A stretch of DNA of 64,000 nt from Chloroflexota bacterium (GTDB lineage Bacteria; Chloroflexota; Anaerolineae; Aggregatilineales; UBA2796). The DNA lies in assembly GCA_021325095.1 (NCBI GenBank), contig JAJPHV010000028.1:62001-126000 (forward strand), written 5' to 3'. The translations under genes and the position numbers were made by a program. Numbering within the stretch: the stretch's first letter is position 1; each line of letters starts with the position of its first letter. This document shows positions 1-64,000 of this stretch, one piece after another. The notes under the pieces were generated by a model. It was not told the DNA's origin and did no database searches. It worked only from the letters and a program-made list of their open reading frames with translations.

Positions 1-618
1 ATTGATGGGCAGGATCATGTACGGCAGCCAGATGTAGACAAAAACCAGGAACATGCCGAGGTACGAGAAGGACAGCGACGGGCCGCCGATCTCAGGCAGG
101 TTGAGCAGCCAATCGCGCAGCCAGCCCAGGCCCAGAGTCTGGAACACCCAGTTGAGCAGGCCCTCGTTCGCCAGGATGAGCTTCCACGAGTACACCCGAA
201 CCAGGTAGCTTGACCACAGTGGTAAGACCACTGCCAGGTACAACAGGCTGCGGAGGCGGCCCTTCGCATAGCGGGCGATAAAGTATGCCAGCGGGAAGGC
301 GATCAGCGCGTCGGTGATCGTCACAAGGACGGCCATCACCACCGTCCGCAGCACGATCTCCATATTGGCGGGCGTGAACAGCGCGCTGTACGTTTGCAGC
401 GAAAGCTCGCGCACCGTCAGCCCGGAGAAGTCATCCACGTGAAAAAAGCTCTGGATGACCAGCACAAACAGGGAACCCAGGTAAAAGACGCCCAGCCACA
501 GCAGCGGCGGCGCAAGCAGCAGCAACAGCACCAGGGACGGGCGGCGGAAGAACAGCCTGGACAGCCGCATCGACAGCGATGGCTTTACGCGGGGAGGGGC
601 AACCTGCGCAGTTTCCAT
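1..618 (-). CDS. ABC transporter permease, PotB/YdcU type (3' end outside window)
   Basis: Inner-membrane permease of a polyamine-type ABC importer. The 206 residues present run from a short basic N-terminus through a first hydrophobic helix (about residues 23-48) into a region of four or more membrane helices typical of binding-protein-dependent permeases. The start is the ATG whose complement lies at 616-618; an AAGGGTAGG-like ribosome site sits at the end of the upstream ATPase gene, 12 bases away, so the two are cotranscribed. The C-terminal part with the EAA loop lies beyond position 1. Order and spacing match ydcSTU-type systems (binding protein, dehydrogenase, ATPase, permease). The substrate, putrescine or a related amine, is inferred from neighbours. 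Confidence 0.85.
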   Translation of the reverse strand, partial: METAQVAPPRVKPSLSMRLSRLFFRRPSLVLLLLLAPPLLWLGVFYLGSLFVLVIQSFFHVDDFSGLTVRELSLQTYSALFTPANMEIVLRTVVMAVLVTITDALIAFPLAYFIARYAKGRLRSLLYLAVVLPLWSSYLVRVYSWKLILANEGLLNWVFQTLGLGWLRDWLLNLPEIGGPSLSFSYLGMFLVFVYIWLPYMILPIN

Positions 619-630
619 AGGGCTTCGTGC

Positions 631-1698
631 CTACCCTTGCAGCGGGCGGCTGTGCTCGCGCTTCCAGAGCAGCGATACCTTGCGCCCCAGTGCCGCCAGC
701 GCATTGGTCGAGTCCAGCGACAGGTTTTGTTCCAGGGCCACCAGCTCGCCGCCCATATCCAGCGCGACCACGTAGCGGGTGTTCACACCCAGGTAGATCA
801 CATCGCAGATCGTGCCCGTGACGCAGAGCGAATCGTCGGGCACTGGCGCGCCGACGGGCGCAATGTGAATCTTTTCGGGGCGAATAGCATACGTCCCGGC
901 TTTACCCATCACCTGCTGCGCCAGAACACCCTCAAGGATATTGGACGTGCCGACGAACCCGGCCACGAAGGCCGTCGCCGGGCGCTCGTAGATTTCGGCG
1001 GGTGTGCCAATTTGCTCGACCTTGCCGTGATTGAAGACGGCGATCCGGTCACTCATCGTCAGCGCTTCTTCCTGGTCGTGCGTCACGTAGATGAAGGTAA
1101 TGCCGACCCGGTGCTGGATCGACTTAAGTTCGATCTGCATCTGCTGGCGCAATTTGAGATCGAGCGCGCCGAGCGGCTCATCCAGCAGCAGTACGCGCGG
1201 GTGGTTGATCAGGGCGCGGGCCAGGGCCACGCGCTGGCGCTGCCCGCCGGAAAGCTGCGACGGCTTGCGCTTTTCCAGACCGGGCAGCCGCACCAGGTCG
1301 AGCATCTCCTGCACACGCCGCTCGCGCTCCGGCCTCGGCACTTTTCTGACCATCAGGCCGTAGCCGACGTTCTCGCCCACATTCATGTGAGGAAACAGCG
1401 CGTAGTCCTGGAAGACCGTGTTCACGTCGCGCTGGAAAGGCGGAACGCCCGTCACGTCCTCGCCGTTCAGTTCGATGTGCCCTGAAGTCGGCTGCTCGAA
1501 CCCGGCGATCAGACGCAGGCAGGTTGTCTTGCCGGAACCCGACGGGCCGAGCATCGAGAAGAATTCGCCGTCCCGAATGTCCAGATCGACATGATCGACG
1601 GCCCTGACATCGCCAAAATAACGGCACACGTCCCGAAAGCGGACGGCGCTGGCTGTGCCTGCTGTGCTCACTGTACTTGGTGCTGGACTGCTGTTCAT
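631..1698 (-). CDS. ABC transporter ATP-binding protein, PotA/YdcT type
   Basis: Cytoplasmic ATPase energising the amine importer. It has a Walker A (GPSGSGKTT), Q-loop, ABC signature (LSGGQRQR), Walker B (LLLDEPLGALD) and switch His (THDQEEA), followed by a C-terminal TOBE-type regulatory region. Length (355 residues) fits PotA. A TTG start at 1725 would overlap the dehydrogenase stop, but it has no ribosome site; the ATG at 1698 has a GGA-rich site and gives the usual N-terminus, so I chose it. It lies between the aldehyde dehydrogenase and the permease in one minus-strand operon. The family call is secure; the transported amine is inferred. Confidence 0.92.
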   Translation of the reverse strand: MNSSPAPSTVSTAGTASAVRFRDVCRYFGDVRAVDHVDLDIRDGEFFSMLGPSGSGKTTCLRLIAGFEQPTSGHIELNGEDVTGVPPFQRDVNTVFQDYALFPHMNVGENVGYGLMVRKVPRPERERRVQEMLDLVRLPGLEKRKPSQLSGGQRQRVALARALINHPRVLLLDEPLGALDLKLRQQMQIELKSIQHRVGITFIYVTHDQEEALTMSDRIAVFNHGKVEQIGTPAEIYERPATAFVAGFVGTSNILEGVLAQQVMGKAGTYAIRPEKIHIAPVGAPVPDDSLCVTGTICDVIYLGVNTRYVVALDMGGELVALEQNLSLDSTNALAALGRKVSLLWKREHSRPLQG

Positions 1699-1721
1699 GA
1701 CAGGTTCCGTGAGCAGGGCGC

Positions 1722-3161
1722 TCAAACGTTTTTGATCATCACGTGCTTGGTCACCCGGTAATCCGAGACCGCTTCAGCACTCAAGTCTTTGCCGAACCCG
1801 GACTGTTTGAAGCCACCGTGCGGCGTTTCGGAAGTCAGCGGAATGTGGTCGTTGATCCAGACCGTGCCAAATTCCAGATCGCGCGCCACACGCATGGCCC
1901 GGCCTACGTCACGAGTCCATACCGACGCGGCCAGTCCATACTGAACGTCGTTGCCAAGCCGGACTGCCTCCTCCTCTGACTCAAAGGTGTTCACCGTCAG
2001 CACCGGGCCAAAGACTTCGCTCTGCACGATTTCCGAACGCTGGTCAACCTCCGAGATGACCGTTGGCTCAAAATAGTATCCGCCCGACGTACTGCCCGGT
2101 CTGCCGCCGCCCGTCAAGACCTTCGCGCCGCCCGCCTTCGCCCGTGCGATGAAGCCTTCGACCCGCTCGCGCTGGACGCTGCTGATCAACGGCCCCATTT
2201 GCACGTCCTCGAACGGGTTGCCGACCTTCACGGCGCGCATCGACTCGACCAGCGCTTCACGCACCCTGCTGGCCTGGCTCTGCTCCACATAGACGCGGGT
2301 CGCTGCCGTGCAGTCCTGCCCGGTGTTGAAGGTCGAGGCGAGGGTGGCTGCCGCGACGACAGCTTCCACGTCCACGTCGTCAAACACGATAAACGGCGCT
2401 TTGCCGCCCAGTTCCAGATGCACCCGTTTGAGGGTATCGGCAGCGGTCTTCATGACCTTCTTGCCCGTGTTCGTGGAGCCGGTCAGGCTGACCATCCGTA
2501 CCAGCGGATGCTCGACCAGCGCCTGCCCGGTCTCGTTGCCACCCGTGACGACGTTGACCACCCCGGCGGGAATACCTGCTTCCGCCGTTAGCTCGGCCAG
2601 CATCAGGCTGGTCAGCGGCGTGGTCGGCGCTGGCTTGAGGACCACCGTGCAGCCTGCCGCAAGCGCAGGGCCGATCTTCCACACGGCCATCATCAGCGGG
2701 TAATTCCAGGGCGCGATCTGGCCTACCACGCCGACAGGCTCCCGGCGATACGTCGAGGTGTAGCCTTTCAGGTATTCGCCTGTCGAAAAGCCATGCGTGT
2801 CGCGCGCTGCCGCCGCAAAAAAGCGCAGATTGTCGATTGTAAACGGCAGATCGGCGCCCAGACTGACGAACTTGAACGGCTTGCCGGTGTTCTGGGATTC
2901 GACCCGCGCGAAGTCCTCGGCGCGGGCGGCGAGCAGATCGGCCAGTTTCCAGATAGCCGTCGAGCGTTCCCCAGGCGTCAGGCGCGACCAGCGCCCGTCA
3001 TAAAACGCCTCGTGCGCGGCCTGCACCGCGCGGTTCACATCCTCACGGCTGGCGTCGATCACGTCCGCAATCTTCTCTCCGGTAGCGGGGTCTTCGATAG
3101 CCATCGTCCGGCCACCGTTCGACTCGGCCCACTGGCCGTTGATCCACAGTTTGCAATCCAT
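1722..3161 (-). CDS. NAD(P)-dependent aldehyde dehydrogenase, gamma-aminobutyraldehyde dehydrogenase-like
   Basis: A 479-residue aldehyde dehydrogenase with the expected parts: the APWNYP segment, the ELGGKAPF active-site Glu motif, a nucleophile Cys in the FNTGQDCTA segment (replacing the usual GQxC context) and a FGPV motif near the C-terminus. E. coli PatD (YdcW) belongs to this family, oxidises 4-aminobutyraldehyde to GABA and is encoded beside the ydcSTUV importer. Here too the gene sits between the binding protein and the ATPase of an amine-type ABC system, with a GABA-type aminotransferase upstream. Putrescine breakdown through GABA is therefore the best guess; betaine aldehyde or another amino-aldehyde remains possible. 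Confidence 0.88.
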   Translation of the reverse strand: MDCKLWINGQWAESNGGRTMAIEDPATGEKIADVIDASREDVNRAVQAAHEAFYDGRWSRLTPGERSTAIWKLADLLAARAEDFARVESQNTGKPFKFVSLGADLPFTIDNLRFFAAAARDTHGFSTGEYLKGYTSTYRREPVGVVGQIAPWNYPLMMAVWKIGPALAAGCTVVLKPAPTTPLTSLMLAELTAEAGIPAGVVNVVTGGNETGQALVEHPLVRMVSLTGSTNTGKKVMKTAADTLKRVHLELGGKAPFIVFDDVDVEAVVAAATLASTFNTGQDCTAATRVYVEQSQASRVREALVESMRAVKVGNPFEDVQMGPLISSVQRERVEGFIARAKAGGAKVLTGGGRPGSTSGGYYFEPTVISEVDQRSEIVQSEVFGPVLTVNTFESEEEAVRLGNDVQYGLAASVWTRDVGRAMRVARDLEFGTVWINDHIPLTSETPHGGFKQSGFGKDLSAEAVSDYRVTKHVMIKNV

Positions 3162-3266
3162 AGCTTGCCCCTACTGTTCATCCCTGAAAAAGACGATAAC
3201 GGGCAAGGTGAGCCAGGTGGATCGCCCCTGGCTCAACTGCCACTCGATTTCAGATCGCTTCGAGAC

Positions 3267-4424
3267 TTAGCGCCCGCCGATGACGGCCAGATAGTCCGTT
3301 ACCCACTTGCGGTAGGGTATACAGATGTCGCCTCGGCCATCGGCGCACCTGGTCTCCGGCGTCCGCCAGAAACGGATTTTGTCGAAATTGTCGATGCCGT
3401 TGGTCTTGCAGCCATCTTTGCCGAGCAGTTCGCTGGCGTTACACGCATCCGGCACGGCGGGAACCGAGCCGAACCAGGCCGCCAGATCGCCCTGCAACTT
3501 GGGGTCGAGCGAGTGTTCCAACCACAGGTAGGCGCAGTTGGGGTGGCTGGCGCTGGCTCCCAGCATCGTCGTGTCGGCCCAACCCGTCGCGCCTTCCTGC
3601 GGGATGGTGCTGGCAATCGGCTTCTTCTGCGATTGCAGCAGGTTCACCTGGAAGGGCCATGAACCGGAGGCGACCACCCCTTCGTTCACAAAGTCGTCGG
3701 TCTGGACGATGGCGTCGTGCCAGTAGCGCGCCACCAGCTTACGCTGCTCGCGCAGCACGTTCAGGACTTCGGCGTATTGTTTCTCGTCCAGGGAGTACGG
3801 GTCTTTGATGCCAAGTTCGGGCTTCTTGGCGGAGAGGTACAGCGCCGCATCAGCGATGTAGATCGGCCCGTCGTAAGCCTGGACGCGCCCTTTGTTGCTC
3901 TTGCCGTCGGGCAGCGTCTGCTCCTCGAAGACGACGCTCCAACTCTTGGGCGGTTCCTTAAACACGTCGGTGTTGTACATCAGCACGTTCGGTCCCCACT
4001 GGTACGGCACGCCGTAGCTCTTGCCGTCAACGGTATACCAGGGAGCGCCCTGCAAGCGCTTATCGACCTTCGCATAGCTCGGAATCCTGCTCAGATCGAC
4101 GGGCTGGACGCGCTTCCCGGCAACCAGGCGCAGGCTGGCATCGCCGGAGGCCGTCACCAGGTCGTAGTTGCCCTCGTTCATCAGCGCCACCATCTCGTCG
4201 GAGGTGGCCGCCACCTGCACGTTGACCTTGCAGCCGGTTTCCTTCTCGAAGCCCGTCACCCAATCGTAGTTCTTATCGGTTTCGCCGCGCTCGATGTAGC
4301 CCGGCCAGGCCACAATGTCCACCTCGCCTTCGCCTGCGCCGCGTACCGCATGCAGCGGGATCGACAGGCTGGCGCTCGCCAGAACGAGTAAAACCAAAAA
4401 TGCCGCTCTTAATTTGCCGTTCAT
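3267..4424 (-). CDS. Extracellular polyamine-type solute-binding protein, PotD/YdcS type
   Basis: A 385-residue exported binding protein. Residues 1-30 form a signal peptide (basic start, leucine/valine-rich core, ALHAVRGA region). The mature part opens with VDIVAWPGYIERG, a PotD/YdcS-like start, and contains the GVPYQWGPNVLMYNTD stretch usual in polyamine-binding proteins. A longer reading frame runs 62 residues upstream, but the ATG at 4424 has an AAGGAG site and begins the signal peptide, so it is the start used. It would capture the amine outside the cell and deliver it to the permease and ATPase downstream. The ligand cannot be read from the sequence. Confidence 0.88.
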   Translation of the reverse strand: MNGKLRAAFLVLLVLASASLSIPLHAVRGAGEGEVDIVAWPGYIERGETDKNYDWVTGFEKETGCKVNVQVAATSDEMVALMNEGNYDLVTASGDASLRLVAGKRVQPVDLSRIPSYAKVDKRLQGAPWYTVDGKSYGVPYQWGPNVLMYNTDVFKEPPKSWSVVFEEQTLPDGKSNKGRVQAYDGPIYIADAALYLSAKKPELGIKDPYSLDEKQYAEVLNVLREQRKLVARYWHDAIVQTDDFVNEGVVASGSWPFQVNLLQSQKKPIASTIPQEGATGWADTTMLGASASHPNCAYLWLEHSLDPKLQGDLAAWFGSVPAVPDACNASELLGKDGCKTNGIDNFDKIRFWRTPETRCADGRGDICIPYRKWVTDYLAVIGGR

Positions 4425-4503
4425 TGAATCGCTCCTTGTCGAAAACAGTCGAAAAAACACTATTCGTGCGGGTCGATTGACGCCTGCTACTTCGGAAGAC
4501 GGT

Positions 4504-5802
4504 CTAGCCTGCAACAGCCTGTTCAAGCGCAGCGCCAAAGATGAGCAGCGCCTTGTCGATCTCCTGATCGGTTGCGACCAGCGGCACGAGCACGCGCACC
4601 ACGTTCGCATACAGGCCCGCCTTCAGCAGCAGCAGCCCCCGGCGGCGGGCTTCATCGATCACGCGCTGGGCCAGTTCGGGCGCTGGTTCCTTGCTGGCCG
4701 GGTCATGCACCAGTTCAATCGCCACCATCGCGCCCAGGCCGCGCACGTCGCCAATCTGCGGGATGCGCTGCTGGTACTCGCAGAAGGCATCCAGCACCCG
4801 CTTCCCGATCTGCTGCGCGCGTTCGAGCAGCGGTTCCTCAGCAAAGATGTCAAACACGGCCAGCCCTGCGGCGCAGGCCAGCAGATTGCCCGCAAAGGTT
4901 CCACCCAGGCCGCCCGGCTCCGGCGCGTCCATAATGTCCGCTCTGCCGATCACCGCCGACAGCGGCAGGCCACCCGCCAGGCTCTTGGCGACAGCGATCA
5001 GATCGGGCACGACGCCGCTGTGCTCGACGGCGAACATCGCCCCCGTGCGGCCAAAGCCCGTCTGGATTTCGTCGGCCACGAACACAATGCCGTGCTCTGC
5101 GGTGATCTGGCGCAGCGCCTGCATAAACTCCACAGGCGCGGGCACAAAGCCGCCTTCGCCCAGCACCGGCTCGACGACAAGGGCCGCGACGCGCTCCGCC
5201 GCGATCTGCGTTTCAAACAACTCGTGCAGGGCATCCAGCGCGCGTTCCGTGCTCCACCCCCGGTACAAATACGGGAAGGGCGCGTGATAGACTTCCGGCG
5301 CGAACGGCCCGAAGTTCTGTTTGTAGGGCTGCGCCTTGCCCGTCAGGCTCAGGCCCATCAGGGTGCGCCCGTGAAAACCGTTGGTGAAGGCGACGACGGC
5401 GGGCCGCTGCGTGTAGGCCCGCGCAATCTTCACCGCATTTTCGACGGCCTCGACCCCGGTGGTGAACAGGGCCGTCTTCTTCGGCATGTCGCCCGGCGCG
5501 GCGGCATTCAGCCGTTCGGCCAGCCGCACGTAGGGTTCGTACATCGCCACCTGAAAGCAGGTGTGCGACAGTTGTTCGAGTTGAGCCTGGATGGCCTGGG
5601 TGACGCGGGGATGGTTGTGCCCGACGTTGAGCACGCCAATCCCGCCGATGAAGTCGATGTACTCGTTGCCGTCCACGTCCCACAGACGCGCGCCTTCACC
5701 ACGCACCGCAAAGATCGGGTGAGTCGTGGCGAGGCCACGCGGAACGTGTTCGGCGCGAAGCTGCAAAAGGCCGGGCGTGCGCGTATCGGGGCTGCTCATC
5801 AT
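4504..5802 (-). CDS. gabT: Class III aminotransferase, 4-aminobutyrate aminotransferase-like
   Basis: A 432-residue PLP-dependent class III aminotransferase. It has the glycine-rich DFIGGIGVLNVGH segment, the NGFHGRT motif, the DEIQTGFGRTG motif and the PLP lysine in AVAKSLAGGLPLSA. These match GabT/PuuE enzymes, which move the amino group of GABA to 2-oxoglutarate and yield succinate semialdehyde. Two adjacent ATG codons (5802, 5799) follow an AAGGTG site. It is the first gene after the PucR regulator and precedes the amine importer, so it is probably the core catabolic enzyme of the module. It could act on another omega-amino acid or diamine. Confidence 0.85.
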   Translation of the reverse strand: MMSSPDTRTPGLLQLRAEHVPRGLATTHPIFAVRGEGARLWDVDGNEYIDFIGGIGVLNVGHNHPRVTQAIQAQLEQLSHTCFQVAMYEPYVRLAERLNAAAPGDMPKKTALFTTGVEAVENAVKIARAYTQRPAVVAFTNGFHGRTLMGLSLTGKAQPYKQNFGPFAPEVYHAPFPYLYRGWSTERALDALHELFETQIAAERVAALVVEPVLGEGGFVPAPVEFMQALRQITAEHGIVFVADEIQTGFGRTGAMFAVEHSGVVPDLIAVAKSLAGGLPLSAVIGRADIMDAPEPGGLGGTFAGNLLACAAGLAVFDIFAEEPLLERAQQIGKRVLDAFCEYQQRIPQIGDVRGLGAMVAIELVHDPASKEPAPELAQRVIDEARRRGLLLLKAGLYANVVRVLVPLVATDQEIDKALLIFGAALEQAVAG

Positions 5803-5886
5803 TGCACCTTATAAAACGGTGGGCGCGCAAATATCAAAGATCAATTTGAACCACTGGTGTGAACTGATCGTCATTGTAGAAGAGCA

Positions 5887-5910
5887 GGGGATAGCTGTTC
5901 TACTATCCCC
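5887..5910 (-). promoter_or_regulatory. Stem-loop between the PucR gene and the aminotransferase operon
   Basis: A perfect 8-bp inverted repeat (GGGGATAG and CTATCCCC) with an 8-base loop lies 25 bases beyond the PucR stop codon and about 85 bases before the aminotransferase start. No run of T follows on the minus strand, so a simple terminator is doubtful. It could be an operator for the adjacent regulator or an mRNA processing or attenuation hairpin. Confidence 0.4.
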
Positions 5911-5934
5911 AGCGGAGAATTTCAGCCAGTTAGT

Positions 5935-7548
5935 TTATCCCGACGGGATAGACTCCCCTTGCAGGGACAGCAGGTGCGCGGCAAGTTGCAGGCGAAAGCG
6001 GGTGTCGGCGGCGTCGAAGTCGATCCCGCTCAGTTCGATGGCCCGCTGCAACCGGTAGCGGAGCGACTTGGGGTGGATGTGCAGTTGTTGGGCCGTCCGC
6101 TTGAGGCGAAAATCCGAACGGGCAAAGGCAACCAGCGTCTCGATCAGCATCTCGCCGTTCCGGCATCGCTGCAAGCGCCCGAACGTTTCTTCCAGAAAGG
6201 CGGCCTGCGCCTCCGGCTCGCCGAGCAGCACACGCGGGAGCAGCAGCGCTTCGTAGGGCTGAAAGCTGCCGTAGCGCAGATGGGGCAGCATGGCCTGCGC
6301 CTCAAGGTAGCCCTGCCGCACGCCTGGAATGCCACAGTAGGGGCGGCTGAGGCCAAAGCCCACTCCCGGCTGGGCGAGTGCCTCCCAGATTCGCGCCCCA
6401 TCGCACGAGGCGGGCAGCAGGCACAGAATCTGGTTCAGCGACACGGTTTGTAGGGCAGGCACACCCTGGCGCTGCAAGGCTTTTCGCAGCTTTTCGGCCA
6501 GCCGCTCACGCCGCAGCAGCCCCTCGCGGGAGAGCGGGACAGGTTCGTCAATGACCAGCAGGCCCACCCGGTACTGCCCATCCAGGTCAAAACCCTGGAG
6601 CCGCGCACGTTCGAGCGACTGCGGTGTGGCCTCGAAACGGGCTTCCAGCAGCGAATCCAGAAACGAATAGCCAACCCGCGTTTCGAGCGAGGCCAGCGCC
6701 CGCTGGTGGGCGATCTGAAGGGCGGCGACAATGGCGGCGTTTTCCGCCGCGCGCAGGTCGAGGTCGCTCAACGGATTGGTTCCCTCGATGATCCAGACCT
6801 GCCCGACCATTTCACCCTTGAGCCGGACGGGGCAGACGATCCGCCCGGTCAGGCCCAATTCCGGGATGGCCGGGATGCGGATAGGCTCCGACGCGCGGTT
6901 GATCTGATCGGCGTAGCCCATCCTTTCCAGGTAGGCTGTCAGTTCTGGCGGCGAATGGCCCTGCCGGAGCGTGGCGAGGCGAACGCTGTCCTCCGTGCCT
7001 TCAACCGAGTGAAAGCCGAGGACGTTTCCATCGGCATCTTCGAACGTCACCGAGCGGTTGATCAGAGCGCCGAGGGTCGTCGCCAAATCCTGCAAACTGC
7101 TCGATTCCAGCGCGGCCCGCGTCAGGCTGCGGTGGATCAACTCGGATTGTTCGATGACGCGCGACTGCTCGGCCAGGATGACCATGTGCAGTTCTTCGGT
7201 GATCTGGGCAAAGGGTATTTCCCAGGGAATCTCCAGGAGTGGCAGATCGAGCCGGTCCGCTTCGTCACAGAGCGCCCTCGGAAAACGGTCAAAGAAGCGC
7301 GGAACGGCCAGCCCAATAGCGGCCAGTTCGCGTTCGGCCAGGGCACGCACCAGCACCCGCTGCTCGGCATTGTCACGCGGCCAGGCGTAGCCCGTCGTGA
7401 GGAGCAGTTGCCCGGCGCGCACCCAGGGCAGGATGTCCGGCATATCGACAATGTGCACCCAGCGGATTTCGCGGCCCAGGCCGCGCTGCCCGGCCACAAC
7501 CCGGCTTTTGTGCAAAACGGTGGACGCCAATGCGTCTGCGACTTTCAT
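5935..7548 (-). CDS. PucR-family transcriptional regulator
   Basis: A 537-residue protein with the PucR layout. It has an N-terminal purine-catabolism-type sensor domain (about residues 1-125, with the RWVHIVDMPDILPWVRAGQLLLTTG stretch split around its conserved Trp and Gly residues), a middle sensory/GGDEF-like region (about 280-430) and a C-terminal helix-turn-helix (about 470-525, IHPKSLRYRLQR). Family members sense purine, amino-acid or polyamine metabolites and activate nearby catabolic operons. It lies between the RuBisCO-like gene (57 bases upstream) and the aminotransferase operon (132 bases downstream), all on the same strand, which makes it the likely regulator of both. Confidence 0.9.
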   Translation of the reverse strand: MKVADALASTVLHKSRVVAGQRGLGREIRWVHIVDMPDILPWVRAGQLLLTTGYAWPRDNAEQRVLVRALAERELAAIGLAVPRFFDRFPRALCDEADRLDLPLLEIPWEIPFAQITEELHMVILAEQSRVIEQSELIHRSLTRAALESSSLQDLATTLGALINRSVTFEDADGNVLGFHSVEGTEDSVRLATLRQGHSPPELTAYLERMGYADQINRASEPIRIPAIPELGLTGRIVCPVRLKGEMVGQVWIIEGTNPLSDLDLRAAENAAIVAALQIAHQRALASLETRVGYSFLDSLLEARFEATPQSLERARLQGFDLDGQYRVGLLVIDEPVPLSREGLLRRERLAEKLRKALQRQGVPALQTVSLNQILCLLPASCDGARIWEALAQPGVGFGLSRPYCGIPGVRQGYLEAQAMLPHLRYGSFQPYEALLLPRVLLGEPEAQAAFLEETFGRLQRCRNGEMLIETLVAFARSDFRLKRTAQQLHIHPKSLRYRLQRAIELSGIDFDAADTRFRLQLAAHLLSLQGESIPSG

Positions 7549-7605
7549 TCGGACATCCTGTAGCCCCGTACTCGTCGTTGGCGGACTGTGCTGGCTGGCG
7601 CCATT

Positions 7606-9024
7606 TCACCCGGCCACGCCGGGGTAGCGCTGGCGGAGCGCCTCCCGCAGCGCCGTGAGGCCCGTTCGCGCGGCGTGGGCCGCCAATGCCGTCACGTGTT
7701 CTTCGGCTGGCACGTCGCGCAGCGCGCCGGATCGATGCACTTCCAGAGCTTGCAGCATGGCCTCAGCGCCCAGTTTGGGATCGGCTTTGCCCTGCGCATT
7801 CTTGATGGAATTGATGGCCGACCCGGCCAGGAACAGGACATTGGACAGCGTGCCGCGCCGTTCGACATCCGCCAGATTGAGGCCGATGTTGCCCTGGTCG
7901 AGCGCTCCCGCGCGGGCGATCATGGTCGGCCTGATGCCGGGGATGGGCCGCATCAGCATGTCCTCGGAGGCCAGCCATTCGTCGCCGTAAGGCCGCAGGA
8001 AGGGCTTGCCCGGTTTGACGGGAGCCGTCTGCCGGAAGTCGATGCCGTCCATCCGGGCCAGCATGTCGATCACTTCGCGGAAAATGCCGCGCGTCTTGAT
8101 GCCGATGCCCGCGTTGTGCCCGTAAATGGCGGGCGGGTGTTCCAGGTGCCTGGTTGCCTCCCGTACCAGCCGGTAGGCCCCGCCCGCAAACGTCTCACTA
8201 AGCATGACTGCCGTTGCGCCCGCCTCGACCACTGCATGGAGCGTTTCAGGCAGTTCGTGCGGCGCGCCGCTGATATGGGGCGCAAAGATCAATCCCAGAC
8301 CACCGCGCTTATCGCGTGCGCGCTCAATCGCTGCCACGGCAAGCCGTGTCCGCTCGGCGACGGGCGAATAGTCCAGGTTGGGATACAGGTCTTCGTCCTC
8401 TTTCACAAAGAGGAACAGCGGGCACTCGGCGGCCTCGGCCACCAGCGCGGCAACCTCCTCCGGCGTGATCCCGGCAGTGGGCTTCAGGATCGTGCCGAAG
8501 GCGACCTGATCGGGCGCAAAGCCGGTGCGCTGCCGCAAGCCCTGCGGCCCGTAGGCGGGGCCAGGGAAGGTGCGAATAACGTGTTCGGGGATTTGCAGGC
8601 TGATCAGGCGTGAATCCTGGTTCTCGAACACGTCGAAGATGATCGCCGCCGCGATGGTATGCAGGATGTCGCAGGAGGTGAGATGGCCGTCCGGCTGCAA
8701 CATCATCTTGAGCGGGAAAGCCACGTGCAGCAGGCCGAGCCGTCCGGTGGAGTCAAAGGCATCGACCCCGGCGGGTTTGGCCGAACACTGTTCCAGCAGG
8801 GAGCCGGGCGGCGGGTGATGGATGCCGCTGGTGGCGTGATAGCTGATCTCTTCGACGGCCTGTTCCAGCTTGTTGGTGCGAAAGGCGAAGAAGTACGTCG
8901 CTACGATGGCGTCGTCGATCACGGGCGCGGGTTTCGCGGCCAGCCGTTCGGCAACCACTTTGCGCAGCAGCATTTCACGAGCGTCGTTATCGTACCAGAG
9001 TGTTTCCAGGGTGGCGGTGTCCAT
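7606..9024 (-). CDS. RuBisCO large-subunit-like protein (form IV-type)
   Basis: A 472-residue RuBisCO-fold protein. Residues 34-150 match the N-terminal alpha/beta domain. A FPGPAYGPQGLR segment precedes the barrel, then GTILKPTAG (178-185), FVKEDED (206-212) and a glycine-rich C-terminal phosphate region. The Mg-site residues are kept: K208, D210 and E211 correspond to K201, D203 and E204 of spinach RuBisCO, K181 to K175 and H303 to H294. Two substrate residues are replaced: T183 for K177 and N304 for R295. CO2 fixation is therefore unlikely; known relatives are enolases, isomerases or decarboxylases of sugar-like substrates. The start at 9024 follows an AAGAAAGAGA site. It lies directly upstream of a PucR regulator and amine-catabolism genes. 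Confidence 0.9.
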   Translation of the reverse strand: MDTATLETLWYDNDAREMLLRKVVAERLAAKPAPVIDDAIVATYFFAFRTNKLEQAVEEISYHATSGIHHPPPGSLLEQCSAKPAGVDAFDSTGRLGLLHVAFPLKMMLQPDGHLTSCDILHTIAAAIIFDVFENQDSRLISLQIPEHVIRTFPGPAYGPQGLRQRTGFAPDQVAFGTILKPTAGITPEEVAALVAEAAECPLFLFVKEDEDLYPNLDYSPVAERTRLAVAAIERARDKRGGLGLIFAPHISGAPHELPETLHAVVEAGATAVMLSETFAGGAYRLVREATRHLEHPPAIYGHNAGIGIKTRGIFREVIDMLARMDGIDFRQTAPVKPGKPFLRPYGDEWLASEDMLMRPIPGIRPTMIARAGALDQGNIGLNLADVERRGTLSNVLFLAGSAINSIKNAQGKADPKLGAEAMLQALEVHRSGALRDVPAEEHVTALAAHAARTGLTALREALRQRYPGVAG

Positions 9025-9076
9025 GCGGTTAGTCTCTTTCTTGTCGGGTACAACAGCGCCTCGATGTTGCACAGAA

Positions 9077-9120
9077 CCTCACCCCCGCCCCTCTCCGGTT
9101 GGCTGGGGAGAGGACAGGTT
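9077..9120. repeat. CCTCACCCCC-type repeat, left arm of a 33-bp inverted repeat
   Basis: Starts CCTCACCCCCGCCCCTCTCC and continues into a GG-rich second half. Its last 33 bases (9088-9120) are the reverse complement, with one mismatch, of 9476-9508. It belongs to the same dispersed repeat family as those at 17520, 31298, 45373 and 59944. Confidence 0.8.
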
Positions 9121-9178
9121 TAGGAAGGGGTAGGCCGGCTCATCGTTCAAACTGGAAGTCGTCAACAAACCAGGAGGA

Positions 9179-9475
9179 ATGATGAACCACAAGCTATTGT
9201 ACCAATGGGCTGACGAGATCGCTTTGCACCTACCGGCCAGACCATGCCGACCACCTCCTGAGCCTGCTCGTGGCGGTCTATGTCTGGATGGTCGCGCTGG
9301 GTTCTCAAGCCGTTGCCGTCCAGCGCGGACGGTCTCCCTGATCCGTCGTCACGCTGAACTACTGGCTCGCTGCTTGAGTTTGTTCCGGCAGGGGTTAGAC
9401 TTCTTCACCGAATTCCTCGAAGACCTTTCGCGTTTTATCGGTTTGGTCTTTCACCCCGATTTTCGTTTTCTCTGA
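9179..9475 (+). pseudogene. Decayed transposase fragment
   Basis: This 98-codon frame begins like a transposase segment (YQWADEIALHLP), loses coherence in the middle and then becomes sensible again (RRHAELLARCLSLFRQGLDFF). In the gap another frame reads LLSLLVAVYVWMVALGSQAVA, the hydrophobic stretch often seen near the C-terminus of IS4-type transposases. Two compensating frameshifts would join these pieces. There is no DDE core, so at most a C-terminal remnant remains. It sits inside an inverted-repeat pair (9088-9120 and 9476-9508). The IS family is a guess from pattern memory. Confidence 0.45.
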
Positions 9476-9508
9476 AACCTGTCCTCTCCTCAGCCAACCG
9501 GAGAGGGG
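9476..9508. repeat. Right arm of the 33-bp inverted repeat
   Basis: AACCTGTCCTCTCC followed by the inverted GG-rich and AC-rich halves; 32 of 33 bases are complementary to 9088-9120. It ends without the CCTCACCCCC tail that the left copy carries. Together the two arms enclose the transposase remnant. Confidence 0.8.
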
Positions 9509-9624
9509 ATACTGGCGAGACAAATAGTTCTGCCCGCTGAGGCCAGTGATCAGCGTGACGGTGTTGTAAACCCCCTGCGGAACGTTTAAGATTAGATACG
9601 CATAAATGAAAGGGCACATTGTAG

Positions 9625-11760
9625 ATGGGATGGCGTGATTTATTCTCGCGGTTATTGGGCGGCGGAATGCAGGCGCACCCACAGGAGGCCGAATTGCGCC
9701 GACTGTCGGAGGCCGCCGAGGAGGCGCGTCGCAACCGGCAGCCAGACCGCGCGCTAGAGATTTACCAGCAAGGCTTGACGCTGGCCCAGGAGTCCGGTTT
9801 TTTGCAGGGCCAGGAGGTCTTTCTGGGCCAGATCGGGGCGCTGTATACCGAACAGGGTCGCTTCGACCTGGCCGAGCAGGCGCTCAACGATGCGCTGGCA
9901 ATCGCCAACCGGATCGGGGAAAGCGTCCGGCGGGCGCGGGCGCTGCTCAACCTGGGCGCGTACAACCTGACACGGGGCAACCTGGCCCAGGCACAGCGTT
10001 ATCTCGAACAATCGCTCGAACTGGGCCGTCCGACGGGTGATCCGGTGACGGTCAGTCTGGCGCTGGGCAATCTGGCCGACGTTTACCTCAAACAGGATAA
10101 CCCCTCCTATGCCCTGCGCCTGCTCAAAGAGGCAGTGGTACTGACTCAGATCGGGCAGAACACGCAGCAAGCGTCCTACGTGATCGGGCGCATGGGGCAG
10201 GCGCACCTGGGCGTGGGCGACGTGGAGCGCGGGCGCAAGTTCCTGGTGCAGGCGATACAACTGGCGCAGCAGTATAACCAGCCCGACCACGAGTTGATCT
10301 GGACGAACCTGCTGGCCGAGCAACTTTACAAAGAGGGCCAGCTTGGGGAGTCGCTCCGGCTCTACCAGCGGGCCGAGGCACTCTCCCAGCAGGTGAGCAA
10401 GCCCGCTGAACCGTCCCTGAGCAGTTTGCTGAACCAGAGCACGGCCTACGAACGCCTGGGTGACCACCAGAAAGCGTTGGAATTCACGCAGCGGGCGCTC
10501 GATAGAGCGCGCGCCGCTGGCGATGTAGCTGCCGAGGCCGCAGCGTTGGCAAGCCTGGGCGCAGTGCAACGGGCGCTCGGCCATTTCGATGAGGCTGCCT
10601 CCGCACTGCAAGCAGCCATCGATCTGTATGGACGCGACGCCAGGAACGACACCGAACGGGCCAACACGATGATTGCCCTCGGCACACTGTATCAGGATCA
10701 GGGTCAGGTCGAGAAAGCCCTGGCCGCTTTCGATGAGGCCATCCAGGCCGCAGGCGTCGATAACCCTGCCGGGCGAGCGCACGCGCTGCGGCGCATTGGC
10801 GCGGCCTTGCAGAAGCAGGGCAACCTTCAGGGCGCGCTGGACAGGTGGAACGAGGCGCTGGCGCTGTTCGAGCAGGCCAACGACGCGACGCAGATGGCCC
10901 GTCTGTTGTGCGACATGGGCGCTGCTCGCCGTGCGCTATCCGGCATCAACGCGGCGCTGCCCGATTACGAGCGGGCCACTGTTTTGCTCAACAACGTGCG
11001 CGATGTGGCGACGCGCGGCCTGGTGCTGTCCAACGTGGCGATCCTGTATACTGACCTGGGCGAAGTGGAGACGGCCCAATCCTTTTACCAGGAATCGATC
11101 CAACTGGCCCGCCAGCTTGCCAACCGCCGGGCCGAAAGCCTGCGCCTGGGCAATTTTGCCTGGTTCTATACGATGACGGGCCAGCCCCGCGAGGGGATCA
11201 AGCTGCTGGAAGAGGCCATCGCCATCAGCCGCCAACTGAACGATCCGCTGCTGGTGGCCGTGCAGACGAGCAACCTGGCGCAAGCCTATCACGAACTGAA
11301 AGACTACCAGACGGCGGAAGGGCTGTACGGGCAGGCTATTGCCAGCGCCGAACAATTGCACGACGAGCGCTGGCTGGCGATTTTCCAGTCGAACCTGGGG
11401 CGAACGCTGCTGGCACAAGGCCGGGTGGACGAGGCGCTGCGGCTCTTCGAGAAATCCCTCCCCGTCAGCCGCGCGCTTGGCGATCAGGAAGCCATCGCCC
11501 GGACGCTGACACGTATGGGTGAGGCATATTTGCGGCAGGGCCGGACGGCGGATGCTGAAAAGGTCGGGCAGGAGGCCGAGATGATCGCACGCAAGTGGGG
11601 CTACCGCAAGGGCCAGGCCGATGCACTGGTGGTGCGGGCGGAGGCTGCTCAGTCCAACGGCGACTCTGCTACCGCCGAGCGGTACCGCAAGGAAGCCCAC
11701 AAGCTATATACGATCCTGCACGACCCGCTGGCGGCGCAGTTGGTGCAGGCGAAGGACTGA
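9625..11760 (+). CDS. Tetratricopeptide-repeat protein
   Basis: A 711-residue protein made almost wholly of TPR units from about residue 20 to the end. The repeated 40-residue spacing (Kinesin-light-chain-like, for example LNLGAYNLTRGNLAQAQRYLEQSLEL) shows roughly 15-16 units. There is no signal peptide, membrane helix or catalytic domain, so it is probably a cytoplasmic scaffold. It is monocistronic and starts 117 bases after the 9476-9508 repeat. Its TPR style resembles the C-terminal part of the kinase at 39690-43025, suggesting a shared adaptor type. Its partner is unknown. Confidence 0.88.
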   Translation: MGWRDLFSRLLGGGMQAHPQEAELRRLSEAAEEARRNRQPDRALEIYQQGLTLAQESGFLQGQEVFLGQIGALYTEQGRFDLAEQALNDALAIANRIGESVRRARALLNLGAYNLTRGNLAQAQRYLEQSLELGRPTGDPVTVSLALGNLADVYLKQDNPSYALRLLKEAVVLTQIGQNTQQASYVIGRMGQAHLGVGDVERGRKFLVQAIQLAQQYNQPDHELIWTNLLAEQLYKEGQLGESLRLYQRAEALSQQVSKPAEPSLSSLLNQSTAYERLGDHQKALEFTQRALDRARAAGDVAAEAAALASLGAVQRALGHFDEAASALQAAIDLYGRDARNDTERANTMIALGTLYQDQGQVEKALAAFDEAIQAAGVDNPAGRAHALRRIGAALQKQGNLQGALDRWNEALALFEQANDATQMARLLCDMGAARRALSGINAALPDYERATVLLNNVRDVATRGLVLSNVAILYTDLGEVETAQSFYQESIQLARQLANRRAESLRLGNFAWFYTMTGQPREGIKLLEEAIAISRQLNDPLLVAVQTSNLAQAYHELKDYQTAEGLYGQAIASAEQLHDERWLAIFQSNLGRTLLAQGRVDEALRLFEKSLPVSRALGDQEAIARTLTRMGEAYLRQGRTADAEKVGQEAEMIARKWGYRKGQADALVVRAEAAQSNGDSATAERYRKEAHKLYTILHDPLAAQLVQAKD

Positions 11761-12087
11761 GGGCCGGGTGATAGGACAACCTCGCTCCCGTCATCCACAA
11801 CTTACTTAGCCGATTCACCCGGTACAACACAGCGCCGTCTCCCCCCAGTGGTGACGCTCCCGCTGGCCTTCCGGCCCACCTTCGGCCATTGTCGCTGAAT
11901 CTTCGACATTGGCGCTCCTCGCTCCCAACTGCGCGTTCAACCTGGTTTCTGGTTCGATTTGTCGTATGCCGTATCGCATACACGGCTTTTGTGCCGTCGA
12001 TTTGCTTATCTGTGAGGGATTGGAACCAGTGCCGCTCTTCAGACCGGGCGTAGCCGAGGCGTGAGGGTGCTGCGCCCGCATTTCAGC
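11761..12087. other. Intergenic stretch without a recognised gene
   Basis: This is 327 bases between convergent genes. Frames of up to 104 codons exist on the minus strand, but they show no family pattern, no ribosome site and odd composition. I see no RNA gene or clear terminator. It could be decayed mobile DNA, but nothing identifiable remains. Confidence 0.4.
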
Positions 12088-12411
12088 TCAGATGGCGGGG
12101 TGCGCCTCGGCAACGACTTCAAGAATGGTCAGGGTTGGTTCTGCGCCAACTGACCGGAACATGAGAACACCGCCTGGTGTTGGGACTGACTGGCGGTACT
12201 CTTCCAGGGCATTGCGGCTGCGCCAGATTGATATTCCCCGCCACAATGTGGGATCGGCAGTACTCTGAACAAGGAACGTCTGCACCATCTGGGAGGGCAA
12301 ACGGTTGAAACCCTGAGTGTAAGCCTGAGTAAGAGCAGCCCACTGATCAGCCGCCACGTGAGCTTCCAGGACAGTCATTACCATGCTCTCAGGGCCAGAC
12401 TCGTTGCTCAT
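12088..12411 (-). CDS. Small ABM/dimeric alpha-beta-barrel-like protein
   Basis: A 107-residue protein whose pattern (MVMTVLEAHVAADQW..., then a helix, then FLVQSTADPTLWRGISIWRS) resembles the antibiotic-biosynthesis-monooxygenase dimeric ferredoxin-like fold. Such proteins range from haem-degrading enzymes to small quinol monooxygenases. The frame extends further upstream, but the ATG at 12411 with an AGGAG site is the start. No cofactor-binding residue can be pointed to, so the role is open. It is a single gene. Confidence 0.6.
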   Translation of the reverse strand: MSNESGPESMVMTVLEAHVAADQWAALTQAYTQGFNRLPSQMVQTFLVQSTADPTLWRGISIWRSRNALEEYRQSVPTPGGVLMFRSVGAEPTLTILEVVAEAHPAI

Positions 12412-12554
12412 TGTGTCTCCTGTTTCTAGGGCGAGCGCATACAGACGAAAATATCGTCTTCGACGATCATGGGCGATTATAGCGCCTATCGATAACAAGA
12501 ATCTTAAGTGATGTGCCTGTTGTGGGCAATGCATCCCTCATGACGACAGCCCTT

Positions 12555-14222
12555 CTACTCCACCGCTGCTGCCGCTGCCTGCCGCCGCAGGATCAGGCGC
12601 GGCAGTTCGCGCACCTCGTTCATGCGCAGCAGCAGCGCCATCGCCAGGTACACGACCACGCCCAGGCCGATTTCGGTGGCGGCGCGCACCATGAGCATGA
12701 CGCGGCTGCTTCCCGGCGCGAAGCGGTCAAACATGGCGCTGATCATTGCCATTGCCAGGCCCATCACCATCGAGGCGAACAATGCCTTGAGCGCTGTCGT
12801 GAGGAGCACCGATTCGTTGAGGCCCTGCCAGCGCCGCCTCAGGATGAACATGAGAGCCAACAGTTCGACGCCCACCGCCAGGCTGTTCGCCAAGCCCAGG
12901 CCCGCCACCTGGAAGGCGTTGATCAGCAGCAGGGCCAGCACCAGATTGACCGTCGCCGTGATCAGCGCGATCCACAGCGGCGTGATGGTGTCTTTGTCGG
13001 CGTAGAAGGAGCGCGCCACGACCTCGACGGCGCTGTGAGTCACAATAGCGAGTGCAAAGAATTGCAGCACGCGGAACACGCGCCCGGCGCTCTCCGAATC
13101 GAACGCGCCGCCTTCCAGGATGCCGACCAGCGGACGCCCGCCCACGATCATGGCAACCGCCGCCGGAATGGATGCGATCAGGATGAAGCGCAGCGCGCCG
13201 CTCATGGCGTCGCGTTTGCCACGCAGGTCGCCCGCCGCGCTCAGGGTCGCCAGCGTTGGGAAGATGACAATACCCATCGCCGTGCCGATCAGGGTTTCGG
13301 GCAGTTGCATCAGGCTCCACGCGCGGTTATAGGAGGCCACCGAACCGGATTCCAGCCTGGAGGCCAGGCTGACGGCGACGAACGCATTGAAATTGATCAG
13401 GCCCAGGCCAAGCGCGCGCGGGATCATGAGCGTGATCACCTGCCGGAGCGATGGATCGCGCCAGTTGAGGATGGGCCGCCAACGCGCCCGCACGCGAATC
13501 AGACCCGGCACTTGAATGCCGAAGTGCAGCGCCGCGCCGATGACCGCGCCGAGGGCAGCGCCGTACACGCCAAAGTAGCGCGCCAGCACCGCCACGCCGA
13601 ACAGATTGCCCGCGTCAAACAGGATCGGGGCGAGCGTGGGCAGCAAAAAGCGCTGGTGGGTGTGCAGAATGCCCGTGCATAACCCGCTGACCGAAAAGAT
13701 GATCAGGCTGAAAAGCAGAATGCGCATCAGGTTGGCGGTCTGCATGAGCTTGTCGGGGTGCAGCACCATACTCACGAAGTCAGCCCCCAGCGGTTTTGAC
13801 AGGTCAACGTAAGGATTCTTGAAGCCCGGTGCAACCAGCCCGGCGACCCAGGGTGCAGTCAGGAACACAAAAATGCTCAGGGTCAGCGCCACCAGGAAGA
13901 TGGTGTTGAGCACGTTAGAGGCGAGCCGCCACGCCCTATCGTGGTCATCGTGCGCGAGGAACGTGCCGAAGATTGGAATGAAGGCGTAGGCCAGCGCACC
14001 GCCTGCGATCAGGTTGAATAATTGCTCCGGGATCAGGTTGGCTGCCGTGTAGGTGTCCCAGGCGCTGCCGACGCCGAAGCGATCCAGCCCGACCCACTTT
14101 TCCACCAGAGCAAACAGTTTGGCGAAGGCCAACAGCCCGATCACCAGCGCCGCGTTGCGGGCGATGCCGGAGGCGGTTGGGCGCGACGTGCCCGTTGCCG
14201 TCGATACCGTCGATTGCGCCAT
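12555..14222 (-). CDS. murJ: Lipid II flippase MurJ (MviN family)
   Basis: A 555-residue polytopic membrane protein of the MATE-like MOP superfamily with 13-14 predicted hydrophobic helices. The N-terminal segment with ARNAALVIGLLAFAKLF and the loop ending in NLIPEQLFNLIAGGALA match MurJ. It moves lipid-linked peptidoglycan precursor across the membrane. The last helices end in a short basic, Ala-rich tail. It stands alone, with a pair of GA-rich hairpin repeats upstream. Confidence 0.92.
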   Translation of the reverse strand: MAQSTVSTATGTSRPTASGIARNAALVIGLLAFAKLFALVEKWVGLDRFGVGSAWDTYTAANLIPEQLFNLIAGGALAYAFIPIFGTFLAHDDHDRAWRLASNVLNTIFLVALTLSIFVFLTAPWVAGLVAPGFKNPYVDLSKPLGADFVSMVLHPDKLMQTANLMRILLFSLIIFSVSGLCTGILHTHQRFLLPTLAPILFDAGNLFGVAVLARYFGVYGAALGAVIGAALHFGIQVPGLIRVRARWRPILNWRDPSLRQVITLMIPRALGLGLINFNAFVAVSLASRLESGSVASYNRAWSLMQLPETLIGTAMGIVIFPTLATLSAAGDLRGKRDAMSGALRFILIASIPAAVAMIVGGRPLVGILEGGAFDSESAGRVFRVLQFFALAIVTHSAVEVVARSFYADKDTITPLWIALITATVNLVLALLLINAFQVAGLGLANSLAVGVELLALMFILRRRWQGLNESVLLTTALKALFASMVMGLAMAMISAMFDRFAPGSSRVMLMVRAATEIGLGVVVYLAMALLLRMNEVRELPRLILRRQAAAAAVE

Positions 14223-14318
14223 TGGTGTTGTGCCCTTTCGTCTGCATTCACGCCCGAATTATGCGGACGGACAAAGCGCGTGTCAAGCAAGCGGAGGGTG
14301 AGCGCAGGCAAAGCTGCG

Positions 14319-14368
14319 CCCGACGCTAAAGCATCGGGCTGAATCAACGAAGCCCGCTGAAGCGGGCT
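14319..14368. repeat. Two adjacent small hairpin repeats
   Basis: CCCGA...TCGGG (14319-14338) is followed by the near-perfect palindrome AGCCCGCTGAAGCGGGCT (14351-14368). Tandem hairpins of this kind occur as dispersed intergenic repeats in many genomes. It lies between murJ and the downstream end of the sigma-factor gene. Confidence 0.65.
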
Positions 14369-14463
14369 AAATGCCCTCACACTGGATCGAACCTAAAAGG
14401 ATCAGATTGAGTCGCCTTTAGCCCAGGGCCTTCATGAGTCATTTGTCCCGATAGCCAGTATCT

Positions 14464-15726
14464 CTAATGCCGAAGCGCGTCCTCGACCTCGGCCAGCCGC
14501 CGCGCCAGGAAGGAGCGCTCGATGGCGTTCTGGCACAGTTCGAGCGCGCGTCTGTAGGCAGCCTGGGCTTCGTCCAGCCAGCCTGAACGCCGCAGCAGAT
14601 CAGCGCGGGCAGCATGGAACAGGTAGTAATCGTTCAATTTGCCCGAATCTTCCAGTTGATCAAGCAGGATCAGGCCCCGGTTGATGCCTTCGGCCATTGC
14701 GACGGCGACAGCACGGTTCAGTTCCACGATGGGCGATGGGTTCATCTCGTAGAGGATGTTATACAACACCGCGATCTGTGCCCAGTCGGTGTCTTCGGGG
14801 CGTCTGGCCCGGGCGTGCAGCGCGCTGATGGCCGCCTGAGTCTGGTACGGGCCGGGCTGGCGCATTGCCATCGCGCGCTCAAGCAGTTCCAACCCTTCGG
14901 CGATCTCGGCCTGATCCCACAGCGTCCGATCCTGTTCTTCGAGCAGCACCAGTTCGCCGTCGGCGCTGACCCGTGCCTTGCGCCGCGAGTCGTGGAGCAG
15001 CAACAGCGCCAGCAAGCCCAGCACTTCCGGGTTTTCGCCCGGCGAGGACTCTTTCGCCAGCAGGCTCGCCAGCACCCGCGCCAGGCGGATCGCTTCCGCG
15101 CACAGGTCGTGCCGGATGAGCGCCTCGCCGATGGGCGCGGTGTAGCCCGCATTGAAGATCAGATACAGCACGGCCAGCACGGCGTCAATGCGCTCCGCCA
15201 GGGCATCGGCGGGCGGGACGCGGTAGGGAATGCCCGCATCTCGAATCTTGCGTTTGGCCCGCACCAGCCGCTGCGCCATCGTGGGCAGCGGAACCAGGAA
15301 GGCGCTGGCGATCTCCGGCGTGGTCAGCCCGCCCAGGACTTGCAGAGTGAGGGCGACCCGTGCTTCCTGGGCCAGCGCGGGATGGCAGCAGGTGAAGATC
15401 AACTTCAAGCGCTCGTCGGGAATCTCGTCGATGTCCACGCCATCTTCCTCCTGCTGCTCCAACTCGATCAGCGCCTTGAGTGCGGCTTTCTTACGCTCCA
15501 ATACCGTTTCGCGGCGGAATCTGTCGGTGGCCTTGTTGCGGGCCACCGTCATGATCCAGCCTGCCGGGTTACGTGGAATGCCTTCCGCCGACCAGCGTTC
15601 CAGGGCCAGCACGAGCGCATCCTGCACGGCGTCCTGCGCCACCTCAAGATCGCGGGTGATGCCATACAGCGTTGCGATGACGCGCGGCGCTGCTTCTTCA
15701 AAAGTACGGGCAACCAGGTCGTGCAT
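14464..15726 (-). CDS. ECF RNA polymerase sigma factor, ECF42 type with C-terminal extension
   Basis: A 420-residue sigma factor. Region 2 is at about 8-75 ([14 protein letters not shown], then [19 protein letters not shown]) and region 4 at about 110-160 ([20 protein letters not shown]). A roughly 240-residue C-terminal helical extension with TPR-like spacing is the hallmark of ECF42. This group has no classical anti-sigma factor and is encoded with a DGPF/YCII protein. That partner lies 24 bases upstream on the same strand. The extension is thought to control activity. The likely promoter is upstream of the DGPF gene. Confidence 0.9.
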
Positions 15727-15750
15727 TGGCCTCGTGCGCTCCTGGAAACG

Positions 15751-16101
15751 TTAATCGAACATCATTTCTGGGCGGACCTCAACCGAGCCGAACCGGGCAT
15801 CCGGGATTTTGGCGGCCCACGCCATGGCCTCGTCCAGGTCTTTGACATCCACGACGTAGAAACCGCCAAGCTGCTCCTTTGTCTCGGCAAATGGGCCGTC
15901 GGTGGTCACTGCTTTGCCGTTGGGCACGCGAACCGTCGTGGCGGTGCTGATTGGTTGCAGGGCCGCGCCACTGACGTGGACCTTGCGCTGCTTCATCTCC
16001 TCGGTGAGGGCACCGTACTCCTGGAAAATGGCAGCCTGCTCCGTCTGGCTCATGCTGGCATAAGCGGCTTCGTTGGAATAGATCAACAGTACGTAATGCA
16101 T
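15751..16101 (-). CDS. DGPF (YCII-related) domain protein, ECF42 partner
   Basis: A 116-residue protein with the diagnostic TDGPFAETKEQLGGFY stretch at about 70-85 and a YCII-like ferredoxin fold (starts MHYVLLIYSNEA). Such proteins are the standard genomic partners and targets of ECF42 sigma factors; their own biochemical role is not settled. The start at 16101 has an AAAGGA site; the frame continues eight codons upstream without one. It is cotranscribed with the sigma factor. Confidence 0.88.
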   Translation of the reverse strand: MHYVLLIYSNEAAYASMSQTEQAAIFQEYGALTEEMKQRKVHVSGAALQPISTATTVRVPNGKAVTTDGPFAETKEQLGGFYVVDVKDLDEAMAWAAKIPDARFGSVEVRPEMMFD

Positions 16102-16169
16102 GGGATTGTCCTTTCTTTGCGTCACTATTCGGGCAGCAAACTATGTTGGTGCGCTGCTCCTATGATAAT

Positions 16170-16196
16170 GACGAATGACAATCGCCCGAATCGACA
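16170..16196 (-). promoter_or_regulatory. Candidate ECF42 promoter (TGTCGA - 17 bp - CGTC)
   Basis: On the minus strand TGTCGA (16196-16191) is followed after exactly 17 bases by CGTC (16173-16170), 69 bases upstream of the DGPF start. The ECF42 target consensus, as I recall it, has TGTCGA at -35 and CG(A/T)C at -10. Autoregulation of the pair is inferred. Confidence 0.6.
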
Positions 16197-16273
16197 GCCG
16201 GACGACTCTGGCTTTCCGACTTAACAAACGCTTCAGCACATTTTAAGAAAATCGTCCTATACTATGCGATATG

Positions 16274-16292
16274 CAGCCGCGTTTGTCGGCTG
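16274..16292 (+). promoter_or_regulatory. Short hairpin in the leader of the iron-transport operon
   Basis: CAGCCG and CGGCTG form a 6-bp stem with a 7-base loop, 42 bases upstream of the binding-protein start and just after a TATACT hexamer (16258-16263). No well-placed -35 box was found. The role is unknown. Confidence 0.3.
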
Positions 16293-16333
16293 TTTAGGTT
16301 CCCCTTATATTTTAGAGTGGAGGAGAAAGACTG

Positions 16334-17512
16334 ATGAACGACCTGATGAAACGCCGCGTAGCTTCCAGTTCGGGCTTGAGCCGCCGTGATTTCCTGCGGT
16401 TCCTGGGTGGGACGGCTGGCGTGGCAATGGTGGGTGGCATGTTCCCCGGTGTGGGCATCGGGGCACGATCTGCACGTGCCGCGAGCGGCAAGATTTCCGT
16501 TTATTCCGCGCTGAACGAGTCGACCAATAATGCTTTTGTGGAAGCCTTCAAGAAGGATAATGCCGGAATCGACGTGGAACTGCTGCCGCTGGCGGCGGCT
16601 GGTGAACTGCAAACCCGTATCCGCACCGAAAAGGATTCGCCAAAGGCCGACATTTTCATCGGTGGGTCGAGCGAGTTCCACAGCCCGCTGGGCCAGGAAG
16701 GACTGCTGGAAGCTTACAAGTCGCCCAATGCTGCCGCAGTTGACCCGTTATACAAAGACCCGAACGGCTTCTGGACAGGTTGGTACATCGGCATTTTCGG
16801 ATTTGTCTACAATACGGAGCGCTTCGGCAAGGAAATGAGCGGCGCGAAGCCGCCTGCGACGTGGGACGACCTGCTGGCGCCAGCCTGGAAGGGCAACCTG
16901 GCCTTTCCCGACCCGGTCAAGACGGGCGGCGGTTACATCTTCCTGGCGACGCAGATCTTCCGATTTGCCGTTGCACTGGGGCTGGTACAGGCTCCGGGCG
17001 CTGCCGCCACCGCAGCCGCAACGATGGCTGCCACCGCGCAGGCGACTGTAGACTATACCAAAGCCGAAGATGCAGCGATGGACTTCATGAAAAAGCTGCA
17101 TGCCAACATTGCCCAGTATGTCGGAACCGCGCCGCAGGCCATCCAACTGGTCGCGGATGGGCAGTTTATCGGCGCGCCCAACTGGAGCCACGACATCCTC
17201 ACGGCAAAGGCGAAGGGCCTGCCCATCGACCTGGCCGTGCCAGCGGAGACAGGTTTCGAGGTCGGTGCGATCAGCATCATCAAGGGTGGGCCGAATACGG
17301 AAGCAGCCAAAGTCTTTGTCGATTGGGTGCTGACCAAGCCCGCCGGAGAACTCAACGTCAAGCTGTCCAACCGGCTGTCGGTGCTCAAAGACGTGCCACC
17401 CGCGCCCGGTGCGCCAACATTGGACAAGGTCAAGCTCGTGCCGTATGATCGTGCCTGGGCAACCGCCAATAAAGATCGCCTGCTGAAGAAGTGGCAGGCG
17501 GCCATTAGCTAA
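16334..17512 (+). CDS. Ferric-iron-type ABC transporter substrate-binding protein
   Basis: A 392-residue exported binding protein of the FbpA/AfuA type. Residues 16-26 contain a twin-arginine motif (SRRDFLRFLGG), followed by a hydrophobic stretch and an RAASG cleavage region, so export is probably by Tat. The mature start KISVYSALNE and the segments YNTERFG and ATWDDLLAPAWKG are typical. About residues 215-245 form an Ala/Thr-rich low-complexity insertion not usual in the family. It heads an operon with a fused permease and an ATPase. Iron is the family's common substrate, but 2-aminoethylphosphonate or another anion is possible. Confidence 0.85.
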   Translation: MNDLMKRRVASSSGLSRRDFLRFLGGTAGVAMVGGMFPGVGIGARSARAASGKISVYSALNESTNNAFVEAFKKDNAGIDVELLPLAAAGELQTRIRTEKDSPKADIFIGGSSEFHSPLGQEGLLEAYKSPNAAAVDPLYKDPNGFWTGWYIGIFGFVYNTERFGKEMSGAKPPATWDDLLAPAWKGNLAFPDPVKTGGGYIFLATQIFRFAVALGLVQAPGAAATAAATMAATAQATVDYTKAEDAAMDFMKKLHANIAQYVGTAPQAIQLVADGQFIGAPNWSHDILTAKAKGLPIDLAVPAETGFEVGAISIIKGGPNTEAAKVFVDWVLTKPAGELNVKLSNRLSVLKDVPPAPGAPTLDKVKLVPYDRAWATANKDRLLKKWQAAIS

Positions 17513-17519
17513 ATAACAA

Positions 17520-17624
17520 CCTCACCCCCTGGTCCCCTCTCCACCCTGTGGAGAGAGGAACTAGTTGGCGCTGCCATCGGGATTGCTCCCCTCTCTGCGA
17601 AGCGGAGAGGGGTTGGGGGTGAGG
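17520..17624. repeat. CCTCACCCCC...GGGGGTGAGG repeat doublet inside the operon
   Basis: A 105-bp element bounded by CCTCACCCCC and GGGGGTGAGG. It contains CTCTCCACCCTGTGGAGAG-like and CTCTCTGCGAAGCGGAGAG-like internal hairpins. It sits between the binding-protein and permease genes. The same architecture recurs at 59944-60030, and single copies at 9077, 31298 and 45373. Confidence 0.85.
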
Positions 17625-17640
17625 TAAAAATGAGGAGTCG

Positions 17641-19260
17641 ATGCGCCGTCTGCTGCGCGAACCACCGCTTATCATCACCTGGTTGATCGTGCTGGCCCTG
17701 CTGGGTTTTTTTGTCATCTACCCGCAGATCCGGGTCGTGCTCGTGCCGGGGTTGGATGGCTACTTCGAGTTTATTCGCGGCCAGACCTGGGTGAAGCCGC
17801 TCATCAATTCTATACAGATGACGCTGCTTTCGACGACCACCGCCGTCCTGCTGGGCTTCATCTACGCCTACGCGATGGTCTACAGCGCCATGCCCTGGAA
17901 GCCGTTTTTCCGCCTGATTGGAATCCTGCCGCTGCTCTCCCCGCCCTTCGTGGTCGCGGCCAGCTATATTCTGCTGTTCGGGCCGCGTGGGATCATCTCG
18001 TACCGGGTGTTCGGGCAGTCGCCCAACGTGCTGGGCCTGGGCGGGCTGTGGGGTGTGCAGACGATTGCCTTCTTCCCGTTTGCCTACCAGTTGCTGGCTG
18101 ATGTCCTCTCGCGGAGCGACCCCCGGCTGGAACAAGCGGCGCACAACCTGGGTGCAAGCCACTGGCAGGTCTTTCGCACCGTCGTCCTGCCCATCATCCG
18201 GCCCGGACTGGCAGCGGCTACCCTGATGACGGCCATCTACATCCTGGAGGATTTCGGCAACCCGGCGCTGATCGGCGGGCAGTTCACGGTGCTATCTACC
18301 CAGGCTTACGGCCTGATCTCCGGGTTTGGCGACTTGCCGGGCGCGGCAGCCGTCAGCACGATCCTGCTGTTGATCGCGCTGCTCATGTACATCGGCAGGC
18401 TCAGGCTGGAAGGCCAGCGCTCCTACGTGACGGTGACAGGCCGCACCAGTTCCATTCCTCGCCCGCCCATCCCGCGCGGGCTGACGTGGGCCTGTTTCGC
18501 CGTGTGCTGCGTGCTGGCCCTGCTGATCCTGGCGGTATACGGCGTGCTGGTCGTCAGCGCCGTCGTGGAGGCGTTCCCGGCCAACCTCAGCCCGACGCTC
18601 AAACACTTCGATTACGTCAGTTCCCACGCCCTGTCGCTGCGCAATACGCTGGTCTATGGCGGCTCGGCGGCCATTATCTGCGGGCTGTTCGCCATGCTGC
18701 TCGGCTGGCTGGTGCAGCGCCGTGAATGGCCGGGACGGCGCATCGTGGACTTCGTGGCGATTCTCCCGGCGGCTGTGCCGGGCATCTTTTTCGGGATCGG
18801 TTACGCCAGCGCCTTCAACCAGCGCTGGCTGGACTGGCTGCACCGGGGCACGCTCATCACCATCTCCATGATCTTCTGGAATATCCCCGTCGGCTATCAG
18901 GCGGCGGTGAGCGGCCTTCAACAGATCGACAGGTCGATTGACGAGGCGGCGACCAGCCTGGGCGCGAGCAGCCTGCGCAGCTTCCGTGACATCCTGTTCC
19001 CGATGCTGCGCAGCGCCTTGCTAACCGGCGTGGTCACGACGTTCGTCCGAGCCGTCACCACGCTGTCCGTCGTGATCTTCCTGTTCACGCCCGGCACAAC
19101 GGTAGCGACCATCACCATTTTCCAGCTTGTGAATGATTTCAACTGGGGCGGCGCGACGGCCTTCACGGTGACGGTCATTGGGCTGGCCGTCGTCGTGGTG
19201 ACGGCGGTCTGGTTCGTGGGTGGGCGGCGCGTCGGCTACCGTGCCCTGGCGGGCGGATGA
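17641..19260 (+). CDS. Fused ABC transporter permease, ferric-iron (FbpB) type
   Basis: A 539-residue membrane protein with two homologous permease halves, each with about six helices and an EAA loop (first near 165-185 with the EQAAHNLGASHWQVF pattern, second near 430-450 with DEAATSLGASSLRSF). FbpB-type proteins are fused this way and form the channel of Fe(III) importers. The ATG at 17641 has GAGG just upstream, beyond the repeat doublet. The ATPase gene follows after 19 bases. Confidence 0.9.
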   Translation: MRRLLREPPLIITWLIVLALLGFFVIYPQIRVVLVPGLDGYFEFIRGQTWVKPLINSIQMTLLSTTTAVLLGFIYAYAMVYSAMPWKPFFRLIGILPLLSPPFVVAASYILLFGPRGIISYRVFGQSPNVLGLGGLWGVQTIAFFPFAYQLLADVLSRSDPRLEQAAHNLGASHWQVFRTVVLPIIRPGLAAATLMTAIYILEDFGNPALIGGQFTVLSTQAYGLISGFGDLPGAAAVSTILLLIALLMYIGRLRLEGQRSYVTVTGRTSSIPRPPIPRGLTWACFAVCCVLALLILAVYGVLVVSAVVEAFPANLSPTLKHFDYVSSHALSLRNTLVYGGSAAIICGLFAMLLGWLVQRREWPGRRIVDFVAILPAAVPGIFFGIGYASAFNQRWLDWLHRGTLITISMIFWNIPVGYQAAVSGLQQIDRSIDEAATSLGASSLRSFRDILFPMLRSALLTGVVTTFVRAVTTLSVVIFLFTPGTTVATITIFQLVNDFNWGGATAFTVTVIGLAVVVVTAVWFVGGRRVGYRALAGG

Positions 19261-19279
19261 CGCTAGAATCAGGAATGTA

Positions 19280-20398
19280 ATGGCAACACCTCACCAGCAA
19301 ACCAGTTCCGCAACGCTACCAGCCGCACAGCCGCAAGCAGGCTATCTACGCTTGGAGGGCATTGTCAAGCGCTTTGGCGCGCTCACAGTGGTGGACGGCG
19401 TCCTGCTGGACATCCCACAGGGGGCATTCGTCACGCTGCTTGGGCCGAGCGGCTGCGGCAAGACAACGCTGCTGCGCATCATCGCCGGGTTTTACGAGCC
19501 GGATGGCGGCACGATCCAGCTCGACGGCAAGCGCATCGACCACCTGCCCTCACATCAGCGGGGGACGGCGATGGTCTTTCAGGATTACGCGCTGTTTCCA
19601 CACATGACTGTCGGCGACAACGTGGGCTATGGACTGCGGCTGGCGGGCGCTGCCCAGGCGGACATTAAGCGGCGCGTGGCAGGTACACTGGAATTCGTCG
19701 GGTTGGCCGGGCTGGCGGATCGGTGGCCGAACCAGCTTTCGGGCGGGCAGCAGCAGCGGGTCGCACTGGCCCGCGCGTTGATCGTGGAGCCGAAGGTGCT
19801 GCTGCTTGACGAGCCACTCAGCAACCTGGATGCCAATCTGCGTGAGCGAATGCGTTGGGAACTGCGCGCGTTGCAACAGCGGCTGAATATCACGTTCCTG
19901 TACGTCACCCACGACCAGGCCGAGGCGCTGGCGATGTCGGACTGGATCGCCGTCATGAGCGGCGGGCGGATCGAGCAGTGGGGTACGCCGCAGGAAGTTT
20001 ATAACAGGCCGCGCACGCCCTCCGTGGCAAACTTTATCGGCGCGGCCAACCTCCGGCCTGCGCGTGTCCTCGAAAAGAACGGGGCAACGGTGCGCATTGA
20101 GTTGTATGACCATGCCCTGTCGATGCCCGCACCCGCCACGCCGGTGGGCGATGAGGTGTTGCTGTGCATCCGCCCCGAAGCGATCAAGATCGGGATCGCC
20201 GCGCCGGATCGTGCTCAGGTTTCACTGGCCGGAACCGTGACTCGCTCCGCGTTCCTCGGATCGCTGATCCGGTACTGGGTGCAGATTGGCAACGAAGAGT
20301 GGGTGGTGGATCAGTCCGATCCGGGTGCAGAGACGATTCCCTACGAAGGCGACGTGACCCTGGCCTTTGATCCGGCGCGGGTGCACCTGATCAGCTAG
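19280..20398 (+). CDS. ABC transporter ATP-binding protein, ferric-iron (FbpC) type
   Basis: A 372-residue ATPase with Walker A (GPSGCGKTT), signature LSGGQQQR, Walker B LLLDEPLSNLD, switch THDQAEA and a C-terminal TOBE-like domain. The frame extends 20 codons upstream into the permease gene, but the ATG at 19280 follows an AGGAA site. It completes the binding-protein/permease/ATPase set of the importer. Confidence 0.92.
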   Translation: MATPHQQTSSATLPAAQPQAGYLRLEGIVKRFGALTVVDGVLLDIPQGAFVTLLGPSGCGKTTLLRIIAGFYEPDGGTIQLDGKRIDHLPSHQRGTAMVFQDYALFPHMTVGDNVGYGLRLAGAAQADIKRRVAGTLEFVGLAGLADRWPNQLSGGQQQRVALARALIVEPKVLLLDEPLSNLDANLRERMRWELRALQQRLNITFLYVTHDQAEALAMSDWIAVMSGGRIEQWGTPQEVYNRPRTPSVANFIGAANLRPARVLEKNGATVRIELYDHALSMPAPATPVGDEVLLCIRPEAIKIGIAAPDRAQVSLAGTVTRSAFLGSLIRYWVQIGNEEWVVDQSDPGAETIPYEGDVTLAFDPARVHLIS

Positions 20399-20413
20399 GC
20401 TGTTGGCCCAGGC

Positions 20414-20962
20414 TCAGGCGCGCTGCTGTTGATCCGTTCCGGCGCGACGTACACCTGCCGCATAGCGATCAAACTCAGTGAGCAGGAAGCCGCCCAGGGC
20501 TGCGATGACCACCACCAGCGTCACCCAGGCTGGTAACTGATCGAGCGGCATAGCCGTGCCAAGCACCTGATAGTCCACCGAGGCTGTGCCAGCGCCAATC
20601 AACGCCAGCCCCAGGCACAGCCCGATCAGGTTCAAGTTGTACTCGTAGCCGCCCTTCATATTGAAGAAGCCGTTTTTCCCATGAACGTGCACGATGGCGA
20701 CCAGCATATCACTGATCAGCAAGGCAGCGACCAGCGGCGTCAGAAGACCAATCAGGATCAGGAACCCACCCACGAATTCGACGAGGCCCAGCAGCCAGGC
20801 GAAAGGCGCGGGGTGCGCCAGGCCAAGATGACGCAACATGCCGGTGGTCTCCGTCATCCCTCCGCCGCCGAACCAGCCGAACAGTTTTTGCGCGCCGTGC
20901 ATCAGAAAGGTGATGCCCAGGATTATTCGGATGACCAGCAAGGCCAGATCAGTAGCTGTCAT
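20414..20962 (-). CDS. DoxX-family membrane protein
   Basis: A 182-residue protein with four to five hydrophobic helices. The N-terminal pattern (RIILGITFLMHGAQKLFGWFGGGG) is typical of DoxX/YphA proteins, inner-membrane proteins variously linked to thiosulfate oxidation, redox stress or quinone processes. The start at 20962 has a strong AAGGAGG site; the frame's 20 upstream codons have none. Single gene, convergent with the iron operon and divergent from the FHA gene. Confidence 0.85.
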   Translation of the reverse strand: MTATDLALLVIRIILGITFLMHGAQKLFGWFGGGGMTETTGMLRHLGLAHPAPFAWLLGLVEFVGGFLILIGLLTPLVAALLISDMLVAIVHVHGKNGFFNMKGGYEYNLNLIGLCLGLALIGAGTASVDYQVLGTAMPLDQLPAWVTLVVVIAALGGFLLTEFDRYAAGVRRAGTDQQQRA

Positions 20963-21157
20963 GATTTTGCCTCCTTTTCTTGGTATGCTTTCCGTATAAA
21001 TTTTGACGACGTTTGAGGGCATTTACTTACTTTTTATAAGCGCGCCAGGATGCGACATTTATCGAGTTCTTAGCATTTTCTAAGGAAGGTGAGCTGGGAA
21101 ACCACTAAACAAACTCGAAAATCTTGTATCAAATCTGCCTTTACTTTTTTCACTTTG

Positions 21158-21185
21158 TTGACGGCGCGCTGACCTGTGCTAGAGT
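21158..21185 (+). promoter_or_regulatory. Candidate sigma-70-type promoter for the FHA gene
   Basis: TTGACG (21158-21163), a 16-base spacer and TAGAGT (21180-21185), ending 58 bases before the start codon. The match is moderate. Confidence 0.45.
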
Positions 21186-21243
21186 GATCATGTAAGTCGG
21201 TCTATAAGTTATGTATTGTGCAACCAACCTGGAGGTAATTCGT

Positions 21244-21795
21244 ATGTCCGCTGCACTACCTCCCGACGCCGAAGATGACCCCAGACGCATCACCGCTACC
21301 AACCCCGCGCTTCTGTCCTGTCCCGCCTGCAAACAGCCCTACCAGCCAGACGAGGTGATCTGTTCCCACTGCGGCACAAGTCTCATCCGCAATGGGCAGA
21401 CCGGTTATCTGAGCCTTCCCATCGAGCCGCTGGAACCAGGGCGCGAACCGCGTGGCGACGCTTTTGTCAACCGCCAGCGGCCCATTTTGCTGCACGTCAA
21501 AACCCACATGCTGGTACTGCCGCCCGTCGAAAGCCTGGTCATTGGCCGTTATAGCAATAACACGAGCGATGGGCAGCCCGACATCGACCTCGACCCGCTG
21601 GGAGCGAAGGAGGCGGGCGTCTCGCGGCGGCACATCCAGATCACTTATCGCAAGGATATGGTGTATGTGAGCGACCTGGGCAGCAGCAACGGGACATGGC
21701 TGAACGGCCACCGTCTGTTTGCACACACACAACGGCTGCTGCGCAGCGGGGACGAACTGCGCCTGGGCACGCTCAAGATCACGGTCACGTTCTGA
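21244..21795 (+). CDS. Zinc-ribbon and FHA-domain protein
   Basis: A 183-residue cytoplasmic protein. Four cysteines (26, 29, 40, 43; CPAC...CSHCG) form a zinc ribbon, and about residues 87-183 form an FHA domain with the conserved SRRH, LGSSNGTWLNG elements that bind phosphothreonine. The start at 21244 has a GGAGGT site. FHA proteins read out Ser/Thr kinase signalling; this window encodes two such kinases, although not adjacent. Confidence 0.9.
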   Translation: MSAALPPDAEDDPRRITATNPALLSCPACKQPYQPDEVICSHCGTSLIRNGQTGYLSLPIEPLEPGREPRGDAFVNRQRPILLHVKTHMLVLPPVESLVIGRYSNNTSDGQPDIDLDPLGAKEAGVSRRHIQITYRKDMVYVSDLGSSNGTWLNGHRLFAHTQRLLRSGDELRLGTLKITVTF

Positions 21796-22026
21796 GTTGC
21801 TTGTTCACTCTGAGTAATCTATCGCCAGGAACCAGCCGGGAGTCGGCTGATTCCTACCCACCCATCCCCCGGTCAATCCGCCTGCCCGCCCGTTCAGCTT
21901 TTGTGCATCAGGCTGTGTATCTGACGATTACCGTCTATAATGAACGCTGATTCGCCCGACGAAGCAGCCTGAACCAATAGAGCCAAAAATCCGTTTGATG
22001 CTGGTGGAGAGATCGGAGCCTTGGGG

Positions 22027-22689
22027 ATGAGACGCTTACGGTGGGTTCCACTTATTGTTTGCCTGGTGTTGATCGTATTCCTGGGATCGGCGGTGCTGTA
22101 CGGGCGGGCCATGCCCGCGCCCGCTGCGCCGGACTTGAGCGAGGCCGGGCTGGACGTGTGCAATGGAAAGCTGTGCCTTTTCCACGTCACGCCGGGCATC
22201 ACGACTTACGACCAGGCAAAGCACGCGCTGGCTCCCTACATCACGCGCGACGAGACCAACCACTTTCACGGCCAGGTCGGTGGGGCCGAAATCCGCGTCG
22301 AGACGGATGGGAGCGGATTGGAGACACGCGCCATCCAGGTCCAGGCCCCGTACAACGTGCAGAGTTCGCTTTCCATCCGCTTTAGCCAGATCATCCAGCA
22401 GTTTGGAATGCCGTGTTATATCGCCGACGTTGGGATACGCAGCGGCGGCCTGTCGCTGGTTTACCCATCCTTCAGCATCCAGGTTTCGGCGGATCAGGAG
22501 CGAATCTCACTGGACTCTCCGATCAGCTCGATCATGCTCGTAGAAGACAACAACCTCGACGCTGCCAACCGGACGTGCGAGAGCGCTGAGGGGGTCGTGC
22601 CCTGGCGCGGCTTTGCTTCGGTGCAGGTATACCGGTCACTGCAACAGAACTCGCAGTGGAGCGAGCCATACGGCAGTTATCCTCGATAA
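22027..22689 (+). CDS. Membrane-anchored protein of unknown function
   Basis: A 220-residue protein with one N-terminal hydrophobic segment (about 6-28) followed by an extracytoplasmic alpha/beta-looking domain. It has four cysteines, including a CNGKLC pair early on and one near the end. I do not recognise the family. The frame can start six bases earlier at TTG, but ATG at 22027 is preferred. Single gene, convergent with the creatininase gene. Confidence 0.65.
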   Translation: MRRLRWVPLIVCLVLIVFLGSAVLYGRAMPAPAAPDLSEAGLDVCNGKLCLFHVTPGITTYDQAKHALAPYITRDETNHFHGQVGGAEIRVETDGSGLETRAIQVQAPYNVQSSLSIRFSQIIQQFGMPCYIADVGIRSGGLSLVYPSFSIQVSADQERISLDSPISSIMLVEDNNLDAANRTCESAEGVVPWRGFASVQVYRSLQQNSQWSEPYGSYPR

Positions 22690-22698
22690 AAGCCAGAA

Positions 22699-22730
22699 GG
22701 TCAGCCGGATTCGCACGGGCTGGCCTGACC
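22699..22730. terminator. Imperfect hairpin between convergent genes
   Basis: GGTCAGCC pairs with GGCTGGCCTGACC around a short loop, with one bulge. It lies in the 54-base gap between two convergent stop codons. There is no T run, so a terminator role is inferred from position. Confidence 0.4.
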
Positions 22731-22743
22731 AACCGGACCCCTG

Positions 22744-23547
22744 TCAACCGCGATGATTCGAGGCGGCGAAGAATTCGTCTTGCAGGCGTCTGGTTTCCTG
22801 ATCGGCTTTGATCGCGCGGATGGCGCGGGCCAGTGCCTGCGCCCGCGCGGACAGGTAACGTTCGCCTTTTTCGGCAGTGGCGACGCTGCCATCGCCCCGG
22901 TAATGGGTGGGATGGTCGGCGTACCACCAGATGCCCGTATAGACGCCTGCCTCGGTCAACGGTTTGAGCCGTTCAAGCGGCAGCCCCTCGCCGTCAGCGC
23001 GCAGCGCCTCGGCACGAACCAGATCGGGCCGGATGACCATGATAGCGCTGGTCTCGCGCTCGCCCGCGTGCCCATCGACGGTTGACTGCCACTGCGCAGC
23101 AACAATCGCATCGTCTTCCGGGGAGAGCGGCGGCTCGGCCACGTACACCACGTAGCCACGCGGCGTTGCAAGCTGCATCTGCCCGAAGAAACGGATCAGA
23201 TGATTGTTCCCGCCGTGCGCATTGACCAGGACGATTTTGGTGAGGCCGTTGCGGGCGATCTCGCGGCACACGTTGTCGAGCAGGCGCACGATCAGGTCTG
23301 CGTCGATGGCAATTGTCCCTGGGCAGTGCTGCGCTTCGAGAATCTGGGTGAAGATGAAATCGGGAAACACGATAGCCGGTTCGAGCGCGGCGGCGCGACG
23401 GCACAGTTCGCGGCCAATGTACATGTCCGTGCCGAGCGGCAGATGATGCGCGTGCCGTTCGATGCACGACAGGGGCAGCAGGCAAACGCCCTGGGCGGCT
23501 GTCACCGCCGCCGGAAACTGATCGCTGGTAAGTTCTTCCCAATGCAT
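22744..23547 (-). CDS. Creatininase-family amidohydrolase
   Basis: A 267-residue metal-dependent amidohydrolase of the creatininase family. The metal-site motifs are clear: LSCIERHAHHLPLGTD (about 23-38), VNAHGGNN (about 118-125) and DGHAGERETS (about 166-175). Members hydrolyse cyclic or linear amides such as creatinine, riboflavin/F420-pathway formamides or inosose ring compounds. The start at 23547 has a GAAGAG site. It is divergent from the cyclase/molybdenum-hydroxylase operon, which suggests ring opening in the same pathway. The substrate is unknown. Confidence 0.88.
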   Translation of the reverse strand: MHWEELTSDQFPAAVTAAQGVCLLPLSCIERHAHHLPLGTDMYIGRELCRRAAALEPAIVFPDFIFTQILEAQHCPGTIAIDADLIVRLLDNVCREIARNGLTKIVLVNAHGGNNHLIRFFGQMQLATPRGYVVYVAEPPLSPEDDAIVAAQWQSTVDGHAGERETSAIMVIRPDLVRAEALRADGEGLPLERLKPLTEAGVYTGIWWYADHPTHYRGDGSVATAEKGERYLSARAQALARAIRAIKADQETRRLQDEFFAASNHRG

Positions 23548-23718
23548 AGTTTTTTCTCTTCGGCTAGAGCACACTCAACACTCAGTACGGTCTGCTCATT
23601 CTAACCCAGCGAAGGTGGGGAGCGTAAGACACATACAATCTCTCAGGAGAGGCGCAACAGGCGCGGGAATTTGTGGATTCATGACACGCTGCGGCTTTAC
23701 GCCTTTCCATTTTGGAGC

Positions 23719-23780
23719 ACTCGCCGCTATCATAAGAGAACAACCTTCGTGCGTTTGTCCTACACGAAGAGTGGGCGAGT
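23719..23780. promoter_or_regulatory. Nested inverted repeat upstream of the molybdenum-hydroxylase operon
   Basis: The outer arms ACTCGCC (23719-23725) and GGCGAGT (23774-23780) enclose the inner arms CTTCGTG (23745-23751) and CACGAAG (23763-23769). A TATACT hexamer lies at 23786-23791. It could be a regulator site or mRNA leader structure controlling the operon starting at 23827. Confidence 0.4.
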
Positions 23781-23826
23781 TCCTATATACTAAGGGTGTT
23801 CGTACTTATTTCAAATGAGGGAGCTT

Positions 23827-24513
23827 ATGTCCCGAATTATTGATTTGACAGTCACCATTGGCCCCGACACACTCAGCCCGCCCTCCGTCAACAAGCGTTT
23901 ACAGTTGACCCCCAACTATCGCGGCCCCGGCTACTGGCGCGCCTCGTCCGTCGATATGGTGCTGCACACCGGATCGCATGTCGATTTCACCGCGCACGTG
24001 GTTGAAGGGGGCGAGGATGCGTCGGACGTGGCCCTGGATCGCGTCTGCGGCCAGGCTCTCGTCGTCAACGTCAGCCATCTTGGGCCGGATCAACCGATCA
24101 GCCTGGAGGCGATCAAGGAACACGCCCAGGCGGTGCAGCGCGGCGACATCGTGCTGGTGCGCACCGACTGGACGGAAAAGATGTGGGGCAATTTCCCCGA
24201 CTACTATCTGCACTCGCCGTATTGCGCACCGGAAGCCGCGCAGTGGCTGGTCGAGCGCGGCGCGCGGGCTATCGGCTTCGACTGCTTCAGCGAGTACTGC
24301 GCCCGGCTGCCCAACTTCACCTCCGAAGATTTCATCATCCACAAGATCATCCTCGAAAACGGCGCAATCCTGATGCAGCAGATGACCAACCTGTCGCGGT
24401 TGCCTGCTGGCCGGCGATTCCAGTTCTTTGCACCTTTTGTCAAGATGGTGGGCGCGGAGGGTTCGCCCGCCCGCTTTTTCGCGTGGGTGGACGACGAGGA
24501 GGTGGGAGCGTGA
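23827..24513 (+). CDS. Cyclase-family (kynurenine formamidase-like) hydrolase
   Basis: A 228-residue metal-dependent hydrolase of the cyclase family (kynurenine formamidase, isatin hydrolase). The HTGSHVDF motif at about 48-55 is the metal-binding signature (HTGTHxD in most members). The ATG at 23827 has a GAGGGAG site; an ATG four codons earlier has none. Its last four bases overlap the FAD subunit (GTGA), so translation is coupled. Amide or lactam opening after ring hydroxylation is a reasonable guess; the substrate is not shown by the sequence. Confidence 0.85.
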   Translation: MSRIIDLTVTIGPDTLSPPSVNKRLQLTPNYRGPGYWRASSVDMVLHTGSHVDFTAHVVEGGEDASDVALDRVCGQALVVNVSHLGPDQPISLEAIKEHAQAVQRGDIVLVRTDWTEKMWGNFPDYYLHSPYCAPEAAQWLVERGARAIGFDCFSEYCARLPNFTSEDFIIHKIILENGAILMQQMTNLSRLPAGRRFQFFAPFVKMVGAEGSPARFFAWVDDEEVGA

Positions 24514-25337
24514 GCGTTACCGATTTTTTCGTGCCTCGTTCATTGGACGAGGCGTTGAGTCTGCTGGCCGAACGCGGCTCCGATCTGCTGGTCATGGGCG
24601 GCGGCACCGTCATGATGAGGATGGTCAATGACGGGCTGCTGTTCCCGCGCCAGGCGATGAGCCTGCGCCGGGCCGGGCTGGACGGCGTGCGTAGCGCCAA
24701 CAACCGCGTCGAGATCGGCGCAACGACCAGCATCGCGCGCCTCAGCCAGCTTGACGCGGTGCCGCTGCTGGCGCAGGCCGCAAGACTCTTCGGCGGCCCG
24801 GCCATCCGGCACATGGCGACGGTAGGCGGCAACCTGTTTGTGCCGCAGCCCGCCGGAGATATGGCCGTGCCGCTGCTGGCCCTGGATGCCGAGGTGGAGT
24901 TGGCGAGCGTCAAAAAACGCCGCCGCGCCCGGCTGGATGCTTTCCTGGCAGGGCAGTCCGCCCGCGCCGACGACGAACTGCTGACCGCTATACATGTGCC
25001 GGTTGCAGCGGGGCGCAGTGCCTATTTACGTATGGGGCGGCGCGAAGCGAACACCCCTTCTATCGTGGCGGTGGCCGTGCGGGTCCTGACTGCCAAAGAC
25101 GGGACGTGCACCGAAGCGCGGATTGCGCTGGGAGCGGCACGCCTGTACGCGATGCGCGCCAGTCAGGCGGAGGCGGCGCTGGTCGGGAGGCGGCTGGATG
25201 CATCCAGCATCGACGAGGCAGCACAAATGGCAATGGGTGAGTGCGACCCCTTCACCGATGCGCTGGCAAGCGCGTGGTACCGGCGCAAGATGGTCGGCGT
25301 GCACGTGCGGCGGGCGCTGGAACAGGTTGTGAATTAG
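24510..25337 (+). CDS. Molybdenum hydroxylase FAD-binding (medium) subunit
   Basis: A 275-residue CoxM/XdhB-type flavoprotein. The FAD motif VMGGGTVMM (about 30-38, usually AGGTDL) and TVGGNL (about 103-108) are present, followed by the C-terminal CO-dehydrogenase flavoprotein domain. It passes electrons from the 2Fe-2S subunit to an acceptor. The start is GTG at 24510, with GAGGAGGTGG before it, overlapping the cyclase stop. The longer upstream frame is a shadow of the cyclase gene. Confidence 0.93.
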   Translation: MSVTDFFVPRSLDEALSLLAERGSDLLVMGGGTVMMRMVNDGLLFPRQAMSLRRAGLDGVRSANNRVEIGATTSIARLSQLDAVPLLAQAARLFGGPAIRHMATVGGNLFVPQPAGDMAVPLLALDAEVELASVKKRRRARLDAFLAGQSARADDELLTAIHVPVAAGRSAYLRMGRREANTPSIVAVAVRVLTAKDGTCTEARIALGAARLYAMRASQAEAALVGRRLDASSIDEAAQMAMGECDPFTDALASAWYRRKMVGVHVRRALEQVVN

Positions 25338-25360
25338 GGTTTGGTTAAGAGGATTTTTTT

Positions 25361-25836
<476 letters not shown>

Positions 25837-25840
<4 letters not shown>

Positions 25841-27183
25841 AGCAACTGGGCATTGTCGGCCAATCGGTCAAACGGCGCGATGGCGTGGGGCATGTCACAG
25901 GCCAGACGCAGTACGTGGACGACGTATTCTACCCGAACATGCTCTGGCTTCAGATGGTGCGCAGCCCGGTGGCGCGCGGCAAAATCCGGCGGATCGATAC
26001 GTCCAGGGCCGAGGCGATGCCCGGCGTGGCGGCGGTCATCACGGCCCAGGACGTGCCGAACAACTGGTACACCATCCTGTGCCTGATCGGGATCGAGCCG
26101 AACGACGAACCCGTGCTGGCCCACGAAGAAGTGATGTACGAGGGCGAGCCGATCTGTGCGGTGGTCGCGGAAACCGAGGACATCGCCCGCGAGGCGGCGG
26201 CGCAAATCTTGCTCGACCTGGACATTGAGGAGCAGCCGCCCGTCCTGGACGTGGAATACGCGATCAGGCCGGAAGCGCCCGCCATCAAGAAGTGGGGCAA
26301 CAACACCTTCATGTACGACGGCATGAACCACCGGCGGCTGCGCTTCGGCGACGTGGAGGCGGGCTTTGCCCAGGCGGATTACATCGTGGAGGGCACATAC
26401 CAGCTTTCACCGATTGAGCACGCGCCCATCGAAACGCACGTCTGCGTCGTCAAGCCGGAGCCGGATGGCCGCCTGACGGTGCACACCAATACGCAGGCGT
26501 TGTACTTCACGATGGACAACACGGCCATTATCTTGAAAGTTCCGAGCAACCGTCTGCGCATGATCGGCGGCACAGTGGGCGGCGGCTTCGGCGGCAAGGT
26601 CGATGTCATCACCGAACCCATCACCTGCATCGCCGCGATGAAGACCCGCCGGCCCGTCAAGTGGCGTTGGAGCCGCGAGGAGGAGTTCCGGTATTCGTCC
26701 ACGCGCGCTGCCGTCAAAATGGAATACAAGGACGGCGTGATGAAGGACGGGCGGATCGTGGCCCGCAAAGTGCGCTCGCTGCAAGATGCCGGAGCCTACC
26801 ACCGGCACTCACCCTACGGGGTGCAGAAGCACATGGCGAACCTGCCCGGCCCATACAACATCCCGAACGTCTGGGTGGATGCCTACTGCGTCTACACCAA
26901 CCGCCAGCCCTCGTCGGCCATGCGCGGCTTTGGCGTCACCGAGGCCAGCTTCGCCATCGAGGTGCAGATGGACAGAATCGCGCGCACCATCGGCATGGAC
27001 CCCTGGGAGATACGCCTGATCAACGCCTATCGCAACGGCCAGATGCGCCCGGTACGCAAAATTGTCGAGGACGCGACACTGGTCGAAACGCTGCAAGCTG
27101 CGGCTCAACTGGTCGGGCATGAACTGCCGGAACACCTGCGGGCCATGAGTTCCGACGACTATCACGGGAGGGATGAACGATGA
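25837..27183 (+). CDS. Molybdopterin-binding subunit, N-terminal half (NdhL-like)
   Basis: A 448-residue protein corresponding to the first part of XdhA/CoxL-type large subunits. It has the aldehyde-oxidase/xanthine-dehydrogenase a/b-hammerhead domain (about 15-135), the molybdopterin-contact loop GGGFGGK (248-254) and AMRGFG (361-366). It then stops cleanly at 27183. The rest of the subunit is the next gene, which starts in the overlapping ATGA. Sizes (about 50 and 36 kDa by length) are close to NdhL and NdhM of nicotinate dehydrogenase. Frame, codon use and coupling look intact, so this is a true split rather than a frameshift. Confidence 0.92.
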
Positions 27184-28184
27184 CAATCCATCGTGGGCGT
27201 GGCATCGCATCCGTTAACTACCCGACGGGCATGAACCTGGGCGGCGATCCGAGTCAGGCGCTCATCTTTTGCCAGCCGACGGGCGGTTTCAGCGTCAAGC
27301 TCGCCAGCACCGACCTGGGACAGGGCTTAAAGACGGTCATCGGGCAGATCGCCGCCGAAACCCTGGGCGTGCCGCTGGACATGGTGGTGATCGATACGGG
27401 CGACACCGACTCGGCCCCGCATTGTATGGGCACGTTTGCCAGCCGGGGCACGCACCGCATCGGCAATGCGGTGATTATGGCGGCGAAGGAAGCCAAAAAG
27501 GCGCTGCTGGAGGTGGCCGCCGAAGAACTGGAAGCCGCCCCGGAAGACCTGGTCGTGGCCGACGGCGAAGTCTACGTGAAAGGGATGCCATCCCGCAAGA
27601 AAAGCGTCTTCGACGTGGCGCTGGCGGCGCATTTCAAGCACGGTAAGACCATTTCCGGACGCGGCATTTTTATGAAGCCGAAGAGTCCGATTGACCCGGA
27701 AACGGGAGCCTGCGACCCGGACTCCACCGAGGCGCACGCCACGACGGTGGCCGACGTGGAGGTGGACGACGAGACGGGCGAGGTGCGGGTGGTGCGCCTA
27801 TCCAGCGCCTACGAGGTGGGCCGTCAGGTGAACCCCGAAATGGTCAGAGGGCAGATCGTGGGCGGCTCGGTGATGGGCATGGCGCACGCCCTGATGGAAA
27901 CGGTGTTCCCCTACTACCCCTCACTCGAACATCACACGGGCAGTTTTTCCGAGTACATCATCCCGACGGCGATGGACGTGCCGGAAATTCAGAGCGTCGT
28001 GCTGGAATATCCCTCGTCGAACGGCCCCTACGGCGTCAAGGGCGTAGGCGAGATGACGGCCAACTCGCCGATACCGGCCATCGTCAACGCCATCTACGAC
28101 GCGGTGGGCGTCTGGATCACCGATCTACCGGTGACGCCGGAGAAGGTTTTGCGCGCATTGGAGCAGAAAGCTGCTGGCAATTAA
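27180..28184 (+). CDS. Molybdopterin-binding subunit, C-terminal half (NdhM-like)
   Basis: A 334-residue protein corresponding to the C-terminal half of the large subunit. It has the Q-loop GQG (47-49), the GTFASRGTHR segment (83-93) and the GVGE motif with the catalytic Glu (E291), which activates water at the molybdenum. The start overlaps the stop of the N-terminal half. It must assemble with that half to make one active site. A hydroxylation of an N-heterocycle or aldehyde is expected for the complex; the substrate is undetermined. Confidence 0.92.
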   Translation: MTIHRGRGIASVNYPTGMNLGGDPSQALIFCQPTGGFSVKLASTDLGQGLKTVIGQIAAETLGVPLDMVVIDTGDTDSAPHCMGTFASRGTHRIGNAVIMAAKEAKKALLEVAAEELEAAPEDLVVADGEVYVKGMPSRKKSVFDVALAAHFKHGKTISGRGIFMKPKSPIDPETGACDPDSTEAHATTVADVEVDDETGEVRVVRLSSAYEVGRQVNPEMVRGQIVGGSVMGMAHALMETVFPYYPSLEHHTGSFSEYIIPTAMDVPEIQSVVLEYPSSNGPYGVKGVGEMTANSPIPAIVNAIYDAVGVWITDLPVTPEKVLRALEQKAAGN

Positions 28185-28193
28185 GGAGAACTC

Positions 28194-28520
28194 ATGATCA
28201 AGCTAATCTCGCTGATGAAACGCAAGGAAGGCATGAGCCGCGAGGAATTCGCACACTGGGCGGTGCACGACCACGCCCCCATCGGCAAGCGAATGCCGGG
28301 CATCCGGCAATACCGGATCAACGTGCTGCGCGCCGACCAGCCCGAAACCGAATACGACGGCGTCTTCGAGCTGTGGTTCGATAACATGGAAGCGCTGCAA
28401 GCGGCGCTGGATTCGAGCGTCGGCACGGAGGCGCGCGAGGACGCAATGGCTCACGCCGCCAAGCGTATTCACCTGCGCTGCGAGGAAAATATCATCATTC
28501 CGGTGTCGGAGATGATGTAG
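28194..28520 (+). CDS. EthD-domain protein
   Basis: A 108-residue protein with an EthD/dimeric alpha-beta-barrel pattern: KLISLMKRKEGMSREEFAHW, then DHAP, a GIRQYRIN strand and an ending helix. Such small proteins accompany oxidative catabolic operons, sometimes as decarboxylases, isomerases or degradation partners. A strong AAGGAG site precedes it, 9 bases after the molybdopterin subunit, so it closes the operon. A hairpin follows. Confidence 0.8.
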   Translation: MIKLISLMKRKEGMSREEFAHWAVHDHAPIGKRMPGIRQYRINVLRADQPETEYDGVFELWFDNMEALQAALDSSVGTEAREDAMAHAAKRIHLRCEENIIIPVSEMM

Positions 28521-28557
28521 CGAATGTCCGGCAATGACCCTCTAATAGAGTGACGGC

Positions 28558-28594
28558 GGGCCAGCCGCAAGAGTCGCAGATCAACGGCTGGCCC
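28558..28594. terminator. Hairpin between convergent genes
   Basis: A perfect 10-bp inverted repeat (GGGCCAGCCG and CGGCTGGCCC) with a 17-base loop, 37 bases after the EthD stop. There is no T run. It probably ends transcription of the hydroxylase operon or of the convergent membrane gene. Confidence 0.45.
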
Positions 28595-28635
28595 CGACAG
28601 TCGTTTCCCTGAGTGTGAAGGGAGATAGCGCGGTG

Positions 28636-29142
28636 CTAAAGCACAGCTACCAGGGAAAAAGGCAGGCTGGCGATGGCGCAAAAGGCCGTACCCTTCAGAA
28701 AATCCGTCAGGTGTTTGCGGTAATCGTGGAATAGATACTCCATACCTTCCGCGCCAGGAAGGATCACGAATCTCGGCTTGAGCAGTGTGATAACGAACAG
28801 ATCGAGCACCACTGCATCAAACAGGTTGAATATCGCCAGCATGAGGAAAATGTGCAGGTACGCAGTGCCAAAGGACACTGCCCCTGCGGGATACGTCCGT
28901 AGCTGCAACGTGGTCAGGAAAACCCCACCGAACAGGACGCCCATGACCATCAGGCCGAGAACAAGCCGCTCGCGCTTCTCGACGGCTGAAAGCGGCGGCA
29001 CTTTGTCGCGGATCGGCTTCGGGTAGTCCTGCAACCACAGCCGCGCGTTGTACCTTAGCGAGCCAAGAATGATAACGCCCAGCACGAGACTCAATACGGT
29101 GCCGTTCATCAGGATACGTTGTAGAGCCAATGTGTCCAACAT
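28636..29142 (-). CDS. Integral membrane protein of unknown function, probably iron-regulated
   Basis: A 168-residue protein with four predicted hydrophobic helices: about 10-30, 60-80, 90-118 and 145-168. A basic loop with RYNARLW and KRERLVLG separates the first two. I do not recognise the family. The start has an AGAGGCAG site. A DtxR/IdeR-like box lies 28 bases upstream, which points to iron (or manganese) control. Single gene. Confidence 0.7.
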   Translation of the reverse strand: MLDTLALQRILMNGTVLSLVLGVIILGSLRYNARLWLQDYPKPIRDKVPPLSAVEKRERLVLGLMVMGVLFGGVFLTTLQLRTYPAGAVSFGTAYLHIFLMLAIFNLFDAVVLDLFVITLLKPRFVILPGAEGMEYLFHDYRKHLTDFLKGTAFCAIASLPFSLVAVL

Positions 29143-29169
29143 TACTGCCTCTTTTTGTTCGTATGATTC

Positions 29170-29188
29170 ATATTTTAGGCTAACCTAA
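29170..29188 (-). promoter_or_regulatory. DtxR/IdeR-like operator
   Basis: The 19-mer read on the plus strand matches the iron-box consensus at 16 of 19 positions by my count; the right 12 bases (AGGCTAACCTAA) are identical to it. It lies 28 bases before the membrane-protein start and 72 bases before the divergent deaminase-like gene, so it could control either or both. Confidence 0.6.
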
Positions 29189-29259
29189 ATTCTGTGTCAA
29201 GCGATACGGGTTTGAATCCGTTCCAAAATTGAGGTGGTGGAAGGGAGAATAGTTGGACG

Positions 29260-29682
29260 ATGCTCATGCCATCCGTAACGAATGAAGCCCTCATCGAAAG
29301 GGCAAAGGCGGTGGTTAACCCCAAGCGAATTGGCGATCACCTGGTCGGCGACGTTGGTTCCGCTCTGGTGACGAATAAAGGCAACATTTACCTGGGCGTG
29401 TGCATGGACATCAGCTCAGGCATTGGCTTCTGCGCTGAACACAGCGCTATTGCGGCAATGGTCACTGCCGGGGAATACCGCATCGCAAAGATCGTTGCCG
29501 TCTGGAAAGACAACGAGGGGCGAACGTACATCCTGGCTCCCTGCGGACGGTGCAGGGAGTTTATGCGGCAGATTCACAAGGACAACCTGGCAACGGAGGT
29601 GATTATGGACAGCGATAAAGTTTTGAAGTTAGCCGACTTGCTGCCCTATCACGACTGGTTTCATCTCATGTCGGGCCAATGA
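29260..29682 (+). CDS. Cytidine-deaminase-like zinc protein
   Basis: A 140-residue protein of the cytidine/blasticidin-S deaminase fold. The zinc ligands are in CAEH (about 52-55, with the catalytic Glu) and PCGRC (about 88-92). Length fits the small homotetrameric cytidine deaminases. Blasticidin-S deaminases have the same motif arrangement, so the substrate is uncertain. It is divergent from the iron-box membrane gene and convergent with the anti-sigma gene. Confidence 0.8.
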   Translation: MLMPSVTNEALIERAKAVVNPKRIGDHLVGDVGSALVTNKGNIYLGVCMDISSGIGFCAEHSAIAAMVTAGEYRIAKIVAVWKDNEGRTYILAPCGRCREFMRQIHKDNLATEVIMDSDKVLKLADLLPYHDWFHLMSGQ

Positions 29683-29710
29683 TCAGCGCTCGGTCTCTGG
29701 GGCACTGGTG

Positions 29711-30472
29711 CTAGGTGGATAGCTTGCCGACGACGATGATGTTGCCTTGGGGCGTGTCGCTGCCGTTCTCCGGCTCGGCAGTGATACGCGCCCAGGTATA
29801 TTTGTCAATCGGTTCCGTGACGTGGAACAGCAGTGCGCCCTGCCCCTCCGCATCGACGCGGAACGTGCCCGCACTGACTTTCTCATCGCCGCGTGTCAGC
29901 CACAACTGGTACGTCTTGCCAGTTTCTAGCGTGGGAAATCCTCTGGCATACAGGAGGCCGATTTCGCTCTCGGCATTCCACATCATGAAAGCGGAGGCAT
30001 CGGTATTCTGTTGCGAAGGCGGCAGGCGCACCCATCGCAAGTTGGCGGTGCTCGCCAGCACGAAGGCATTCGGCTGCGCAGCAAGTTCTTTCTGGCGCTG
30101 AGTCAGGTCAGCGACCTGCTTCAGCCAGTAGACGTTGGTGACGATCAGTGCGATCACGGCTGCTGCAACGGCCCACCACAGACGGTGGATGCGTGGCCGT
30201 CGGTGCTGCTTGGCCGGTACGGGCGCCTCAATGGCCGCCATGAGCCGCTCGATTAACTGTGGCGGCGGCTCGATCTGCGGCACGCCAGTGCGCATCTCGG
30301 CCTGGATGCGGCGGAAATCCGCCAGTTGGTCGGCAGCTTCCGGGCAGTAGGCCAGGTTGGCTTCGACCAGGCGCGATTCTTCGGAGTTGGTCAGACCAAA
30401 AGCATAATCGGGAATGAGTTCCCGGACCGCATCACAGTCGGACACCGGGTTGCTCAGAGGGTTGGCACTCAT
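29711..30472 (-). CDS. RskA-type anti-sigma factor
   Basis: A 253-residue membrane anti-sigma factor. The N-terminal part (about 10-75) is an anti-sigma domain (DYAFGLT, CPEAADQLADF), without a full zinc HxxxCxxC motif. One membrane helix follows at about 97-118, then the extracytoplasmic RskA domain (about 120-250). It would hold the sigma factor encoded upstream (30519-31088) at the membrane and release it on proteolysis. The sigma gene's stop lies 46 bases before it on the same strand. Confidence 0.88.
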   Translation of the reverse strand: MSANPLSNPVSDCDAVRELIPDYAFGLTNSEESRLVEANLAYCPEAADQLADFRRIQAEMRTGVPQIEPPPQLIERLMAAIEAPVPAKQHRRPRIHRLWWAVAAAVIALIVTNVYWLKQVADLTQRQKELAAQPNAFVLASTANLRWVRLPPSQQNTDASAFMMWNAESEIGLLYARGFPTLETGKTYQLWLTRGDEKVSAGTFRVDAEGQGALLFHVTEPIDKYTWARITAEPENGSDTPQGNIIVVGKLST

Positions 30473-30518
30473 GACTTTCTCATCTACTCTTCATAATCCC
30501 TATCGATCATACGCTCGC

Positions 30519-31088
30519 CTATGGATGTGTAGATGTCTGTTTGACTGACTCCAACCATAGTTCACGCAGGTGTTGCAATCCGGTGCGCAGCCGTGTCTTC
30601 ACTGTCCCAAGCGGAATATCCGTTTCGTCTGCGATCTCGCTGTGGCTCATGCCCCGGAAAAAGGCCAGTTCGATCAGCGATGCCTGTTCGGCAGGCAGTT
30701 GGTTGACCAGCAGCCGCAGGGCGATGCCATCCTGCCAGCCGGTTTCGGCGCGTGGAAGGGAGATAGCCTCTTCGATGTCCTCAATGGGGTCGGGGTGAAG
30801 CGTAGGCTGCCGCCGCTCCTGGCGAAGACGATCAATGGCCGTGAAGTGGGTGATGGTCAGCAGCCAGTTTTTGAGATTGCCTTTGTTGGGGTCCCAGAGC
30901 GCCTTCTGACGCCAGACTTTCAGGAAGGTATCCTGCGTCACTTCCTCGGCCAGCGCTGCGTTCTGCAAGATGCGATAGGCCAGGCTGTAGATCGCCTTGC
31001 CGTATTGCTGATAGATCGCGCGAAACGCCTGCTGGTCGTGCGCAGCGATTCGCCTCATGAACTGAACATCGTCAAATTGCGATTGCAT
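30519..31088 (-). CDS. ECF RNA polymerase sigma factor (SigK/RpoE-like)
   Basis: A 189-residue sigma factor. Region 2 (about 15-90) contains the AYRILQNAALAEEVTQDTFLKVW stretch (split here by helix turns) and region 4 (about 125-180) contains FFRGMSHSEIADETDIPLGTVKTRL. It forms an operon with the RskA anti-sigma factor. The start at 31088 has a GGAG site; five upstream in-frame codons have none. Confidence 0.92.
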   Translation of the reverse strand: MQSQFDDVQFMRRIAAHDQQAFRAIYQQYGKAIYSLAYRILQNAALAEEVTQDTFLKVWRQKALWDPNKGNLKNWLLTITHFTAIDRLRQERRQPTLHPDPIEDIEEAISLPRAETGWQDGIALRLLVNQLPAEQASLIELAFFRGMSHSEIADETDIPLGTVKTRLRTGLQHLRELWLESVKQTSTHP

Positions 31089-31400
31089 GAGTTTTCGCTC
31101 CAACCATCAGTCTAGCAAGTCCCATGCTGCATGTAAAGTGACGAATGCACTCATGCAATCCAAATCAACCCGTGCCAGCGATTTACTTATTAGACGAATT
31201 CCCCCTGTGGCGTTGTGAAACTGAAAGCGACTTACTGTAAAAAGGAGCGCACTGGTTGTGCGCTCCTACGAGTCTATGCCTGGGAGCTTCCCGGTTTCCT
31301 CACCCCCTGTCCCCCTCCCCGCTTCGCAGAGAGGGAGAACTGACGGACACTGTGGCGGCCTGGTGCCCCTCACGACAGGCCGCAAGGCTTTCCCGGCCTT
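31089..31400. other. Intergenic stretch with a CCTCACCCCC repeat
   Basis: This is 312 bases between the sigma gene start and the YceI stop. It holds the 31298-31338 repeat copy and, before that, an AT-rich stretch that must contain the sigma-operon promoter. I could not place promoter boxes with confidence. Confidence 0.5.
31298..31338. repeat. CCTCACCCCC-type repeat, single copy
   Basis: CCTCACCCCCTGTCCCCC followed by a CTTCGCAGAGAGG segment; same family as the doublets at 17520 and 59944, but only the left half is present. Confidence 0.75.
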
Positions 31401-32165
31401 TTACGCAGGCAGCGCCACAAAATCAAAGACCAGTTTCACGTCGTCCTTCGTTTGCAGCATCGGGAGCTTCAACGGGCCAACGCCAAAGTCCGACATCAGG
31501 ATTTGGGTCGTGGCCGAGCCTTCCAGCCGCTTGTCGCCCAGTTTCAAGGTCACGTCCCAGATCACGGGCCTGGTCGTCTCCTTCACCGTCAGATCGCCGC
31601 TGATCTTGAACGAGACCTGATCGCCAACCGCTACCCGCGCGGGCAAGCCTTCGATGGATTTGGTCACAAACGTGGCCTTCGGATACTGTGCCGAGTTGAG
31701 TCCATTGCGGCGGATGAAATTGTCGCGCCGGGTCTCGTCTGACGTGAACTGGCTGACATCGATCACGATCTCGCCGACCTGGCTGTTGGAGGGGTTAGCA
31801 AAGTCGATCAGGATGTCGCCCGCGATGCCTTTTGTCCGGCCAATGGCCGTGTTCAGGCGATTGTTCTCGTTGAAAAACGTCTCGTCCACCTCGTATCGCA
31901 CCTCGGATTGGGAAGCATCGATCCGGTAGCGTTGTGCGCCTGCCGGACTGGTCGTGCTGGCCGCCGTGCCCGGCTGGGTCGCAGCCTGGGTTTGCCCGGC
32001 GGTTGGCTGGTCAGCAACCACCGTCGGGGCGGGCAGCGTCGGCGCAACTGGCACTTCCGTGCTGACGGCAACCGGGGCGAAGATCGTCCGATCCAGGACA
32101 AACAACCCAAGCCCACCCAACACGACCAGAACCCCGATTCCGGTTAACACTCGCTTGAACGTCAT
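31401..32165 (-). CDS. YceI-family exported lipid-binding protein
   Basis: A 254-residue protein. Residues 1-28 are a signal anchor or signal peptide. About 30-75 is a Pro/Thr/Ala-rich linker, and about 78-254 is the YceI domain (RYRIDASQSEVRYEV start, then ARVAVGDQVSFKISGDLT and the final LVFDFVAL strand). YceI proteins form a lipocalin-like barrel that binds polyisoprenoid lipids in the periplasm or outer side of the membrane. The start at 32165 has an AGGAG/AAAGGA site. It is divergent from the two-component system and may be its target. Confidence 0.85.
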   Translation of the reverse strand: MTFKRVLTGIGVLVVLGGLGLFVLDRTIFAPVAVSTEVPVAPTLPAPTVVADQPTAGQTQAATQPGTAASTTSPAGAQRYRIDASQSEVRYEVDETFFNENNRLNTAIGRTKGIAGDILIDFANPSNSQVGEIVIDVSQFTSDETRRDNFIRRNGLNSAQYPKATFVTKSIEGLPARVAVGDQVSFKISGDLTVKETTRPVIWDVTLKLGDKRLEGSATTQILMSDFGVGPLKLPMLQTKDDVKLVFDFVALPA

Positions 32166-32329
32166 AATCCTTTGGCTCCTCTCCACTACGGTTCCGTTTT
32201 ACAAGCGTCGGTTGAACGGCAGACTGTGCGCCGTGTTCGTGGGAGACTCTCCATAATGCATCCCTCGTTCGCCACGCCGCTGCCGCGCCCCAAAATACCA
32301 GCGCCACGCCATCGCATGGTTATGTGCAC

Positions 32330-32357
32330 CTCAAATATTCTTAAATCGACCTTAAAT
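32330..32357. promoter_or_regulatory. Tandem direct repeats, OmpR/PhoB-type binding sites
   Basis: CTCAAAT (32330), CTTAAAT (32340) and CTTAAAT (32351) repeat at 10-11 bp spacing, the arrangement used by OmpR/PhoB-family dimers. They lie between YceI and the response-regulator gene, 90 bases upstream of the latter. A 6-bp hairpin (TGCCAC/GTGGCA, 32406-32422) follows. Confidence 0.5.
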
Positions 32358-32446
32358 GGATTGCTCCTTGCCAGGGAAAGGGGCAAGATTCTAGGAGACC
32401 GCGTTGCCACACAGCGTGGCAGGCCGTTGTGACGTAAGGGTACGTT

Positions 32447-33145
32447 ATGCCGACAATCGTTCTGATCGAGGATGACCGGTCAATCGCCACGCCGCTGGTT
32501 CGGGCACTGGAAGGGTTAGGCTATACTGTGCTGTCCGCCTCTGACGGCGCGACGGGCCTGGAACTGGCGCTGACACGCCAGCCTGACCTGGTGATCCTGG
32601 ACATCATGCTGCCCGAAATGGACGGTTGGGAAGTCTGCAAAGCCATCCGTAAGACCAGCGTCGTCCCGATCCTCATGCTCACCGCGCTCACCGACGAGGT
32701 TGATCGCATCGTGGGCCTGGAACTGGGCGCGGACGATTACCAGACCAAACCGTTCAGTATGCGCGAACTGATCGCCCGTATCAAAGCGCTGCTGCGCCGG
32801 GTTGAGTTCGATGCGGCTCATAACCCGCCGAAGAAGGTGGTCACGGTGGATGATCTCAGGATCGATCTGGATCGTCGCCAGGTCTTCAAGGGCGACACCG
32901 AATTGAACTTGCGCTTCAAGGAGTTCGAGTTACTGAGTCTGCTCGTGAACAACGCGGGGGAAGTGGTCACACGGGCGGAGATCTTTGATAAGGTGTGGGG
33001 GACAGAATGGCTGGGCGACATGCGCACCCTGGACGTGCATATCCGCTGGCTGCGCGAGAAGTTGGAGGACGATCCGGGCAACCCGAAGTATATTCAAACG
33101 GTGCGCAGCGTGGGTTATCGCTTCGTCTCAGGAAACTCGGCATGA
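32447..33145 (+). CDS. OmpR/PhoB-family response regulator
   Basis: A 232-residue regulator. The receiver domain (1-120) has the phosphoacceptor Asp in LVILDIMLPEMDG, a conserved LTAL Thr and the KP switch lysine (QTKPF). The winged-helix DNA-binding domain (about 135-230) ends with the VRSVGYRF stretch. Its stop overlaps the ATG of the kinase gene (ATGA), so the pair is translationally coupled. Confidence 0.95.
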   Translation: MPTIVLIEDDRSIATPLVRALEGLGYTVLSASDGATGLELALTRQPDLVILDIMLPEMDGWEVCKAIRKTSVVPILMLTALTDEVDRIVGLELGADDYQTKPFSMRELIARIKALLRRVEFDAAHNPPKKVVTVDDLRIDLDRRQVFKGDTELNLRFKEFELLSLLVNNAGEVVTRAEIFDKVWGTEWLGDMRTLDVHIRWLREKLEDDPGNPKYIQTVRSVGYRFVSGNSA

Positions 33146-34599
33146 GGTTGCGGCTGATCACAACCAGCATCCGTACCCGGCTCCTCGTCGCCTACGTGGG
33201 GATCATTCTGATCGGCTTCTCCGGGCTGACGGTGCTGGCGGGCGGGCAGATCACGGCGGCAGTCCGCGCCGATTACTCACAGCGCCTTCAGTACGAGATA
33301 CGCCTCATCGCGCAGGGCACGAGCCAGTCCATTGCCGCGTACATCCGAGGCGAACTGACCGAAGCCGAACTGACCGCCATCTTCAAAGCCTACGAAACGC
33401 AGTCGGGCGGCACTCTGGCACTGTATTCGATAGGAGAGTCCCCGCATTCCTACGGGGAATACGAGCGCCCGCCAGTTGGCTCCTTCTTTAACATGCCGGA
33501 AATGGAGACGGCGCTGCGCGGGGAGACGATGCTGGTCGAACGCAAAAATGAAGAAGGGGAAGACACGCTCTACACGGCCTCGGCCATCGTCCTGAACCGC
33601 CAGGTGAAAGGGCTGATTCAACTCGGCGTACCGTCTCAGAACATTCAGGGCCTCGTCCTGCAACGCTGGGCGATCCTCGGCCTCAGCTTTGTCCTGGTCA
33701 CGAGTGCCGCGCTGCTGGCGGCCCTGTGGCTCTCGCGTTCGATCATTCAGCCGCTCTTCGCTCTGCGCGAATCGGCAGTCCGGCTGTCGCAGGGCGACTT
33801 TTCGCACCGCGTCACGGTGACCTGGAAAGACGAGATTGGGGAGGTTGCCCAGGCGTTCAATGAAATGGCCCGCCAGGTGCAGAGTATGCTGGAAGAACAA
33901 CGCGCCTTTGCCAGCAACACCTCCCACGAACTGAGAACGCCGCTGACCGCCATCCGGCTCCGCACCGAAGCGCTCCGCAACGACCCCACGCTGGACGAAA
34001 CGACGGCCCGTCGATATATCGAGGAAATTGACGACGAAGTTGCCAGCCTGGGCAACCTGGTACAGGACCTGACGCTTCTATCGCGGTTTGACGCCGGGCG
34101 CGCCGAACTGGGGCACGATCAGATCGATTTTGCGCGGCTGGCTGGCAGCCTGTGCCAGCAGCTATCGCCACAGGCTGCCGAGAAGCATCTTGAACTCACG
34201 CTGTCGCCGCCAGAGCAGCCCGTGCTGGTCAATGCCAGCCTCAACCACCTGACAGTGGTGTTTCGGAACCTCCTGGACAACGCCATCAAATACACGCCCG
34301 ACGGCGGCCAAATAAGCTGGCGCATCCAAGCGGGGGAAAGCGGCGTTTACCACACCATTCAGGACACCGGTTCCGGCATCGCTCCACAGCACCTCCCCCA
34401 CATCTTCGAGCGATTCTACCGGGCAGACAAGGCGCGCTCCCGCGACATCCCAGGAACGGGGCTGGGGCTGGCGCTGGTCAAGTCCGTCGTGGAAGCCTAC
34501 GGCGGGCGCATTACGGTTGAGAGCGAGGGCGTCGGCAAGGGCACGACGGCCTGTGTGTTCTGGCCCCACAGCGCCACTACCCCTAAAAACAGCGGCTGA
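33142..34599 (+). CDS. Sensor histidine kinase
   Basis: A 485-residue membrane kinase. It has a first membrane helix at about 12-36, an extracellular sensor of about 150 residues, a second helix near 180-205, HAMP (about 205-260), HisKA with the phosphorylated His in NTSHELRTPL and a HATPase_c domain with the N box (FRNLLDNAIKYTP) and glycine-rich GTGLGL box. The N-terminal frame before 33142 belongs to the overlapping regulator gene and is not used. The stimulus is unknown. Confidence 0.93.
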   Translation: MRLRLITTSIRTRLLVAYVGIILIGFSGLTVLAGGQITAAVRADYSQRLQYEIRLIAQGTSQSIAAYIRGELTEAELTAIFKAYETQSGGTLALYSIGESPHSYGEYERPPVGSFFNMPEMETALRGETMLVERKNEEGEDTLYTASAIVLNRQVKGLIQLGVPSQNIQGLVLQRWAILGLSFVLVTSAALLAALWLSRSIIQPLFALRESAVRLSQGDFSHRVTVTWKDEIGEVAQAFNEMARQVQSMLEEQRAFASNTSHELRTPLTAIRLRTEALRNDPTLDETTARRYIEEIDDEVASLGNLVQDLTLLSRFDAGRAELGHDQIDFARLAGSLCQQLSPQAAEKHLELTLSPPEQPVLVNASLNHLTVVFRNLLDNAIKYTPDGGQISWRIQAGESGVYHTIQDTGSGIAPQHLPHIFERFYRADKARSRDIPGTGLGLALVKSVVEAYGGRITVESEGVGKGTTACVFWPHSATTPKNSG

Positions 34600-34694
34600 T
34601 TCCCTCCCCGCACTCCATTGTAGATACCTTGCTGTCCCTTATCTTGATGCCTGTGAAGGCAACCTATAGTCATGGGTTTGAAGGGCGATTCGCT

Positions 34695-35312
34695 TTATGA
34701 CTTCTTTCGACCCACTTCATAACAGGCGAGGATGTTGCCTGAGCCTTGCCACGTGCGTGTGGCGATGAGCTTGAGAGTCACCGGTGGGCGACCAACGAAC
34801 AGCGGTGTACCCTCGCCCGCGATGACCGGAAAAATCGTGAGGTGCAGTTCGTCTACCAGATCGTGAACCAGCAGATCATTCCAGAGCATACGGCTCTCAA
34901 ACACGAAGATGTCTCTGCCGCTTTGCTGCTTGAGGGCAGCAATTTCCTTGTGCGCATCCGCCCTTTTGATGATGCGTGTATTCTGCCAGGGCGCTAACTC
35001 CTCAGCAGTCAGCTTATCCGAAACGACGACTTTCTCCACCGTCTTAATAAGCCCCGCAAATTCTCGCCGGATGGCAGTGGCGTTGGGGTCATCCGGCACG
35101 CCGGACCAGTACTCCTTGTTACCTAGAAATGCAGAGCGACCACCCAACAACAGCGTATCGGCAGCGCGTAGCCGTTCAGTGTTATAGAAGTCGAAGTTCT
35201 GGTCGCCTGAGTAATCCTCGTGGAAAAAGTCAAACAACGCAGCCAGACTTCTATCCTTGCCTTCGTAATAGCCATCCAACGAGACCAGGTTGCTGACGAT
35301 AAGTTTGCGCAT
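34695..35312 (-). CDS. RibD C-terminal/dihydrofolate-reductase-like protein
   Basis: A 205-residue protein with the RibD-C reductase fold: a start of [17 protein letters not shown], a LLLGGRSAF segment and a [19 protein letters not shown] segment near the C-terminus. Family members reduce pteridine- or riboflavin-like substrates with NAD(P)H, but many are uncharacterised. The start at 35312 has a GGTGGAG site. Single gene between the kinase and the ArsR module. Confidence 0.82.
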
Positions 35313-35415
35313 ATTCTCCACCAGCATCAAGAAGTGTGTGTGATAAGAACCGCCGATTATAGAACATTTGTATCGTCAGGCAAAGGACTTGACTCCGAAC
35401 AGTTGTTCATATACA

Positions 35416-35443
35416 CTATGTGCAACCAAACAGTTGCACATAG
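35416..35443 (+). promoter_or_regulatory. Palindromic operator of the SRPBCC-ArsR-VOC operon
   Basis: A perfect 11-bp inverted repeat, CTATGTGCAAC and GTTGCACATAG with a 6-base spacer, overlaps the AGGAGG ribosome site of the first gene. Similar TGCAACC-type palindromes are known for ArsR regulators paired with SRPBCC proteins, so binding by the ArsR encoded downstream is likely. Confidence 0.65.
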
Positions 35444-35455
35444 GAGGTGAAGTAC

Positions 35456-35884
35456 GTGCAGAAGATAGCGGTCAAGCGCAGTATCTGGATCAACGCGCCG
35501 CGTGAACGGGTCTGGCAGGCCGTCACAGACCCGGAGCAGATCGCGCAGTGGTTTTCGCCGGGCGCGTCGTTCTCGCAAAACGGCAACCGAATCTCCGTGC
35601 GCATCGGAGAAATGGAAATGGAGGTGGCGATCATTGAACTGTTCGATCCACCGCGACAAATCACGACCCGCAATTTGCCGGAGAGGACGATTACCACGAC
35701 CTACATGCTCGAAGAAGAGAATGGCGGCACACGCTTCACGGTCATCGAGTCCGGCTACGAAGCCCTACCAGAAGATACGCGCCAGCAGCGGGCAGATCAG
35801 GACAACAAAGGTTGGGAGATGGCGTTGGAGAACTTGCAAGCCTACCTTGACGGCAGGAGTTTGCCCCATCCAGCAGGATTCTGA
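35456..35884 (+). CDS. SRPBCC/AHSA1-like small-molecule-binding protein
   Basis: A 142-residue START-like protein with the AHSA1 pattern (SIWINAPRERVWQAVTDPEQIAQWF start). The GTG at 35456 is 8 bases after AGGAGG, so it is preferred over the GTG at 35447. Such proteins bind hydrophobic ligands and are often encoded next to an ArsR repressor. First gene of an operon with ArsR and a VOC protein. Confidence 0.82.
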   Translation: MQKIAVKRSIWINAPRERVWQAVTDPEQIAQWFSPGASFSQNGNRISVRIGEMEMEVAIIELFDPPRQITTRNLPERTITTTYMLEEENGGTRFTVIESGYEALPEDTRQQRADQDNKGWEMALENLQAYLDGRSLPHPAGF

Positions 35885-35974
35885 GACTCAGGCAGACGTT
35901 CGATGCCAGCGGCTCAGACAGTTGCAGCGATAAAATATCGGTGGAGTGCTTGAAGGTAGGAGCCAATTGCACCG

Positions 35975-36325
35975 ATGGACGCGCCCATTTTTGCCGCGCT
36001 GGCCGATCCGATGCGCCGAAAATTACTGTTGAATCTAGCGGAAGGCAGCCCCAAGACGGCAACCCAGCTTGCAAAGGAGTATCCGATCTCGCGCCAGGGC
36101 ATTTTGAAGCATCTTCATATTCTGGAAGAAGCGGGCCTGGTCACCGTACACCAGGAAGGCCGGGAGAAGCGCTACAGCCTGACCCCCGAACCGCTGACCG
36201 AGCTTGAGCAGTGGATCAAAGAGGTCAGCGCAAAGTGGGATCAACGCTTGCTGCGGCTGAAGACGCTGCTCGAAAACGCGGAGTCTGCGGAGCAGGCCGC
36301 ACATCATACGTCCGATGTGGATTGA
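35975..36325 (+). CDS. ArsR-family transcriptional regulator
   Basis: A 116-residue winged-helix repressor: ALADPMRRKLLLNLAEG, recognition helix in SRQGILKHLHILEEAGLV and wing in GREKRYSLTP. No clear metal-binding ELCVCDL motif is seen, so it is the non-metal subtype that senses other signals. It lies between SRPBCC and VOC genes and is the likely binder of the 35416-35443 palindrome. Confidence 0.88.
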   Translation: MDAPIFAALADPMRRKLLLNLAEGSPKTATQLAKEYPISRQGILKHLHILEEAGLVTVHQEGREKRYSLTPEPLTELEQWIKEVSAKWDQRLLRLKTLLENAESAEQAAHHTSDVD

Positions 36326-36346
36326 AGGTTGAGGAAAGAGGGAGCC

Positions 36347-36730
36347 ATGAAGATCAATCTAAACAGTGTGCTCGTGGAGGATCAGGACAAAGCATTGAAG
36401 TTCTATACGGAGGTTCTGGGCTTTGTCAAGAAAACTGATATTCCGGCAGGAGACTACAAATTCCTGACCGTTGTCTCACCCGAAGAACCGGATGGCACGC
36501 AGCTATTGCTTGAGCCGAACAACAATCCGGCGGCCAGGACATTCCAGAGGGCGCTCTTTGAGCAGGGGATACCTTTGGCATCGTTTGCCGTCACCGACGT
36601 TCAGAAGGAATACGAACGGATGAAAGAGCTGGGTGTGAAGTTCACGATGGAGCCAACCCAGGCTGGCCCCGTGACGCTGGCCGTCTTTGACGACACGTGC
36701 GGCAACCTGATCCAGTTGGCGCAGCAATAG
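36347..36730 (+). CDS. VOC-family (glyoxalase/bleomycin-resistance-like) protein
   Basis: A 127-residue VOC protein with two beta-alpha-beta-beta-beta motifs (KALKFYTEVLGFVKK, then EYERMKELGVKF). The start at 36347 has a GGAG site, and the gene follows ArsR by 21 bases. Members bind or degrade electrophiles or small drugs; the specific role is unknown. Part of the SRPBCC-ArsR-VOC operon. Confidence 0.82.
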   Translation: MKINLNSVLVEDQDKALKFYTEVLGFVKKTDIPAGDYKFLTVVSPEEPDGTQLLLEPNNNPAARTFQRALFEQGIPLASFAVTDVQKEYERMKELGVKFTMEPTQAGPVTLAVFDDTCGNLIQLAQQ

Positions 36731-36781
36731 GGCAGTTCACTTCCTTTAGCCATTCTTCAGAAAAAAGCATTCAACGCGGCC

Positions 36782-37939
36782 CTACGTCAACCGCCGCCCA
36801 CTGACCGAATCAAACAGGTGAACGTGCCCAGGATCAACATTTAACGCAACGGTGTCATCAATGCGCACTGAAATGCCCTGGGGAAGCCGCGCGACGACCT
36901 GGAACCGGGCGGTGTCCACATAGACCAGTTGGGCGCGCTCCGACAGCAGCGGCTCGACCAGCGCCACCGAACCGCGCAGCGGCCCATCTGGATCAAGATA
37001 GATGTGTTCAGACCGGACGCCGAGCGTGACGTGTTCACGCGGTGCAAACTGGCGGCCCTGAATCGATATGCTGAAATCGCCGCATCGCCAGCCCTGCTCG
37101 GTCAGTTCGCCCTGAAACAGGTTCATGGGTGGCGTACCCAGGAACGAGGCGACCATCGTCGTGAGCGGGTGTTCCATCAGGTAGTGCGCTGTCCCGACCT
37201 GCTCGATACGGCCCTCATTCATGATCGCCAGCCGGTCACAGAGCGCCAGGGCTTCGGTCTGGTCGTGCGTGACGTAGACACCCGTCACTTTGTAGCGCGT
37301 GATCAGGCGCTTCAACTCGGCGCGGGTCTTGACCCGCAGTTTGGCATCCAGGTTGGAAAGCGGCTCGTCGAACAGGAACAGCCTGGGATCGCGGGCAATA
37401 CGGCGCGCCAGCGCCACCCGCTGGCGCTGCCCACCGGACAGCCAGGCCGGGCGTTTGTCGAGCAGTTCCGCGAAGCCAATGCCCATCACGCGCGACACCT
37501 CGCGGATACGTTCGGGGATCTCCTCGTCACGCCTGTGAATGCGGAAAAAGAAGCCGACATTTTCCCGGCTGTTCATCATCGGGTAAAGCGCATAGTTCTG
37601 GAAGACGATGCCGATGCCTCGCTCGCCTGTCGGCACGTGCGCCATATCCTGATCGTCGTAGGTGATCAGACCGCTGTCGATGGGCATCAAACCGGCGATA
37701 ACGCGCAAGAGCGTCGTTTTGCCGCAGCCCGACGGGCCGAGGATGCCCATCGTCTCGCCGTGCCGAATTTCCAGGTTGACCCTGTCCAGCACCAGTTTGC
37801 GGTAGGGTTCGCGCGCAAGCGCCCCTGTCAGCCCGCCAGACCCCACAGCCCGTTGTTTACCGAGCAGGTTGATTCTTTCCGGCTCTGTGTACCGCGCCGA
37901 AACGTCGTAGAGGCGAATCGTACTCATAGGTGCGATCAT
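36782..37939 (-). CDS. Orphan ABC transporter ATPase, sugar (UgpC/MsmK/MalK) type
   Basis: A 385-residue CUT1-type ATPase: Walker A GPSGCGKTT, signature LSGGQRQR, Walker B LFLFDEPLSNLD, switch THDQTEA and a TOBE domain. It carries an unusual insertion of about 25 residues (around positions 20-45, RINLLGKQRAV to YRKLV) before Walker A. The ATG at 37939 has a GAGGGG site 10 bases upstream; the ATG at 37927 is an alternative. No permease or binding protein is nearby, so it may serve several importers like MsmK. Single gene. Confidence 0.88.
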   Translation of the reverse strand: MIAPMSTIRLYDVSARYTEPERINLLGKQRAVGSGGLTGALAREPYRKLVLDRVNLEIRHGETMGILGPSGCGKTTLLRVIAGLMPIDSGLITYDDQDMAHVPTGERGIGIVFQNYALYPMMNSRENVGFFFRIHRRDEEIPERIREVSRVMGIGFAELLDKRPAWLSGGQRQRVALARRIARDPRLFLFDEPLSNLDAKLRVKTRAELKRLITRYKVTGVYVTHDQTEALALCDRLAIMNEGRIEQVGTAHYLMEHPLTTMVASFLGTPPMNLFQGELTEQGWRCGDFSISIQGRQFAPREHVTLGVRSEHIYLDPDGPLRGSVALVEPLLSERAQLVYVDTARFQVVARLPQGISVRIDDTVALNVDPGHVHLFDSVSGRRLT

Positions 37940-38090
37940 AGCGCCGTCGCCCCTCGGTAGCAATTGCGGGCAAGAACCGCACGGTATTGGTCAAACTGGT
38001 GAATTGAAAATTAGTTCCGTTACTGGCACATTGGTAGAGAAACAGCTCAATGCAGCGTTCAGTGCAAGCGGCACTGAAAGGTGATGAGGT

Positions 38091-38954
38091 ATGAGAGTGG
38101 GTGTGGTTGGCGCAACCGGGGTGCTGGCGAGAAATCTCATCCCGATGCTGGTCGAACGGGGCCACCAGGTGCGGGCACTGGCCCGCTCCCCGGAAAAGGT
38201 CTTGCACACGGCGCGGGTGGAGGCAGTTCGGCACGATTTGCTCGACCCCGCAATGGCCGCTCAACTACCCGGTCTGTTGGCCGGGTGCGATGTTGTGATT
38301 CACGCGGCGACGGCCATTCCTACCGACCCGACTGCGCCAGGGGGCTGGGAAAACAACAGCCGCCTGCGCACGGAAGGGACACGGCGCTTGCTCGATGCTG
38401 CGCTCCGGGCCGGAGTCCCCCAGTACATCCAGCAAAGCATCGTCATGGCTTACATCGATGGTGGTGATCGCTGGCTGGACGAATCGACGCCGCTCGATTC
38501 CTCGCCAGCGCGGGCCGGGGTGTGCGCGCCCGTCATAGCGATGGAAGGCATGGTCAAAGCGAACGATCCGGCACAACTGGCCTGGTGTATCGTGCGCGGC
38601 GGTCTGTTCGTCGGGCCGGGGACGGGGCAGGAGGCCCTGATCGCACGGCTGCGCGCGGGTCAGGAGGTAGTCCGGTGCGACGGCCAGAACTTCATCTCGC
38701 CCATCCACGTGGCAGACATCGCGGCGGCGTTTGTCGCGGTGATTGAGCGCAACCCGGCAGGCCAGGTTTTCAATGTTGTGGACGAGCCGCTCCGCCAGGG
38801 CGAGTACACGGATCGGCTGGCCCGGTTGGTCGGCGCGCCGGAGCCGCCGCGCGATCCGGGCCAGCCTTGCCCGCCATCTTACCGCTGCACCAACCAGGCG
38901 GCCAAAACGGTGCTGCGTTGGGAGCCTGTGCATGGCATCTGGCCTGTTGTCTGA
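38091..38954 (+). CDS. NAD-dependent epimerase/SDR-like protein, atypical active site
   Basis: A 287-residue extended-SDR-like Rossmann protein with the GxxGxxG/A motif GATGVLAR at 7-14 and the DVVIHAAT segment near 68-75. The expected catalytic YxxxK is not seen; the corresponding region reads VIAMEGMVKA. It may be a non-catalytic NAD-binding or NmrA-like redox sensor. It starts after an AAGGTG-type site. It is followed by a nucleoside deaminase. Confidence 0.75.
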   Translation: MRVGVVGATGVLARNLIPMLVERGHQVRALARSPEKVLHTARVEAVRHDLLDPAMAAQLPGLLAGCDVVIHAATAIPTDPTAPGGWENNSRLRTEGTRRLLDAALRAGVPQYIQQSIVMAYIDGGDRWLDESTPLDSSPARAGVCAPVIAMEGMVKANDPAQLAWCIVRGGLFVGPGTGQEALIARLRAGQEVVRCDGQNFISPIHVADIAAAFVAVIERNPAGQVFNVVDEPLRQGEYTDRLARLVGAPEPPRDPGQPCPPSYRCTNQAAKTVLRWEPVHGIWPVV

Positions 38955-39028
38955 GCGCCGGCTGCCTGTCACATCCACGCTGTGGTATTACCGCTCTATC
39001 CTACCGTACCAGAAGGAGACAAAACCAC

Positions 39029-39613
39029 ATGAATTTCACGCTATCTCTGCCAGAGTGGGCAGTTGAAGAGAACCGCCGTCTGCCCGCTACCATGCCTTCC
39101 CTTGAGGAACGGATGGCAGCGGTGATTCGCTTCTCCCGTCTAAATTTTGAAAAAGGCACAGGTGGGCCATTTGCTGCGGGGGTCTTTGAGCGCGACAGCG
39201 GCAAACCTCTCGTGATCGGCGTCAACCGTGTGGTGGCCTCGAACTGCTCGTCGGCACACGCCGAGGTCATGACGCTTTCGCTGGCTCAGAAAATCCTGGG
39301 AACCTACGACCTGGGCGGGCCGGGCCAGCCCGTGCACCAACTGGTGGTGAACTGGCTGCCCTGCGCGATGTGCTTCGGCGCGACGATCTGGTCGGGCATC
39401 CGCTCGCTGGTGATTGCGGGCAGCGGGCCAGAACTGGAACAGATCACAGGTTTCGACGAAGGGCCGATCCACCCGGACTGGAGCAGGGAACTGGCAAAAC
39501 GCGGCATCGAACTCATCAACAACGTCCTGACGGCTGAAGCCATCGAGGTTTACCGTGCGTTCGCGGCCAGTGGCGCGCTCGTTTACAATCCCCGGCAAGG
39601 TAAGGTCGAGTGA
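39029..39613 (+). CDS. Nucleoside/base deaminase (CDA/TadA-like)
   Basis: A 194-residue zinc deaminase with HAEVMTL (about 72-78, zinc His and catalytic Glu) and PCAMC (about 111-115). Length and motif spacing fit guanine-deaminase/TadA-like enzymes, with an extended N-terminus. It has an AAGGAG site. The substrate (guanine, cytosine or another base) is unclear. Confidence 0.82.
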   Translation: MNFTLSLPEWAVEENRRLPATMPSLEERMAAVIRFSRLNFEKGTGGPFAAGVFERDSGKPLVIGVNRVVASNCSSAHAEVMTLSLAQKILGTYDLGGPGQPVHQLVVNWLPCAMCFGATIWSGIRSLVIAGSGPELEQITGFDEGPIHPDWSRELAKRGIELINNVLTAEAIEVYRAFAASGALVYNPRQGKVE

Positions 39614-39689
39614 CGGCGCACGGCTTTCGGTGCGAGGGGTGGCGCATGGCGAAGTGACCTGAGCAGGCCAACTGCGGCGAGCGGCAGGC

Positions 39690-42600
39690 TCAAGACGGAT
39701 TCATCGATTCCTGCGGCAGGTTCGCCATGCGCTGCACTTCGGCCTGTGCGCCGAGGCGCGCAAAGTGATCGCGCGCCTCGTTCCACATCGCCATACCCCG
39801 CGCCCGCTCTCCCCACCTCAATTCGTATTTGGCCCAGGCTCGCAGGGTCTGTGCCCGTTCACCCTCGATGCCTGCCTCGGCCAGTATGCGCGTGCTTTCG
39901 GTATAGCACTGAACAGCGTTGGATAACCGTGCTCCGCTGCCTTCAACGGCGATAGGAATGGGGAAACGCTCGGCCAATTGGCCGAGCACACGCCACGCCG
40001 CGCCGATGTACTCCTGTGACCCGACCTCCTGCCCCAGCGCCAGCGCCTGGCGTGCGGCGACCAGGCCCTCCTCGACCTTGTCCTGTCCCAGGCAGGCTTC
40101 AGCCAGGAAACGATACGTTTCGGACAGTTCACCCAGACCGGCCACCTCGGCCACGCTGATCACCTGACGCAGCGTCTTCTCGGCCTCCTGGTACTGCCCA
40201 AGCCCAACCAGCGCGCCGCCCAGATTGCTGCGATAGACCATCTCCGCCTCGCGCTGCCCGATCTCGTGGGCAATCGCCAGCGCGTCCTGATAGCGCGCGA
40301 CGGCGGTCTGATAATCGCCCCGCGCGCCGGCCAGCACGCCCAGGTTGTTCAGGAGGGGCATGGCCCGCGCGCGATCACCCAGCTCCTCGGCCAGTTTATG
40401 GGCTTCCTCGAAGTGACGGGCCGCCTGATCGTAATGACCCAGGCTGTAATGCACGACGCCGAGCAAGTTCAGGGTTTGCGCGATCTGATCCCGGCTGTTC
40501 AGTTCGGTGCTCAACGCCAGCACCCGCTCACTTAAGGGCAGCGCTAACGCCATATCACCCAGGCGGAATGCCCCCCAGCCTCTCATCCACAGCGCCTGGG
40601 CAAGCTCTGGGCGAGCGTTGGCCGCCTGTGCCAGTGCCTCGGCCCATGTCGCGCTTTCAAGCGCGTCGCGCAGGTCGCCGTGATACATTTGCGCTTTGGA
40701 CAGCCCAAGCCAGGCCCGCGCTTGCACGACAGCGTCCCCAACCGACTCAGCGGCGGCTCTCATCGCCGTGAATACCTGGCTGGCCTCAGCATAGCGAGCC
40801 TGCCAGTTCAACATCTCGCCCAATCCTTCGTAAAGCTCGAAGCGCGGCGCGGCCTGTGCGGCCTCGATCTTTCCTGCTTCCATGGCCGACCAGAGCGCCA
40901 GCGCCTTTTGATATGAGTTAATGGCGGCCACTGGCGCATAGGTTGCCTGGGCATGTTTCCCGGCGCGCGCGAGCCACCCGGCGGCCAGCGACAGTGCGCC
41001 CGCTTCTTCATAGTGTTCGCCAATCATGGCGGCGTACTCGTCCTGGGTGTCGCTATAGACCGTCTCCAGGGCTGTCGCCACCTGTCGGTGGAGTACCCGC
41101 CGTTCATCCTCTGCAAGCGCACCGAGCAGCCCCTCGCGCAGTTTGTCGTGAGCAAAGCGCCACTGCCCATCCATGACGTCCAGGACAGCCGCGTTGGAGC
41201 AGATCGCCAACCAGTCGTCCAGGTCGATGCCGGGCGCGCTGGCACGCAGCACGTTGAGATCGAGCAGGCGCCCGGCAACCGCAGCCAGATTCAGGAGCGC
41301 CTGGGCCGTGGCCGGGACTCGTTTCAGGCGCTGCCCCACAACCTGCTGCACGCCGCCCGTGAAGACGTGTTCGGGCAGCGCGCCCCGTCCGATCTCCGTC
41401 AAGCGTCCGGCCTGTTCGGCCAGGGCGCGCACCACCTCCACCAGAAAGAACACGTTCCCTTCTGTCTCTTTTTTGAGCAGTTCCAGCACGTCGGGTCGCC
41501 GTCCGGCATCGCCCAACATCGAGGCGCTCAGTCGGGCAATGCCTTCGCTGGTCAGCCGTTCCAGCCTCATGACCTGCATTCCGGGTAGGTCGGCGGGCAA
41601 ATTCGGCCTCTCGTCGTCCCGATAGCTGCCGATCACCAGGAGCGGCAGATCGTGAACCATCGCGTTGAGCAGCTTCAACACGTCCAGGCTTTCCACTGCC
41701 CATTGCAGGTCTTCCAGAATCAACACGACGGGCTGCGGCTGTTTGTTGAACAGGCTGGCGATGGTCTGGAACAAACGTTGCTGCCCGGCCTGGCCCTCAA
41801 GTTCCGGCGCGTCGGGAACCGGGCGTCCGAGCAGATCGCCAATGTCTGGCACGATTTGTTTGAGGACGCTGGCCTCGATCTCGCTCAACTCGGTGGTGAG
41901 GGCCAGCCGCCGCAGCAATTCTCGCCAGAGCTGGTAAGACAGGCCGCCCTCGGCGACGCCTTGCCCGTGCAGCGCAAGCGCCCCTTTGACCATCGCCCGC
42001 GTGCGGAGTTCGTCCAGCAGGCGCGACTTGCCGACGCCGCTTTCGCCACCAATCAACCAGGCGCTTCCTTGACCTTCCATCGCCCGCGATAAAGCGTCAG
42101 TCAACTGCTCTAGCTCTTTGTCCCGCCCGACAAATTGCGCGGCCTGCAAGAAACTTTCGCGGATAGCGGCTGTTTCCTGCGGAATGGATTGGTCCGTCGC
42201 ACTGCTCAACGCGGCGATGACTTCGTAGGCGTCCTGGTAGCGATTTTCTGGCGACTTGTCAAGGAGACGCCGCACGATGTTCGCAACGTCGGGCTTCGTA
42301 TCGAGCGCGTCGATATTGGCCGGAGTCGAGATGACGTCCTGAACCAGGCGAGCGATATTGCCGGTGTCAAACGGATGACGCCCGGCCAGCAATTCGTAAG
42401 CCATCACGCCGACAGCATAGAGGTCGGCTGCTTCACCGGCGGCGGCGCCCTGCAATACTTCAGGCGCGATATAAGCAAATGTGCCTGAAATGTCGTCGCC
42501 AGTTGGTTCGCGTTCGCGTAACCGCGCAAGGCCAAAATCCAGCAGTTTCACTTCCCCGCCTGCCGTCACGAGGGCATTGTCTGGCTTGAGGTCACGGTGA

Positions 42601-43025
42601 ATGATGCCGCGCCGATGCAGATAAGCCAGCGCCTGCAACATCTGAATCAGCAAACTGACCTTCACTTCCAGCGCTTGCCCTTGCCCTGCCTGTGTGATCG
42701 GTTGTGAATCATCGAGGAGACTCATGGTGAAGTAAGGCTGCCCGGTAGTGTCAAAGCCGTAGTCCAGCACGTTGATGATGTGCGGGTGACGTAATGAGGC
42801 GAGCGTCTGGAATTCGTGAGCCAATGCTACACGAGTCAGGGTTATGTCCACCCCCGTCTGCACGGACAGACCGGGGTCGTCGGGCCGCGCCAGGACTCGT
42901 TTGAGCGCAATCGTTTGACGGTTCAAGCGATCATAGGCACGATAAACGATGCCCATGCCACCCTCGCCCAACTTGTCGAGTAACTGGTAACGACTCCCAA
43001 AGATTTGATCGCCCAAGCGGTCCAT
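39690..43025 (-). CDS. Ser/Thr kinase-AAA ATPase-TPR signalling protein
   Basis: A 1111-residue multidomain protein. The kinase domain (about 1-280) has GEGGMG, lysine in ALKRV, HRDLKPDN and DFGLAR, all intact. An AAA-type module (about 300-650) follows with Walker A GGESGVGKS and Walker B LILEDLQW, as in PknK- and AcaP-type regulators. The last part (about 700-1111) consists of TPR units. No DNA-binding domain or membrane helix is seen. The protein probably integrates signals and binds partners through the TPRs. Single gene. Confidence 0.92.
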   Translation of the reverse strand: MDRLGDQIFGSRYQLLDKLGEGGMGIVYRAYDRLNRQTIALKRVLARPDDPGLSVQTGVDITLTRVALAHEFQTLASLRHPHIINVLDYGFDTTGQPYFTMSLLDDSQPITQAGQGQALEVKVSLLIQMLQALAYLHRRGIIHRDLKPDNALVTAGGEVKLLDFGLARLREREPTGDDISGTFAYIAPEVLQGAAAGEAADLYAVGVMAYELLAGRHPFDTGNIARLVQDVISTPANIDALDTKPDVANIVRRLLDKSPENRYQDAYEVIAALSSATDQSIPQETAAIRESFLQAAQFVGRDKELEQLTDALSRAMEGQGSAWLIGGESGVGKSRLLDELRTRAMVKGALALHGQGVAEGGLSYQLWRELLRRLALTTELSEIEASVLKQIVPDIGDLLGRPVPDAPELEGQAGQQRLFQTIASLFNKQPQPVVLILEDLQWAVESLDVLKLLNAMVHDLPLLVIGSYRDDERPNLPADLPGMQVMRLERLTSEGIARLSASMLGDAGRRPDVLELLKKETEGNVFFLVEVVRALAEQAGRLTEIGRGALPEHVFTGGVQQVVGQRLKRVPATAQALLNLAAVAGRLLDLNVLRASAPGIDLDDWLAICSNAAVLDVMDGQWRFAHDKLREGLLGALAEDERRVLHRQVATALETVYSDTQDEYAAMIGEHYEEAGALSLAAGWLARAGKHAQATYAPVAAINSYQKALALWSAMEAGKIEAAQAAPRFELYEGLGEMLNWQARYAEASQVFTAMRAAAESVGDAVVQARAWLGLSKAQMYHGDLRDALESATWAEALAQAANARPELAQALWMRGWGAFRLGDMALALPLSERVLALSTELNSRDQIAQTLNLLGVVHYSLGHYDQAARHFEEAHKLAEELGDRARAMPLLNNLGVLAGARGDYQTAVARYQDALAIAHEIGQREAEMVYRSNLGGALVGLGQYQEAEKTLRQVISVAEVAGLGELSETYRFLAEACLGQDKVEEGLVAARQALALGQEVGSQEYIGAAWRVLGQLAERFPIPIAVEGSGARLSNAVQCYTESTRILAEAGIEGERAQTLRAWAKYELRWGERARGMAMWNEARDHFARLGAQAEVQRMANLPQESMNPS

Positions 43026-43131
43026 ATCGCGGCTACCCGATCCTTTTCTTTAAAGTTTGTCGGCGGGGTGTTGTAATATGGGAACTATAATCAGACGTGA
43101 GAATAAAAACAAATCCGACATGTCAGCGAAA

Positions 43132-43176
43132 GAAACTGTAAGCCCCGTCACGTTGAACACAGGGGTTTACAGTTTC
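43132..43176 (-). terminator. Transcription terminator of the secreted-protein gene
   Basis: A stem of about 15 bp (GAAACTGTAAGCCCC paired with the GGGGTTTACAGTTTC side, with one G-U pair) and a 15-base loop, 27 bases after the stop codon at 43203. On the minus strand a T-rich stretch (TTTCTTTCG) follows, as expected of an intrinsic terminator. Confidence 0.7.
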
Positions 43177-43202
43177 CTTGTTCAGGTCAGGCTTCTGGCT
43201 TA

Positions 43203-43760
43203 TCAGAACGTCTGCGCCGTCTCGAAAATCTGGACGCAGGTGGTGTGGGTGTTTACAGACTCGTCGATGGTGCACTGAAAGCCCAGTGTAGCCAGCGCGA
43301 ACAGCGTTCCGGGGTCTTTGGTTTTATATTCATTGGCAGTGTAGGTGGCGAACAATGTGCCCTTCAGACCCACCACCTGCCACTTACCGTTGGGGCAGCC
43401 CGCCGCTTTGGTTGATGGCAGCAAGGGAACGGTGAATGAGAACGAGGCATTGCCATTCTGATCCGGGTGGAGGTCGGGGCTGGTCTGGCTGACGTCAACG
43501 TTGATCAGACTCTGCCCCGGGGCGATGTTGCCGGCAGGATTAGCACAGAGCGCGGTTAGCCCGCTTCCGGGCTGCGTGAAAAGGTGCAGGTTGACAATAG
43601 AGTAGGCCGTGTTGCCACCAAAGCCTTCCACTGTCGCCGTACCGTAGAATGTCGAATGGTCAACAGCCGCCGTACCCGGGAAATGCATCCCCGCGTACAC
43701 ATTCAAGGTCGCCTGGCTCAAGACGACCAGCAAAAGGATGACAACCAGCTTTTTAAACAC
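43203..43760 (-). CDS. Secreted protein of unknown function
   Basis: A 185-residue protein with a clear signal peptide (residues 1-23, FKKLVVILLLVVLSQATLNVYAG). The mature part looks beta-rich, with four cysteines and many Gly/Thr/Asn residues. I do not recognise the family. The start is GTG at 43760 with an AAGGAGAG site. It may be a cell-surface or periplasmic protein. Single gene with its own terminator. Confidence 0.75.
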   Translation of the reverse strand: MFKKLVVILLLVVLSQATLNVYAGMHFPGTAAVDHSTFYGTATVEGFGGNTAYSIVNLHLFTQPGSGLTALCANPAGNIAPGQSLINVDVSQTSPDLHPDQNGNASFSFTVPLLPSTKAAGCPNGKWQVVGLKGTLFATYTANEYKTKDPGTLFALATLGFQCTIDESVNTHTTCVQIFETAQTF

Positions 43761-44436
43761 GATCTTCTCTCCTTGTCCTCGTAACTAAAGATAGGTGCTG
43801 TGCTCAACGTTTTCGTGCTGCCAACGTCCTCCTCTCGGTTGAAATCTTACCATTTCAATGCTTCTGATAGCAAATCAGCTACAATGGGATTCAATCGAGC
43901 ATACCGGACCTCGATGCCAGAGGTTACGGTTGAGTCGAATTTGGCCCGGCCCGCTTCTGATACAGCATCGTTTCGTTACAGCATCGTGATGATCGCCGCC
44001 GCCGAACACGTCTAGAATTGAAGTCGCCAGAAGGTGGGCGCTGCGCGCCTTGCTGATGGAACGGCTTCCGGCCTGGTCAGCACTTTGTTTAGTCAGACGA
44101 TCTAAAGTCAGACTAGCCGAGGTGCACTCAACGCTCTATATCTATCTGAGGCGAGGCAAGATGCACCAGATGCCAAACACGACTTTCGGGTCTTCGTTCT
44201 CTCCTGAAAGTTCACCGTAGATCGAGGCTGTCGGCAGACGAAGGTATGGCCCACTGAATCGATCTGTTTAGCACGGCCTGTTTAGCACAGCGCAACCCAA
44301 TACAGCATTGGCCCGGTTCGCTTCTAACCTGCAAGTGCTGATCTCTCACGGGAGAGAACATTCAGACCAGGTTCCGGGACTAAACGAGACACCGAAATCA
44401 GTCATCGCAAGACACCAGGGACTTGAGGAACGTCGA
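43761..44436. other. Long intergenic leader with imperfect repeats
   Basis: A 676-base stretch without a convincing gene. It holds an imperfect direct repeat, TTGGCCCGGCCCGCTTCT at 43941 and TTGGCCCGGTTCGCTTCT at 44308 (16 of 18 identical), each near a TACAGCAT motif. TGTTTAG motifs also recur between 44080 and 44290. Its composition looks unlike the neighbouring genes. The role is unknown. Confidence 0.45.
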
Positions 44437-45339
44437 ATGTCAGCAACACCTTTCGATTATGCGATCTTGGATGCCGAAACACGGACGATTGTTCAAATCC
44501 GTACCCAGGAAATCAAAATGCCGGTGCGGGAGATCCAGGACCTTGTCAACATCGGGCAAAAGCTCATTGAAGTCAAGGCCCGGCTCGGTTATGACCTGTT
44601 CGTCGCCTGGTTAGCTGCCGAATTTTCCTGGAACGAAGATGCGGCGTACCAGTTCATGACGTTGGGTGAACAACTCCGATTGACCAATTCAACCGAATCC
44701 AAACTCGCGCCCTCAACGCTACAGCGCCTGGTTGCTTCCGTCCGGCGCTACGTGAAGGTGGAGAATGACTACCTGAACGACCCGAAGGCCGTTCAGCCCA
44801 CGCCCCTTTTGAAACCGCGACCGGCCAGCCTTCTCACACGAGCGTCGGGCCGCGAGGCCGAGTACGAGACGCCGAAATACATCCTCGACTGCGTGACGAA
44901 GGTATTGGGGACAATTGACCTGTGCATCTCGGTCTCTCCCGCCGCTACCGACAGCACGAGCGATGAACGCCTGCTCAAGCCCTGGTATGGCAAAGTGTTC
45001 CTGTCGTGCCCCTCGGATGGGACAGTCAAAGCGTGGATCGACAAGCTGTGCACCGCCTATGCCGCTGGCAGTGTCTCATCGGCAATCGCCTTGATCCCCT
45101 CGCGCACCGATGCAACGTGGTGGCGGCAGATGGCTCCTTCGTCGTTGTGCTTCATTCACGGCGCCTTGAGCTTTGGCAGCTATCCGAAAAACGCAGTACT
45201 TGCCGTAGCTGCCGTATATTTCGGGCGCAATCTGGCCTCGTTTGCCCGTGCATTCGGCACCGTGGGCAGCGTCTACGTGGCTTATCAGGACTACAAAACT
45301 GCCAAGAAGAGTCAGGACGGGCTGGTCACGCAGCATTAA
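44437..45339 (+). CDS. DUF3102 protein fused to a degenerate Dam-type methyltransferase domain
   Basis: A 300-residue protein. The N-terminal part (about 14-105) matches DUF3102 (IGQKLIEVKARLGYDLFVAWL...). The C-terminal part (about 143-280) matches phage-type N6-adenine methyltransferases in order: YETPKYIL, IDLCISVSPA, PWYGKVFL, then LPSRTD-, CFIHG-, SFGS-like and FGRNLASF segments. The catalytic NPPY motif is replaced by SCPS (190-193), and the DPA/S SAM-contact motif by CIS. The domain is therefore probably a binding module without catalysis. The start at 44437 has a GAGGAA site. Phage or mobile-element ancestry is inferred. Confidence 0.75.
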   Translation: MSATPFDYAILDAETRTIVQIRTQEIKMPVREIQDLVNIGQKLIEVKARLGYDLFVAWLAAEFSWNEDAAYQFMTLGEQLRLTNSTESKLAPSTLQRLVASVRRYVKVENDYLNDPKAVQPTPLLKPRPASLLTRASGREAEYETPKYILDCVTKVLGTIDLCISVSPAATDSTSDERLLKPWYGKVFLSCPSDGTVKAWIDKLCTAYAAGSVSSAIALIPSRTDATWWRQMAPSSLCFIHGALSFGSYPKNAVLAVAAVYFGRNLASFARAFGTVGSVYVAYQDYKTAKKSQDGLVTQH

Positions 45340-45372
45340 GAGGCTCAGTAGATCATGGCTTCGGGGATCAGG

Positions 45373-45422
45373 CCCTCACCCCAACCCCTCGCCCTCAGGG
45401 AGAAGGGGTCAGGGGATGAGGG
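45373..45422. repeat. CCTCACCCC-type inverted repeat
   Basis: CCCTCACCCC and a matching ...GGGATGAGGG end enclose a compact 50-bp hairpin. It follows the DUF3102 gene by 34 bases and belongs to the dispersed family listed at 17520. Confidence 0.8.
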
Positions 45423-45474
45423 CCTTCAAGCCAACATCGTGATCTGCTGAGGCTGTTTGCAGCGCCAAAATGAG

Positions 45475-45503
45475 CAGGACGCCGATTCTTCATCGGCGTC
45501 CTG
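45475..45503. terminator. Strong hairpin
   Basis: A perfect 12-bp inverted repeat (CAGGACGCCGAT and ATCGGCGTCCTG) with a 5-base loop. On the plus strand no T run follows; on the minus strand a short ATTTT follows. Terminator or structured RNA element. Confidence 0.45.
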
Positions 45504-45759
45504 AACTGCCCCCCTGCGCTCTATCGAACCGGGCTTGCACCCCCCCAAAGCGCAGATCGGCAAGACGATCCGCTCGCAGGCCAATCTCGTAACCCCATCA
45601 ACGTTTAATTCTCCGCAAACCATGACCGGGCAGAGTGGCCGTATTACCGGTTGGTGCGCTTGACCGAATGGCAGCCCAAAGTATGATCTCTACATAAGCG
45701 ATAGAGCAATCCGGGTGGCACTGTCGATACTGGCTATAATGATATAGGGGCAGTGACTC

Positions 45760-45984
45760 ATGAATGAACTGATGACGCTCGACGAAGCCTTCAGACAGCG
45801 CCTGGCGCTCAAGGAAGCAGGTAAGACCATCTATCTCCGCTGGTACTCCTCTGAGGAGTACGCTGTCTCCTTCGCACCTGAACAGCCCCACCCCAATCGC
45901 TACCGCATCATCCTGGCACGCGAGCAGCAGGGCACCGGGCAGCTTGTCACTCTACCCGCCGACACGCCCGTGTACGTGAAGTAA
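45760..45984 (+). CDS. Small protein of unknown function
   Basis: A 74-residue protein with a basic first half and a beta-strand-rich middle (TIYLRWYSSEEYAVSF). The ribosome site is weak (GGGG), but a TATAAT box lies just upstream. Codon use looks real, and the next gene follows on the same strand. I do not recognise a family. Confidence 0.45.
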   Translation: MNELMTLDEAFRQRLALKEAGKTIYLRWYSSEEYAVSFAPEQPHPNRYRIILAREQQGTGQLVTLPADTPVYVK

Positions 45985-46028
45985 GCTGGCAATCTCTCCA
46001 TCAGGGGTTGAGGAGGGAGCGCATCCGA

Positions 46029-46277
46029 ATGGTAAATAACCCGGCGATGAATGAGTTGTGGTATGTATTGGAATGTCTGTCAGCGGCATCGATTGCCATT
46101 GACCGGCGGGACCTGGCCGGACAAAAACTCAACCGCGAGTCCAAGTTGGACCTGCTGGTCGATCTGGGCCTGGTCGATTGGACACAAAGCGCCGATGGCC
46201 GCCAGGAGATTTACACCCTCAATGCCAGAGGCCGCAAAGCGCTCACCCAGTACCGGCACACGACAGGCGAGCTGTGA
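46029..46277 (+). CDS. Small winged-helix-like protein
   Basis: An 82-residue protein with a pattern like a winged helix: KLDLLVDLGLVDWTQ, then the wing-like GRQEIYTLNARGRKAL. Many small DNA-binding regulators or toxin partners look like this. GAGGAGGGAG precedes the start. It lies 44 bases after the 74-residue gene and may be its partner, as in small accessory modules. The function is open. Confidence 0.5.
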   Translation: MVNNPAMNELWYVLECLSAASIAIDRRDLAGQKLNRESKLDLLVDLGLVDWTQSADGRQEIYTLNARGRKALTQYRHTTGEL

Positions 46278-46365
46278 TTACGGTTTTGCCGCAGCACTGC
46301 ACGTCCAGGCCAGCGGGATGACCATGCCCGGCTTGGCTGCTGTCCCCGCTCCCTGGAAATGGCCT

Positions 46366-46434
46366 GCGGCTTTGCGGGCGAACTGTTCATGAACAGTTCG
46401 CCCATTGTCATCCCTTTACGTGGCGCAAAGCCGC
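46366..46434. repeat. Composite palindrome (cruciform-like)
   Basis: A perfect 28-bp palindrome (GGGCGAACTGTTCA and its complement, 46376-46403) is enclosed by an 11-bp inverted repeat, GCGGCTTTGCG (46366-46376) and CGCAAAGCCGC (46424-46434). It lies between convergent genes and could be a bidirectional terminator or a small structured element. Confidence 0.65.
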
Positions 46435-46455
46435 ACGATTTATGACCCGTAGCAC

Positions 46456-47547
46456 TTAGCTGAAAAGCGCCATCGCCTTTTCGATATTGGGCGCGATCTG
46501 TGCCAGGAGTGCCTGCACCTCGCTAACCGGCTTTCCGGCTTTGATAGCATCACGGAAGGCTTTCATCTGCGCTTCGATGCTTTCCATCAACTCCTTGTCC
46601 TTCTCTGCCAGCGGCCCTTCGACGTTCTCGAACTGATCGAGATAGGCAGAAGCGGCTGTCTCGTAGGCTTCATCCTGGTTGCCCTTTTCATAGAGTTCCA
46701 GCGCTTCGGTCAGTTCTTGCTGCGCGTTGGTCAGGTATTCGAGGGGCGTCAGCTTGGCTTCCAACGTGATCTTCAGGGCCTGGGCGAGGGTGCTGGTCAG
46801 GCTGTCAACGGCACTGGATAGCGTCGCCGGATCGAGTGGCTTCTCCGGCGGCTGGACGCTGGCATATGCGCCTGCCAGCGTCGCCCAGTGCGGATCGGCG
46901 GCCTTGTCCGCGCCATTGGTTAGTTCCGACAGCCTGGCACGGATCGAGTCGTAGCGCGCTTTCGCCACCATGTAAAAGCCCATACTGTCCTGGTATTCGA
47001 TGGCTTCCACGATCTTGCCATCCTTGTAACCCTCAGCGTATTCCTGCTGCGAATCGATAAGCACGCCCGCCACCACCCGGAAATTGAAGACCGGGTCGCT
47101 GCGCACCGCTTCTGAGAGCAGCCGGGTACTGGCATCGTCAAGCGTTGCTAGTAACGCCTTGTGGGTCTGCTCGACAACGGCTTTGTCGCTGTCCTTACCC
47201 ATCAGGTTGGCATAGCCGAGGAGCGCCTGCCTCAGCGTGTCGAGGAAGCAAGCGCGCCGCAGATCGCCCGCGATAATTGAGAGCAGTTCCGCGACGGGGT
47301 GGCCCGCGTGCATTGCCGCTTTCTCGTAATCGCCTGACTCCCGGAGCGGCAGCGTGAGCAGCAGATGACCACGAATCTTGTCCAGGATAACCTGTCTGCG
47401 GACGTCTTCGTTACCGCCCTGTCCTGACGGAGTCGCAGGTACGCAGTCAGGCGTGCCGCTCTGGGCGTGGAGCGCCGTTCGTGGCGCAGCCAACAGGACC
47501 GAAAGCAGCAGGACGACTGCTGTGAGTGCATAAATGGATCGGCTCAA
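46456..47547 (-). CDS. Secreted helical protein, FTR1-associated-domain-like
   Basis: A 363-residue secreted protein with a signal peptide (about 1-29). The rest is helical. Its last third (AYLDQFENVEGPLAEKDKE, then IEAQMKAFRDAIKAG) resembles the extracytoplasmic helical domain seen in front of bacterial FTR1 iron permeases. No permease is adjacent. The TTG start follows AAGGAG by 7 bases. A Fur-like palindrome overlaps the upstream region, so iron control is likely. Iron capture or delivery is inferred and not proven. Confidence 0.6.
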   Translation of the reverse strand: MSRSIYALTAVVLLLSVLLAAPRTALHAQSGTPDCVPATPSGQGGNEDVRRQVILDKIRGHLLLTLPLRESGDYEKAAMHAGHPVAELLSIIAGDLRRACFLDTLRQALLGYANLMGKDSDKAVVEQTHKALLATLDDASTRLLSEAVRSDPVFNFRVVAGVLIDSQQEYAEGYKDGKIVEAIEYQDSMGFYMVAKARYDSIRARLSELTNGADKAADPHWATLAGAYASVQPPEKPLDPATLSSAVDSLTSTLAQALKITLEAKLTPLEYLTNAQQELTEALELYEKGNQDEAYETAASAYLDQFENVEGPLAEKDKELMESIEAQMKAFRDAIKAGKPVSEVQALLAQIAPNIEKAMALFS

Positions 47548-47557
47548 GGGTTTGCTC

Positions 47558-47582
47558 CTTATTGCGAATGATTTGCAATAAG
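47558..47582 (-). promoter_or_regulatory. Fur-box-like palindrome
   Basis: CTTATTGC and GCAATAAG (8 bp perfect) around GAATGATTT, which itself resembles the core of the Fur consensus (TGCAAATCATTCGCA on the minus strand). It ends within the AAGGAG ribosome site of the secreted helical protein. A Fur or Zur-type repressor site is the best reading. Confidence 0.6.
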
Positions 47583-47693
47583 GCGAAGTGTATGAGATAC
47601 TGGCGACGGAATCAAGGTCGCGGTTTAAGCCAACTCTTTACCAAATGAAGGTTCATCCCTTAAGTCTGCTTAAAACTTTTCTTCTGCCGCATT

Positions 47694-48572
47694 TCAAGTC
47701 GGGGTGTGGGCGGCAGTGAAAAGATCAAGCTCGACGTAGTTATTGGCAGGGACACGTTCGCCACGCAAGATGCGCTGCGCGAGATCGACCAGGTGTGCAC
47801 CGTAGGCGTAGGGGCGGTAGCCAGTGGTGGCAATCAGGCGGGTGTCCGGGCGGGCCAGTTCATCCAGAGCCGCCCGATCCGCGCCCTGCCCGACAGCGAC
47901 CACGTCGTCCAGGCGGCCCAGCGCGCGCACCGCATCCATCAGCGCCAGTGACGTATCTTCGTTGAAGCCGATCAGCGCGATGCGGCGATAGTCCGTCCAG
48001 CGTTGCAGCACATCAATGGTTCGTTCAACACTCAGGTCATGCACATTGCCAGAGTCAACATAGAGCAAATTATCGGGATTGTAGTGGATCATAGCCTTGA
48101 GCGTGGCAAGGGCCTGATCAATACGCAGCCTGACGACGTCCGTCACCCGGCTCTCGGTCAGGGCCAGAATCTTATCGACCTGCCCTGCCCAGTTGGCGTT
48201 GATCCACTTGCCCAGCGCAGCCCCGGCAAGCGCGCCCGCCTGTTTGTTGTCCACACCAAAATAGGTTGTCCACAGGATCGGGATGTCAACGGCGATGATG
48301 GGAATGCGCTTGCCCACCGTCAGGATCTGGTAGATTTTGTCGCCGATAAGCCGATTGATGTGAAAAATGATCGCCAGATTGACCTGTAGCTCGGCGAACT
48401 CATGGGCGTTGGCAAGCGCCAGGTCATCATTCAGGTCATTGTCGCGGGAGATGAGGGTCAGGTTCGGGTGCTCGGCTACCGCCGCTTCAAGACTGCTCTT
48501 CACCATGGCGCAAAACGGGGAGGAATCTTGCAGGTTCGAGAAACCGATTGTGAAGGATGCCTGCTGAGTCAT
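47694..48572 (-). CDS. Periplasmic-binding-protein type 1 homologue without signal peptide
   Basis: A 292-residue protein with the LacI/RbsB-type sugar-binding fold: start FTIGFSNLQDSSPFCAMVKSSLE (broken here by the conserved pattern of strand and helix), DNKQAGALAGAALGKWI and DTRLIATTGYRPYAYG. It has neither an export signal nor a DNA-binding domain, both of which relatives usually have. It may bind a cytoplasmic ligand, or the true start may lie elsewhere, but none is visible upstream. An AAAGGGG site precedes the ATG. Single gene. Confidence 0.7.
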   Translation of the reverse strand: MTQQASFTIGFSNLQDSSPFCAMVKSSLEAAVAEHPNLTLISRDNDLNDDLALANAHEFAELQVNLAIIFHINRLIGDKIYQILTVGKRIPIIAVDIPILWTTYFGVDNKQAGALAGAALGKWINANWAGQVDKILALTESRVTDVVRLRIDQALATLKAMIHYNPDNLLYVDSGNVHDLSVERTIDVLQRWTDYRRIALIGFNEDTSLALMDAVRALGRLDDVVAVGQGADRAALDELARPDTRLIATTGYRPYAYGAHLVDLAQRILRGERVPANNYVELDLFTAAHTPT

Positions 48573-48630
48573 GGTTCCCCTTTCGGAGAATGCGAGAGGC
48601 TATCAACATTACATAACAATTCTAACCGTC

Positions 48631-48659
48631 TTGGAGGGGCACGCAAGCGCTGATATAAT
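48631..48659 (+). promoter_or_regulatory. Sigma-70-type promoter of the acyl-CoA dehydrogenase operon
   Basis: TTGGAG (48631-48636), a 17-base spacer and TATAAT (48654-48659), 39 bases before the start codon. The -10 box is perfect. Confidence 0.65.
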
Positions 48660-48698
48660 CCCCACACCTGAATCCCGCCTCAACGTAAGGACAACCCT

Positions 48699-49922
<1,224 letters not shown>

Positions 49923-49977
49923 CGTTGGAATTTCTGTTTTCGTCTACTCCGTCAAAAGGTATTGAGTACATGCAATC

Positions 49978-50919
49978 ATGATCGATTTATCCAGAGTACC
50001 AACAGATCCATACTACCAGACTGACAACGGAGCGGCCTACCTGGGGGACAGCCTGGAATTAATGCAGTATCTGCCTGATGAGAGTGTAGACCTGATTTTG
50101 ACATCGCCTCCGTTTGCACTTACACGTAGAAAGGAATATGGGAACAAGAGTGCAGACGAGTACGTTGAGTGGTTCCTGCATTTTGCTCATCAGTTCAAGC
50201 GGATAATGAGAGAAAACGCCTCGCTGGTCATTGATCTGGGAGGAGCGTACCTTCCGGGTTATCCGGTGAGGGCGATCTATCAGTTTGAGTTGTTAGTTAG
50301 GTTATGCAAAGAGTTGGGATTTTTCCTGGCACAAGAGTTTTATCACTACAACCCCTCCAAGCTGCCGACCCCAGCTGAGTGGGTCACAGTGCGACGTATC
50401 CGCGTCAAAGATGCGGTCAATGTCGTCTGGTGGTTATCGTTGACTGAATACCCTAAAGCCAATAACCGCAGTGTTCTCAAACCTTATAGTGAAAGTATGA
50501 AGTACCTGCTGGAAAATGGTTATAAACCTAAAATGCGTCCAAGCGGGCATGACATATCCGACAAATTCCAGAAGGATAATAGCGGCGCTATTCCGTCTAA
50601 CCTGCTAGAACTCGCTAATACAGAATCGAACAGTGCATATTTGAGACGCTGCAAACAAGCCGGGATCAAGCCTCACCCCGCCCGCTTTCCTCTTGACTTT
50701 GCCAGATTTTTCGTCGATTTCTTGACTGAAAAAGGCGATCTGGTTCTAGACCCCTTCGCTGGCTCAAACACTACTGGTCACTGTGCCGAGATTTCTGGCC
50801 GGAAATGGCTCGCATTTGAGATCAATGAAAGCTACTTGCAGGGCAGTCTTTACCGCTTCCAGGAAGTGAACGACCTTTTCCCGCTGAGGAGCAAGAATGC
50901 CTCCACACCACAAATATGA
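49978..50919 (+). CDS. Type II DNA methyltransferase, beta class (N4-cytosine type likely)
   Basis: A 313-residue methyltransferase with TSPPF (42-46) before DPFAGSNTT (258-266), that is, the catalytic motif IV preceding the SAM-binding motif I, as in class beta. TSPPF is typical of N4-cytosine methylases such as PvuII-type enzymes; the target site cannot be read. It protects host DNA from the endonuclease encoded next. The sequence is visibly AT-richer than both neighbours. The ribosome site is weak. Its 3' end overlaps the endonuclease start by 23 bases. Confidence 0.9.
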   Translation: MIDLSRVPTDPYYQTDNGAAYLGDSLELMQYLPDESVDLILTSPPFALTRRKEYGNKSADEYVEWFLHFAHQFKRIMRENASLVIDLGGAYLPGYPVRAIYQFELLVRLCKELGFFLAQEFYHYNPSKLPTPAEWVTVRRIRVKDAVNVVWWLSLTEYPKANNRSVLKPYSESMKYLLENGYKPKMRPSGHDISDKFQKDNSGAIPSNLLELANTESNSAYLRRCKQAGIKPHPARFPLDFARFFVDFLTEKGDLVLDPFAGSNTTGHCAEISGRKWLAFEINESYLQGSLYRFQEVNDLFPLRSKNASTPQI

Positions 50920-51895
50920 TTTGCTCGAAGCTATCGTCACGTCGATTAACGATGCTGGCTGGAACATACTGTATCTAGCCAGTATTGATGAGCACCCCTT
51001 TAGATTACAGATATACCGGGAGAATGAGAGCTTTACAGTACGTATCTACATTTGGCACATAACTCACGGAGGCGGCACGGCACGACCTAAAAATGAGTAC
51101 AGGATTCAAATTACGGGCACAGACCATTTCCAGCAAGTACCCGGTGAAAAGACGTTGATACTGGGTTGGTGGGAAGAGGGAGACGTATTCGCCGGTTGGG
51201 ACGTTCGTAAACATGGTGGCGCTCTCGGACAATCGCCTTCCTTGCAGATAAGAAAGGATTGTTTACAACGGGCTGCTGAAAATGTGTTTTCGCCTTGCGA
51301 CAAAGGGAATCAAGAAATTGCAATAGCGTTTCGCCCAGACTTCCTTGTTGAATATGTGCGTAATCTTGAACATCTGCACGATTTTGGACGATCACAGGAA
51401 GACTTGGCAGCGCTGGACGCTGTAGCGCAGCACCCAGAGATTAATGTCGAGGACATTCAGATTGCCGATAATGCACGGAAAATTACGATTATTTCCGTCA
51501 GCAAGAAATTGAGGGACGTGAAATTCCGCAACCGGGTCTTGGCTGCCTATGATTACCACTGTGCCATGTGCGGTTTGCAATTGAAACTGGTGGATGCCGC
51601 GCACATTATTCCAGTCAACCATGAAAAGAGCACAGACGAAACCCGAAACGGATTGGCTTTGTGTGTGCTGCACCATCGCGCTTACGATCAAGCGCTCTTG
51701 ACAGTTTGGGACGATTATTCGATTCGCGTCAATGACGCTCAGGTCGACCAATTGCGGCGTATAAGACGTGCGGGAGGTGTAGATACCTTTCTCAGCAATC
51801 TAGGTTCTGTCATCCGAACTCCTGTAGTGATCAATGATCGTCCGCATGTGGAATATATCAGAATTGCCAATTACATACGCAACTGGAAAACCTGA
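50897..51895 (+). CDS. HNH-type restriction endonuclease
   Basis: A 332-residue protein. The first about 200 residues are probably the recognition part and match nothing I can name with confidence; they contain GWWEEGDVFAGWD. Residues 220-264 form an HNH nuclease motif (CAMCG..., AAHIIPVNH, CVLHHRAYD), with a zinc-type Cys pair at 222/225. It would cut unmodified DNA and pair with the methylase upstream (23-base overlap, GAGGAG site). Also AT-rich. The pair looks like one acquired type II R-M cassette. Confidence 0.85.
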   Translation: MPPHHKYDLLEAIVTSINDAGWNILYLASIDEHPFRLQIYRENESFTVRIYIWHITHGGGTARPKNEYRIQITGTDHFQQVPGEKTLILGWWEEGDVFAGWDVRKHGGALGQSPSLQIRKDCLQRAAENVFSPCDKGNQEIAIAFRPDFLVEYVRNLEHLHDFGRSQEDLAALDAVAQHPEINVEDIQIADNARKITIISVSKKLRDVKFRNRVLAAYDYHCAMCGLQLKLVDAAHIIPVNHEKSTDETRNGLALCVLHHRAYDQALLTVWDDYSIRVNDAQVDQLRRIRRAGGVDTFLSNLGSVIRTPVVINDRPHVEYIRIANYIRNWKT

Positions 51896-51937
51896 GCCAC
51901 TGATTTAGACTCCTCAAAACATTGGGAGGGTAAAACT

Positions 51938-52732
51938 TTGCACGTCGTAGTCGTAACCCGCAGCACGCCGGACACGGCGGCCAAAGTCGAGGTGAACGCC
52001 GCTGGCGCAGTCACCTGGGGCGACGCCCAACTCGTCATCAATCCCTGGGACGAGTACACGGTGACGGAAGCCGTGATCCTCAAGGAAGCGCACAAGGTCA
52101 AGACGACGGTACTGGCCGTCGGGCCGGAGCAGCACAACGATTCACTCAAGCAGGGGCTGGCAATCGGCATTGACGAGGCCGCCCGCATCTGGGATGACGC
52201 GATGGAGGGCCAGGACAGCCTGGGCTATGCCAGCGCGGTGGCCGCCGCCATCAAGAAACTGGGGGATGTCGATCTGGTCATGTTTGGCAAGGAACTGGTG
52301 GACGTGGGCAGCGATGCGCACATTTACCAGGTCGGGCGCAAGTTGGGCTGGCCCGTGCTCGGCTCCGTCTCGAAGATTCAGGCCATCGACTTCAACGCCA
52401 AAACCCTCAAGGTGGAGCGTATGATCGAGGAGGGCAAGCAGATCGTTTCCAGCAAGCTGCCCGCCGTGATCAGCGTGCTCAAGGACATCAACGAGCCGCG
52501 CTACCCATCGTTCATGGGCATCCGCAAGGCGTCAAAGGCGCAGATTCCGGTGTGGGGCAGTGCCGATCTGGGATTGGGCGACGCGGCCTCCGGCGGCGCG
52601 GCGCACGTCCGCACCATTGCCTACAGCAACCTGCCCGTGCGCCAGGGCACTGTCGAGATCATTGAGGGCGCTACCGAGCAGGAAAAGGCCGAGAAACTGG
52701 TGGCGAAGCTGCTGGAGGAAAAGGTCATATGA
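51938..52732 (+). CDS. etfB: Electron transfer flavoprotein, beta subunit
   Basis: A 264-residue ETF beta subunit (AMP-binding; start MHVVVVTRSTPDTAAKV, DEYTVTEAVILKE, GKELVDVGSDAH). It forms the ETF dimer with the alpha subunit, taking electrons from acyl-CoA dehydrogenases. The TTG start has a GGGAGGG site. The stop overlaps the alpha start (ATGA). Its partner dehydrogenase lies upstream of the R-M insertion. Confidence 0.93.
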   Translation: MHVVVVTRSTPDTAAKVEVNAAGAVTWGDAQLVINPWDEYTVTEAVILKEAHKVKTTVLAVGPEQHNDSLKQGLAIGIDEAARIWDDAMEGQDSLGYASAVAAAIKKLGDVDLVMFGKELVDVGSDAHIYQVGRKLGWPVLGSVSKIQAIDFNAKTLKVERMIEEGKQIVSSKLPAVISVLKDINEPRYPSFMGIRKASKAQIPVWGSADLGLGDAASGGAAHVRTIAYSNLPVRQGTVEIIEGATEQEKAEKLVAKLLEEKVI

Positions 52733-53709
52733 GCGGCGTATTCGTCTGGGTAGACCAGTTTCACGGGAAAGCACTTCCTGTTTCGTGGGAAGCATTGGGC
52801 GTCGGGCGTAAGATCGCCGATACGCGGGGTGTGCCGCTGACGGCAGTGGTCTTCGGCCAGGACATTGACAGGCCGGTGCAGCAGGCATTTCATTACGGCG
52901 CGGACAAAGTGCTCAAATGCGATGATGCAACACTGGCCGAGTTCCGGCTGGAACCTTACGTCGCGTTGCTGGTGAAGGTCGTCAGGGACAATGGGGCGCA
53001 GATTGTGCTCGGCGGTGCTTCAACGCGCGGGCGCGAACTGCTGGCCGCCGCTGCCGCCGATCTCGACGCCGGGCTGCTGGCGGATGTGACCGAACTCGGT
53101 CTTGAAGGCGATTGCCTGAAGGCGACTCGCCCGGTTTATGCGGGCAAGGTGTTGAGCACGGCGACGGCCAGCGGCGCTGTCCAGTTCGCCACGCTGCGCA
53201 GCCGCGCCTTCCCCGCTCCGACGCCTGATACGAGCAGGAGCGGCGAGGTCGTCAGCGTTGCGCCCGTCCTGAGCGAAGACCAGATCACGACCAAAGTCGA
53301 AGGCTTCGAGGAAACCAGAGGCAGTGTCAACCTGGCCGACGCCCGGATTATCGTGTCCGGTGGGCGCGGTGTGGGCGGGCCGGAAGGCTTTGCCCCGGTG
53401 CGCGAACTGGCGGAGGTGCTGGGCGGAGCCGTCGGCGCCAGCCGCGCCACCGTCGATGCAGGCTGGATACCCTATGCGCACCAGGTGGGACAGACGGGCA
53501 AGACCGTCAGCCCCGACCTGTACATTGCGGTGGGTATCTCCGGCGCTATTCAGCATCAGGCCGGGATGCGCACGTCGAAGGTGATCGTCGCCATCAACAA
53601 AGACCCCGACGCGCCAATCTTCAAGCTGGCTCGCTACGGGATCGTGGGCGATCTGTTCAAGGTGCTGCCCGCGCTGACCCAGGCCTTCAAGGCTAAGTTG
53701 GGCAAGTAA
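52729..53709 (+). CDS. etfA: Electron transfer flavoprotein, alpha subunit
   Basis: A 326-residue ETF alpha subunit with the FAD-binding C-terminal domain: GGRGVGGPEGF, then SRATVDAGW, VGQTGKTVSPDLYIAVGISGAIQHQ and INKDPDAPIF. Coupled translation with etfB. It delivers electrons to ETF-quinone oxidoreductase, which is not in the window. Confidence 0.95.
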   Translation: MSGVFVWVDQFHGKALPVSWEALGVGRKIADTRGVPLTAVVFGQDIDRPVQQAFHYGADKVLKCDDATLAEFRLEPYVALLVKVVRDNGAQIVLGGASTRGRELLAAAAADLDAGLLADVTELGLEGDCLKATRPVYAGKVLSTATASGAVQFATLRSRAFPAPTPDTSRSGEVVSVAPVLSEDQITTKVEGFEETRGSVNLADARIIVSGGRGVGGPEGFAPVRELAEVLGGAVGASRATVDAGWIPYAHQVGQTGKTVSPDLYIAVGISGAIQHQAGMRTSKVIVAINKDPDAPIFKLARYGIVGDLFKVLPALTQAFKAKLGK

Positions 53710-53791
53710 CCGAAAGCCGCGATGCACGCTCGGCTACCAGCCGTCAGCCCCTTCCCGATTGCTGGTAGCTGTCTGTTTTGGGGGACTGTCG

Positions 53792-54892
53792 TTGACCAAT
53801 AACCTGTACGAATACGTCGGCAACCTGCACATGCATACGACCTACTCGGATGGCGAGGGCAGCCATGCCGATATTGCCAGGGCCGCGCAGATCGCGGGCA
53901 TCGACTTCGTGATCGTGACCGACCACAACGTGCTCGTTCAGGGTGTGGAGGGCTATTACGGCGACGACAGCAACGGATATGTGCTCGTGCTGACCGGGGA
54001 AGAAGTCCACGACCAGGCGCGCAATCCTCAGTGCAACCATGTCCTGGTGTACGGGGCGGAAATGGAAGTGGCGCAGTGCGCGACAGACTTGCAGGGCTTG
54101 ATCGATGCAGTCAACGCGGCAGGCGGCCTGGGCTTCATCGCTCACCCCAACGATCCGCCGCTGGACAACTGGAACGAACCCGCCATCCCCTGGGCAGACC
54201 GGCAGGTGGAGCGCTTCGCGGGCCTGGAAATCTGGAACTATATGTCCAATTTTAAAGGCTTGCTGACCTCGCGCCGCCGGACGCTGCGCGCTGCCTTTCG
54301 CCCCGAGGAGATGATCGTCGGGCCGGAACCGGAAACCCTGGTCTTGTGGGATAAGCTGCTGGACGAGGGCCGCCGTGTGGTGGGCATCGGCAACTCGGAT
54401 GCGCACGCCATCACGTATCGCTTTGGCCCGTTGTCGCACGTGGTCTTCCCCTACGATTTCCTGTTCAACTGCGTCAACACGCACGTGTTGTTATCGCAAC
54501 CGCTGACAGGCAACGTGCAGGACGATAAGGCAGCACTCTATAGAGCAATTGCGATGGGCAACTGCTTCATCGGCTACGACATTCCGGGCAATACACGTGG
54601 CTTCCGTTTTTCGGCACATGGGCAGCACGGCACGACCATCATGGGCGGCAGCATCCGGCTTGGCCCCGGTGTCACGCTGCAAGCGCTGGCCCCGGCGCGC
54701 TGCCACATCAAGCTCATCCACAAGGGCAAGGTCATCGCCGAAAGCAGGGGCCGCGAAAACCTGACCTACACCGCGCAGGCCACAGGCGCCTACCGGGTTG
54801 AGGTCTGGCAGGATTTCATGGGCCAGGAGCGCGCCTGGATCTTCAGCAACCCCATCTATATCGAAGAAACGTCCGGCTACATCACGTACTGA
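53792..54892 (+). CDS. PHP-domain metal-dependent hydrolase
   Basis: A 366-residue protein with PHP signatures: NLHMHTTYSDGEG (HxH, about 12-24), TDHN, AHPND and GNSDAHA. PHP enzymes hydrolyse phosphoesters, such as histidinol phosphate or 3',5'-nucleotide phosphates. The C-terminal about 90 residues look beta-rich and unusual. The TTG at 53792 follows GGGGGA and begins the family's usual N-terminus; a longer frame starts 11 codons earlier. It ends 7 bases before the convergent kinase gene. Confidence 0.85.
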   Translation: MTNNLYEYVGNLHMHTTYSDGEGSHADIARAAQIAGIDFVIVTDHNVLVQGVEGYYGDDSNGYVLVLTGEEVHDQARNPQCNHVLVYGAEMEVAQCATDLQGLIDAVNAAGGLGFIAHPNDPPLDNWNEPAIPWADRQVERFAGLEIWNYMSNFKGLLTSRRRTLRAAFRPEEMIVGPEPETLVLWDKLLDEGRRVVGIGNSDAHAITYRFGPLSHVVFPYDFLFNCVNTHVLLSQPLTGNVQDDKAALYRAIAMGNCFIGYDIPGNTRGFRFSAHGQHGTTIMGGSIRLGPGVTLQALAPARCHIKLIHKGKVIAESRGRENLTYTAQATGAYRVEVWQDFMGQERAWIFSNPIYIEETSGYITY

Positions 54893-54899
54893 GCGTGCG

Positions 54900-56648
54900 C
54901 TACTGCGCCCCGGCGCTCTGCGTGGCCGCTGGCGTCTTCGTCGGCAGGACAGAGTAGGCCGTTGTGAAGCTGCTCACCGTCACCTCGGCCAGCGGATCCG
55001 TCACCCGGGTCGAACTGGTCGTCGCCACGTAAATGCCGATTCCGCCGACCAGCGACGAGGGTTCCTCTTCGGTCACGTCAAAGGCAAGCTGGCCGTTCAC
55101 ATAGCCGCGCACATTCTTGCCGTGATCGACGAGTTTCAGGTGATTGCTTTGCCCGGCAGGTTGCGCGCCGTCGGCGGGCGTCCATTGTTCAGGCAAATGG
55201 CGGAGTTCTGTCCATACCCCTTTGGCGCGCGACCAGATGCTGATCTGCCCCAGCCCGTTGATCCCGTACACGTAATAGTTGTCGTCGTCCCGGTAGCGGA
55301 AAATAATGCCTGCGCCGGAGTCGGGCTGCGATTTTTCGGAAAGGGTCAGGTCGGCCTCGTATTCGTACTGCGGGCCGTATTGCCGCTCCCCGTCCTCAAA
55401 GATGCTCGGCAGCGCCGTCGTGGGCATTGTCAGGCGGATGTGGTAGGCGTTGTTCTCGATGTTCCGGTAAATTTGCGGATCGTCCGTCGTGGTCGGCCAG
55501 AAGAGGTCATTCCGATCCGGCCCGAAGGTTTCCTTGAAGATGAGCGGGCCGTTCGCCATCGACGAGGCAAAGGCCCGTGTCCGCGTGGGCTGTGCGGCGG
55601 AGGTCGATGGGTTGCCCAGTGCGGCGGTGGGCGCACCAGGTGATCCGGCACTGTTGGCGCGTAAGGTATAAGCCGCAGCCAGGATCAGCACAACGGCCAC
55701 CAACCCACCCGCCAGCCATGCCCAGGGAAATGTCTGCCGCGCCGGAGCCGCCCCAGGCAAGACAACGGTGCGTGCCTCATCTTCGACCCTCGTGGAGCGG
55801 ATGCCGGATCGCGCTCGTTCGTAGTCTGCCAGCATTTCCAGCACGGAAGGATAGCGGTCTTCGGGGTCCTTGGAGAGCGCCCGCAGGACAACCGCTTCCA
55901 GCGCCGGCGACAGATCCATGTTCCTGGCGAGTGGGGAGGGCACAGGCTCGTTGATGTGCTTCATGATGATGGCAACGGCGCTATCCCCGTTGTAGGGCGC
56001 TTCCCCGACCAGCATCTCGTACAGGATGACGCCCAGCGAATAGATGTCGCTGCGGTGGTCGCCGCCCGCGCCGACGCCCTGTTCGGGCGGCATATAAAGC
56101 GGCGTGCCGCTGGTCATGCCTGTCTGCGTCAGCCGCGCCCCGGACACCATCCGGGCGATGCCGAAATCGGCCAGGACGGCCTGCCCCTGCTCGTTGAACA
56201 GGATGTTGCCGGGCGTCACGTCGCGGTGCACCATGCCCTGCCCATGCGCGTAGGACAGCGCGGCGCACACCTCGCGCATGATCTTGTCGATCTCCGCCAG
56301 CGACAGGCGCTCGCCCATGCCGTGTTTTTCGTCCATGATGCTTTTGAGCGAGCGCCCCGGAATGTAGGTCATGACCATGTAGTACACGGGCACGCCGTTG
56401 CGCTCGATCACGTCGAAGTCGTAAACCTGGACGATGTTCGGATGGTTCAGGCTGGCGACGACTTTGGCTTCGCGCTCAAAGCGGGTTTTGAAATCGGCTT
56501 CGTCCGCCAGATGCTCGTGCAGAACTTTGACCGCGACCCAACGATCCAGGTTGGTGTCCCAGGCTTTGTAGACAGCGGCCATCCCTCCCTTGCCGAGTCG
56601 TTCCCGGATTTCATAGCGCCCCAGGCGTGTGCCAAGAACATCCACCAT
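54900..56648 (-). CDS. Transmembrane Ser/Thr kinase with extracellular beta-sandwich domain
   Basis: A 582-residue kinase. The cytoplasmic kinase (about 10-275) has GKGGMA, K41, E60, the HRD loop and DFG (161-163). The catalytic-loop lysine is replaced: HRDVTPGN (141-148) has Thr where HRDLKPxN has Lys. One membrane helix is at about 305-330. Then comes a Ser/Thr-rich linker and a concanavalin/DUF1080-like beta-sandwich (about 365-560) that may bind carbohydrate. It could sense the cell surface and phosphorylate FHA-type partners. Confidence 0.88.
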   Translation of the reverse strand: MVDVLGTRLGRYEIRERLGKGGMAAVYKAWDTNLDRWVAVKVLHEHLADEADFKTRFEREAKVVASLNHPNIVQVYDFDVIERNGVPVYYMVMTYIPGRSLKSIMDEKHGMGERLSLAEIDKIMREVCAALSYAHGQGMVHRDVTPGNILFNEQGQAVLADFGIARMVSGARLTQTGMTSGTPLYMPPEQGVGAGGDHRSDIYSLGVILYEMLVGEAPYNGDSAVAIIMKHINEPVPSPLARNMDLSPALEAVVLRALSKDPEDRYPSVLEMLADYERARSGIRSTRVEDEARTVVLPGAAPARQTFPWAWLAGGLVAVVLILAAAYTLRANSAGSPGAPTAALGNPSTSAAQPTRTRAFASSMANGPLIFKETFGPDRNDLFWPTTTDDPQIYRNIENNAYHIRLTMPTTALPSIFEDGERQYGPQYEYEADLTLSEKSQPDSGAGIIFRYRDDDNYYVYGINGLGQISIWSRAKGVWTELRHLPEQWTPADGAQPAGQSNHLKLVDHGKNVRGYVNGQLAFDVTEEEPSSLVGGIGIYVATTSSTRVTDPLAEVTVSSFTTAYSVLPTKTPAATQSAGAQ

Positions 56649-57047
56649 GCCGTTGCCGTTCCTTTGCTTCGAGGGTCATTATAGCAAGCGCGTCGCTTCT
56701 ACTGTATATCCTGTAGTCTATATACTGTAGTCTCGGTTCAGCCGTCAAACGTAACGTTTTCTACAAATGCCAGACAAATCTTACGGATACTGTTGGCGAC
56801 GGCAGAGTCTCTTTCAGCAAACGCAGCCTCTCATAACGCTCTCATTTTCTGAGGGAAGAACTGGCGTGGCTGGCAGCGTCCGATCAGGTATACAGCAGCA
56901 GGCCAGATCATAAATCCGTTTGCGTAGGAAACACGTTATCTCTTCCGAAAACGGTTTGGGCGATTGATTTGTGCAGGGCTGTCTGGCGCTTTCAGTGCTT
57001 GCCCCGCGCCAGGCGTTGTGCCATTCGGCGCAGAGAAGGGTTTCATC
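56649..57047. other. Intergenic stretch between divergent genes
   Basis: A 399-base stretch holding promoters of the kinase and glycosyltransferase genes. A tandem repeat, CTGTAGTCTATATACTGTAGTCT in pieces (CTGTAGTCT twice near 56710-56733), is the only notable element. I found no gene or RNA. Confidence 0.5.
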
Positions 57048-58238
57048 ATGCGAATCGTACTGGTCAGTTCGTGGCCGACAGATGTGATCGGGGGCAGCGG
57101 AACGGCTGTCTATTTCAACGCATTGCACGACGGGTTGCGGGATCGGGGCTACGAAGTCGAGGCCATCACCCCCAATTTTGACATCACCGATTACGTGGAA
57201 GTGACTCTCAAACGTTTTCTGTTCAACACCGAACTCCGCACCGATCCCCGTGTCCTGTCCGCCGACCTGGTTTTCGGCTTTGATTACGACGGGTACGGCC
57301 TGGACAATGCTAACCGTCCGCCGATGATCACGACGGCGCACGCCGTCTATGGCGACGTGATCCGCTGGGAATCCGAACCGGCGCGCACGATGGTCGAAGC
57401 GCAGGCTTTTTTTGACCGGGTTGCCATGCAAAAGGCAGACCGGATCACCATCGGTAGCCAGTACGCCAAAGAGCGGCTCGTCACGCTGTACGGCCTGGAA
57501 GCGGACAAGATCGAAGTGATTCCGCACGGCATGTTGCAGCCGGGCTGGCTGCGCCTGCTCAGGTCGGAACCGCGCGTCGAGAACGACCATCCGGTGATCC
57601 TGTCCGTTGGCAAGATGTACCCGCGCAAGCGCACCAATATCCTGCTCGAAGCGCTGGCGCTGCTGCGCAACAAGTACCCGACGCTCGAACTGCGCATTGT
57701 CGGGGATGGCCTGGAATGGGATCGGCTGCACGCCGTAGCCGACCAGTTGAAGGTTCAAGATCGGGTGACGTGGCTTGGTCATATTGCCGATGATCGCGCC
57801 TTTGCCCGCGAATGGCGGCAGGCGGACATCCTGTGCCATCCCAGTTGCCAGGAGACGTTCGGCTACGTGTACCTCGAAGCCATGACGGCGGGGCTGCCCA
57901 TCGTGGCAGCGCGGGCCGGGGCAGCGCCCGAAGTGCTTGACGATGCGGCGCTGCTGGCCGAACCAGAGAATCCGCAATCGCTGGCCGAGGCCCTGGATCG
58001 ATTCTTGCAAGACGAGGTGCTGCGCCAGCGTTACGCGCGCCGTGCGGAAGCCCGCGCCGGGCAGTTCAGCCACGCCCGCATGATCGACCAGTACGTGCGC
58101 CTGATCGAAGAGGTCATCGCCAATGCAGACAGCAGACGGCGTGAAGGGGCCAGCCTGTCGCCCACCGGCTGGCCGAAGGCGGAATCGCCGCTGCACTTCT
58201 CGTTTTCCGCTATGCGCCGGATGCGGGGTAGAGGGTGA
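57048..58238 (+). CDS. Glycosyltransferase, GT4 family
   Basis: A 396-residue GT-B enzyme. The N-terminal domain starts MRIVLVSSWPTDVIGG, and the C-terminal GT1 domain has ILSVGKMYPRKRTN, LRIVGDG and the E-x7-E-like sugar-nucleotide site CQETFGYVYLEAMTAGLP. It transfers a sugar from a nucleotide donor, possibly to a cell-envelope polymer or lipid. The ATG at 57048 has an AAGGG site; the longer upstream frame is not used. Confidence 0.9.
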   Translation: MRIVLVSSWPTDVIGGSGTAVYFNALHDGLRDRGYEVEAITPNFDITDYVEVTLKRFLFNTELRTDPRVLSADLVFGFDYDGYGLDNANRPPMITTAHAVYGDVIRWESEPARTMVEAQAFFDRVAMQKADRITIGSQYAKERLVTLYGLEADKIEVIPHGMLQPGWLRLLRSEPRVENDHPVILSVGKMYPRKRTNILLEALALLRNKYPTLELRIVGDGLEWDRLHAVADQLKVQDRVTWLGHIADDRAFAREWRQADILCHPSCQETFGYVYLEAMTAGLPIVAARAGAAPEVLDDAALLAEPENPQSLAEALDRFLQDEVLRQRYARRAEARAGQFSHARMIDQYVRLIEEVIANADSRRREGASLSPTGWPKAESPLHFSFSAMRRMRGRG

Positions 58239-58324
58239 GTCACCATCCGTTTATGGTGCTGTAAGAATTATCCGTATACTTGCGCATTAGAGCCTGAGTG
58301 AGTTCGTGAGCAGGAGTAAGTGAG

Positions 58325-59932
58325 ATGCCCGATCAGCGTAGGCGTATTCTGAGCGGGGCGCTCATCGGGTTGGCGGTTACCGCCCCTCTGGTGGCACTCC
58401 TGTATCTGGGCTGGCAGATCGCTGGCCTGCCAATGGTCGCGTTCGATCTGACGGAACGCATCACGCGCCTTGAGCAGCTAGGCGGGCTGGTCACCAAAGC
58501 CATTGAGCTGATGGTCAGCCTTTTTTCGGGGCTGCCCGGCGTGTCCACCGACGTGGCCGCCAAGAGCGCCGAGCAACTCAGCGGCGTGGTACTCTTCCTG
58601 GTCATCGGAGCGATATTGGGCGCACTGTTCGGCGCGCTGCACCAGCGTCTTGGCAGCCGGGCCGGGCTGATCTTCGGGATCGGGGCGGGGCTGCTTTCGG
58701 TGCTCGTGGAAATCCTGAGCCGCGCGCCAGAACCATTGATGGTTGTGCTGTGGCTCGGCGCCCTGAGCCTGGGCTGGGGCTATGCGCTGGCCTACGTCTT
58801 TGACAAAGTTTTCGTGCCCGCTGCCATGCGCCCCAGCGTGGTCGAGGAGGCCAGCCGCAGCCGCCGCCAGTTCCTGATCCAGTTCGGCGGCACGGTTCTG
58901 GCCGTAACGCTTGGCGCGTGGGGGCTTGGTGCATTGATCGGGCGGCGCGGCGTATCCGAAGCTGCCGGTAAGCCCATCGGCACGCCTGAGGCAGCCACGC
59001 CCGCTGCCACCGCTGCGGAAGTTGCCGCCGGGCCGAGCACGGCCTTTGTGCCTGCCCCAGGCACTCGCCCCGAAGTGACCGCCAACGCGGATTTCTACCG
59101 CGTCGATAACAACATCGCCGGGCCGCCCTCCATCGACGAGAAGACCTGGAACCTGAAGGTGCTTGGGCTGGTCAACACGGCGCTTTCGTTGTCCTACGAC
59201 GATATACGCAAAATGACGCCTGTCCAGCAGGACGCCACCCTGGAATGTATCTCCAACGAAGTCGGCGGCGACCTGATCAGTTCGACGCGCTGGACAGGCG
59301 TGAGGCTGCGGGATGTGCTCAACCAGGCCGGGCTAAAGGAGGGCGTGGTCGAGATCAAGTTCACCTGCGCGGACGACTACACCGAGTCCCTGCCGCTGGA
59401 GTCGGCAATGGACGAACGCACGCTGCTGGTCTACGCCATGAACGGCGAGGCGCTGACGGAGGCGCACGGCTTCCCGCTGCGGCTCTACACCCCCAACCGT
59501 TACGGCATGAAAAACCCCAAGTGGTTAACGCAGATTGAAGCGATCAGCAGCCCGTATGACGGTTACTGGGAAGTACGCGGCTGGGATAAACAGGCCATCG
59601 TCAAGACCACGTCCGTGATCGACACCATCGCGGCAGATCAGGCACAGAATGGAGTCGTGCCCGTTGGCGGAATCGCGTTCAGCGGCGCGCGCGGCATCTC
59701 GAAGGTGGAAGTGTCGGCGGATGGCGGCCCCTGGCAGGAGGCGAAACTCAAAGACCCGATCTCGCCGCTGACCTGGCGGCTGTGGCGGCTGGACTGGAAG
59801 GCGTCGCCGGGCCGCCACGAACTACGGGTTCGCGCAACGGATGGGCAGGGTGCACCGCAGATTGAAACAGTTGCGCCCTTGCATCCCGACGGCGCATCCG
59901 GCCTTCACAGCAAGTCGGTGGACATCGGCTAG
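58325..59932 (+). CDS. Membrane-anchored molybdopterin oxidoreductase, sulfite-oxidase family
   Basis: A 535-residue protein. The N-terminal about 180 residues form a membrane domain with four or five helices. An SRRQFLIQFGG Tat-like segment lies at about 182-192. The molybdopterin domain (about 255-430) has LECISNEVGG, with the Mo-binding Cys, as in sulfite oxidase/YedY (MsrP) enzymes. A C-terminal Mo-co dimerisation-like domain (about 430-535) follows. It probably reduces or oxidises sulfur compounds in the cell envelope. An AGGAG site precedes the start. Confidence 0.88.
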   Translation: MPDQRRRILSGALIGLAVTAPLVALLYLGWQIAGLPMVAFDLTERITRLEQLGGLVTKAIELMVSLFSGLPGVSTDVAAKSAEQLSGVVLFLVIGAILGALFGALHQRLGSRAGLIFGIGAGLLSVLVEILSRAPEPLMVVLWLGALSLGWGYALAYVFDKVFVPAAMRPSVVEEASRSRRQFLIQFGGTVLAVTLGAWGLGALIGRRGVSEAAGKPIGTPEAATPAATAAEVAAGPSTAFVPAPGTRPEVTANADFYRVDNNIAGPPSIDEKTWNLKVLGLVNTALSLSYDDIRKMTPVQQDATLECISNEVGGDLISSTRWTGVRLRDVLNQAGLKEGVVEIKFTCADDYTESLPLESAMDERTLLVYAMNGEALTEAHGFPLRLYTPNRYGMKNPKWLTQIEAISSPYDGYWEVRGWDKQAIVKTTSVIDTIAADQAQNGVVPVGGIAFSGARGISKVEVSADGGPWQEAKLKDPISPLTWRLWRLDWKASPGRHELRVRATDGQGAPQIETVAPLHPDGASGLHSKSVDIG

Positions 59933-59943
59933 ATCACGGTTTA

Positions 59944-60030
59944 CCTCACCCCCTGACCCCCTCAGCCGCTGCGCAGAGAGGGGAACCAGCAAGCAAAACT
60001 CCCCTCTCCATTCTGGCGGAGGGGGTGAGG
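59944..60030. repeat. CCTCACCCCC...GGGGGTGAGG repeat doublet
   Basis: An 87-bp element with the same terminal inverted sequences and internal CTCTC-type halves as 17520-17624. It follows the molybdoenzyme gene by 12 bases. Confidence 0.85.
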
Positions 60031-60150
60031 CCGCCTGTTCACCCGGATCGCACCCCTGTTCCAGTTTTACCTTTTCACTTCCAGGCCGGGTAGTCTAGAA
60101 TTGTACGCTGCGCCGCTCAGACCGTTCGGTTCTCTATCAAGGATGAACTG

Positions 60151-61281
60151 TTGACTCTTTCCCCACGCCCGGCTCAGGCCAGAATCGCCACTTCCTGTTT
60201 GTTGATCGTATTGGTCGGTGCGAGCATCGCTGCACTCTTGCTGGCGCTGCTGGTCGTGCTCGACCCGCGCCAGTGGTCAGCACCCGCCGCGCCGACGATC
60301 AAAGCCGCCGTGACAGCCCCGGCAATCGCCAATCGAGCCACCGACGTGCCGACGGTTACGCTCGTGCCGCCGACAGCCACGCTGACCCTGACACCGACGG
60401 CGACGCCCATTCCGCCCACCGCCACGCCGATCACACCGACGGCGACGCCTATTCCACCCACTGTCACCCCTGTCCCGCCCACCGCCACGCGCAGACCGCC
60501 GCCCACTGCCGTCGTCAAGCGCTGTGTCAGTGTGGTCGGCGACTCGGTGGCGCACGGTGATGCGGTGTACGAAATTCCAGGAGTCGGCTATTTGCAGGCG
60601 CAGCTTGCCCCGGTCAGCGCTTTCATCGAGTACCAGTATCGACAGCATGGCATTGGGGATATGAAAGTTTTGAACCGTACCTCGTCGGCGGTGGGCATTA
60701 GCTCCGGCAATCACCCCTCCTATTTCGGCACGGTTGAGTACGCCCAGCTATTACAGGATGGCTGCCAGTACACGGTCATCATCCCCTGGCTGAACGACCT
60801 GAGTTCGGGCGTGGATGGCAGTGTGGCCGCGCCTGCCCACGTGTCCGCGCTGGCAACGCTGGTACAGACCCTGGTCGGCAAGAACCCGACGGGCAAAATC
60901 CTGATCGTCAACTATTATCAGGGCGCGGCTGCGCCCTTCGCGGCGCGCACCTTCGCCTCCGGCTTCACACCCGGCAACGTCGCCGCCTTCAACCAGCAGA
61001 TCGCGGCGGCGTGCACGGGCGGAGCGCTGGCGCTGCCCCAGGTCAAATGCGTGGACGCGAACGCGGCACTGGGCGGGATGGGCCTGGCGGCAGTGGTCGG
61101 CCCGGCCAGCCAGCAGGACCTCAGTACACTGCTCGTCGCGCCGCCGAGCCAGGATCAGGCCAGCCAGGTCAGCTTTTACTTCTCCAACAATCCCGGCGGC
61201 GCTTTGACCGGCGACGGCGTTCACCTGAGCAATTCAGGCAAGGCTCAACTGGCCGCCTACCTGGTCGGACTGATGCCCTGA
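60151..61281 (+). CDS. SGNH hydrolase-like membrane-anchored protein with Pro/Thr stalk
   Basis: A 376-residue protein. It has a hydrophobic N-terminal anchor (about 12-41), then a Pro/Thr repeat region with PTATPIPPTAT-like units (about 65-120) as an extracellular stalk, and then an SGNH/GDSL-like domain (about 122-376). The nucleophile block is VVGDSVAHG, and the final His/Asp block is DGVHLSNSGK. Esterase or acetyl-transfer-type hydrolysis at the cell surface is likely. The TTG start has an AAGGA site. Confidence 0.82.
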   Translation: MTLSPRPAQARIATSCLLIVLVGASIAALLLALLVVLDPRQWSAPAAPTIKAAVTAPAIANRATDVPTVTLVPPTATLTLTPTATPIPPTATPITPTATPIPPTVTPVPPTATRRPPPTAVVKRCVSVVGDSVAHGDAVYEIPGVGYLQAQLAPVSAFIEYQYRQHGIGDMKVLNRTSSAVGISSGNHPSYFGTVEYAQLLQDGCQYTVIIPWLNDLSSGVDGSVAAPAHVSALATLVQTLVGKNPTGKILIVNYYQGAAAPFAARTFASGFTPGNVAAFNQQIAAACTGGALALPQVKCVDANAALGGMGLAAVVGPASQQDLSTLLVAPPSQDQASQVSFYFSNNPGGALTGDGVHLSNSGKAQLAAYLVGLMP

Positions 61282-61424
61282 CGATCTCGGTGCGGCAAAT
61301 TTGCACCAAATAAAATTGTTAGATTGTTATTATAAGTTTCGCCCCCTGCTGATGTTACACTCAGCGCAACATCGGAAGTCAGGTTTTTGCCACTAGCCGA
61401 GCCTGTGTGTTACGAGGACAAGGG

Positions 61425-61835
61425 ATGGACGACACATGGCCCGCGATCCTCATCATTGACGATGAATTCAATATGCGCTACTTTGCCACCGAGCTATTCC
61501 GCCTCGAAGGCATTTCCTCACATGCGGTGGCGGATGGCTGCCAGGGCCTGGATTATCTAACCGAAGTCATCCAGAAGCAGGGAAAGTTGCCACGTGTCAT
61601 CATCCTGGACATGATGATGCCGTGTAAAGACGGCTACCAGGTTTACGCAGAAATCGCAGACGCAAACTGGATCGAAAACACCGAGATCGTGGTCGTCAGC
61701 GCGGCCAGGGACATCGAATTACCTCTGGGACGGGCGAAAGTACACATTCTGTACAAGCCCTACGAAGTAACCGCCCTGCTGGACATCGTGCGCCGCGCCG
61801 CCCCTGACCTGTTCGGCGATCAGGCTACAACGTAA
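61425..61835 (+). CDS. Single-domain response regulator (receiver)
   Basis: A 136-residue receiver domain alone: acidic pair IIDDE, phosphoacceptor Asp in ILDMMMPCKDG, an SA Ser/Thr and the lysine in LYKPYE. It lacks an output domain and therefore works as a phosphotransfer or protein-binding switch. The ATG at 61425 has a GAGGACAAGG site. No kinase is adjacent. It is convergent with the Clp-N/kinase gene. Confidence 0.88.
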   Translation: MDDTWPAILIIDDEFNMRYFATELFRLEGISSHAVADGCQGLDYLTEVIQKQGKLPRVIILDMMMPCKDGYQVYAEIADANWIENTEIVVVSAARDIELPLGRAKVHILYKPYEVTALLDIVRRAAPDLFGDQATT

Positions 61836-61850
61836 CCGGCTGCCCGCCTG

Positions 61851-63770
61851 TCAATTCAAGTCCGTCGTCACCTCGGTCAGATCGCCCGCCGTATGCGGCT
61901 GTGCCCGATCTCTGGCTGCGCCCATTGCCAGCGCCGATGCCAGAAAGCCCAAACGCCTTGCGGCCAGAGAGCGATTCGTCCATCCGGTGACGCGCAGCGC
62001 GCACAGCGCCAGCGCCACGTGATATTCCAGCCAGCGGCCCGGTTCGGCCAGCAGTTCGGAGGCAATACGGCGCACCTCGATGATCGGGCGAAAAGCGTCG
62101 GTGAGCGGACTCGGCTCCACGCTCGATAGATCGCCTTTGCGGTTGATCGTGTCCAGCAGGCGCACTGCCTGCCAGATGCCGTCCCATTCCGTTCCAACGG
62201 ACGGCGAGACGTGATCGAGCAGCAGGCTGACTTCCAGCACCGCCCAATCAAAGAGTGTATGCCCGTCGCGCGTCCACTCGAAATCGATCAGCCAGGCGTC
62301 ACCACCCGAACCGATCAGGATGTTGCCGGTGTGCAGGTCGCCGTGAATGGTCGAGAGCCGTCCCGTGATGCGCAGTTCGAGGATGGCGTTGTAACGCCGC
62401 AGCGGGTTGGGCAGCCATTCCGCCGTACCCGGCGTGCCACCCCCGAACGGGATGTACTCGTCCAGGATGTTGAAGTTCGGCTCCAGGGCCTGAACCTGCT
62501 GCTGCAAAATGTCGTTGCGGGTCTGCACCACGCGCCCGGTGATCTTGCGCACCAGTTCACCCCGGTAATAGGTTTTGACGCTCAGGTCCAGGCCCTGCAC
62601 GTCGATCCGGCTGGCCCGGTTGATGGCTTCGGGCGCAGCGCCCGCCGTAAGTTGCACGACGCCCTCGGCCCGTTTCACCTTCTGCGCCGTGAAGTTTTCC
62701 AGTTCGACCAGCTCGCCGGGATGCAGCCCGCCGTGTCTGCTCCACTCGTCGAGGGGGTGCAGGCTGCGCATCGTGGCGGCCAGTGTGCCATCCATCGGCA
62801 ACGCCTGCACGATCAGCGCGGGCGGCAGCAAAAAATCGTATTCCTGCCAGACCGAGAAGCGGTACGTCTGTGCCTGCCCCCACCACGCCTGCCGAAAGCC
62901 GTTGAACAGCGCGTCGTGCAGGAAAAGTGCCACGTCCTCCATGCGGTGTGTGCTGGCATACTCGTACAGGTTGACGGGCGAGTCCTCGCCGCGCAGCCGC
63001 ACAAACGTATACTTCAGCCCGCCGAGTGCCGATTTATCGGGCAGCGCCGGGTCGGACTCAATGCGCGCCGTCGTGGGCGGCAGCGTATCCCGCACAAAGC
63101 TGTCGTAGCGTTTCTTCTCCCACAAGATGGCCTGCCGATCCGCAATCTTGACCACGACCAGCGCATCGGAGCGCCCATCGGCGTGTTTCGGGCGCACGAG
63201 CATCACCGTCGAGCCGCTAAAGCCTTCCTGGAAGACGTGCTCGATGTGGATGCTCACGTACTTTTGAAACATCTGCTGCAAGACGGCGCGTTCATCGGAG
63301 TTCAGCCAGTCACCGCCTGTGATTTCCAGCACCGGGACATGGGCGCGCGCTTCGCCTGTCCAGTGCTGCACCGTATCGCGCAGCAGCGCTATATCCACAC
63401 CCGATTCCTGCAAGGCGCGTACCGGGACACTGTCGCCTTCATCCAGGATCGCCATCAGCAGCGCGCGTTCCTGGGGTTGAACGCCGCTGTCGATCAACGC
63501 CTGGGCGCGAGCCAGCACCGAGTCAGCACGCGGCGAATTGCGATAGCCGGGCCAGTAGCGTTTTTCGTCGCCGCGCCCGGCCAATTCGCGGGTCGCATAA
63601 CGCAGGTAGCGCGCCGATTGGCCGCCCTGTTCAAAAATACTGGCCGTCAGCCCGCCTTCGAGCTTGGTGAGCGCGATAAACAGGTGCTCCACGCCCACGT
63701 AGAAATGCTGCATCTTCGCCGATTCCAGCCGGGCGATGGCTTCAATATCGCGCAGCGACACGCTCTCCAC
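61851..63770 (-). CDS. Clp-N domain/kinase-like phosphotransferase fusion
   Basis: A 639-residue protein. Residues 1-140 resemble the N-terminal repeat domain of ClpA/ClpC (FYVGVEHLFIALTK, and a second repeat with ERALLMAILDEG). Residues about 190-610 are kinase/aminoglycoside-phosphotransferase-like, with STIHGDLHTGNIL (HGD 476-478, N483) and DFE (495-497). The region matches the ternary-complex-associated TCAD9 type, as far as I recall. Catalytic residues are kept. The start is GTG at 63770, 3 bases after the FHA gene, so the two form an operon. The role is unknown; signalling or a conflict system is possible. Confidence 0.72.
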   Translation of the reverse strand: MESVSLRDIEAIARLESAKMQHFYVGVEHLFIALTKLEGGLTASIFEQGGQSARYLRYATRELAGRGDEKRYWPGYRNSPRADSVLARAQALIDSGVQPQERALLMAILDEGDSVPVRALQESGVDIALLRDTVQHWTGEARAHVPVLEITGGDWLNSDERAVLQQMFQKYVSIHIEHVFQEGFSGSTVMLVRPKHADGRSDALVVVKIADRQAILWEKKRYDSFVRDTLPPTTARIESDPALPDKSALGGLKYTFVRLRGEDSPVNLYEYASTHRMEDVALFLHDALFNGFRQAWWGQAQTYRFSVWQEYDFLLPPALIVQALPMDGTLAATMRSLHPLDEWSRHGGLHPGELVELENFTAQKVKRAEGVVQLTAGAAPEAINRASRIDVQGLDLSVKTYYRGELVRKITGRVVQTRNDILQQQVQALEPNFNILDEYIPFGGGTPGTAEWLPNPLRRYNAILELRITGRLSTIHGDLHTGNILIGSGGDAWLIDFEWTRDGHTLFDWAVLEVSLLLDHVSPSVGTEWDGIWQAVRLLDTINRKGDLSSVEPSPLTDAFRPIIEVRRIASELLAEPGRWLEYHVALALCALRVTGWTNRSLAARRLGFLASALAMGAARDRAQPHTAGDLTEVTTDLN

Positions 63771-63773
63771 CGC

Positions 63774-64000
63774 TTACTCTCCACTCTTGCGCTGGATGCG
63801 CAGCCACGTCCGGCCCAGGCGAAATAGCTGGCCCGGTTCAATGGGGGCAACCGTCTGAATCTTTTGCTTGCCGATATACGTTCCGTTGCGGCTGCCCAGG
63901 TCTTGAACGTGCCAGCGGCCATCCACCATGAACAGGCGGGTGTGCTGGCGCGAAATCTGGCTGTCGTAGGCCAGGACGACATCGCAATCATCGCGCCGTC
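63774..64000 (-). CDS. FHA-domain protein (5' end outside window)
   Basis: Only the last 75 codons are present, in the frame whose codons begin at 63998. The FHA elements SRQH, LGSRNGTYIG and the final FRLGRTWLRI strand are clear, so it binds phosphothreonine. It ends 3 bases upstream of the Clp-N/kinase gene. A competing 114-codon frame over the same bases is a shadow. Confidence 0.88.
   Translation of the reverse strand, partial: RRDDCDVVLAYDSQISRQHTRLFMVDGRWHVQDLGSRNGTYIGKQKIQTVAPIEPGQLFRLGRTWLRIQRKSGE

Follow-up and report, generated by a model that had tools for sequence, protein, structure and literature searches.

How did a DNA methyltransferase gene and a nuclease gene come to lie between acd, which encodes an acyl-CoA dehydrogenase, and etfBA in a 64-kb stretch of DNA (the window)? 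The original prediction was that a Type II restriction-modification (R-M) cassette had recently been inserted in an ETF operon. Insertion of such a cassette is supported by empty junctions in relatives, the foreign composition of the pair, its sporadic spread, the conserved pairing of its genes and homology of the etfB leader. The explanation that we favour, with a probability of about 0.87, is that the pair constitutes a compact, horizontally acquired Type II R-M unit inserted between acd and etfBA, and that it probably acts on CAGCTG. This reading is drawn from sequence comparison.

All features of the locus are on the + strand. The left flank is the native acd gene (48699..49922; Pfam Acyl-CoA_dh), whose orthologues in relatives are 74-88% identical. 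After a junction of 55 bases (49923..49977) comes the methyltransferase gene (49978..50919), followed by the endonuclease gene (50897..51895). Both ORFs are intact, encoding proteins of 313 aa and 332 aa, respectively, on the same strand. The right flank comprises the etfB leader with its ribosome-binding site (51896..51937) and the native etfB and etfA genes (51938..53709; Pfam ETF and ETF_alpha), etfB being 56-76% identical in relatives. As had been claimed, a methylase and an HNH endonuclease gene overlapping by 23 bases separate acd from etfB, and on this the ORFs and Pfam agree; by ORF coordinates, the overlap is exactly 23 bases (50897..50919). A Shine-Dalgarno-like GAGGAG (50886..50891, from reading of the sequence) lies inside the methyltransferase gene, 5 bases upstream of the nuclease ATG, and a similar site precedes the nuclease start in two homologous loci (L045 and L190). 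Between acd and etfB there are only these two genes, and no control (C) protein or third gene was found there. The predicted lack of an integrase also holds, in that the flanking ORFs read (46.0-56.6 kb) include no evident integrase or transposase. A scan of 48.4-54.0 kb for promoters and terminators gave no sites above shuffled expectation, with which one transcript running through acd, the pair and etfBA is consistent.

The first gene encodes a beta-class N4-cytosine DNA methyltransferase of the M.PvuII type. The protein matches M.PvuII (PDB 1boo) with E=1e-110 over residues 10-298, the Pfam family N6_N4_Mtase (PF01555) at 2e-34, and the PADLOC Type II methyltransferase model MTase_II PDLC03323 at 4.6e-127. 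It is 54.5% identical to the enzyme of the Proteus plasmid pPvu1, including the stretch RPSGHDIS...HPARFP. The catalytic motifs TSPPF and DPFAGSNTTG are intact and are invariant in nine homologues. Because of the homology to M.PvuII, the target is probably CAGCTG. The sole copy of this site in the window lies inside the methyltransferase gene itself (50372..50377). About nine more places in the host genome (G000) weakly match the methyltransferase (contigs C128, C114, C106, C17, C117, C51, C14, C127 and C13), and the host therefore probably encodes several more methyltransferases of this class.

The second gene encodes a protein with an MTaX1 domain (residues 47-154, 51035..51358; Pfam, 3.6e-31) and an HNH_2 domain (residues 222-270, 51560..51706; Pfam, 2e-11), in which the CxxC, H, N and HH residues are intact. 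It also matches the PADLOC model for an HNH Type II restriction enzyme (4.8e-13), and its homologues that adjoin homologous methyltransferases are 53-67% identical. The locus thus has a methyltransferase with intact motifs, a separate, adjacent and conserved nuclease gene, and no ATP motor or specificity-subunit domain in either product, which is the make-up of a Type II system; with MTaX1 and HNH domains beside a methyltransferase, it also has that of an R-M system with an MTaX1-HNH nuclease. A search of PDB sequences with the nuclease gave no match to PvuII and a weak one to TagI. The structure model of the nuclease has a pLDDT of 70.5, the HNH part being poorly modelled, and in a fold search with this model no solved structure resembled the whole protein. 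The best hits were SPARDA nuclease chains (E of about 3e-3, query TM-score below 0.3), and the model was set aside for its quality. A phage origin was also considered and set aside, the three phage records found having partial HNH matches only.

Could the nuclease instead be a modification-dependent, Type IV-like HNH enzyme, linked by chance to a housekeeping or solitary methyltransferase? We consider this improbable, although it is the alternative that survives best. The C-terminal half of the nuclease does resemble phosphorothioate-dependent enzymes of the ScoMcrA type (NF045808) and, weakly, TagI. MTaX1 has been proposed, as a suggestion rather than a result, to discriminate modified DNA (PMC10853773), and in Nostocales close homologues of the methyltransferase occur without the nuclease. 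However, the NF045808 score is 70.5 bits, far under the cut-off of 180, and the match is confined to residues 198-321, the HNH half, for which reasons assignment to the ScoMcrA type was rejected. Moreover, an M.PvuII-like methyltransferase adjoins nearly every full-length close homologue of the nuclease that was read, many of the gene pairs overlapping, and an enzyme that cut the mark of its own partner would be lethal.

The acd-etfBA junction was compared in relatives from the family and order of the window's host, all outside its genus. In 17 of the 29 relatives of the order whose etfB locus was read, acd is directly upstream of etfB. These 17 junctions, which come from several families, all lack the pair, and about 36-331 bases of bare spacer separate acd from etfB. 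Within the host's own family, acd adjoins etfB in one genome only (G006). In four others (G001, G002, G004 and G010), an 85-88% identical acd is on another contig or far from etfBA, and in a fifth (G005) a 74% identical acd homologue is likewise apart. The statement that acd and etfB are normally adjacent therefore applies to much of the order but not to the family, where the genes are mostly unlinked.

The junctions also help to place the edges of the insert. The 42 bases from the nuclease stop to etfB can be aligned with the leader of etfB in three relatives (L015, L016 and L017; the score is reached by 0-3 of 500 shuffles), and in L015 and L016 the alignment begins at the base after the stop codon. 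The leaders of other relatives align less well. Since homology to the native leader resumes directly 3' of the nuclease gene, the right edge of the insert, judged from these alignments, is most likely the nuclease stop. The 55 bases on the left have no detectable homology to the acd-etfB spacers of relatives, nor any other convincing match in them. No direct target duplication was found, the longest word common to both flanks being 6 bases, and no convincing inverted ends or terminal repeats were seen at the junctions. 

If the pair had belonged to an ancestral acd-etfBA locus and had been lost elsewhere, relatives with the same gene order and matching composition might be expected; such relatives were looked for and none was found. 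The frequent separation of acd from etfBA in the family implies that the locus has been rearranged there, which speaks for this reading of an old gene order. Against it, however, stand the bare junctions of the 17 relatives, the unbroken leader homology up to the nuclease stop and the foreign composition of the pair, and we regard it as very unlikely.

Insertion of a unit from elsewhere is in keeping with that composition, which had been predicted to differ from both sides. The GC content is 0.482 for the methyltransferase gene and 0.477 for the nuclease gene, whereas 211 ORFs taken from 402 kb of the host genome have 0.612 +/- 0.034 (in percent, 48% for the pair and 61% for host genes); both genes fall about four standard deviations below the host mean. 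In codon adaptation, the two genes are in the lowest 2.4% and 0.5% of host ORFs, respectively, and acd and etfB lie at the opposite extreme. The insertion had also been called recent, which is not established: low GC was rejected as proof of recency, because the methylase gene of the unit is AT-rich in other GC-rich hosts as well (GC of 0.43 in a host of 0.55 in L044, 0.48 in 0.62 in L059, and 0.56 in 0.67 in L045); in these three and in L131, the pair is AT-rich relative to its host. Composition thus shows foreign origin without dating the event, and low GC may belong to the unit permanently instead of marking a young insertion. That contaminant DNA was joined into the host contig is the least probable explanation, since, even in a draft assembly of 153 contigs with an estimated contamination of 6.4%, a chimera would have to arise from two separate misjoins, each falling precisely at a gene end, with host-like flanks and the etfB leader preserved.

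Homologues of the pair are scattered. They are found in Anaerolineae-class genomes (L131 and L190-L192, with more distant ones in L194-L197), in Chloroflexi MAGs (L044, L045), in cyanobacteria (L061, L066), in Ignavibacteriae, Cytophagales and Calditrichota MAGs (L083, L110 and L120, respectively), and on small plasmids of Thiothrix winogradskyi and Roseivivax marinus. The full nuclease is present in 9 of 298 genomes of the class and, besides the host, in one of 60 relatives (G048). The pairing of methyltransferase with MTaX1-HNH nuclease is nevertheless kept in at least a dozen loci from several phyla and the two small plasmids. The genes overlap by 17-44 bases in L044, L045, L059, L083, L110 and L136. 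Wherever neighbours were read, the neighbourhoods differ between loci; in L044, for example, the pair lies tightly between a gene of the histone-deacetylase family and a sensor kinase gene on the same strand. Sporadic spread together with conserved pairing is the pattern given by a horizontally moving R-M unit.

Some loci depart from the common form. In L059 (6890-7456), the nuclease homologue has lost about 142 residues in frame, and with them the HNH part, the methyltransferase being intact; this is decay towards a methyltransferase-only state. In the Calditrichota MAG (L120:2238-3190), an in-frame TGA interrupts the methyltransferase homologue, through either decay or sequencing error, and the adjoining nuclease gene is intact. 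On the Roseivivax plasmid (L135), an Mrr-type nuclease gene is beside the pair, and on a Hymenobacter plasmid (match H5) an MTaX1-like stretch occurs in a DUF262-domain protein. In many loci, mostly from Nostocales (in the range L046-L119), an M.PvuII-like methyltransferase lacks the HNH partner. A cynS (cyanase) gene and/or a GDSL/SGNH hydrolase gene is near the M.PvuII-like methyltransferase in 64 of 80 loci, which suggests that an orphan methyltransferase is vertically inherited.

How does the unit relate to known systems? The methyltransferase is homologous over its full length to that of the PvuII system of pPvu1, and the two probably share the target. The PvuII nuclease, however, is of the PD-(D/E)XK type, unlike the MTaX1 and HNH_2 protein of the window. 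The PvuII system also has a C control protein and a divergent methyltransferase gene, whereas here there is no C gene and the nuclease gene follows and overlaps the methyltransferase gene on the same strand. With a nuclease of another family and no C protein, the pair is not the PvuII system proper; one methyltransferase family is thus seen beside nucleases of unrelated folds. Between the pair and the R-M systems described with MTaX1 (PF20296; PMC10853773), which likewise have it beside a DNA methyltransferase and with an HNH C-terminus, no difference in kind was found. No biochemically tested member with this domain was found in the literature searched. The pair on Thiothrix winogradskyi pThCT3_1 has the same genes, order and domains, with an overlap of 20 bases; it differs in its setting, a plasmid of 15.9 kb on which it adjoins a toxin-antitoxin pair, and in sequence (about 67% and 43% protein identity).

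Complete R-M units inserted into operons on the same strand have been described for the PabI family (PMC4615327), whose enzymes and hosts differ from those of the window, and complete R-M systems are reported to travel in small elements and, often, autonomously (PMC4176335). The insertion was therefore read correctly, but as an event it is ordinary and leaves knowledge of R-M mobility unchanged. Its value is as a clean, comparatively documented entry of a bare R-M unit into a metabolic operon of an uncultured lineage, probably of Chloroflexota. The sequences might also be gathered into a wider picture, to which we give even odds: a putative CAGCTG restriction lineage that joins a PvuII-type methyltransferase to an MTaX1-HNH nuclease of unrelated fold, spreads in several phyla as two genes alone that insert flush in host operons, and shares descent with the solitary PvuII-type methyltransferase that many Nostocales keep at a conserved position.

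In the proposed mechanism, the methyltransferase would form N4-methylcytosine in CAGCTG, and the nuclease would cut CAGCTG when it is unmarked, with MTaX1 probably sensing or binding the site and HNH cutting. Since the nuclease start is inside the 3' end of the methyltransferase gene behind GAGGAG, we infer that the nuclease is translated after the methyltransferase; the methylase-first order and the gene overlap would favour protection before cutting. By way of caution, in PvuII itself a C-R overlap of roughly 20 bases was tested and showed no translational coupling (PMC2997769). As no recognisable signal sets transcription of the unit apart from that of the adjoining genes, acd, the pair and etfBA may share a transcript. 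Losing the unit may harm the host through post-segregational killing.

Avoidance of CAGCTG was considered as a trace of the unit's activity or target. In 402 kb of the host genome, CAGCTG occurs 21 times against 324 expected from an order-2 model, a depletion of about 16-fold, whereas CAGCGG is normal (345 observed, 311 expected). However, relatives that lack the pair are just as poor in CAGCTG: 4 observed against 92 expected in G005 and 5 against 87 in G001, in neither of which an M.PvuII-type homologue was found, and 3 against 75 in loci that belong to other families of the order. Depletion of the site therefore runs through the lineage; it was rejected as evidence of the unit's activity and does not confirm its target. 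The site is not likewise depleted in Nostocales loci (229 against 324), from genomes that have a PvuII-type methyltransferase with the nuclease not nearby. Sites were counted in the window plus L138-L157 for the host, L124 plus L158-L167 for G005, and L126 plus L168-L177 for G001.

Many other Type II sites, degenerate ones included, are almost absent from the host genome. Observed over order-2 expected counts are 9/486 for GRGCYC, 22/1252 for CGRYCG, 65/786 for CCRYGG, 59/389 for CYCGRG and 59/447 for RGATCY, and among non-degenerate sites 6/232 for CTGCAG, 1/200 for TCGCGA and 0/362 for CGATCG. Members of the family share many, not all, of these depletions. The near-absence of so many Type II recognition sites in the lineage may be a more useful lead than the insertion itself.
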